A stretch of 37,628 nt of DNA from the NCBI GenBank assembly GCA_947458955.1, contig CANGZT010000008.1:1-37628 (forward strand), given 5' to 3'. Of this stretch, positions 1-37,628 are shown one piece after another. How positions within the stretch are numbered: the first letter of the stretch is position 1; each line of letters begins with the position of its first letter. The stretch comes from Flavobacteriia bacterium (GTDB taxonomy: Bacteria > Bacteroidota > Bacteroidia > Flavobacteriales_D > Crocinitomicaceae). The translations under genes were made by a program, and so were the position numbers. The notes under the pieces were generated by a model, which ran no database searches, had not been told where the DNA came from, and saw nothing but the letters and a program-made list of their open reading frames with translations.

Positions 1-9
1 GAGTGCAGC

Positions 10-115
10 GCACTGAAATTCGGGCACCACGAGGAAGCACGCCAGTGATCACCGAAGTGGTCGAAATTTTAGAAGTGAAACGAAGTGATAAAAATACAGC
101 GCTAGCCTTTTTGGC
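10..115 (+). repeat. Diverged dispersed intergenic repeat, copy 1
   Basis: tgaaattcgggcaccacgaggaagcacg...gatcaccgaagtggtcgaaatttta...aaaatacag aligns with the reverse complement of about 36750-36875 (tgaaatgctggcaccataaggtagctcg...gatcaccgaaatggtagtaatttca...aaaatacag). The 25-nt core has 4 mismatches. Confidence 0.55.
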
Positions 116-254
116 TCAACCTTTTTTGGTAATGAAAAAAGGTGGAAAATACAAAACCGCAGTACCGCTATATGTACAGCTAGTTCTGTATAAAATTGGG
201 GATCTCGCTTCGTTTTATAAGCGTTAGCGATTTCGAAAATCCAACCTGTCCCTT

Positions 255-368
255 AGGAAATGTAGACTGGGACCCACAACGATAAGTAAGCGTAAAAATT
301 TCAACTGTCTGAGCGCAGCGAGTTTTGAAATTTTAGCGTCGTTCGTTAGTGGGTAGTCGAATTTCCGA
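255..368. repeat. Long imperfect inverted repeat (hairpin-forming dispersed element)
   Basis: Arm ggaaatgtagactgggacccacaacgataagtaagcgtaaaaatttcaac (257-306) pairs imperfectly with gttttgaaattttagcgtcgttcgttagtgggtagtcgaatttcc (322-366). The loop contains tgagcgcagcgag. Confidence 0.6.
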
Positions 369-429
369 GGACTAGCCTTTTTGTTACTCGTATGTTTGTA
401 ATGTTACTCAAAGTGAGATAAATTTATAG

Positions 430-641
430 TATAGCGGGAGATAGAAGATTTATTTTTGTTTAGATGATTCTTTAAATGAATTGGCCAATTCATATGGATA
501 CATCGGAAAAAGTGTTATTCCCTATCTTCTTGCTTCTATGAATCTGAACAGTACTAAGGGAGTAAATAAATTACATCTCGGATTATCACGAGTAAAGATT
601 GTAGGAAGCTTGCTATATAATTAATTTAAACATTTATAATC
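430..641 (+). ncRNA. Candidate IS110 bridge RNA (seekRNA-like) region
   Basis: Noncoding region directly upstream of an IS110 transposase. It contains an 18-bp perfect palindrome atgaattggccaattcat (476-493) and a ctcg/cgag hairpin (577-592). Assignment rests mainly on the known architecture of IS110-group elements. Confidence 0.35.
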
Positions 642-1682
642 ATGGAAAATGTAGTTAAACAATGTGTTGGAATTGATGTTTCAAAGGACACAATAGACTG
701 TTGTATTGGCACCATTGATTCAAATCAACAAATGAAATTTGGTAAATCCAAAAAATTCGAAAATGAAAAAAAAGGATTTGATGATATGTTAGCTTGGGTT
801 GAAGTTAATCGAAAATCTTCAAACCTTTATTTTGTCATGGAAGCAACAGGTGTTTATTATGAAAACTTGGCTTATTTTATTGATAGTCAAAACCTAAAGT
901 TAAGCGTAATCCTTCCTAGCATGGTGAAATATTTTGCCAAAAGTATAAATGTAAAAACAAAAACAGATAGTAAAGATGCAGAGGTTCTTAGCCAACTAGG
1001 TTTAGAAAGAAAATTGAATTATTGGAATGTTCCAACAAAGTTAATGCGCCAAATAAAATTACTTTGTAGAGAATACCGTGAAATCAAGGCAAAAATAGTT
1101 GTAGTAAAGAATCAATTACATGCTAAAAAAAGATGTTTTGGAAATACAGAAAATATTGAAAAAAGACTTGAACAACAATTGATTCTATTTGAGAGTCAGT
1201 CATCCGAAATAGAAAAGGAAATAAAGGAATTATCAATGTCTGATCCGGAATTTTATGTCAAAGTTGAACGAATTTGTACACTTCCAGGAGTTCAATTTAT
1301 GACAGTAATATGTATACTAGCAGAAACGAATGGGTTTGCACTAGTTAAAAATGTTAAGCAAGTTGTAAGTTATGCAGGTATGGATATTCAACATAATCAA
1401 TCAGGAATAAAAGAAGGTAAATCTCGTATTTCGAAAAAAGGAAATGGTTTCATTAGAAATGCTCTATATATGCCCGCGCTTAGCGCATCAAAACATAATG
1501 AAGCTTTAAGTTTGTTTTACAACCAATTAAAAGATAGAAAACCAGCAAAGAAAATAGCAGTTACTGCTGTAGCAAGAAAATTATTAATACTGATTTATAT
1601 CTTGTGGAAAAACAATACCAAATATGAACCTAATTATGAGAAAAATAGGCAGACCGAAGCCTGCCTACACGGGATGAGTTAA
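642..1682 (+). CDS. IS110 family transposase
   Basis: N-terminal GIDVSKDT, VMEATGVYYENLA and KTKTDSKDAEVL fit the DEDD RuvC-like domain. C-terminal LPGVQFMTV...SYAGMDIQHNQSGIKEGKSRISKKGNGFIRNALY fits the Tnp_20 domain with its catalytic-Ser region. Confidence 0.95.
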   Translation: MENVVKQCVGIDVSKDTIDCCIGTIDSNQQMKFGKSKKFENEKKGFDDMLAWVEVNRKSSNLYFVMEATGVYYENLAYFIDSQNLKLSVILPSMVKYFAKSINVKTKTDSKDAEVLSQLGLERKLNYWNVPTKLMRQIKLLCREYREIKAKIVVVKNQLHAKKRCFGNTENIEKRLEQQLILFESQSSEIEKEIKELSMSDPEFYVKVERICTLPGVQFMTVICILAETNGFALVKNVKQVVSYAGMDIQHNQSGIKEGKSRISKKGNGFIRNALYMPALSASKHNEALSLFYNQLKDRKPAKKIAVTAVARKLLILIYILWKNNTKYEPNYEKNRQTEACLHGMS

Positions 1683-1734
1683 ACTCTCCTTTAAAAAAAA
1701 TAAATTTAAAAAAAAATTGCTTTTTAACACAGTA

Positions 1735-1762
1735 CCTTTTTGGGGCGATGCCAAAAAGTAAG
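1735..1762 (-). terminator. Hairpin downstream of the Crp/Fnr gene
   Basis: cctttttgg-ggcgatg-ccaaaaagt inverted repeat immediately after the minus-strand stop at 1764. Confidence 0.4.
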
Positions 1763-1763
1763 A

Positions 1764-2387
1764 CTACAAAATCATTTTAATCTTATTCCTCCCTAACTCT
1801 ACCACTCCATCCTCTTCCAACACCTTCAACAAACGAGAAATCACCACGCGTGCTGTACCCAATTCATTCGCAAGTTGTTCGTGTGTGATTTGAAGCGTTG
1901 TAGTATTCGCGACTTCACATTTTTTATGAAGGAAATCCAACAAACGCTCATCCATTTTTTTGAATGCCACGTTATTCACGACCTCTAATAATTCCTCAAA
2001 ACGCTTGTGGTATAAGCGGAAAATATAATCCAACCATTCTGGAAATTCTTTAATTAAAACAGAAACTTTATCAATAGGAATAAATAAGATTTCGGTATCC
2101 TCTTCTGCAATGGCTTTTACTTTACTTGTATCTTGATGAATACCACCCAGAAAAGACATGATACAGGTTTCTCCAGCACGAATGTAATACAACAACAATT
2201 CACGACCATCTTCGTCCGTACGCATTACGCGAATACTTCCTTTGGTTACGATAGGAATCGCTTTGATGTACGCGTTTTCGTTTAGGATAACTTCGTTTTC
2301 AGCAAATTCTTTCGCAAATCCTATGGTAAGTAGCTTTTCCCTGATTTTAGGCGAAGATTTAAATTCGTTTATTTCTTGTAATTCCAT
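1764..2387 (-). CDS. Crp/Fnr family transcriptional regulator
   Basis: cNMP-binding-like beta-roll (KGSIRVMRTDEDGRELLLYYIRAGETCIMSFLGG) plus C-terminal HTH (ITHEQLANELGTARVVISRLLKVLEEDGVVEL). Confidence 0.92.
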   Translation of the reverse strand: MELQEINEFKSSPKIREKLLTIGFAKEFAENEVILNENAYIKAIPIVTKGSIRVMRTDEDGRELLLYYIRAGETCIMSFLGGIHQDTSKVKAIAEEDTEILFIPIDKVSVLIKEFPEWLDYIFRLYHKRFEELLEVVNNVAFKKMDERLLDFLHKKCEVANTTTLQITHEQLANELGTARVVISRLLKVLEEDGVVELGRNKIKMIL

Positions 2388-2496
2388 GTTTTGTGAAATA
2401 ATTTTTGATGTCTACACTAAATTAGAATTTTGAAGACAACATTAAAATTACACTTTTCCTTTTGATTTTGTATTTTTACTCTATAAATATTAGGCT

Positions 2497-3534
2497 ATGT
2501 CAGAAAAGAGAACAGAAATCAGTGATTTAGGAGAATTTGGGTTGATTGATACACTTACGAAAGATTTTGTAAGTTATTCACCATCAACGATAAAAGGAGT
2601 AGGGGACGATGCTGCTGTAATTGCTACTTCCGAGGAAGAGGTGATGTTGGTATCGACAGATATGCTGGTAGAAGGGATTCATTTTAATCTGATGTACTCA
2701 CCGTTGATGCATTTGGGGTACAAATCGGTAGTGGTGAACTTGTCTGATATCTATGCGATGAATGGAACTCCGAAACAAATCACGGTTTCAATCGCAATTT
2801 CAAGCAGATTTCCCTTAGAAGCGGTTGAAGAATTATACAAAGGAATCAAAAAAGCGTGTGACATTTACCAAGTAGATTTGATAGGAGGGGATACAACTTC
2901 TTCGTTATCAGGTTTAATGATTTCAATTACAGCATTGGGAACTGCTAAAAAAGACGAAGTAGTATACCGCAGTGGAGCAAAAGAATACGATTTATTAGTG
3001 GTTTCAGGTGATTTAGGAGGTGCATATATGGGATTGCAAGTGTTAGAACGTGAACGTGCTGTTTTCAAAGCAAATCCAGAAATTCAGCCAGATTTAGATG
3101 GTCATGATTATTTATTAGAAAGACAATTAAAGCCAGAAGCACGCAAAGACGTGATCCAGATTTTAAAAGAGCTAGAAGTTCACCCTACTGCGATGATTGA
3201 TATTTCGGATGGTTTAGCTTCGGAGATAATGCATATTTGTAAAGCGAGTGAGGTCGGTTGTACAATTTACGATGAACGTATTCCTTTGGATGCTAAAACA
3301 TCAATTGCAGCGATTGAGTTCAATGTGGATCCTGTAACAACTGCTTTGAATGGAGGAGAAGATTATGAGTTACTATTCACAATCAAACAAGAAGATTACG
3401 AGAAAGTAGCTTCTAATCCCAATTTTACGGTGATTGGTCACATTACAGACAAAGCGAGCGGTGTAAATTTAGTAGATAAAAACGGTTCGCATATTGCATT
3501 AAAAGCACAAGGCTGGAATCATTTTGCGGAGTAA
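2497..3534 (+). CDS. thiL: Thiamine-monophosphate kinase
   Basis: GVGDDAAVI, STDMLVEGIHFNL, NLSDIYAMNGTP, LIGGDTTSS and TALNGGEDYELLFT motifs of the ThiL/PurM fold. Confidence 0.93.
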   Translation: MSEKRTEISDLGEFGLIDTLTKDFVSYSPSTIKGVGDDAAVIATSEEEVMLVSTDMLVEGIHFNLMYSPLMHLGYKSVVVNLSDIYAMNGTPKQITVSIAISSRFPLEAVEELYKGIKKACDIYQVDLIGGDTTSSLSGLMISITALGTAKKDEVVYRSGAKEYDLLVVSGDLGGAYMGLQVLERERAVFKANPEIQPDLDGHDYLLERQLKPEARKDVIQILKELEVHPTAMIDISDGLASEIMHICKASEVGCTIYDERIPLDAKTSIAAIEFNVDPVTTALNGGEDYELLFTIKQEDYEKVASNPNFTVIGHITDKASGVNLVDKNGSHIALKAQGWNHFAE

Positions 3535-3554
3535 AAATAGTTTAATCTTCAACT

Positions 3555-3725
3555 ATGGCGAAGCAAAAAAATACTGAAAACAAAAAGCTTCATTCGAAAT
3601 TGATGGCTCAAAAAAAGAATAAAAAACAAAGTCAGAAGGAAGCAAACAAAGCTAAAATCCGTTTATTAAATCAGTTGGCGAATAAGAAAGATGATCTAAA
3701 TCTTCCTCCATTGAGAAAAGACTGA
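3555..3725 (+). CDS. Small Lys-rich hypothetical protein (56 aa)
   Basis: ORF not in the supplied track: MAKQKNTENKKLHSKLMAQKKNKKQSQKEANKAKIRLLNQLANKKDDLNLPPLRKD*. Starts 20 nt after the thiL stop on the same strand; 15 of 56 residues are Lys. Confidence 0.55.
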   Translation: MAKQKNTENKKLHSKLMAQKKNKKQSQKEANKAKIRLLNQLANKKDDLNLPPLRKD

Positions 3726-3779
3726 GGAGGGGGACTAACCTTTTTTATTTCATAAGTTTATCGAATCACCTCCCTTTAT

Positions 3780-3795
3780 CCCTCCTCAAGGAGGG
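3780..3795. repeat. Short perfect hairpin ccctcc-tcaa-ggaggg
   Basis: Direct inspection; lies between convergent genes, with no clear U-tract. Confidence 0.4.
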
Positions 3796-3833
3796 AAAAT
3801 AAAAAATTAACCTAGTATTTATTTTAAATTAGA

Positions 3834-3925
3834 TTTTTCGAGGCAAACAAAAAATAAATACCGCAGTATACTTTAGTATATGAGGATGTTTATTTTGAAG
3901 TTGAACGAAGAAAAAGCAATTTAAA
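3834..3925. repeat. Imperfect long inverted repeat (probable dispersed intergenic element)
   Basis: tttttcgaggcaaacaaaaaataaataccgcagtatac-ttta-gtatatgaggatgtttattttgaagttgaacgaagaaaaa folds as a long imperfect hairpin. Confidence 0.5.
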
Positions 3926-3932
3926 ATGAATA

Positions 3933-4547
3933 CTAAAAAAGTCCGTTGATTTCAGCATCAATCGACTGGATAATCTTCCCAAAATCCTCTTGATTTTCAG
4001 GGAAACGATTATTGTCAATATCGATGACCAATAATTTACCCTTATCATACGTTGAAATCCATGCTTCATAGCGGTCATTCAAACGTTTTAAATAATCCAA
4101 ACGAATGCTTTCTTCGTATTCTCTACCACGTAATTGAATGTGATTCACAAGCGTAGGAACACTTGCACGTAGGTAGATTAATAAATCAGGGGCAGAAACA
4201 AATGATTCAATCAAGTTGAATAAAGAGAAATAATTTTCAAAATCACGTGTAGTCATTAAGCCCATAGAGTGTAAGTTCGGAGCAAAAATGAATGCATCTT
4301 CGTAAATAGTACGATCTTGAATAACGGTATTACTCGCTTCTTTAATCTCCTGAATTTGTGTGAAACGACTATTTAAATAATAAATCTGTAAGTTGAACGA
4401 CCAACGTTGCATATCCTCGTAGAAGTCATTCAAATATGGATTTTGTTCGATATCTTCAAAATGTGTGTCCCAACCGTAATGTTTTGCTAACATTTGAGTT
4501 AACGTTGTTTTTCCTGCTCCGATATTACCTGCTACTGCTATATGCAT
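3933..4547 (-). CDS. Deoxynucleoside kinase (dNK family)
   Basis: MHIAVAGNIGAGKTTL P-loop; FEDIEQNPYLNDFYEDMQRWSFNLQIYYLNSRF; QDRTIYEDAFIFA; YLRASVPTLVNHIQLRGREYE. Confidence 0.92.
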   Translation of the reverse strand: MHIAVAGNIGAGKTTLTQMLAKHYGWDTHFEDIEQNPYLNDFYEDMQRWSFNLQIYYLNSRFTQIQEIKEASNTVIQDRTIYEDAFIFAPNLHSMGLMTTRDFENYFSLFNLIESFVSAPDLLIYLRASVPTLVNHIQLRGREYEESIRLDYLKRLNDRYEAWISTYDKGKLLVIDIDNNRFPENQEDFGKIIQSIDAEINGLF

Positions 4548-4575
4548 AGTTGTGTTGTATTAATTCGTTTCCATA

Positions 4576-4583
4576 CAAATATA
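4576..4583 (-). promoter_or_regulatory. Bacteroidota -7 box TATATTTG upstream of the deoxynucleoside kinase
   Basis: caaatata on + strand; matches TAnnTTTG; box ends about 29 nt before the start codon. Confidence 0.5.
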
Positions 4584-4602
4584 CATTCTACAAATGAAAA
4601 AA

Positions 4603-5409
4603 TCAGTTGCTAAATGTAAATTTTGATATTTTGTTTTTTTCCGTAAAAAAGAAAAAATCACCCTTTTTACCGATCATGGTAGCGTTACTTGGTGTTTTGA
4701 TGTAGCCAACCACTTGGTTTTTGATATGATTAAATATCAAAAGAGTTTGATCTTGCTGTAAATAAATCATCGATTGATCCATACTTGCCGAAGTAAAAGG
4801 ATTAAAATCAAATTGTGATTTTAAATTACCATACATATCTAATAGTACGATTTTACCTGAAAAATCTAACAAAAACAAAATACTATTTACCTCTTTAATT
4901 TTATCAATGGAATTCAAATTCACTAGTTTTTTTAGATTACTTATCGACTGAAATTGTTGTTCGTTTTTACCAATTAATTTCAAAATACTATTGTCTTGGT
5001 TGTATACCCAACATTTGTCCATTTGATCTGAACCAGAAGTACTTATTACATTGTTTACATCAAAAGCGGATAAATCAATCACTTCGTTTTGTAGGGTTAA
5101 ACTATTGTCTACGAAGTTAATACTTTGTTGATTTTCTGAAAAAAGTAAAACTTTAAATGGATTTCGTGCATCGATTTCTTTAATGATTCCTAGCGATTTA
5201 ATACTTTGATGAAATAATAAATCTCCTTGGGGATTGAGTTTTAAGATTTCGCTTCCATCAAATAAAATGGTGTTTTGTTGTTCGTCAACACAACCTATTA
5301 GATTGCTTTTTAATGATTTTTCCCAAACTAAACTTAGTTCTAGTGTATCTTGGCTAAATACAGAAATCGTTGATAAAAAAGTAAAGATTAAAAACAATGA
5401 TTTATACAT
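4603..5409 (-). CDS. Hypothetical secreted protein, possible beta-propeller-like
   Basis: N-terminal signal peptide MYKSLFLIFTFLSTISVFS; its ATG overlaps the stop of the upstream GH3 gene by 8 nt. Confidence 0.75.
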   Translation of the reverse strand: MYKSLFLIFTFLSTISVFSQDTLELSLVWEKSLKSNLIGCVDEQQNTILFDGSEILKLNPQGDLLFHQSIKSLGIIKEIDARNPFKVLLFSENQQSINFVDNSLTLQNEVIDLSAFDVNNVISTSGSDQMDKCWVYNQDNSILKLIGKNEQQFQSISNLKKLVNLNSIDKIKEVNSILFLLDFSGKIVLLDMYGNLKSQFDFNPFTSASMDQSMIYLQQDQTLLIFNHIKNQVVGYIKTPSNATMIGKKGDFFFFTEKNKISKFTFSN

Positions 5410-6922
5410 GATCTTGAATCAGTTGGTGTAATTGTTCTACGATTTCTCTTGTATTGTTTAAACGGGGAATTTTATGTTGTCCTCCCAATTTATTTTGTCT
5501 TATTAACCAAGTTTCAAAGGTGTTTTTGGGTAAAAAATGAATAGTTGGAAGTGTCAATACAAAGTCACCTTGTCGTTTTGCTGCGTAATCCGAATTGATT
5601 GCTTGAAGTTTTTGATCTAAAATGAATGTAAATTCCTCTTTTGATTTAGGTTCTTTAGAAAATTCAATAAACCACTCGTGTGCTCCTTGTTGCTTGTTTT
5701 CAAGATAGATAGGAAATACGGCATAATCTTTCAGAAATGCATTTGTTTCGGTACATGTGTCAGCAATAGCTCGATCAGCGTTTTCTACGATAACTTCTTC
5801 TCCAAAAACGTTCAAACATTGGGAGGTTCTACCTGTGATTCTAAAACGATAGGGGGTCTTAGAGGTAAAAGAAATCGTATCTCCAATGATATACCTCCAC
5901 AATCCTGCATTTGTACTAATAACTAAAGCATAATTTTTATTGACTTCAATATCCGCTAAAGAAAGTACCGTCTGGCTATTCAGTCCATCATACGTTTCCA
6001 TGGGAATAAATTCATAAAAAATGCCGTAATCTAACATCAATAACAATTCATCCGAATTTGGTTGGTCTTGAATTCCATAAAATCCCTCGCTTGAGTTGTA
6101 GGTCTCAACATAATTGATTTTTTTTCCAATAATGATTTCAAATTCTGATTTGTAGGGAGCGAAATTCACACCGCCATGCATGTACAATTCCAAGTTCGGC
6201 CAAACCTCTTTAATGTGTTTTTTACCAGTATATTCTAAAATACGTTTTAATAAGACCAAGGTCCAACTCGGCACACCTGCTAGTATATATACATCCTCGT
6301 GAATGGTTTCTTTTACCATTTTATCCAGTTTCGCTTCCCAATTGGCAAGTAAACTGGTTTCGCGTGAGGGTGTTCTACGAATTTCTGCCCAAAAAGGTAA
6401 GTTTTTGATGATAATTGCAGAAAGATCTCCGATATAAGAATTTTTTCCAAGCGTATTTATTTCAGAACTTCCTCCGATGATGAGGTGTTTTCCGTTGTAT
6501 AATTTACGGTTGGGGTAATTGTGGTAGTACAAGGAAAGCAAATCTTTCCCTCCTTTATAATGACAATCAAATAAATGTTCTTTCGTGACTGGAAGTATTT
6601 TACTACGATGCGAAGTAGTTCCTGAAGATTTTGAAAACCAAGAAGTCAACCCTGGCCATAAGATATTTTGTTTTCCTTGAAGTACTTCTTCTATAAAAGG
6701 ATAGATAGTAGTATAATCGTGTAGAGGAACCTTTTTTGAAAAAGTTTGATAATCCGAAATGTCTTTAAATGAAAAAAGCCCTCCAAATTTCGTTGAAGAG
6801 CATTTTACAAGCATATTTTTTAGCAAATTCTGTTGAACTGCCGTGGGGTTATTTTTGAAAAAATCAATTTGTCGAATACGTCTTTTAATCAACCATGAGA
6901 AAATGTTGTTAAAAAACATCAT
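5402..6922 (-). CDS. GH3 family (acyl-adenylate/auxin-responsive GH3-like) protein
   Basis: WFSKSSGTTSHRSKILPVTKEHLF, ETYNSSEGFYGIQD, LWRYIIGDTISFTSKTPYRFRITGRTSQCLNVFGEEV. Confidence 0.9.
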   Translation of the reverse strand: MMFFNNIFSWLIKRRIRQIDFFKNNPTAVQQNLLKNMLVKCSSTKFGGLFSFKDISDYQTFSKKVPLHDYTTIYPFIEEVLQGKQNILWPGLTSWFSKSSGTTSHRSKILPVTKEHLFDCHYKGGKDLLSLYYHNYPNRKLYNGKHLIIGGSSEINTLGKNSYIGDLSAIIIKNLPFWAEIRRTPSRETSLLANWEAKLDKMVKETIHEDVYILAGVPSWTLVLLKRILEYTGKKHIKEVWPNLELYMHGGVNFAPYKSEFEIIIGKKINYVETYNSSEGFYGIQDQPNSDELLLMLDYGIFYEFIPMETYDGLNSQTVLSLADIEVNKNYALVISTNAGLWRYIIGDTISFTSKTPYRFRITGRTSQCLNVFGEEVIVENADRAIADTCTETNAFLKDYAVFPIYLENKQQGAHEWFIEFSKEPKSKEEFTFILDQKLQAINSDYAAKRQGDFVLTLPTIHFLPKNTFETWLIRQNKLGGQHKIPRLNNTREIVEQLHQLIQDHV

Positions 6923-6933
6923 TCTAGTTCAAA

Positions 6934-7035
6934 TTATCCCCAAATAACGATAGAAGCGATAACACCAATAGCAATAAGTGTGTAAATGAAACCTACAGCT
7001 GCTGTTGATTTATCGAAAAAAGTATCATCTGACAT
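6934..7035 (-). CDS. Small single-TM hypothetical membrane protein (33 aa)
   Basis: ORF not in the track: MSDDTFFDKSTAAVGFIYTLIAIGVIASIVIWG*. One hydrophobic helix; preceded by a TATATTTG -7 box 22 nt upstream. Confidence 0.6.
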   Translation of the reverse strand: MSDDTFFDKSTAAVGFIYTLIAIGVIASIVIWG

Positions 7036-7056
7036 AATCTATAATTTTTGATAGTA

Positions 7057-7064
7057 CAAATATA
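7057..7064 (-). promoter_or_regulatory. -7 box TATATTTG for the 33-aa small ORF
   Basis: caaatata on + strand, matching TAnnTTTG. Confidence 0.5.
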
Positions 7065-7080
7065 ATATAATTTTTAAGGT

Positions 7081-7596
7081 TTAAACCTTGATTTTAGAGA
7101 TAATATTCGTGGTTGAGTACCCTGCTTCTAAGTCGATTGTTTTCACTGTTCCGCCGATTGTTTTTACGAAATCACTACCTACAATGTATTTTTTATGGGT
7201 AGGATCAGTTTCATTCTCATCATAATCAGCTCCTTTCACAAGAATGGTGGGCTTGATTTTTTTGATAATTTCTTCGGGCGTTTTTTCATTAAAAAGAACC
7301 ACTAAATCTACAAACCCTAAACTTGCTAGTACTTGTAATCTAGCAGATTCATCATTGATAGGTCTTTCAGGACTTTTATTTTGGGCTTTGACAGAAGCGT
7401 CTGTATTGAGTGCAACGATCAATCGATTGCCTAGATCAGCAGCTTTTGCTAAATAAGTTACATGTCCTTTGTGAAGAATATCGAAACAACCATTTGTGAA
7501 TACAATTTGTTCGTTTTTTAATTTCCATGAAGCGACAAGTTGAGCTGCTTTTTCTACTGAAACGATTTTAGATTGTATGAAATCAATTCTCGACAT
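7081..7596 (-). CDS. rfaE2: D-glycero-beta-D-manno-heptose 1-phosphate adenylyltransferase (RfaE2/HldE C-terminal type)
   Basis: FTNGCFDILHKGHVTYLAKAADLG nucleotidyltransferase motif; LVKGADYDENE; ETDPTHKKYIVGSDFV. Confidence 0.88.
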   Translation of the reverse strand: MSRIDFIQSKIVSVEKAAQLVASWKLKNEQIVFTNGCFDILHKGHVTYLAKAADLGNRLIVALNTDASVKAQNKSPERPINDESARLQVLASLGFVDLVVLFNEKTPEEIIKKIKPTILVKGADYDENETDPTHKKYIVGSDFVKTIGGTVKTIDLEAGYSTTNIISKIKV

Positions 7597-8602
7597 CTTC
7601 TTTTAAGTGATTTTTGGGAAGTAATATGAATGAAATTAACCCAAGAATAATGAGTAATATGGTTTGTGATGCCCAGATAATCATTCCTATAGCATTTCCA
7701 ATGGCCAAAGCATTCGGGGTTTTGTCTTTCATCACGAAATTAACCACTAATCCAACTAATAAAGGAAAGGTTCCAATTCCGCCATTGGTAAACATAATTC
7801 CTAGTGAGCCGGCAATAAATCCAAGTAAAATTCCGCTAATTGGAAAATCTTTTGTCTCTTCAAGTGAATAAAAACAAACTCCAAAATAAGTGATGTATGA
7901 AATCCAAATGAAAAAAGTGTGTAAAATATAGCCTGTTGGATTTTTTGATTTAAGAATAGATGTTAATCCAGCGAAAATATCTTTAATAAAATCAATAATT
8001 TTTTTACGAAGTTCAGGCTTTTTTCTTAAGTATAAAATAGCAATTATTAAACCGATGGCTAAAACAATTTCGATGATTAATTTGATCGGTAAACCATCTT
8101 TTTTCGAAGCAGTTGGGGTAAATGTATTTTGTATTTCGTTAAAAATAGCTTTGAAGTCTTGAAAACCAATGAATGCGGTTATTGATGCCAGTATTAGTAA
8201 CATTACAAAATCCACTGCTCTTTCAGCGATAATTGTCCCAAAAGATTTAGAAAAAGGTACCCCTTCAGAACGGTATAACATGGCTGATCGAGAAGCTTCA
8301 CCTGCTCTAGGAATAGTAAGATTAATAATGTAACCAATCATCAATGAATGATATCGATTCCACAAACTGGTCTTATATCCAAGGGGCTCCAACATGTATT
8401 TCCATCGATAAGCCCGGGATAAAAAAGCGAAAAAACTTAAGATGACAGAAAGAATAATCCAAGTGTAATCAGCATTTTGAATCGCAAAGAAAAAATAATC
8501 CTTTGCTTTTGCATCCATGTTGTTAAAAAAATACCAAATTAGATAAACACCTAATAATAAGGGTAAGGTGATTTTCAGTCCTTTGATAAAAAGGGATTTC
8601 AT
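7583..8602 (-). CDS. Flippase-like / lysylphosphatidylglycerol synthase TM-region family membrane protein
   Basis: Multi-TM; RAYRWKYMLEPLGYKTSLWNRYHSLMIGYIINLTIPRAGEASRSAMLYRSEGVPFSKSFGTIIAERAVD and GGIGTFPLLVGL motifs. Confidence 0.88.
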   Translation of the reverse strand: MKSLFIKGLKITLPLLLGVYLIWYFFNNMDAKAKDYFFFAIQNADYTWIILSVILSFFAFLSRAYRWKYMLEPLGYKTSLWNRYHSLMIGYIINLTIPRAGEASRSAMLYRSEGVPFSKSFGTIIAERAVDFVMLLILASITAFIGFQDFKAIFNEIQNTFTPTASKKDGLPIKLIIEIVLAIGLIIAILYLRKKPELRKKIIDFIKDIFAGLTSILKSKNPTGYILHTFFIWISYITYFGVCFYSLEETKDFPISGILLGFIAGSLGIMFTNGGIGTFPLLVGLVVNFVMKDKTPNALAIGNAIGMIIWASQTILLIILGLISFILLPKNHLKEDVEN

Positions 8603-8608
8603 TAAGAA

Positions 8609-8956
8609 TTAGATAAGGTTAGTTTCTTCATTTGGAAAAACCAATGAGGGCTTGAATTTCTTCGCTTCTTCAAACTCCATATATCCATACCCTATGATGA
8701 TAATAGGATCTCCCACAGCTACTCTTCTCGCGGCAGGACCGTTTAAACAAATAGTTCCAGAATTAGCATCCCCTTTGATTACATAAGTTTCAAAACGTTC
8801 TCCGTTGTTAATATTAACAATCTGAACTTTCTCTCCCTCTATGATATTTGAGGCTTCCATCAGAGCTTCATCAATAGTGATACTTCCAATATAATTAAGA
8901 TCCGCTTGTGTTACGCGTACTCTATGAATTTTAGATTTTACGACTTCGATTAGCAT
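8609..8956 (-). CDS. panD: Aspartate 1-decarboxylase
   Basis: [21 protein letters not shown] (Gly-Ser self-cleavage site), [35 protein letters not shown]. Confidence 0.96.
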
Positions 8957-8975
8957 AATTTCGATTTTCGAGGAG

Positions 8976-8983
8976 CAAAGTTA
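8976..8983 (-). promoter_or_regulatory. -7 box TAACTTTG upstream of panD
   Basis: caaagtta on + strand; about 20 nt before the ATG. Confidence 0.5.
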
Positions 8984-9028
8984 CATTAATTATTAGTCTT
9001 AGGACATTAGATTGATAAAAAGTTCTAT

Positions 9029-9868
9029 CTAACTTAAAATCATATTATCAATTAATCGAATATGATTATTGTAAGCAGCAATACAAGCAACTAAATTGGA
9101 CTTGTTTTTTTCATCCAGTAAAGTCAAGGTATTTTGATCTACGATTTCAAGGTATTCTAAAGTTAATTTGCCTGATTTAAAAACTTCTAATGCCTTGTTT
9201 TCTAACTCGGAAATAGTTTCAAATTGCGTTAGATTTTTTTGGATAAAATCAAGTGTTTTGAAAATAATAAGTGCATCCTGCTTTTCTAATTCTGATAATC
9301 GAAGGTTTCTGCTACTTAATGCAAGTCCATTTTCTTCTCGTATGGTTGGACAAGCAACAATCTCAACAGGTAGCTTGAAAAAAGAAGTCATGTATTTTAT
9401 GACTGCAACTTGTTGAAAATCTTTCAATCCAAAATAAGCGCGCGTAGGTTTTACAACATCAAAAAGTCGATAAACGATTTGACAAACTCCTTGAAAATGT
9501 CCCGGTCGATATTTTCCTTCCATGACAGTTTCCAATTCTTTTAAATCAATTCCCTCAAATTGATAATTTTTGTAGATTTCCTCACTGCTTGGCATAAAAA
9601 GGAAATCACAGCCAAGTTTCTCCAAAATAGCTACATCTTCTTTTTCTTTTCTTGGGTATTTTTCAAGATCTTCAACCTTATTAAATTGAGTTGGATTGAC
9701 AAATATAGAGCAGATAACCAATTGATTATCTTTTTTAGCCGTTGTGATTAATGACCCGTGACCTTCATGCAAGGCTCCCATTGTCGGAACAAAACCAACA
9801 GTTGAGTTTCTATACTCAACGGAGTTTGTCAGTTCACTCAGTTCTTCTAATGTTCGGATTATAATCAT
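9029..9868 (-). CDS. panC: Pantothenate synthetase
   Basis: FVPTMGALHEGHGSLI, SIFVNPTQFN, YFGLKDFQQVAVIKYM, LSSRNLRLS. The ATG at 9868 (MIIIRTLEEL) is preferred over the track's TTG at 9892, which lies over the -7 box. Confidence 0.95.
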   Translation of the reverse strand: MIIIRTLEELSELTNSVEYRNSTVGFVPTMGALHEGHGSLITTAKKDNQLVICSIFVNPTQFNKVEDLEKYPRKEKEDVAILEKLGCDFLFMPSSEEIYKNYQFEGIDLKELETVMEGKYRPGHFQGVCQIVYRLFDVVKPTRAYFGLKDFQQVAVIKYMTSFFKLPVEIVACPTIREENGLALSSRNLRLSELEKQDALIIFKTLDFIQKNLTQFETISELENKALEVFKSGKLTLEYLEIVDQNTLTLLDEKNKSNLVACIAAYNNHIRLIDNMILS

Positions 9869-9889
9869 TTTAGAAATCTTAGATGCGTG

Positions 9890-9897
9890 CAAAACTA
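9890..9897 (-). promoter_or_regulatory. -7 box TAGTTTTG upstream of panC
   Basis: caaaacta on + strand; 22 nt from the re-called ATG. Confidence 0.5.
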
Positions 9898-9928
9898 TTT
9901 ATTTTCTTCATGTTTCGCTAATTTTTTG

Positions 9929-9936
9929 TAATTTTG
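9929..9936 (+). promoter_or_regulatory. -7 box TAATTTTG upstream of the GT5-like gene
   Basis: Matches TAnnTTTG; ends 27 nt before the ATG at 9963. Confidence 0.5.
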
Positions 9937-9962
9937 CATACTTTATATTTTAACCTTACCTC

Positions 9963-10787
9963 ATGGAGAAAAAAAGAATTCTTTTTGTTTCACAAGAAAT
10001 AACTCCTTTTTTACCTAAAACAGAAATGTCTAACACCGCTAGAAGATTACCTCAAGTAATCCAAGATGCTGGTAAAGAGATTCGTGTTTTTATGCCGAAA
10101 TTCGGTGCAATCAATGAAAGACGTCATCAATTACATGAAGTAATTCGTTTGTCTGGATTGAATTTAGTTATTGACGACAAAGACCATCCTTTAATTATTA
10201 AAGTTGCTTCTATTCCTGCTGCAAGAATGCAGGTGTATTTTATAGATAACGAAGAGTACTTCAAAAGAAAAAATACAATTGAAGATGAAAATGGTGAAAT
10301 GTACAAAGACAACGATGAGCGTTCGATGTTTTTCTGTAGAGGTGTTTTGGAAACGGTTAAAAAATTAGGTTGGAAACCAGATATGATTCATTGCCATGGT
10401 TGGATGGCTTCTTTAATGCCATTGTATATCAAAAAAATGTACAACAAAGACCCACATTTTTCAGATACTAAAGTTGTTGTAAGCTTATATGATACCATTT
10501 TTGAAAATGGTTGGGATACAAGATTTAATGAAAAATTAAGTTTTGATGGGTTTGATGCTGAAATCACTGAAAACGTGAAAGATGCATCTTATTTAAATAT
10601 TCTTAATACTGCAATAAAGTATGCTGATGGTGTAACTGTGGGTTCAGAAAACTTAGATTCAGTTACGCAAGAAGTCTTTGATTCAGCGAATTGTGTTAAA
10701 TTAGCATATGTATCTGAAGAAAATCAAGCTCGTGTTTTCTCTGAATTTTTTGATAAAGTAATTGAAGAAGCTGTCGCTGCTGAATAA
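9963..10787 (+). CDS. Stand-alone glycogen/starch synthase N-terminal (GT5) domain protein
   Basis: ILFVSQEITPFLPKTEMSNTARRLPQVIQDAGKEIRVFMPKFGAINERRHQLHEV resembles the GlgA N-terminus; WKPDMIHCHGWMASLMPLYIK. Only 274 aa, with no GT-B C-terminal half. Confidence 0.82.
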   Translation: MEKKRILFVSQEITPFLPKTEMSNTARRLPQVIQDAGKEIRVFMPKFGAINERRHQLHEVIRLSGLNLVIDDKDHPLIIKVASIPAARMQVYFIDNEEYFKRKNTIEDENGEMYKDNDERSMFFCRGVLETVKKLGWKPDMIHCHGWMASLMPLYIKKMYNKDPHFSDTKVVVSLYDTIFENGWDTRFNEKLSFDGFDAEITENVKDASYLNILNTAIKYADGVTVGSENLDSVTQEVFDSANCVKLAYVSEENQARVFSEFFDKVIEEAVAAE

Positions 10788-12041
10788 TTGAAAAAGATCG
10801 TCTATATATTTGCTTTGTTCTCCATTATTTCTTGTAAAAAAGAAGTGAATAATAATGGCATTGGTATACTCACACCTGATGAACAATTCAAAGTTGGTGC
10901 TATTGATACTTTTGGTATAAAAACGAGCACTGTCTCATTAGATACCGCTGCTACTAACAACCCTGCTTATCTTTTGTTAGGTGCAAATAATGATCCTGTT
11001 TTTGGAAAAACAGTTGCTTCATTCTGTTCTCAAATGAGGTTAGTAACTACTTCTCCTAATTTTGGTGATCTAAGCAGTATAACTATAGATTCGGTTGTTT
11101 TGTCTATTAGGTACTCTGATTCTTATGGAGTAAATAAACCGTTGAAATTCTCTGTTTATAGATTGACTGAAGACCTTAAGGATCAAACGTATTATGCAAA
11201 TTCGATGATTATGGATGATGCTCAAAATCTGATGGAAGATGAAACTAAATTAGTTACGCCGAGATCTATTGGAGCATATTTTGTTACCAAAGCCAACGAT
11301 ACAATCTATGATCAAATCACTTTAAGATTAAAGGATGAATTTGGAAAAACGTTAATTCAGAAATCGATAGAATCACCAAGTACATATGCTTCCATAGAAA
11401 ATTTTAATGAGTGGTTTAAAGGTTTAAAAGTGGTTGCTAAAAATGAAAGTGTTATTGAAAATGAAGGGGCAATATATTACATTAGTTCATCACCGAGATT
11501 AATTATTTATTATTCCCAGAATGCGATCAGTAAAAAATATTCTTTCGAATTGAATCAAAAGGCTAATCGAGTGAATTTAATCAACTATGATAATGCTCAA
11601 TTTGAGTCTGGTAAAGGGCTTTTACAAAATAATGGGAATTTTTTCGCTCAATCCAATAAGTTGAGATCCTATTTGTCGATACCTACACTTTCTGATATTT
11701 CTCGAAATTCTGTTATTCATAGTGGAAAGTTGATTTTACCATATGATAAAAATCTAAGTGTAATTTATAATCCGGGTATTCAAGTTTCTGTTTCTATACC
11801 AAATTCGATTTCAGATAATAGATTAAGAGTGATTGGCTATGGAAATATAGATACTTCAAATCATGTTTTTGTTGTTGATATGAGAGAACATTTACAAAGC
11901 ATTGTTTCAGGAAAACGAATGAATTTAGGCTTTTACATTTCACCAAGAGAATTTAGTACAACAGCAACTAGAATCAAGTTTTTAAATGAGGGAACATCTG
12001 TTCCGAAATTATATTTGAAAGTTTCAAGTTTTAAACAGTAA
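10788..12041 (+). CDS. DUF4270-like lipoprotein
   Basis: Lipoprotein signal MKKIVYIFALFSIISCKKE; DSVVLSIRY, GAIYYISSSPRLIIYY; TTG start directly abuts the upstream stop; lies between a GT5-like gene and glmS. Confidence 0.75.
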   Translation: MKKIVYIFALFSIISCKKEVNNNGIGILTPDEQFKVGAIDTFGIKTSTVSLDTAATNNPAYLLLGANNDPVFGKTVASFCSQMRLVTTSPNFGDLSSITIDSVVLSIRYSDSYGVNKPLKFSVYRLTEDLKDQTYYANSMIMDDAQNLMEDETKLVTPRSIGAYFVTKANDTIYDQITLRLKDEFGKTLIQKSIESPSTYASIENFNEWFKGLKVVAKNESVIENEGAIYYISSSPRLIIYYSQNAISKKYSFELNQKANRVNLINYDNAQFESGKGLLQNNGNFFAQSNKLRSYLSIPTLSDISRNSVIHSGKLILPYDKNLSVIYNPGIQVSVSIPNSISDNRLRVIGYGNIDTSNHVFVVDMREHLQSIVSGKRMNLGFYISPREFSTTATRIKFLNEGTSVPKLYLKVSSFKQ

Positions 12042-12045
12042 TATT

Positions 12046-13893
12046 ATGTGTGGTATTGTTGCATACATTGGAAAAAAAGAAGCTTTTCCAATTCTTATTA
12101 AAGGGTTATCAAGATTAGAATACAGAGGGTATGATAGTGCTGGTATCGCATTGTTAGATAGTGGCGAATTAAATCTTTATAAAAAACAAGGGAAAGTTGC
12201 AAACTTAGTTGAGTTTACAAACGGTAAAAATATTCATGGGAATGTTGGTATAGGTCATACACGTTGGGCTACTCATGGAGAGCCAAATGATGTAAATGCT
12301 CATCCACATTATTCAATGGATAAGCGAATTGCTGTAATTCATAATGGAATTATAGAAAATTACGACACAATCAGAGAGGAGTTGATTAAAAGAGGATATG
12401 TATTCAAGAGTCAGACTGATACTGAAGCTTTAGTGCATTTAATTGATGATATTCAGAAGACTGAAAAAGTTGAATTAATTGAGGCTGTTAGACACGCTTT
12501 ACAAAGTGTGATTGGGGCTTATGCTTTAGTTGTCATTTCTAAAGATCATCCAAATCAATTAATTGCTGCTAGAAAATCAAGTCCACTTGTAGTAGGTATT
12601 GGTGAAGATAATAGTGAGTTTTATTTAGCCTCAGACGCAACACCAATTGTTGAGTACACCAATCAGGTAGTTTATCTAAATGATGAAGAAATAGCTGTTG
12701 TTGATGTCAACGAAGGGTTAAGAATAACAAATATTGCAAATCAAGAGAAAACTCCTTACATACAAGAATTAGAATTGCACTTAGAAGCTCTTGAAAAAGG
12801 GGGATATGAGCACTTCATGATGAAAGAAATTTTTGAGCAACCTCGTTCGATACATGATTGTTTCAGAGGAAGGTTAAATGCAGCAGAAGGATTCGTGCAA
12901 TTAGGTGGTTTGAAAGATTATGAAAAAAGACTTTTGAATGCTAAAAGAATTGTATTTGTCGCTTGTGGTACATCTTGGCATGCTTGTCAAGTAGCTGAGT
13001 ATTTAATTGAAGATTTAGCTCGTATTAATGTTGAAGTTGAATATGCAAGTGAATTTAGATATAGAAATCCAATAATATCTGAAAAAGATGTGGTAATTGC
13101 TGTTTCGCAATCGGGCGAGACTGCTGATACTTTGGCTGCGTTGGAATTAGCAAAAGCGAGAGGAGCTTCTATTTTTGGAATCTGTAATGTGGTTGGTTCA
13201 TCTATTTCGCGTATTACGGATGCTGGTTCTTATACTCATGCTGGACCAGAGATTGGGGTAGCGTCAACCAAAGCATTTACGGCTCAGGTTACTGTTTTAA
13301 CTTTATTAGCTTTAAGATTAGCATACAAAAAAGAAACTTTAAGCAATTCTAGATTCAGATCATTATTAACTGAATTAGAAGCTATACCTGAAAAAGTAAA
13401 GCGTGTTTTAGATAAAAATGAGTTGATTAAAGAAATTGCAGCTCATTACAAAGATTCAGCGAATGCATTATATCTAGGTAGAGGAAGTTCTTTTCCAGTC
13501 GCTTTAGAAGGTGCGCTTAAATTAAAAGAGATTTCATACATTCACGCTGAAGGTTATCCAGCTGCTGAAATGAAACATGGTCCAATTGCTTTGATTGATG
13601 AGGATATGCCTGTATTTGTAATCGCTACTAAAGGGACTTCTTATGAAAAAGTGGTTAGTAACATACAGGAAGTGAAAGCTCGTAAGGGAAAAATCATTGC
13701 GATTGTAACAGAGGGCGATACTCAAGTAAAAGAAATGGCAGATCATGTTATCGAAATTCCTGCAACTGATGAACATTTAGTTCCATTGATTGCAACGATA
13801 CCGTTACAAATTTTATCTTATCACATTGCATTAATGAGAGGATGTAATGTTGATCAACCTAGAAATTTAGCAAAATCAGTAACTGTTGAGTAA
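12046..13893 (+). CDS. glmS: Glutamine--fructose-6-phosphate aminotransferase (isomerizing)
   Basis: MCGIVAYIG N-terminal Cys, GHTRWATHGEPND, ACGTSWHA, SQSGETADTLAAL, STKAFTAQV, EGYPAAEMKHGPIALID, C-terminal NLAKSVTVE. Confidence 0.98.
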   Translation: MCGIVAYIGKKEAFPILIKGLSRLEYRGYDSAGIALLDSGELNLYKKQGKVANLVEFTNGKNIHGNVGIGHTRWATHGEPNDVNAHPHYSMDKRIAVIHNGIIENYDTIREELIKRGYVFKSQTDTEALVHLIDDIQKTEKVELIEAVRHALQSVIGAYALVVISKDHPNQLIAARKSSPLVVGIGEDNSEFYLASDATPIVEYTNQVVYLNDEEIAVVDVNEGLRITNIANQEKTPYIQELELHLEALEKGGYEHFMMKEIFEQPRSIHDCFRGRLNAAEGFVQLGGLKDYEKRLLNAKRIVFVACGTSWHACQVAEYLIEDLARINVEVEYASEFRYRNPIISEKDVVIAVSQSGETADTLAALELAKARGASIFGICNVVGSSISRITDAGSYTHAGPEIGVASTKAFTAQVTVLTLLALRLAYKKETLSNSRFRSLLTELEAIPEKVKRVLDKNELIKEIAAHYKDSANALYLGRGSSFPVALEGALKLKEISYIHAEGYPAAEMKHGPIALIDEDMPVFVIATKGTSYEKVVSNIQEVKARKGKIIAIVTEGDTQVKEMADHVIEIPATDEHLVPLIATIPLQILSYHIALMRGCNVDQPRNLAKSVTVE

Positions 13894-13912
13894 TTATCAT
13901 TTATTATAGTAT

Positions 13913-13946
13913 AAAAAAAGAGCGAAATGAAAATTTCGCTCTTTTT
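13913..13946. terminator. Bidirectional terminator between convergent glmS and phaC
   Basis: aaaaaaag agcgaaat-gaaa-atttcgct ctttttgttt: perfect GC-containing stem with flanking A and T tracts. Confidence 0.85.
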
Positions 13947-14004
13947 GTTTATGTTTGATCATTAATTTAACACTATGCATTAACAATTAATCATCATACT
14001 TTTG

Positions 14005-15060
14005 CTAGTCTCTTTCTTTCAGCCATTTAGTTACAGCCGGTGAAAGTTCTTTCTGTGATTTACCACCAACAAAAACACCAATATGCCCTCCTTCAAATTT
14101 GTAAATCGTCTTATCTTTTGTACCTACATAATCATTTAAAGGTGTTGTTGCAGTAGGAGGAACCAAGTGATCGTAAGTTGCATAGATATTAAGTAAAGGC
14201 ATAGTAAGATTTTTAAGGTCAACCTTTTTACCCCCCACTTCTAATTCACCTTTGATTAATTTATTTCCTTGGTATAAATCTTGCATAAATTGAAGGAAAC
14301 AAGCTCCAGCTTGATCTGGACTTGCATTGATCCATTTTTCCATGCGTAGGAAGTTTAACAATTTTGTTTTCTCTTCCATTGAATTGATAAGCCCTGTAGA
14401 TTTTTGGATTTTCATCATCGGCTTTAGCATTTCAAAACCATCATTTAAAAATGATCCCGGAACTAAACCATCAAATCCTTCAACTAACTTTTCAAAATCC
14501 ATATCCTTACTCCATCTGAACAATAATCCATCATTAACAGAAAAGTCAATAGGAGTAACATGTGTCACTAAATTTTTGATTTTTTCTGGGTAAAGTGAAG
14601 AATAAATCACGCTGAATGTACCACCTTGACAAATACTTAAAATATTGATTTTGTCAACTTTATTTTCTTTTCTAACGTAGTCTACACAATTGTTTATATA
14701 TCCGTTGATATAATCATCCATTGATAGGTATTTATCCATTTTAGTAGGATACCCCCAATCAATTAAATAAACATCTAGTCCTGCTTCTAATAAGTTTTTT
14801 ATGTAGCTTCTATCAGGTTGTAAATCTAGCATTTGATAGGTGTTTACAAGCGCATAAACAATTAAAACAGGAGTTTTATATGTAGCTTTAGTATCTCTAT
14901 TATATCGGTAAAGTTTTAATTTATCCTCATGGTATACTTCTGTTTTAGGTGTAGAAGCAATATCTACTTCCTGAATATCTTGAAGTAATTCCATTCCCTT
15001 AAGGAATTTTGAGGTATTATCAGAAAAATCTTTTAACATCGATAAATGAAAATCTTTCAT
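14005..15060 (-). CDS. phaC: Class III-type poly(3-hydroxyalkanoate) synthase, PhaC subunit
   Basis: 351 aa; lipase-like box SICQGG with Cys nucleophile, YLIDWGYP, VTPIDFS, DHLVPP (Asp) and GGHIGVFVG (His). Confidence 0.92.
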   Translation of the reverse strand: MKDFHLSMLKDFSDNTSKFLKGMELLQDIQEVDIASTPKTEVYHEDKLKLYRYNRDTKATYKTPVLIVYALVNTYQMLDLQPDRSYIKNLLEAGLDVYLIDWGYPTKMDKYLSMDDYINGYINNCVDYVRKENKVDKINILSICQGGTFSVIYSSLYPEKIKNLVTHVTPIDFSVNDGLLFRWSKDMDFEKLVEGFDGLVPGSFLNDGFEMLKPMMKIQKSTGLINSMEEKTKLLNFLRMEKWINASPDQAGACFLQFMQDLYQGNKLIKGELEVGGKKVDLKNLTMPLLNIYATYDHLVPPTATTPLNDYVGTKDKTIYKFEGGHIGVFVGGKSQKELSPAVTKWLKERD

Positions 15061-15079
15061 GTTTGAATTATTTTAAAAA

Positions 15080-15107
15080 AAAAGGGAAATGCTAACATTT
15101 CCCTTTT
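15080..15107 (-). terminator. Intra-operon intrinsic terminator/attenuator between phaE and phaC
   Basis: aaaagggaaatg-ctaa-catttccctttt; on the minus strand the 12-bp stem is followed by a T-run, upstream of the phaC ATG. Confidence 0.7.
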
Positions 15108-15124
15108 CAAGATTATAAAATGAA

Positions 15125-16468
15125 TTAAACTGTAGCAGCTTTTTTCGTTGTAGTTCTTGTAGTAGTTGTTTCAGTAGAAAGTTTATTTTCTAAAGTTTTA
15201 ACTGTTTTCTTTAAATCATGAATTGTCTTGTATAACTCATCCATTTCAGATTTAACTACTAATGGTAAAGACTCAATACGGTTCTCAAATTGTTTTTCTA
15301 AGTTTTTCTTAATCTCAAAAGACAAAGTTGTTAAGTCTGCTTTTAATTTAGAAAACTCTTCAGTTGAAAATAAATTTGTGTAGTGTTTCTCGTTAATATT
15401 AACCCACTCGTTGAAGAAAGGTTGGAAAGAAGTTGTCAATGTCGTTTCTTTCATTTTCTCAGTCAAGTAAGTAAACATATCTGTAGAAACATGTTGACCA
15501 GTCTTGTACAAATGATTTTGTAATTCATTTAATTTTAACTGGTAAGCAGCAGCTTTGTCAAAATTAATCATAGCTAATTCAACATTCTCTTTTTCTTTAG
15601 AAGGAGCAACTAATTTCATGATTGGAGAAAAAGTCTCAGTCAATGAAGTGTTGAATCCTTTAAAAGTTTCAGTGAATTTAGCGAAATCACCAGAAATCAT
15701 GTGTGGAAACTTATCAGTAAATAATTTCCAATATTCTTGAAAATCTTTATTTAAAGTAGTGTTGTTAGCAAAGAAATCTTTCACCATTTTCATATTACTT
15801 TCTAACATTGTATTCAAGTTAGTTGTAGGGAAAAATGAGCTGAATAATTCTTCAGTAACTTTCTTGTAGTTTGAAGGATCAAACATCTTTTTCATTCCTT
15901 CGAAAGAGAAGTCTTTCGTTTGAAAAGCTTGAAAAAATGGTTTGTAAAACTCTTGTAATTTGAAATACAAAGCGTTTGTATTCATCGCATTTTTAAATAA
16001 CTCTTGGTGAGTTGAACCTGGCATCATAGCGTTTAATGAATGCATTGTAGAGTTCAAAGTTTTATTCCAAGATTCAAATAAAGTGTTCCAAGTAGAATTT
16101 AAATCTAAAAAGTTTTGATTTGTCTCAGTTGTAGTTTTACCAAAGCTATTCAAAGTGTTGTACATTCCTAGGTTGAAATCAGCTGCTTTTTTGAAAGCAT
16201 CCAATTGTGCAGTATACATATTTTTAAAAAACTCTTCAGATTTTTCAAAAGTTTCGTTTACTTTATTCTCAGTTTTATGCTCAGTAGTTGTATTGTTGAA
16301 CATAGCCATTTGATTTTCCCACCAGTTTTTGTACACCTCAGTTGACTTTTCCATTGGATTTTCTGATTTCATTGCTTCTTGAAACTTGTTAGCAGTTTCA
16401 ACTAAAGAATTCATCGCTTTTTGTTGTGTTTCCATCACAGTTTCAAATAATTCTTTTGAATTGTTCAT
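15125..16468 (-). CDS. phaE: PhaE-like PHA synthase subunit / phasin-like protein
   Basis: Amphipathic helical protein directly upstream of a class III-sized PhaC; MNNSKELFETVMETQQKAMNSLVETANKFQEAM...; C-terminal coiled-coil ELYKTIHDLKKTVKTLENKLS. Confidence 0.75.
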   Translation of the reverse strand: MNNSKELFETVMETQQKAMNSLVETANKFQEAMKSENPMEKSTEVYKNWWENQMAMFNNTTTEHKTENKVNETFEKSEEFFKNMYTAQLDAFKKAADFNLGMYNTLNSFGKTTTETNQNFLDLNSTWNTLFESWNKTLNSTMHSLNAMMPGSTHQELFKNAMNTNALYFKLQEFYKPFFQAFQTKDFSFEGMKKMFDPSNYKKVTEELFSSFFPTTNLNTMLESNMKMVKDFFANNTTLNKDFQEYWKLFTDKFPHMISGDFAKFTETFKGFNTSLTETFSPIMKLVAPSKEKENVELAMINFDKAAAYQLKLNELQNHLYKTGQHVSTDMFTYLTEKMKETTLTTSFQPFFNEWVNINEKHYTNLFSTEEFSKLKADLTTLSFEIKKNLEKQFENRIESLPLVVKSEMDELYKTIHDLKKTVKTLENKLSTETTTTRTTTKKAATV

Positions 16469-16563
16469 ATTGTTTGAATTTTTATTTTTAAAGGTTACTA
16501 TGCAAATTTCGGCTAATTATTTTTATTAACCAAAATTTTTTTAATTAAAATAGTATTGTTTTC

Positions 16564-16581
16564 AACTATTCGCAAATAGTT
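16564..16581. promoter_or_regulatory. Perfect inverted repeat aactatt-cgca-aatagtt between phaB and phaE
   Basis: Direct inspection; no U-tract on the minus strand, so it could be an operator or RNA hairpin. Confidence 0.3.
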
Positions 16582-16586
16582 ATGAA

Positions 16587-17327
16587 CTACATATATAAGC
16601 CTCCGTTAATATTTAAACATTGACCTGTCATGTATGGTGCATTAACGAGATAAACTACACCTTCTGCGATATCATTTGGATCACCCAGTTTACCTACCGG
16701 TATTTTAGCAACAATTCCTTTTAAAACTTCTTCCGGCATTGCTCCAACCATTTCAGTTCCAATGAATCCAGGGCAGATGTTATTTACTGTAATTCCATAT
16801 CTTGCAGTCTCTAAAGCCAATGATTTACTAAAACCTATTAACCCAGCTTTAGCAGCGGCATAATTCGTTTGTCCAAAACCTCCAGATTGACCAATAACAG
16901 AACTGATATTAATAATTCTACCATATTTCCGTTCTACCATATCAGGAATTACTAACGAACACATATGAAATGCACTAGATAAATTGGTGTTTATTACCTC
17001 CTGCCACTCTGTTAAACTCATTTTTCGAAATGACCGATCTCTTGTTATACCAGCATTATTCACAAGGATATCAATCTTTCCAAGTTTTTCTTTTATAGAA
17101 GAAACCATTTGAATACAATCAGTGCTTTCAGCTATGTTTCCTTGAATAGTCATTGCTGAACCACCATTTTCCGTAATTTGTTTTACAATATTATTCGCGT
17201 GTGTCTCATTATGATTGTAATTTACTACGACATAATATCCTTCTTTTCCTAATGCTAATGAAATTGCTGCTCCAATGCCTCGAGAACCTCCGGTTACCAA
17301 AGCTACTTTTGTATTATCGTTCAACAT
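16587..17327 (-). CDS. phaB: Acetoacetyl-CoA reductase (SDR family)
   Basis: VALVTGGSRGIGAAI, NNAGITRDRSFRKM, YAAAKAGLIGFSKSLALE, NNICPGFIGTEMV; encoded with phaC/phaE. Confidence 0.88.
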   Translation of the reverse strand: MLNDNTKVALVTGGSRGIGAAISLALGKEGYYVVVNYNHNETHANNIVKQITENGGSAMTIQGNIAESTDCIQMVSSIKEKLGKIDILVNNAGITRDRSFRKMSLTEWQEVINTNLSSAFHMCSLVIPDMVERKYGRIINISSVIGQSGGFGQTNYAAAKAGLIGFSKSLALETARYGITVNNICPGFIGTEMVGAMPEEVLKGIVAKIPVGKLGDPNDIAEGVVYLVNAPYMTGQCLNINGGLYM

Positions 17328-17450
17328 AACTAATATTTTGAGAGTTAGGTACTAATTGTGAATTTTTGAAAAGATATGTATTTTTTTTCAATTTTGAATT
17401 GTTTTAGTTCTTGAATTTATTTTGTAAATTGGGCTTTTAAATAAATTTTT

Positions 17451-17852
17451 ATGATCAATATCGGTGATACATTTGAACATTCTTTTTCTTTTACTCAAGA
17501 AGATGTTGTTTTGTTTGCTAAAGTTACTGGAGACAATAATCCAGTACACTTAGATGAAGTTTATGCAGCAAATACGATCTTTAAAAGGCCAATTATTCAT
17601 GGTATGTTAGGAGCTACTGTTTTTTCCAAGGTGTTCGGTACTATGTTTCCTGGAGAAGGGACAATCTATTTGAATCAAAACTTACAGTTTCTTAGGCCTA
17701 TGTTAGTCGATACTAATTATATAGCGCAATTTGAAGTGATTGAAATTGATCGTGAAAAACACAGGGCAACTATTACAACGATTGTATTGAATGAGGAGGG
17801 GAAAAAAGTAGTTGATGGTAGTGCCATATTGATGCATTCTGAAAAGTTTTAA
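17451..17852 (+). CDS. phaJ: MaoC-like (R)-specific enoyl-CoA hydratase
   Basis: GDTFEHSFSFTQEDVVLFAKVTGDNNPVHLDEVYA...RPIIHGMLGA: hydratase-2 motif with D/H. Confidence 0.85.
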   Translation: MINIGDTFEHSFSFTQEDVVLFAKVTGDNNPVHLDEVYAANTIFKRPIIHGMLGATVFSKVFGTMFPGEGTIYLNQNLQFLRPMLVDTNYIAQFEVIEIDREKHRATITTIVLNEEGKKVVDGSAILMHSEKF

Positions 17853-17855
17853 TGA

Positions 17856-18647
17856 ATGATTGTAAAAACAAACGATAATAAAAACATTTATACAGAAATT
17901 TTAAATCATCATCAGAACCTACCCGTAGTAGTTTTGCTGAATGGTTTGTCACAAAGTACTGCTTCTTGGGGATTTATCACTCCTTTACTAAAAGAAAAGT
18001 ATACTGTTGTTTTGATGGATTTTATTTTTCAAGGAAATTCAGAGAAAGAGGGTGATTGGCGTGATTTTGATCAACATGCTGAGGATGTTGTTCATGTGTT
18101 AGATGCATATGGATTTCAAAAAGCGTCTTTAATAGGTTTATCTTATGGAAGTATAGTAGCTCAACATGTCGGTGTATTATTTCCAGAGCGCATAGATAAG
18201 TTGGTTTTACTTTCAACTTTCGCTCACAAAACACCATACTATGAGGCGATTGAGCTTTCGTGGAAGCGGTCTTTAGAAATTGGTGGTTATGGTTTGTTAT
18301 TAGATGTAATGCTTCCGTATGTTTTGAGTGATCATTATTTCAATAATCCAATTATTCCTATTGAATTATTGAAATCGATGCGTAAAGATGTTGTTGAGGC
18401 AAAAGCGTTAGATAAATTAATGACTGCCACTTTACACATGAAAGATTATCGAAAGGAATTGCCTAAGATCAAGGCTTTAACATTAGTTGTTCATGGAGGA
18501 AAAGATATGTTGTTTCCAGTTGATTTAGGCAAATCGGTATCTAAACATATAAATGATTCCAAATTTGTAGTTTTACCGGATGCTGGGCATACTCTTAATT
18601 TGGAAAATGTTCCTGAAGTTGTTAATTTAATTAAAGATTTTATATAA
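17856..18647 (+). CDS. Alpha/beta hydrolase
   Basis: LLNGLSQSTASW oxyanion region, GLSYGS nucleophile elbow, HGGKDMLFP, DAGHTLNLE. Confidence 0.88.
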   Translation: MIVKTNDNKNIYTEILNHHQNLPVVVLLNGLSQSTASWGFITPLLKEKYTVVLMDFIFQGNSEKEGDWRDFDQHAEDVVHVLDAYGFQKASLIGLSYGSIVAQHVGVLFPERIDKLVLLSTFAHKTPYYEAIELSWKRSLEIGGYGLLLDVMLPYVLSDHYFNNPIIPIELLKSMRKDVVEAKALDKLMTATLHMKDYRKELPKIKALTLVVHGGKDMLFPVDLGKSVSKHINDSKFVVLPDAGHTLNLENVPEVVNLIKDFI

Positions 18648-19415
18648 ATGAAAACAGTTCTAATAACAGGAAGTACAAGCGGTATAGGTTTAGGTATTGC
18701 CCGCGAATTTGCAAAAGCAGGCTACCAAATAGCTTTCAATGGTTTAGAGCCGAATGGACCTGAAATTGCTAGTCAAATAGGAGAGGAGTACGGTGTTAAA
18801 ACAGCTTTTTATGGGGCTGATTTGAGTAATTCTGTATCTATTCAAGATATGGTTTCAAATGCGTTGGATCATTTTGGTAAAATTGATGTTTTAATTAATA
18901 ATGCTGGTATTCAGTATGTTTCTCCGATAGAAGATTTCCCTATTGAGAAATGGGATGCTATTATTGCTGTGAATTTAAGCGCAGTCTTTCATACCTCTAA
19001 ATCAGTTTGGGAGAGTATGAAAAAAAATAAATTTGGACGAATCATAAACATTGCATCTGCTCATGGTTTAGTTGCATCTGAATTTAAGGTCGCTTATGTT
19101 TCTGCAAAACATGCTGTTGTTGGGATGACTAAAGTACTAGGCTTGGAAGGCGCTCCCTATGGAATTACGGTAAATGCGATTTGTCCAGGTTATGTTAAAA
19201 CACCATTGGTTGAAAAACAAATAGCTGAACAAGCTAAGGCACACGGTATATCAGAGGATGAGGTTGTTTCTAAGATTATGCTTCAAAAGCATGCAATAAA
19301 AGAGTTTGTTACTCCTGAAACATTAGGTAAACTTGCATTGTTTCTAGCTTCTGAAGAAGCATCGACAATGACAGGTACAGCATTACCTGTAGACGGAGGT
19401 TGGACAGCACAATAA
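18648..19415 (+). CDS. bdhA: 3-hydroxybutyrate dehydrogenase-like SDR
   Basis: VLITGSTSGIGLGIAREFAKAGY, NNAGIQYVSPIEDFPIEKWDAIIAVNLSAVFH, GRIINIASAHGLVASEFKVAYVSAKHAVVGMTK, NAICPGYVKTPLVEKQI, C-terminal GTALPVDGGWTAQ. Confidence 0.92.
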   Translation: MKTVLITGSTSGIGLGIAREFAKAGYQIAFNGLEPNGPEIASQIGEEYGVKTAFYGADLSNSVSIQDMVSNALDHFGKIDVLINNAGIQYVSPIEDFPIEKWDAIIAVNLSAVFHTSKSVWESMKKNKFGRIINIASAHGLVASEFKVAYVSAKHAVVGMTKVLGLEGAPYGITVNAICPGYVKTPLVEKQIAEQAKAHGISEDEVVSKIMLQKHAIKEFVTPETLGKLALFLASEEASTMTGTALPVDGGWTAQ

Positions 19416-19424
19416 AAATTTAGA

Positions 19425-20459
19425 ATGAAATTAAAAACGAAACACGTAGGACTTGCGTTACAAGGTGGTGGAGCACATGGTGCTTTTACTTGGGGGGTAC
19501 TTGATCGCCTTTTAGAAATAGAAGAGCTAGTAGCAGATGGTATCGTTGGTACGAGTGCTGGTGCGATCAATGCAGTGGTAACTGCATATGGATTACATAT
19601 AGGTGGAAAAGAAAAGGCGAAAGAATTACTCGACAAACTTTGGAAAGATATTGCATTGTCAGGAAATATTTTGTTTAAACCTTCTATGGTTGACTCAATG
19701 TTTTCAAATGGAGATTTATACAATACTCCTGGGTATATGATGTTTAACGCAATGTCTCAGTTTTTTTCTCCTTATCAGCTTAATCCAGCTAATATTAATC
19801 CGTTAAGACAAATATTAAATTCATTGGTTGATTTCGATGAATTGAGAAAGTACAATAAGAAAAAGCTTTTTATTTGTGCTACCAATGTAAAAACGAATAG
19901 AGCTAAAGTCTTTGCAAATGATGATATTACAGTAGATGCTGTTTTGGCTTCAACTTGTTTACCTTATCTTTTTCAAGCAGTAGAAATTGATGGAGAATAT
20001 TATTGGGATGGTGGTTATATGGGTAACCCTCCTTTGTTTCCATTGATTGAAAATACAGACATTAGTGATGTGTTACTTGTTAAAATAAATTCGATAAATA
20101 TCAAAGAGGTACCAACAAGTGCTAGAGATATTGAAGATCGAATAACAGAAATTTGTTTTAATTCTAGTTTAATTAATGAAATGAAATTGATTCATTATCG
20201 AAATGAACTAGTCAGAAGGGGTATTTCCTTAGAGGAAGATCGAAAACCAAGAGAGATATTTGTGCATTCTATTTCTGCCCATGAAGCGATTGGTCATTTG
20301 AAATATTCAAGTAAAATGAATACTTCTTGGGAATTTTTATTAGATCTAAAACAAAAAGGAAGAGAGTATGCAGAGAAATGGATTGTGAATGAATACGATC
20401 AGGTTGGTATAAAATCTTCATTTGATGTCGAAAAACATTTTTTCAATAAATTCAAATGA
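19425..20459 (+). CDS. Patatin-like phospholipase
   Basis: GLALQGGGAHGAFTWGVLDRLLE, GTSAGAINA (GxSxG), YYWDGGYMGNPPL (DGG); immediately follows bdhA. Confidence 0.92.
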   Translation: MKLKTKHVGLALQGGGAHGAFTWGVLDRLLEIEELVADGIVGTSAGAINAVVTAYGLHIGGKEKAKELLDKLWKDIALSGNILFKPSMVDSMFSNGDLYNTPGYMMFNAMSQFFSPYQLNPANINPLRQILNSLVDFDELRKYNKKKLFICATNVKTNRAKVFANDDITVDAVLASTCLPYLFQAVEIDGEYYWDGGYMGNPPLFPLIENTDISDVLLVKINSINIKEVPTSARDIEDRITEICFNSSLINEMKLIHYRNELVRRGISLEEDRKPREIFVHSISAHEAIGHLKYSSKMNTSWEFLLDLKQKGREYAEKWIVNEYDQVGIKSSFDVEKHFFNKFK

Positions 20460-21139
20460 GAAGAGGATTTAAAATAATAATCTGGAGTTTAATATCAATC
20501 GTATTATTTTTTGGAATTTATTTTTTATTTGCATTTTTATTAGGATCCATTAGTAGTGGTCAAATTATATCTCATAAGCCAAAAAAATATAACGTTTTAG
20601 TCTTGTCCAATGGAGTTCATACGGATATTGTAATGCCCGTAAAAAACGAATTGGTAAATTGGAAATATTATTTTCCAGTTTCAAATACCAGAACAAAACA
20701 AAATCACGATCAATGGATCTCTTTTGGTTGGGGAGATAAAGAGTTTTACTTAAATACTCCTACTTGGGCAGACCTTACTGTTGCAATTGCTTTGCGATCT
20801 GCAACAGGTTTAAGTAGTACCGCTTTACATGTAACATACAGAGATTCAGTTAACATTGATTCATCCAATTGTATTAAACTATACTTAACTAAAAAAGAGT
20901 ACAAAAACCTAAGGAATTTTATTTTTAATTCATTTCAAAAAACAAAAAAAAATAAGGCTCAATACATTCCTACAGATGCTGTATATGGAGATAATGATGC
21001 TTTTTATGAATCGACAGGAACCTATCATTTGTTTTATACTTGTAATACTTGGACAAACGATGCGTTAAAGTCTTGTAATCAGAAAGCATGTGTATGGACT
21101 CCGTTTGAATCTGGAATTTTTGGCATGTATGAAAAATGA
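20456..21139 (+). CDS. DUF2459/TIGR02117-like membrane-anchored protein, possible Cys hydrolase
   Basis: N-terminal TM; VLSNGVHTDIVMP, SFGWGDKEFYLNTPTWADL, STALHVTY, YHLFYTCNTWTNDALKSC; overlaps the patatin stop by 4 nt. Confidence 0.75.
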   Translation: MRRGFKIIIWSLISIVLFFGIYFLFAFLLGSISSGQIISHKPKKYNVLVLSNGVHTDIVMPVKNELVNWKYYFPVSNTRTKQNHDQWISFGWGDKEFYLNTPTWADLTVAIALRSATGLSSTALHVTYRDSVNIDSSNCIKLYLTKKEYKNLRNFIFNSFQKTKKNKAQYIPTDAVYGDNDAFYESTGTYHLFYTCNTWTNDALKSCNQKACVWTPFESGIFGMYEK

Positions 21140-21186
21140 AACTTTTTTGAGATGAAAACGTTAACCATCTTTGAAAAAAATATATA

Positions 21187-22047
21187 ATGAAAGGAATTAT
21201 TTTAGCTGGAGGTTCTGGTACTCGACTACACCCTTTGACATTAGCAGTAAGCAAGCAATTGATGCCAGTGTATGACAAACCAATGATATATTATCCTTTG
21301 TCAGTACTTATCGGAGCAGGGATTTCTGAGATATTAATTATTTCAACTCCTCATGATTTACCCCATTTTCAGCGCCTATTAGGTGATGGTACTAAGTTGG
21401 GATGTCGTTTTGAATATGCTGAACAGCCAGAACCAAATGGTCTAGCACAAGCTTTTGTTATTGGAGAAGAGTTTATTGGAAAGGATAGTGTAGCTTTGAT
21501 TTTAGGGGATAATATTTTCTATGGAGCAGGAATGAGTGAATTGTTGAGTGAAAATTTACATCCAGATGGCGGAATTGTTTATGCTTATCATGTGAGCGAT
21601 CCTGAACGTTATGGTGTAGTTGAATTTGACGATAAGATGAATGCGATTTCAATCGAAGAAAAGCCTCTAAAGCCCAAATCAAATTACGCAGTACCTGGTT
21701 TATATTTTTATGATAATCATGTTGTTGAAATAGCAAAATCATTAAAACCATCAGCAAGAGGAGAGTACGAAATTACCGATGTGAATGCTGAATATTTGAA
21801 ACGTAAAAAACTAAAAGTATCTATGTTAAGTAGGGGTACAGCATGGTTAGACACGGGTACTTTTCCTTCTTTGATGCAAGCAGGCCAATTTGTACAAGTC
21901 ATTGAAGAAAGACAAGGATTAAAGATTGGTTGTATAGAGGAGGTTGCTTATAGAAATGGTTTTATATCAAAAGAACAACTAATAGAAATTGCTAAACCAT
22001 TACTAAAGAGTGGTTATGGTACTTATTTAATGACATTAATATCTTGA
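21187..22047 (+). CDS. rfbA: Glucose-1-phosphate thymidylyltransferase
   Basis: [84 protein letters not shown]. Confidence 0.96.
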
Positions 22048-23006
22048 TGAAAACACTTAAAGATTATTCTGTATCATTTGAAAAATTATTGAAGGAGTAC
22101 CAATTCCCTGGTACTCCTTCAAACTTATACGACCCTTTGTCCTATTTCATGAATTTAGGTGGAAAACGTATAAGACCTTTGCTAACGTTAATGTCTGCTG
22201 AGTTGTTTGGCGGTCAAGCTGAGGAAGCTTACCCAAGTGCTTTATCGATTGAATTCTTTCATAATTTTTCATTGATTCATGATGATATTATGGATAAAGC
22301 ACCGTTAAGAAGAAACCAACAAACGGTACATGCTAAATGGAATGATAATATTGCTATCCTTTCAGGGGATGTATTATTAGTCAAAGCCTACCAAGAATTA
22401 CAAAGACATAATCCCGCTCATGTCTCTAAGTTGTTAACTATTTTCAATAAAACTGCTGTGGAGGTATGTGAAGGTCAACAAATGGATATGGATTTTGAAA
22501 CTAGATCAGATGTTTCTGTTCATGAATACATTGATATGATTCGACTTAAAACTTCTGTTTTGCTAGGTGGGGCTTTACAAATGGGAGCGATTATTGCGAA
22601 TGCCACCGAAGTTGATCAAAAATTAATTTACGATTTTGGAGTTAATTTGGGAATAGCTTTTCAAATACAAGACGATATCTTAGATTTATACGGAGATCCA
22701 GAAAAGTTTGGAAAACAAGTAGGAGGGGATATTATCACCAATAAAAAGACTTATTTGTTGTTGAAAGCATTAGAAGTACAAAAAGGAAATGAAGTTGATG
22801 ATATGCTTTTGATTGAAGATATGAATCTAAAAGTGAAAAAAGCACAAGAAATCATAAAAAAATTGGGGATTTTTGATGATGCTCAGAAATTAAAGTCTCA
22901 TTATCAACAAAAAGCAATGACTGCTTTGAGTTTAATTGATGTGCCAGGGGAACATAAAAATGTTTTAATTGAGTTATCTGATTTTTTATTTAATAGAGAA
23001 GTATAG
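22047..23006 (+). CDS. Polyprenyl synthetase (trans-isoprenyl diphosphate synthase)
   Basis: GGKRIRPLL, FHNFSLIHDDIMDKAPLRR (DDxxD), FQIQDDILDLYGD (DDxxD), GGDIITNKKTYL. ATG at 22047 overlaps the rfbA stop (ATGA-type overlap). Confidence 0.93.
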   Translation: MKTLKDYSVSFEKLLKEYQFPGTPSNLYDPLSYFMNLGGKRIRPLLTLMSAELFGGQAEEAYPSALSIEFFHNFSLIHDDIMDKAPLRRNQQTVHAKWNDNIAILSGDVLLVKAYQELQRHNPAHVSKLLTIFNKTAVEVCEGQQMDMDFETRSDVSVHEYIDMIRLKTSVLLGGALQMGAIIANATEVDQKLIYDFGVNLGIAFQIQDDILDLYGDPEKFGKQVGGDIITNKKTYLLLKALEVQKGNEVDDMLLIEDMNLKVKKAQEIIKKLGIFDDAQKLKSHYQQKAMTALSLIDVPGEHKNVLIELSDFLFNREV

Positions 23007-23007
23007 C

Positions 23008-23394
23008 ATGGAAAAAGTTATAAAACATGTAGAAGTATTTCATGATTCATTTGGAATCAAGAATAACTATCAACCGACAGTAGGTTTATCAAAAGAGGAA
23101 ATAACTCTTCGTTTTAATCTTATGAAAGAAGAGAATGAAGAGTATTTAGAGGCCGCTTTAAATGGAGATTTAGTTGAGGTCGCAGATGCTTTAGGTGATC
23201 AGTTATATATTCTTTGTGGTACGATTTTAAAACATGGACTTCAAGATAAAATAGAAGAGGTTTTTGAAGAAATTCAACGATCTAACATGAGTAAACTAGA
23301 TAGTAATGGTAAACCTATCTATCGTGAAGATGGTAAAATATTAAAATCAGAACTGTATTTCAAACCGAATATCAAAGCGATCATAGAGAAATGA
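23008..23394 (+). CDS. MazG-like / phosphoribosyl-ATP pyrophosphohydrolase-like nucleotide pyrophosphatase
   Basis: LMKEENEEYLEAALNGDLVEVADALGDQLYILCGTI matches the ExxE...ExxD MazG motif. ATG at 23008 is preferred over the track start. Confidence 0.82.
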   Translation: MEKVIKHVEVFHDSFGIKNNYQPTVGLSKEEITLRFNLMKEENEEYLEAALNGDLVEVADALGDQLYILCGTILKHGLQDKIEEVFEEIQRSNMSKLDSNGKPIYREDGKILKSELYFKPNIKAIIEK

Positions 23395-23807
23395 AAAAAT
23401 TCAATATTCGTGTATATGGAATATTGATAAATCATAACAAAGAGATTTTAGTTTTAGATGAAACAAGAAATGGGTTTCATTTTACAAAATTTCCTGGGGG
23501 AGGTTTAGAATGGGGGGAAGGTTTTCAAGATTGTTTGAAAAGAGAATTTGAAGAAGAATTAGCTGTAAAGGTTACTGTTTTAGATCTTTTTTATATCAAC
23601 GATGATTTTGTTTCATCCGCTTTTCAAAGTGAAGATCAACTCATTTCAGTTTACTATCTAGTAAGTATAAATAAAGAAGATGTTCTAATACAGAAAACAG
23701 ATTTTGAAGTTCCTAGATGGGTTTCGTTAAATCAAATTAAAGATAATGACTTAACATTTCCCATAGATAAAAGAGTGTTATTGAAACTAAAAAAGGAGAT
23801 CATTTGA
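23391..23807 (+). CDS. NUDIX hydrolase
   Basis: FPGGGLEWGEGFQDCLKREFEEELAV Nudix box. Confidence 0.92.
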   Translation: MKKFNIRVYGILINHNKEILVLDETRNGFHFTKFPGGGLEWGEGFQDCLKREFEEELAVKVTVLDLFYINDDFVSSAFQSEDQLISVYYLVSINKEDVLIQKTDFEVPRWVSLNQIKDNDLTFPIDKRVLLKLKKEII

Positions 23808-23819
23808 TCTCCTTTTTTG
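23787..23819. terminator. Bidirectional terminator overlapping the NUDIX stop codon
   Basis: aaaaaggagatca-tt-tgatctcctttttt between convergent genes. Confidence 0.8.
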
Positions 23820-23836
23820 GTTTATGTTAAGATTAA

Positions 23837-26800
23837 TTATTGTATAATTAATTTCTTGTTAGAAACATATTGTCCTTGAGATATACGTAATGTATAGTAT
23901 CCCGCTTTGATTTGACTGTTTAAATTTATTTTGTGTGAGATAGCACCATTTGTATTGTTATTCGTTTCAGTACTTAATACTTTACCTTGTAAGTCAATTA
24001 ATTCAAACATTACAGGTTTTTCATTAGCTACGTATTCTACATTGATACCATTATCATTTGATGTAGGATTAGGTACTATGTTGAAGTTCATTTGTGTCAA
24101 AGGATTTTCTTCGATATTTACAGTACCAAATAAGTTTATGTTATCTATGTATAAATTATTTGAATAACTAGAAGCAAAAAACTCTAATTTGATTCTAACT
24201 CTATTTTTACTAGCATTCTTAACAATTGGTGTAAGATCAATATTTGTTGTTTTCCAAACATCATCAGAAGAAGGAATAAACTCTTTTCCTGAGTAAATAC
24301 CCGCAGTGATTAAATCAGTACTATATGATGCTGTTTGAGCCACATCTTTTGAATAACAGATTGTATGAAGTGGCAACCATGTTCTTCCACAGTTAGTGGA
24401 ATAAGATACCACTAGTTTTTCAGTAAGTAAAGAATCATAGAAACTCGTTGTAGCATAAGAGTAATCAAAATTCAACTTAGTATCTGTAATTCTAGTAAAG
24501 TCTATAGACGGCGAAATTAATGCATCTTTGCTACCTCCTAATCTTTCGAAGTATAATCGATTATCAATATCATCTAATGTTGCATTAGATATATCTTTAA
24601 AATTATTAAGTTTTACCCCTTTTGTTCCCCAACGTCCAGTTCCAACTTGGAAGTTAGCAAAATTATTTTCTTCATTTACAACTAACCAATTCGATAAAGA
24701 TCCCTCATTGAAACTTTGAGAAAAAAGATCATTAATCTCAGCTTCTTCAGCAGAAACAAAAACTGCTTCATTTAGTACAAGAGAATCTTCACCAACACTA
24801 TTTTTAACATGTAAAGAAACTTTTTTATAACCTGGAGTATCAAAAACTACTTTAGGGTTAGCTGAAGTATCTGTACTAGGTGTACCATCTTGGAAATACC
24901 ATACTCTACTTGTTGCTTTGGAGCTCCAAGATTTATCTCTAAAACTTACTAAACCTCCACTGCATAAATGAGTGATGTTATAGTTAAAGTATGGAGCAGG
25001 TTTACAAATAACTGATTTAATTTCATTTGTACCCGTGCTAACTAAATTTTCTTCTTTGTGTAAATTATTTCTACTGCTTATCGGTAAAGCTAAAATAGTT
25101 TTCATTAAAGTAACTTGGTCTTTTGAGAACATTAGCGGACATTCAGAATAGTCCATGTAATTTTGGAAGTTTTCTATCGTAGAACCGATTCCAAAAGTTT
25201 TTACTGAATCTATTTCTAAAGTTCCCTCTGCAGTTTCAGCATTAAAACCATATATTCTAAATGTGATTGTTTTAGAATCTCTGATGTTTTTATAATTGTT
25301 GTTTGTCGTACTAACTCTTACATTTAATCCCAAAGTTGTATCCGCTTTGAAAAATAAACGATTGTTAGTTACTGAAGCAACATTTGTATTTTTAGAAGTT
25401 AATGAAATTGGAGTGCTAAAGTTATCTACACTTGAACGAACTTCAAGATTTCTAACACCTTTATTGTTTCTGCTTGCATAAAAAGTAATAGAATCAATAT
25501 TTACTAATTTTCTTTTTTTAGCAGTGATAGAAAACTCATAATATTTATTCAAATTTAAAGTACCAGTAAGATTAGCTTGATTTAATTCTTTATCAGCTGC
25601 CCCGGTATCCCAAGAATCAAAAGCAAATACATCTTGTTTCTTAGAATTATTCCCAACTCCATTTGCACTAAATCTTGACATGTTGATTTTAGACGTGTCT
25701 GCAATCAATTGTAGAGACTCGATACCGAAAGATCCGTTATTTGTTTCAGCATTCCAACCGTAAATTCTGAAAGTTACTTTTTGACCATCTCTTAAATCTG
25801 TTAATTTTTGAGGTTGTTTAACAAAAAAGTCTAAGTCATTATTAACAGTAGTATCTGATTTAAGATTTGCTACATTATTGATATTTCTGATGAATTTAGA
25901 TGTGGTTACTAAATTTAAGTTGCTTTTAAAATTATCAGTACTAGCTCTTACAGCAATACTTCTTACACCTTCTTTATTTCTAAATGCAACAATATTTAAA
26001 CCTTTGATGTCGATAGCATTTCCTTTACTAGACTCGTAGCTTATTTCATAATACTTGGTTGTATCTACGATTTGTGAAAAGTTAGCGGTAACGGTGTCAG
26101 CATTTTTAGCTCCTGTTTTCCAGTTCGTGTAATCAATTTTAACTTTTGATGCACTTGCAGCTGAAATATTTCTGACTTTAAATAAAAATCTAGCTCCTTT
26201 AGGGAACGTGTTAATGTAATTTGTAGTATCAGTAGTATAATTACCAACAAGTACATTTAACTGATATTTACTTTGTTTACCAATTATTGATGTTGTGTCA
26301 ACATTTCCTGAATTCAATAAAACACCTGAAAAATCATTGTTTTCTGAAAAACCATTGATATCACAAGCGCCTGTAAAAGCATTCGTTGCACCAGTAGCAC
26401 AAGAAAAAGAAGAGTTATAAGCTCCACCTTTAGTTCTTGGTGTATCAGATATTCCATCATCTCCACAATCTACTCCTGTTTTGTTGTCATTTGAAACGGA
26501 GTTGAAAGTGTGCTGTAAGCCTAGGTAATGCCCAACTTCGTGAGTTAATGTTCTTGAACTTTTAACAATTTCTTTCGCAAGCACAGTAACTCCGTCAGCG
26601 AAGAATAAAGAACCATTTGCTGCAAAAGGTAGATAAGCTCTACCTAATACTTCTCCGTTCGCAATTGGAGGAAAACTTTTAACTATCCAAATATTTAAGT
26701 ATTTAGTTCTGTTCCATTGATTAAGCTTTGAATAGGTGCTTGAATTTTCAGTAAGAAAAGATTTAATATGGTCAATACCAGTTGTACAATTTCCTTTAGG

Positions 26801-27202
26801 GTCAATTGTTGCAAGTCTGAATTCAAAATTACAATTACCAACAAGATCTTTGAATGCAGGGTCAACAATACTAGTGTCAGCATTTAACAACTGGAAATCC
26901 TTATTTAGAACTTCTAGTTGCTTGATAATTAGCTCATCGTCTACATTTTCTATACCATCATTGTGGATCACATGAAAAACTACTGGAATTATGAATTTTG
27001 TTCTTTTAATTCCGTTTGCAGATTCTAAAGATCGAGCAGATTTTAATAACTCTTGGAAATCTTCAAAGGCTGCAGGGTTTTCTTTCCAATATTGCATTTG
27101 GTCATGTTCGTGTCCACAAAAGTTTTTGTTCCCTTGAGCAAAAACAGATTGACTGAAAACGAATGCTATCAATATTGATAAAATTGCGAAAAGTAATTTC
27201 AT
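23837..27202 (-). CDS. Secreted M43-like metalloprotease with inserted tandem repeats, PKD domain and T9SS sorting domain
   Basis: Signal peptide; HEVGHYLGLQHTF (26510-26542); Met-turn-like NYMDYSEC (about 25139-25162); PKD-like FRDKSWSSKATSRVWYFQDGTPSTDTSANPKVVFDTPGYKKVSLHV; C-terminal NIVPNPTSNDNG...GYYTLRISQGQYVSNKKLIIQ. Confidence 0.9.
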   Translation of the reverse strand: MKLLFAILSILIAFVFSQSVFAQGNKNFCGHEHDQMQYWKENPAAFEDFQELLKSARSLESANGIKRTKFIIPVVFHVIHNDGIENVDDELIIKQLEVLNKDFQLLNADTSIVDPAFKDLVGNCNFEFRLATIDPKGNCTTGIDHIKSFLTENSSTYSKLNQWNRTKYLNIWIVKSFPPIANGEVLGRAYLPFAANGSLFFADGVTVLAKEIVKSSRTLTHEVGHYLGLQHTFNSVSNDNKTGVDCGDDGISDTPRTKGGAYNSSFSCATGATNAFTGACDINGFSENNDFSGVLLNSGNVDTTSIIGKQSKYQLNVLVGNYTTDTTNYINTFPKGARFLFKVRNISAASASKVKIDYTNWKTGAKNADTVTANFSQIVDTTKYYEISYESSKGNAIDIKGLNIVAFRNKEGVRSIAVRASTDNFKSNLNLVTTSKFIRNINNVANLKSDTTVNNDLDFFVKQPQKLTDLRDGQKVTFRIYGWNAETNNGSFGIESLQLIADTSKINMSRFSANGVGNNSKKQDVFAFDSWDTGAADKELNQANLTGTLNLNKYYEFSITAKKRKLVNIDSITFYASRNNKGVRNLEVRSSVDNFSTPISLTSKNTNVASVTNNRLFFKADTTLGLNVRVSTTNNNYKNIRDSKTITFRIYGFNAETAEGTLEIDSVKTFGIGSTIENFQNYMDYSECPLMFSKDQVTLMKTILALPISSRNNLHKEENLVSTGTNEIKSVICKPAPYFNYNITHLCSGGLVSFRDKSWSSKATSRVWYFQDGTPSTDTSANPKVVFDTPGYKKVSLHVKNSVGEDSLVLNEAVFVSAEEAEINDLFSQSFNEGSLSNWLVVNEENNFANFQVGTGRWGTKGVKLNNFKDISNATLDDIDNRLYFERLGGSKDALISPSIDFTRITDTKLNFDYSYATTSFYDSLLTEKLVVSYSTNCGRTWLPLHTICYSKDVAQTASYSTDLITAGIYSGKEFIPSSDDVWKTTNIDLTPIVKNASKNRVRIKLEFFASSYSNNLYIDNINLFGTVNIEENPLTQMNFNIVPNPTSNDNGINVEYVANEKPVMFELIDLQGKVLSTETNNNTNGAISHKINLNSQIKAGYYTLRISQGQYVSNKKLIIQ
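25195..26155 (-). repeat. Two tandem ~170-aa protein repeats within the metalloprotease
   Basis: YYEISYESSKGNAIDIKGLNIVAFRNKEGVRSIAVRASTDNF...KVTFRIYGWNAETNNGSFGIESLQ aligns with YYEFSITAKKRKLVNIDSITFYASRNNKGVRNLEVRSSVDNF...TITFRIYGFNAETAEGTLEIDSVK. Confidence 0.85.
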
Positions 27203-27296
27203 TTGATAATAATTTACAATTGAACCGATAAATTTAATTCTTTCTTCCGAAAGTAGGTTAAAAAAAGTTTAAAAAAGCGTGAAAGTATGTGAAATA

Positions 27297-28106
27297 TTAA
27301 ACAGCTACGTTATGTTCACGCAAAGCGTCGTTCAATGATGTTTTTAAATCTGTACTTTCTTTTCTTTTTCCTATAATCAAAGCACAAGGTACTTGGTACT
27401 CACCAGCAGGAAACTTTTTAGTGTAAGAACCTGGTATTACCACACTTCTTTCTGGTACATAACCTGTTAACTCCACTGGTTTATCACCTGTAACATCAAT
27501 GATTTTTGTTGATTTTGTTATGCATACATTCGCCCCGATAACAGCTTCTTTCCCAACTCTAACCCCTTCTACAATGATGCTTCTAGAACCAATAAATGCA
27601 TTATCTTCAATGATTACTGGTGATGCTTGAAGTGGTTCAAGTACACCACCTATGCCAACACCTCCACTTAGATGAACGTTTTTACCGATTTGAGCACATG
27701 AACCTACTGTTGCCCATGTATCAACCATAGTACCTTCATCAACATAAGCGCCTATATTAACATATGAAGGCATAAGTATGGTGTTTGGCGCAATAAATGA
27801 ACCATATCTTGAAACAGCGTGAGGTACAACTCTTACCCCTAGTTTAGCATAGTCTTTTTTTAATTTCATTTTATCGTGAAATTCAAAAGGGCCCACTTCT
27901 ATGGTTTCCATTTTTCGAATAGGGAAGTACAAGATCACTGCTTTTTTTACCCATTCATTTACGGACCAGTTACCTTGTAAGTCTTGTTCTGCAACACGAA
28001 TTAATCCTTTGTCCAATTCTTCTATTACATGTTCAATTGCTTCAATGGTTTCTGGATTATTAAGCAAGGCTCTATTTTCCCAAGCATTTTCGATAATTGA
28101 TCTCAT
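27297..28106 (-). CDS. dapD: 2,3,4,5-tetrahydropyridine-2,6-dicarboxylate N-succinyltransferase
   Basis: Left-handed beta-helix hexapeptides; VRVVPHAVSRYGSFIAPNTILMPSYVNIGAYVDEGTMVDTWATVGSCAQIGKNVHLSGGVGIGGVLEPLQASPVIIEDNAFIGSRSIIVEGVRVG. Confidence 0.96.
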   Translation of the reverse strand: MRSIIENAWENRALLNNPETIEAIEHVIEELDKGLIRVAEQDLQGNWSVNEWVKKAVILYFPIRKMETIEVGPFEFHDKMKLKKDYAKLGVRVVPHAVSRYGSFIAPNTILMPSYVNIGAYVDEGTMVDTWATVGSCAQIGKNVHLSGGVGIGGVLEPLQASPVIIEDNAFIGSRSIIVEGVRVGKEAVIGANVCITKSTKIIDVTGDKPVELTGYVPERSVVIPGSYTKKFPAGEYQVPCALIIGKRKESTDLKTSLNDALREHNVAV

Positions 28107-28135
28107 ATTATTAGTTCTAAATTTTCAAATTTTGA

Positions 28136-28143
28136 CAAATATA
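28136..28143 (-). promoter_or_regulatory. -7 box TATATTTG upstream of dapD
   Basis: caaatata on + strand; 30 nt from the ATG. Confidence 0.5.
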
Positions 28144-28150
28144 TCGAGAA

Positions 28151-28168
28151 TGTTCTTCAATTAGAACA
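28151..28168. promoter_or_regulatory. Inverted repeat tgttct-tcaatt-agaaca in the dapD/ruvX divergent intergenic region
   Basis: Perfect 6-bp arms with a 6-nt spacer, just upstream of the dapD -7 box. Confidence 0.35.
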
Positions 28169-28196
28169 CTTCATTGTATCTTTACTAATAGATAAT

Positions 28197-28619
28197 ATGT
28201 ATATGGGTAGAATTTTAGCATTAGATTTTGGGCTTAAAAGAACGGGGATTGCGATCACAGATGAAATGAATATAATTGCTTCCGGTTTGAAAACGGTAGA
28301 CAGTAAATTATTAATGGATGAATTGAAATTAATTGTATCTAAGCAAAATGTAACAACCATTGTTTTAGGAGAACCAAAACGATTGAATGGTACTGATTCT
28401 CATATAACTGAAAACGTAAGAATGTTATTCGAACATTTAAAAAAGACGTTTCCTTTAATTTCAATTACTAAATACGATGAACGATTTACATCTAAAATGG
28501 CTTCACATTCGATAGCAATGATGGGTTTATCTAAAGCGAAAAAACAAGATAAATCTCTGATTGACGAAGTGAGTGCAACCATTTTATTACAATCCTACAT
28601 GCAGTCTGTTGGGATTTGA
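28197..28619 (+). CDS. ruvX: Holliday junction resolvase RuvX (YqgF); start may be the ATG at 28203
   Basis: GRILALDFGLKRTGIAITDE, VLGEPKRLNGTDS, YDERFTSKMA, DEVSATILLQSYM. Confidence 0.93.
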   Translation: MYMGRILALDFGLKRTGIAITDEMNIIASGLKTVDSKLLMDELKLIVSKQNVTTIVLGEPKRLNGTDSHITENVRMLFEHLKKTFPLISITKYDERFTSKMASHSIAMMGLSKAKKQDKSLIDEVSATILLQSYMQSVGI

Positions 28620-28660
28620 TTCAACTTGTTATTACTTTTGTCCAATATAGATTTTAGAAA

Positions 28661-29257
28661 ATGATTTTACCAATTGTTGCATACGGAGATCCTGTCTTAA
28701 AAAAGGTTGCTACTGAAATTGATCAAGCGTTTCCAAATTTAAAGGAATTGATTGATAATATGTTTGAAACCATGTACAATGCGCAAGGTGTTGGGTTAGC
28801 AGCTCCTCAAATAGGTCAATCTATCCGTTTATTTATTGTTGATGGCACTCCATTTTTAGAAGATGAAGATGAAAAACCAGACCCAAGAACAGTCGGTTTA
28901 GAAGGATTTAAGAAAGTATTTATTAATCCGATCATTCATTCTGAGACTGGTGAAGAGTGGGGGTTTAATGAAGGTTGTTTGAGTATACCAAAAATTCGTG
29001 AGGAAGTATACAGAAAAGAAGAAATTTGTGTTTCTTACTATGATGAAGATTGGAATTTTTATGAAAATGTGATTTTTAAAGGGTATGCAGCACGCATTAT
29101 TCAACATGAATATGATCATATAGAAGGAATTTTATTTACAGATCATTTATCTATATTGAAGAGAAAATTATTAACTAAAAAGTTGACTAATATTTCTAAG
29201 GGTGTAATTCCTGTAGAATATCGAATGAAGTTTCCAGCGGCAAAAAAGTTTAAATAA
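28661..29257 (+). CDS. def: Peptide deformylase
   Basis: NAQGVGLAAPQIGQSIRLFIVD, NEGCLSIP, IIQHEYDHIEGILFTD. Confidence 0.97.
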   Translation: MILPIVAYGDPVLKKVATEIDQAFPNLKELIDNMFETMYNAQGVGLAAPQIGQSIRLFIVDGTPFLEDEDEKPDPRTVGLEGFKKVFINPIIHSETGEEWGFNEGCLSIPKIREEVYRKEEICVSYYDEDWNFYENVIFKGYAARIIQHEYDHIEGILFTDHLSILKRKLLTKKLTNISKGVIPVEYRMKFPAAKKFK

Positions 29258-29832
29258 TGAAGTTAACTTCTTTTATAGTTGTCCTTCTGGTTGTTGTTTT
29301 TTCATGTACAAGAAAGCATGGATCTAATCAACCCAAAATTGGTTATACAGGATCAGATAGTTTGACGAAAAGTATAGCATTAAAAGAGAAATCATTAAAA
29401 AATTATTATCACAATTTGATGGCTGATGAAAATTCGATCGATTCACTTCCAAATCAACTGATTAACTCGCTTCTCAAGGAATATCAATTGTATTACAAAA
29501 CATATCCTGAAGATTCCCTTTCTCCTTATTATCTAGATAAAATACATCAACTTTTCACACAAGAAAAACAATATACCTATGCAGTAGATTGGGTAGACAC
29601 GCTCTTAGATCATTATCCAAATTATCCAAATAAATCGCTTGTTTTGTATAGTGCAGCGACCACTTCCGATCTTTATTTGTTAGATAGTAATCGAGTTAAA
29701 AAATATTATAATCGCATGTTGAATGAATGTCCCAAATTGAAGAATCAAGTCAAAAATCAAATTTCGCATCGACTGAAATATATTGAAATTCCATATTTGG
29801 AATATATTGAGAAGAAACATTTTTTAAAATAA
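29257..29832 (+). CDS. Hypothetical lipoprotein (possible TPR-like)
   Basis: MKLTSFIVVLLVVVFSCTRKHG lipoprotein signal; helical body; start overlaps the def stop. Confidence 0.7.
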   Translation: MKLTSFIVVLLVVVFSCTRKHGSNQPKIGYTGSDSLTKSIALKEKSLKNYYHNLMADENSIDSLPNQLINSLLKEYQLYYKTYPEDSLSPYYLDKIHQLFTQEKQYTYAVDWVDTLLDHYPNYPNKSLVLYSAATTSDLYLLDSNRVKKYYNRMLNECPKLKNQVKNQISHRLKYIEIPYLEYIEKKHFLK

Positions 29833-29912
29833 TTTCATAAAGAATCTTAAATTCTATTTCTTATTCGAAATTAAAATTAAATTTGAATTATAAAATTGAA
29901 AAAATACTACGT

Positions 29913-30350
29913 ATGAGAACTAAATTTTTTATGTTGCCAATCATGCTTTTCTTGTTTTTATTCTCAGGAAAATCATTTGGTCAATTGAATGGTGCTAAGA
30001 TTGATTTTAAGAAAGAGACGCACGATTATGGAAATGTTAAATTTGGTGGGAACGGAGAATGTAAATTTGAATTTACAAATACTGGAAACGCTCCATTAAT
30101 TATTTCTGATGCAAAAGGATCTTGTGGTTGTACAGTTCCAACTTGGCCTAAAGAACCAATTGCTCCTGGAGCTAAAGGTTCAATTACGGTAAAATACGAC
30201 ACTAAAAGACCAGGTCCAATCGCTAAAAGTGTGACGATCACTTCAAACGCAACAAATGAGCCTACAAAGACATTGAGAATAAAAGGTAATGTTGCACCAG
30301 CTCCAGAAGGAGATTCCCCTGTAAATAATGCAGGTCCGAAAGCAAACTAA
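29913..30350 (+). CDS. DUF1573 domain-containing secreted protein
   Basis: DFKKETHDYGNVKFGGNGECKFEFTNTGNAPLIISDAKGSCGCTVPTWPKEPIAPGAKGSITVKYDT; signal peptide if started at the ATG at 29913. Confidence 0.9.
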   Translation: MRTKFFMLPIMLFLFLFSGKSFGQLNGAKIDFKKETHDYGNVKFGGNGECKFEFTNTGNAPLIISDAKGSCGCTVPTWPKEPIAPGAKGSITVKYDTKRPGPIAKSVTITSNATNEPTKTLRIKGNVAPAPEGDSPVNNAGPKAN

Positions 30351-30407
30351 ATTTTCAAACCTTTATATTTGTAATCCGTTTTCTTAGAAGACGGATTTTT
30401 TTATTTT

Positions 30408-31589
30408 ATGGAGACTCCATTTGCTTATTTTCCTAATTTACAATTGCTTTTTATAGGCAGCAGTGATTCTATAATAATAAGAGAAGAGAATTTAGACACC
30501 TTTGATGAATTTCTTAAGATTCATGCAGGGAAATATATTTTTACAGCATTTGGATATGATTTAAAAAATCAGTTTGAAAATTTAAACTCTTCCCACAAGG
30601 ATGTTTTTGATTTTCCTGATGTATTAGCTTTTGTACCAGAACAAGTTATTGAATTATCGAAAGGTAATTCTACTATTTTATTTGGTGATAACCGAATTTC
30701 TGAACATACAAATGCATTCATTAAAAAAATCGTAGAAGATCAAGAAATACCATATCCACAGATCTCACTCTTACCCTCGATTGATAAAGAAACCTATATT
30801 CATCAAGTGAAATCTGTACAATCTGAGATACAGTATGGAAATTGTTATGAATTGAATTTTTGTCAGCAGTACGTTGCGAATACAGTAGAATCATTTGATA
30901 CGTTGGGTGTCTTTTTAAACTTATATCGTAAGACCAAATCTCCTTTTTCTGTTTATTTCCATTTTGATTCTTGGGAGGTAATGTGTTTGAGTCCAGAACG
31001 TTATTTGCAGAAAAACGGCAATAAAATTATTAGTCAACCCATTAAAGGAACCATACGTAGAGGTATAGATGAGTGTGAAGATCAAATTTTACAAAACAAG
31101 TTGAGAACAGATCGTAAAGAACAGTCTGAAAATGTGATGATAGTAGATTTAGTACGCAATGATTTGTCTAAAATCGCCACCAAAGGAAGTGTGAAAGTAG
31201 AGGAATTGTTTGGTATTTATCAATTTCAAACACTGCATCATATGATTTCGACTGTTTCTTGTGAACTCAAGCCTAATTTTTCGTTGTCTCAATGTTTAGA
31301 AGCTACATTTCCAATGGGGTCCATGACTGGTGCACCAAAGAAAAAAGTGATGGAGTTGATTGAAAGTCATGAATCATTTAAACGCGGTTTATATTCGGGT
31401 GCTATTGGTTACATAGAACCCAATGGAGATTTTGATTTCAATGTCGTTATTCGTTCTTTATTTTATAATAATCGTTTACGAACACTGTCATGCGCAGTGG
31501 GTAGTGCTATTACAATAAAAGCCATTGCTGAAAATGAATACGATGAGTGTGAAGTGAAAATCGGCAATTTAATTCGCCCCTTTTTATGA
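30408..31589 (+). CDS. pabB: Aminodeoxychorismate synthase component I / chorismate-binding enzyme
   Basis: NCYELNFCQQY, SPERYLQKNGNKIISQPIKGTIRRG, ENVMIVDLVRNDLSKI, FPMGSMTGAPKKKVMELIE, YSGAIGYIEPNGDFDFNVVIRSL. Confidence 0.92.
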   Translation: METPFAYFPNLQLLFIGSSDSIIIREENLDTFDEFLKIHAGKYIFTAFGYDLKNQFENLNSSHKDVFDFPDVLAFVPEQVIELSKGNSTILFGDNRISEHTNAFIKKIVEDQEIPYPQISLLPSIDKETYIHQVKSVQSEIQYGNCYELNFCQQYVANTVESFDTLGVFLNLYRKTKSPFSVYFHFDSWEVMCLSPERYLQKNGNKIISQPIKGTIRRGIDECEDQILQNKLRTDRKEQSENVMIVDLVRNDLSKIATKGSVKVEELFGIYQFQTLHHMISTVSCELKPNFSLSQCLEATFPMGSMTGAPKKKVMELIESHESFKRGLYSGAIGYIEPNGDFDFNVVIRSLFYNNRLRTLSCAVGSAITIKAIAENEYDECEVKIGNLIRPFL

Positions 31590-32863
31590 CTTTGGAGCTT
31601 TCTACATTTAAAAAGAAATGGGAATTTTTAGCTCATCGAAAAATTTTCATCGGTTTGAGTGGAGGGGTAGATTCCGTTGTATTGTTGAGGCTACTCGTGT
31701 TGTGTGGTTTTGATGTTGAAGCTTTACATGTAAATTATCAATTACGTGGAGCTGATAGTGATGCAGATGAGGATTTTGTGTGTGCGATATGTCAACAATT
31801 GAATGTTCCTTTGTTTGTAAAAAGAGTAAATACTAATTCGATATTAAAAAGTGAGGGAGGGAATCTTCAAGCATTAGCTCGGAATTTACGGTATGCCTTT
31901 TTTCAAGATTTTTTAGATGAAAATGAGCACGCTTTGTTGGCTTTAGGGCATCATAAAAATGATCAAATAGAAACTTTTTTTTTAAATCTCGCTAGAAAAT
32001 CGGGTCTTCGCGGTTTGGCTTGTATGTTGGAAATCGATCAGTCTAAAATTAGACCCTTATTACATTTTTCAAAACAAGAAATTATTCGTTTTGCCATAAA
32101 GAATAATTGGAGTTGGAGAGATGATAAAAGCAATCTATCGCTGAAATATAGTAGGAATGTTTTGCGAAATAAATATATTCCTGAAATGCAACAACATGTT
32201 TCTAATATTGATGAGGCTGTTCTTAACTTGATTGATGCTTTTCAAAAGGAATTGAGAAAGGTTCAGGGCTCTATTTCTGATTTGGTAGAAAAGATAGTAA
32301 GAACTGGTTTTTTGAAGCAAGACGATTTTATTTTTTTATCTGATAATCAAAAGGTTGAATTGTTATTTGCATTAGGTTTGAATTCGGTAGAACTTAAATC
32401 TTTTTATAAATTAGTTGAGATTCAAAAAGGGAAGTTCATAGAAACTCAAAAATTAGCACGGATTTTTAAAGAAAAAGAGGGTTTTTCATTTGAATATTAT
32501 TTTCCAAAAGTTGAGATGACAATTTCTTTTAGTTATCCTGACAAATTACCGGATTCGTTCACTAAAAACGAATTCTATTTTGATGCTGATCTGATTCAAG
32601 GAGAAATTCGTTTGAGGACTTGGCAACAAAACGATCGGATTAAGCCATTAGGAATGAAAGGAAGTAAATTGATTTCCGATGTGTTACATGATGGTAAATT
32701 AAAGTCTATTGAGCGAATACAATGGCCCGTTTTAGTAGACGATGAACAAGTTATAGCATGTCCGTTTCTCGTAGTTTCAAGAACAAAAATAGCAACGAAT
32801 CAATCAGTTAAAATTATCTGTGTTAAAGTACAAAAGATTGGTAAAGGGTATTTATTTCCGTAG
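31586..32863 (+). CDS. tilS: tRNA(Ile)-lysidine synthase
   Basis: IFIGLSGGVDSVVLLRLL PP-loop, ALHVNYQLRGADSDADEDFV, LGHHKNDQIETFFLNLARKSGLRGL, DKSNLSLKYSRNVLRNKYIPEM. Confidence 0.96.
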   Translation: MTLELSTFKKKWEFLAHRKIFIGLSGGVDSVVLLRLLVLCGFDVEALHVNYQLRGADSDADEDFVCAICQQLNVPLFVKRVNTNSILKSEGGNLQALARNLRYAFFQDFLDENEHALLALGHHKNDQIETFFLNLARKSGLRGLACMLEIDQSKIRPLLHFSKQEIIRFAIKNNWSWRDDKSNLSLKYSRNVLRNKYIPEMQQHVSNIDEAVLNLIDAFQKELRKVQGSISDLVEKIVRTGFLKQDDFIFLSDNQKVELLFALGLNSVELKSFYKLVEIQKGKFIETQKLARIFKEKEGFSFEYYFPKVEMTISFSYPDKLPDSFTKNEFYFDADLIQGEIRLRTWQQNDRIKPLGMKGSKLISDVLHDGKLKSIERIQWPVLVDDEQVIACPFLVVSRTKIATNQSVKIICVKVQKIGKGYLFP

Positions 32864-32913
32864 TTTTTAAATTCTACCTTAAATAATAGGTGTATTTTTT
32901 CTAATTTTTTTAT

Positions 32914-32921
32914 TATGTTTG
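32914..32921 (+). promoter_or_regulatory. -7 box TATGTTTG upstream of the 92-aa hypothetical gene
   Basis: Matches TAnnTTTG. Confidence 0.4.
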
Positions 32922-32971
32922 TGTATTAGTTCAATATTATCAGAATATTAACTGCAATAAAAACATTGGCT

Positions 32972-33250
32972 ATGGATATTTCACAATACAAAACAATCGA
33001 AAAGGAATCGGTTTCTTCGATGACTTTTAATAAAGAAATAGAAATCGAACAACACGAAGATCTAAGACATCAATTAGAACAAGCTACACGTTTGGGGAAT
33101 GGGTATCATTCAAAAGTTTCGATCTATTTTCATGATGATGAAGGGCCTAAAAGGGTCGAAACAACTATTTGGGCAACAGGTTCTAAATATATTTGTTTAA
33201 AAGGCGGTGTTTGGATTCCGATTAGCCGAATCGTAGAAGTTAAATATTAA
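32972..33250 (+). CDS. Hypothetical protein (92 aa)
   Basis: MDISQYKTIEKESVSS...VETTIWATGSKYICLKGGVWIPISRIVEVKY. The ATG at 32972 is preferred over the TTG at 32966. Confidence 0.7.
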   Translation: MDISQYKTIEKESVSSMTFNKEIEIEQHEDLRHQLEQATRLGNGYHSKVSIYFHDDEGPKRVETTIWATGSKYICLKGGVWIPISRIVEVKY

Positions 33251-33291
33251 TAAAAATACGCTTAAGGTACTTTTTGTTACACAGAGATTGT

Positions 33292-33336
33292 CCGTTTTGT
33301 GTTAGATTTGTCTAATTCAAAACGGATTTTTTATTT
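33292..33336 (+). terminator. Intrinsic terminator
   Basis: ccgttttg-tg-ttaga-tttg-tctaa-tt-caaaacgg followed by attttttatttt: nested hairpin plus T-tract. Confidence 0.8.
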
Positions 33337-33349
33337 TAAATACATTTGT

Positions 33350-35437
33350 ATGAAGAATGTGATATTTAAAGGGTTGATTTTCTTTTTTTTATTAATAGTT
33401 AATAATCAAGTCTTCTCTCAATTTGGTCCTGATTGGCACGATAAAATTACTTGGGATTTTTCTATTGAAAAGAAAGATGAATCACATGCGTATGTTGTAG
33501 CAAATGCAAAGCTAAAAAAAGGGTGGCATGTCTATTCTGTCAATCATAATCCTGAAAAGGCTAGTTTTACCGGTACACCAACCAAATTAACTTTTGCACC
33601 ATCTAAAAAATATAAGTTAATAGGAAAATTAATTGACACTAAAAAACCATTATTACACAATGATGACTTAGGTACATCTTTGTATTTTGAAGGATCAGCT
33701 ACGTTCAAACAAGAAATTGAATTTTATCAGGACGCACCAGTGGATATCGCTTTAACCTATTCATTTATGATTTGTTCGGATGAATTTGGTTGTTTACCCC
33801 CTGTGGACGAACAAACAATTTTAAAAGCAACAGGTTACAAAGCAGTAAAGTTAGATGGACCAGTAAAAAGCGATTCTATAGAAAAAACAGAAGCTGAGAA
33901 TAATGATGTTGCTAGAACTAAAAAAGAAACAACTAAAACATCAAATTCCGCAGTAAAAAAGAAACTAATTACTTCTAAAAAATCGAAAGATACACTTTGG
34001 GTTATTTTTCTCAAAGGTTTTGGTGGCGGTTTAATTGCTTTATTGACACCGTGTGTGTTCCCTATGATTCCAATGACGGTTACTTTTTTTACTAAACGTT
34101 CGAAAACACGTACCAAAGGAATTGCAAATGCCCTATTATATGGGTTCTCTATCATTTTTATTTATGTTGCTTTAGGATTATTGGTTACAGCAGCATTAGG
34201 TCCTTCAGGGTTAAATGATTTATCGACGAATGTTTGGATGAATTTAATTTTCTTCGCCATTTTTATCTTTTTTGCTATTTCTTTTTTGGGTGCCTTTGAG
34301 TTAAGACTGCCTAATTCATGGGTGAATAAAGCAGATAGTAATGCTGATAAAGGAGGATTGATAGGAATTTTCTTTATGGCATTTACCTTAAGTTTGGTTT
34401 CTTTTTCTTGTACTGGACCAATTATAGGTTCCTTACTAGTTGAGTCTGCCGCTGATGGTGCTATGTTAGCACCTGCTATTGGTATGGGAGGATTTGCTGT
34501 TGCGTTAGCCTTACCCTTTGCATTGTTTGCTGTTTTTCCAGGATGGTTAAATTCTTTGCCTCAATCGGGAGGATGGTTAAATTCGGTCAAAGTAGTGCTG
34601 GGGTTATTAGAATTAGCCTTGGCGATGAAATTCCTCTCAGGTGTTGATTTAGCTTATCATTGGGGTATTTTAACACGTGAATTATTTGTTGCGATATGGA
34701 CAGTAATTTTCTTTGTGATCGGGTTTTATTTATTGGGGAAATTAAAGTTTTCGCACGATTCTAATGTAGAAAAGTTGACAGTTACCCGTTTTATGTTTGC
34801 CTTATCCGCTTTCGTGTTTGGATTATACTTATTACCAGGAATGTGGGGGGCACCTTTACAATTAATTGATGGTGTTGCTCCGCCTAGAACTCACAGTGAA
34901 GATAATTTTAGTTTTGTTAGAGGTGAAGGTTCTGCTTCAAGTACTGCAAAGAGCACACATTATGAAGCATTCAAACAATACATGCACCCTGTTTCGGATG
35001 GAAGTATTATGGTCTTTCACGAACTAGAAAAAGCCAAAGAACTAGCAAAATTAGAAGGAAAAAATATTTTACTTGATTTTACTGGTCATAATTGTGCTAA
35101 TTGTCGTCGTACAGAATCAAAAATTTGGTTAGATCCATCTATTAAACCTTTATTACAAGATAGTTTAATCATTGTTTCGTTGTATGTAGATGATAGAACA
35201 CCTTTACCTTTAAATGAGCAAAAGTTTTCGAAAGCGTTACAAGCTAAAATGACAACGATAGGGATGAAATGGTCGGATTATGAGATTACACACTATAATC
35301 AAATAACCCAACCCTTGTATGTCTTGATTGATGCTGCTGGAAATGATATTTCTGCACCGATGGGGTATGAACCGAATGTTGAGAAATATAAAGCGTTTTT
35401 GAAAACGGGTCTTCGAGAATCTAAGACACCTCTTTGA
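33350..35437 (+). CDS. dsbD: DsbD-like thiol:disulfide interchange protein
   Basis: Signal peptide; TPCVFPMIPMTVTFFTKRSKTRTKG TM core; C-terminal thioredoxin-like NILLDFTGHNCANCRRTESKIW (CxxC). Confidence 0.9.
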   Translation: MKNVIFKGLIFFFLLIVNNQVFSQFGPDWHDKITWDFSIEKKDESHAYVVANAKLKKGWHVYSVNHNPEKASFTGTPTKLTFAPSKKYKLIGKLIDTKKPLLHNDDLGTSLYFEGSATFKQEIEFYQDAPVDIALTYSFMICSDEFGCLPPVDEQTILKATGYKAVKLDGPVKSDSIEKTEAENNDVARTKKETTKTSNSAVKKKLITSKKSKDTLWVIFLKGFGGGLIALLTPCVFPMIPMTVTFFTKRSKTRTKGIANALLYGFSIIFIYVALGLLVTAALGPSGLNDLSTNVWMNLIFFAIFIFFAISFLGAFELRLPNSWVNKADSNADKGGLIGIFFMAFTLSLVSFSCTGPIIGSLLVESAADGAMLAPAIGMGGFAVALALPFALFAVFPGWLNSLPQSGGWLNSVKVVLGLLELALAMKFLSGVDLAYHWGILTRELFVAIWTVIFFVIGFYLLGKLKFSHDSNVEKLTVTRFMFALSAFVFGLYLLPGMWGAPLQLIDGVAPPRTHSEDNFSFVRGEGSASSTAKSTHYEAFKQYMHPVSDGSIMVFHELEKAKELAKLEGKNILLDFTGHNCANCRRTESKIWLDPSIKPLLQDSLIIVSLYVDDRTPLPLNEQKFSKALQAKMTTIGMKWSDYEITHYNQITQPLYVLIDAAGNDISAPMGYEPNVEKYKAFLKTGLRESKTPL

Positions 35438-35454
35438 GGGGCTCAGACCACGTA

Positions 35455-36702
35455 TTAACTTCTTTCTTCCCAGATTTGGATTAGTTCCACACAAGTAGCT
35501 ACACCTTTCTCCATATCTTGTACACTTACGTATTCGTGACGTGAATGAATTGCCATTTCACCCGTGAAAATATTCGGACAAGGTAAGCCCATAAAAGATA
35601 GTTTCGAACCGTCAGTACCCCCACGAATAATCGTTGCTTCTGATTCTATACCAATACGTTTCATGGCTTCTATGGTATAATCTGTAACGAAAGGGACTGT
35701 ATTTAAGACTTCCTTCATGTTTCGGTATTGTTCCTTAATTTCGAAAGAAGTTTCTAGTTCTGGATAGTTACTTAGTATTTCATTTACGATGTTTTGTAAA
35801 CGCGCTTCGTGTTCAGTTAATTTTTTCGTATCGTGATCTCTGATAATGAAATTAAGGGTTGCCGTTTCTAATTCTCCTTTGATGGAAGTAGGGTGAACAA
35901 AACCCTCTCTTTTTTCAGTTGTTTCGGGAGACCATTCATTTTTTGGTAAAGCAGCCACTATTTCCGATGCCACTTTTATGGCATTCACCATTTTACCTTT
36001 TGCATAACCTGGGTGAGCACTTTTTCCATGAATGGTAATCGTAACACCATCAGCAGAAAACGATTCGTCTTCCAAAGAACCCAATGTTCCACCATCCAAG
36101 GTATAGCCGTAATCTGCATTTAATTTTTTCATGTCTAATTGTTCTACACCACGACCTACTTCTTCGTCCGGGGTAAACAAAATGCGTACATCTCCGTGTT
36201 TCACTTGTGGGTTTTTTACCAGATAATGTGCAAAGTCCATGATGATTGCAATGCCTGCTTTGTCATCTGCTCCTAATAAGGTTAAACCACTTGCAGTAAC
36301 GATATCATCTCCGATTTTACTTTTTAAATAAGCGTGTTTTTCAGTAGTGATGATTTGTGTTGGATCGTCTGGTAATACAATTGGCGCACCTGAGTAATTT
36401 TTGTGTACAATTGGTTTTACGTTTGTACCACTGCAATCAGGCGCTGTATCCATGTGTGAGCAAAAACAAATGGTAGGAATTCCTTTTTTATCAGAATTCC
36501 TTGGAATAGTTGCATATACATACCCCCACTTATCCATTTCAGCATCATCGATTCCCATTGCTTTTAATTCTTCTACTAGAACTTTGGCTAAATCTTTTTG
36601 TTTTTCCGATGAAGGAAAAGTAGGGGATAGGGGATCGGCAGTAGTATCGATTTGAACGTATTTTAAGAAACGTTCTAGGACTGTATGGTTATAGTTATGC
36701 AT
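35455..36702 (-). CDS. pepT: Peptidase T (M20B)
   Basis: LERFLKYVQIDTTADPLSPTFPSSEKQKDLA, FCSHMDTAPDCSG, GLTLLGADDKAGIAIIMD, FTPDEEVGRGVEQLD, IIRGGTDGSKLSFMGLPCPNIFTGEMAIHSRHEYVSV. Confidence 0.96.
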   Translation of the reverse strand: MHNYNHTVLERFLKYVQIDTTADPLSPTFPSSEKQKDLAKVLVEELKAMGIDDAEMDKWGYVYATIPRNSDKKGIPTICFCSHMDTAPDCSGTNVKPIVHKNYSGAPIVLPDDPTQIITTEKHAYLKSKIGDDIVTASGLTLLGADDKAGIAIIMDFAHYLVKNPQVKHGDVRILFTPDEEVGRGVEQLDMKKLNADYGYTLDGGTLGSLEDESFSADGVTITIHGKSAHPGYAKGKMVNAIKVASEIVAALPKNEWSPETTEKREGFVHPTSIKGELETATLNFIIRDHDTKKLTEHEARLQNIVNEILSNYPELETSFEIKEQYRNMKEVLNTVPFVTDYTIEAMKRIGIESEATIIRGGTDGSKLSFMGLPCPNIFTGEMAIHSRHEYVSVQDMEKGVATCVELIQIWEERS

Positions 36703-36734
36703 GTAGTATTTTTTTCAAATGTATTGATTTTCTT

Positions 36735-36885
36735 TTCTTTTTCCGCAAAAGAAAAGAAACAAAAGAAAACTCGTCTCTGTATTTTATTTTCTCTCTCAAC
36801 TTTTGAAATTACTACCATTTCGGTGATCTCTTCACATACGTTTCGAGCTACCTTATGGTGCCAGCATTTCAATTCGTTTCAATTC
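36735..36885 (-). repeat. Diverged dispersed intergenic repeat, copy 2, with adjoining A/T-rich hairpin and caattcgttt tandem
   Basis: Reverse complement aligns with 10-115. Also contains ttttcttttctttttccgcaaaagaaaagaaac (imperfect hairpin) and caattcgtttcaattcgttc. Confidence 0.55.
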
Positions 36886-36931
36886 GTTCATAAAATAAGG
36901 AGACATGGATTTCGCTTCGATTTTTTATAAA

Positions 36932-36963
36932 CCAAAAAAGCTGTCCTTGAGGGACAGCTTTAG
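36932..36963 (-). terminator. ndk intrinsic terminator
   Basis: aagctgtcc-ttgag-ggacagctt; minus-strand stem followed by ttttttgg. Confidence 0.85.
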
Positions 36964-36981
36964 GTATGTTTTCTAAAAAGA

Positions 36982-37401
36982 TTAGAAAATTTCGTTTGGA
37001 GCGAAGTGGAAAGCACCTTCTCTTTCAGCGCTAGCGTCAGCATCTGAACCGTGAACTGCATTTCTTCCTTTGCTTTCAGCGTATAATTTACGGATAGTTC
37101 CATCAGCAGCTTCAGCAGGATCAGTAGCACCGATTAATGCTCTGAAGTCAGCTACTGCATTGTCTTTCTCTAAAATAGCAGCGATGATAGGACCAGAAGT
37201 CATATACTCAACTAATTCACCGTAGAAAGGTCTTTCAGCATGCTCGATATAGAATTCTTTTGCTTGAGCTTCACTCAAATGAGTAAATTTCATAGCTTTA
37301 ATTTTGAATCCTTTAGAAATGATTAAATCTAAAATTTTACCAGCGTTTCCACCTTCAATCGCGTCTGGTTTTAACATTGTGAATGTTCTGTTTGTTGCCA
37401 T
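36982..37401 (-). CDS. ndk: Nucleoside diphosphate kinase
   Basis: [78 protein letters not shown]. Confidence 0.97.
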
Positions 37402-37418
37402 TTTTTCTAATTTTTGGA

Positions 37419-37426
37419 CAAATATA
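37419..37426 (-). promoter_or_regulatory. -7 box TATATTTG upstream of ndk
   Basis: caaatata on + strand; 18 nt from the ATG. Confidence 0.5.
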
Positions 37427-37518
37427 GATAGAAAACTTTGTTATTGCTTAAAGCAAATATTAACATACGTTGAAAACTGGTAAAATTAAAAGAGTTAGGT
37501 TAATCTAACTTTTTTAAG

Positions 37519-37526
37519 TATATTTG
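37519..37526 (+). promoter_or_regulatory. -7 box TATATTTG upstream of the right-edge gene
   Basis: Matches TAnnTTTG, 40 nt upstream of the ATG at 37566. A second match, TATCTTTG, lies at 37554-37561. Confidence 0.4.
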
Positions 37527-37565
37527 TTTAATGAACGATTATACTCATGTTTTTATCTTTGTAAA

Positions 37566-37628
37566 ATGGATCAAATAGTTGGTTATTTCAGTTCGATAGA
37601 CCCTGCTTTCGCTGCTTTATTAGCAACC
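37566..37628 (+). CDS. Partial CDS, possible ZIP family metal transporter N-terminus
   Basis: MDQIVGYFSSIDPAFAALLAT... runs off the window; resembles ZupT-like N-termini. Only 21 codons visible. Confidence 0.4.
   Translation, partial: MDQIVGYFSSIDPAFAALLAT

Follow-up and report, generated by a model that had tools for sequence, protein, structure and literature searches.

A probable PHB storage-and-mobilisation module joining a class III synthase to a PhaZh1-type patatin in a freshwater relative of Fluviicola

Introduction

The closest described systems to the locus reported here are the class III loci of rhizobial plasmids and haloarchaea and, in Haloferax mediterranei, the PhaZh1–BdhA pair. 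PhaZh1 (HFX_6464), which has a patatin domain, is reported to be a granule-associated PHA depolymerase encoded beside bdhA (HFX_6463) (PMC11205408; PMC4823750). Deleting phaZh1 in H. mediterranei did not significantly alter the mobilisation of PHA in vivo (PMC4823750). This haloarchaeal pair forms a cluster apart from the PhaJ–PhaR–PhaP–PhaE–PhaC genes of the same organism. Rhizobium sophoriradicis carries a BDH–patatin pair in the same order, with no annotated PHA synthase within 4 kb. PHB storage in the branch of the Bacteroidota considered here is hardly mentioned in the open-access papers that we found, and a literature search on patatins together with BDH and PHB depolymerase gave no result.

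We analysed a stretch of 37,628 nucleotides (the window) from a draft genome of a little-studied freshwater relative of Fluviicola, for which an original prediction had proposed a divergent cluster for PHB synthesis and turnover. The predicted PHA module is one divergent unit (14005–20459; Table 1). It belongs to the class III PHB loci, and its instructive trait is that a PhaZh1-type patatin and BDH lie within the same unit as the synthase. The module shares with the rhizobial and haloarchaeal loci the PhaC family (39–43% PhaC identity), the catalytic triad and the adjacent PhaE, whereas its PhaE has 447 aa against about 180–200 aa in the annotated class III loci of those groups that we examined, and its supply/degradation arm, unlike theirs, lies divergently beside the synthase genes. 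A BDH-type SDR directly followed by a patatin is common to the window and H. mediterranei (33% and 34% identity, respectively); however, the window's pair is joined to synthase genes, and its BDH is of the canonical bacterial type, unlike the H. mediterranei SDR. Identity to the R. sophoriradicis pair is 52% for BDH and about 47% for the patatin. The parts are known, and their combination in this bacterial group appears to be undescribed.

Gene content and organisation of the locus

An ORF check of the window recovered all eight genes of the proposed divergent cluster, with phaB, the PhaE gene and phaC on the minus strand and maoC to DUF2459 on the plus strand, at the predicted coordinates. 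Gaps of 3, 0, 9 and −4 bases lie between successive plus-strand genes, an operon-like layout. The last of them, encoding a DUF2459 protein (TIGR02117, 169 bits against a cut-off of 131), had been counted as part of the cluster. Among the loci compared it adjoins the module in the window's genus only, and in the sister genus it is not next to the block; because of this confinement we regard it as a mere neighbour and rejected it as a module member.

Table 1 Features of the predicted PHA module and its borders (positions in the window)
Feature	Position	Strand	Evidence
Likely two-way terminator, left module border	13915..13946	.	Near-perfect 14-pair palindrome in the convergent glmS/phaC gap
phaC, class III PHA synthase catalytic subunit, 351 aa	14005..15060	-	TIGR01836, triad, solved structures
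phaE, long-form class III partner subunit, 447 aa, predicted all-helical	15125..16468	-	PF09712
phaB-type acetoacetyl-CoA reductase (SDR)	16587..17327	-	TIGR01829, SDR motifs
Divergent intergenic region, 123 bases, presumed promoter region	17328..17450	.	Coordinates of the two arms
MaoC-type (R)-specific enoyl-CoA hydratase (PhaJ-like)	17451..17852	+	PF01575, hydratase-2 motif
Alpha/beta hydrolase; candidate oligomer hydrolase, esterase or thioesterase	17856..18647	+	PF00561, GLSYG (S96), D217, H245
bdhA, 3-hydroxybutyrate dehydrogenase (BDH)	18648..19415	+	TIGR01963, solved structures
Patatin-like protein, proposed PhaZh1-type PHB depolymerase	19425..20459	+	PF01734, S44 (GTSAG), D195 (DGG)

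Terminator-like sites number 3 in the window against 3.3 expected in shuffles, and the site at the left border is assigned by its place and its 14-pair stem alone. Alignment of relatives gave no clear conserved motif in the divergent gap; the Bacteroidota promoter consensus occurs twice in the window (4.2 expected) and nowhere in this gap, and a sigma-70 promoter scan of the window gave the same result as shuffles. An IS110/IS116-type transposase gene (PF01548, PF02371; 642–1682, plus strand) lies towards the window's left edge.

PhaC scores 452.8 bits against TIGR01836, above the curated class III cut-off of 365.3. The SICQGG nucleophile box and the Asp and His motifs of the original prediction are confirmed at residues 142–147 (SICQGG), 297 (DHLVP) and 324 (GGHI), and correspond to C144, D297 and H326. 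Alignment to class III synthases had been proposed as a way of refuting the prediction; the triad is intact and is invariant in 20 aligned class III PhaC proteins, including rhizobial and haloarchaeal ones, and the refutation fails. PhaC also matches the solved PhaC structures 9knj, 5hz2 and 5t6o, and its triad aligns with those of solved class I synthases. The product of the adjoining gene, PhaE, scores 81.8 against PF09712 (gathering threshold 25.7), a match also found in 21/21 relatives; these two family matches, the triad and the adjacency bear out the proposed class III PhaC–PhaE pair. Against NCBIfam TIGR01834 PhaE scores 53.3, below the cut-off of 154.95, which we read as divergence of the long PhaE, the cut-off being a naming threshold and not a property of the enzyme class. 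The PhaE sequence has no match in the PDB and its structure model is of low confidence (mean pLDDT 48.5). In a search for a phasin domain fused to PhaE, its N-terminal part reaches only E 0.26 against Phasin_2, and full-length PhaE shows weak Phasin/BMFP similarity in some relatives. We recognised no separate phasin or PhaR regulator among the ORFs and Pfam matches of the module. Two loci of other Bacteroidota (L012, 5721–7538; L023, 2930–4777) encode a protein of 605–615 residues between phaE and phaC, with no Pfam match.

The identities of the supply genes likewise agree with those first proposed. PhaB narrowly passes TIGR01829 (309.5 against 302.1) and scores 200 against NF042966 (cut-off 436); FabG is not separable from PhaB with certainty. 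Its SDR motifs (TGGSRGIG, NNAG, YAAAK) and the patatin motifs are intact, as the original prediction had reported. The hydratase has the full hydratase-2 motif (FAKVTGDNNPVHLDEVYA) in addition to its PF01575 match, and its best solved structures, 5cpg and 1iq6, are both (R)-specific enoyl-CoA hydratases, supporting a PhaJ type. BDH scores 351.1 against TIGR01963 (cut-off 307.05), with D-3-hydroxybutyrate dehydrogenases as its top structure matches. As first noted, the window contains no phaA. Two thiolases are encoded elsewhere in the draft genome it comes from, and about three in complete relatives, with or without PhaC (two to four per genome across those checked); the lack of phaA therefore poses no obstacle.

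Conservation, distribution and ancestry

In the window's genus the block stands between glmS and DUF2459–rmlA–ispA wherever contigs extend that far, except that one member (G012) is without the glmS flank. The sister genus (g9) keeps the phaC–phaE–phaB / maoC–abh–bdh–patatin block amid other genes. Retention of the block in two genera despite differing flanks argues for one functional unit. One relative (G108, locus L016) has the block without phaB and the alpha/beta hydrolase, and retains maoC, bdh and the patatin. One record, labelled Fluviicola sp. (Crocinitomicaceae), has a PhaC that groups with those of the sister genus.

Some records call for comment in their own right. Five loci (L006, L008, L009, L010 and L019) carry titles that misfit, such as Chryseobacterium gleum, Kuenenia and Planktophila, and their genes match those of the window's or the sister genus. 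A genome placed in family f93 (G1023; L237) has a contig that equals that of L004 in length and carries the module of the window's genus (PhaC 84%), probably by mis-binning or else by transfer. Two sister-genus drafts (G089 and G122; L062 and L063) have a second, class I-like PhaC of ~600 residues by a phaB homologue, either real or contamination.

PhaC is present in 11 of the 12 other genomes of the genus, in 22/200 genomes and 2/24 genera of the family, and in 19/399 genomes of the order, all from the same two genera, the window's and its sister. Among 396 sampled genomes of the class Bacteroidia, 39 have a class III PhaC above the cut-off; a phylum sample, drawn differently from the class sample, gave 8/396. 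The original prediction held that PHB modules are not typical of Bacteroidota, which stands for the order and does not for the class: the PhaC system is rare in the order and not foreign to the class. The class sample also contains a further group with a class I-like PhaC of about 550–640 residues, below the class III cut-off; this form, a second kind of PHA synthase among Bacteroidia, is the only one in more than 20 genomes.

In a maximum-likelihood bootstrap tree, 36 Bacteroidia PhaC proteins form one clade (97/93), inside which the window's genus and its sister genus form a clade of their own (100/98). Uniting all 37 Bacteroidia rows in one clade was not rejected (p-AU 0.36). This single clade speaks against recent gain from Proteobacteria; the horizontal origin from outside the phylum, for which a PhaC phylogeny had been proposed, is not seen, and recent transfer from that source is not supported by the tree. 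Vertical descent and transfer inside the class would fit the tree alike.

The patatin as a depolymerase candidate

The patatin, which matches PF01734 at 96.3 bits, gave only weak matches to other patatins in a sequence search of solved structures. It is 34% identical over about 310 residues to a patatin encoded on pHME505 of H. mediterranei ATCC 33500. The homology reaches well beyond the patatin domain, and the nucleophile GTS[AG]G (S44) and Asp DG (D195) motifs of the two proteins align. The pHME505 protein is encoded behind an SDR gene, whose product is 33% identical to the window's BDH, and from this gene order we take it to be PhaZh1, the record itself giving no name. In the window BDH ends 9 bases upstream of the patatin. 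The patatin is the best depolymerase candidate of the module, because it is a PhaZh1 homologue beyond the patatin domain and sits behind BDH; the original prediction had listed it, without giving it this weight. A plasmid search gave patatin homologues in rhizobia and other organisms, with identity reaching 49%. Haloarchaeal homologues stand directly behind an SDR gene in 3/3 regions examined, and the SDR/BDH–patatin order also occurs in Rhizobium and in the Bacteroidia families f90 and f97; several proteobacterial homologues have no adjoining BDH. In other Bacteroidia (L134, L135, L136, L137, L138 and L139) the patatin often adjoins a gene of 400–500 residues, and both such neighbours tested (L135, L138) are putative porins (PF14121).

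Patatin and PhaC co-occur. In the order, the patatin was found in 2/199 genomes, both with PhaC, and in 0/197 genomes lacking PhaC; in the family, 21 of the 22 PhaC-bearing genomes have it, with one of these genomes (G007) taken from the order search. A 74%-complete member of the genus (G005) has the patatin and no PhaC match, and a sister-genus genome without PhaC (G020) has no patatin. Outside the order, every one of the 14 genomes tested from f90, f97, f100 and f123, families with a higher-scoring PhaC type closely related to the window's, has the patatin; in several f90 and f97 genomes it stands beside BDH, the pair lying mostly away from phaC. Seven PhaC-bearing genomes from f15, f76, f85, f93 and f112 all lack it, as do four class genomes without PhaC. 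A Fisher test (2e-7) is a guide only: it takes no account of shared ancestry, the genomes had been selected, and the families were grouped after the result was seen. Since PhaC-bearing f76, f85, f112 and f15 lack it, some class III systems can do without the patatin.

Proposed function

The data directly show which genes are present and in what order, that their catalytic residues are intact, and that the genes are conserved and co-occur, and the locus is very probably a chromosomal PHB storage-and-mobilisation module. Polymer formation, the kind of monomer, a depolymerase function for the patatin, and timing and regulation are our inferences from these observations. Housekeeping thiolases elsewhere in the genome would provide acetoacetyl-CoA, which PhaB would reduce to (R)-3-hydroxybutyryl-CoA; the PhaJ-type hydratase would add (R)-3-hydroxyacyl-CoA from beta-oxidation or drain it back, and the PhaC–PhaE complex would polymerise it. 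Under carbon shortage the patatin-like protein may hydrolyse the granule to 3-hydroxybutyrate, which BdhA would oxidise to acetoacetate, as proposed for PhaZh1–BdhA of H. mediterranei. The original reading of one arm for synthesis and the other for supply and turnover is supported. The observation is confirmed as a whole and its interpretation is mostly upheld, with corrections on DUF2459, class-wide rarity, outside origin and the weight of the patatin.

The depolymerase of such a PHB module might instead be the alpha/beta hydrolase (17856–18647), in which case the patatin would act as a phospholipase or esterase associated with granules or membranes. The Ser–Asp–His set of the hydrolase is complete (S96, D217, H245); beside its PF00561 and 4q3l matches, the hydrolase weakly resembles a PHB depolymerase of known structure (8ynv) and the model NF050089 for intracellular depolymerases, and some patatin homologues stand without BDH. 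However, the models that the hydrolase matches best describe generic esterases and lactonases, with every score far below its cut-off; the G108 module lacks the hydrolase and keeps the patatin; and it is the patatin that has a functionally studied relative. We consider this assignment unlikely. Still less probable, in our estimate, is a synthase whose main product is a copolymer or short PHB, whether oligo- or complexed, in place of bulk PHB storage granules. The lack of a recognised separate phasin or PhaR in the module would fit such products, as would a PhaJ-type hydratase able to supply other (R)-3-hydroxyacyl-CoA. Against them, the unit holds both BDH and a dedicated depolymerase candidate, as fits a stored and re-used reserve, BDH points to 3-hydroxybutyrate as the main monomer, and PhaE is long and weakly phasin-similar in some relatives.

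A mis-binned contig, or recent gain of the block from Proteobacteria, would be in keeping with a host assembly that is a draft of 60% completeness and with the absence of PhaC from most genera of the family. We regard either as highly improbable, given that 11/12 other members of the genus have PhaC, several with the same glmS and rmlA flanks, that G+C is even along the whole window, and that PhaC lies within the Bacteroidia clade described above.

Implications

Tentatively, and with rather more doubt than confidence, we suggest that part of the class Bacteroidia may have inherited a PHB system of its own, with a long PhaE that doubles as phasin and a PhaZh1-type patatin that, with BdhA, serves as dedicated mobilisation machinery, all joined in one self-contained divergent module in this freshwater lineage. 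From the module, PHB storage would be expected in common lake Bacteroidota, and about 10% of the Bacteroidia genomes sampled are possible producers by virtue of a class III PhaC. With no significant effect seen in the Haloferax knock-out (PMC4823750), the module also offers a bacterial test of PhaZh1-type patatins as in vivo depolymerases.
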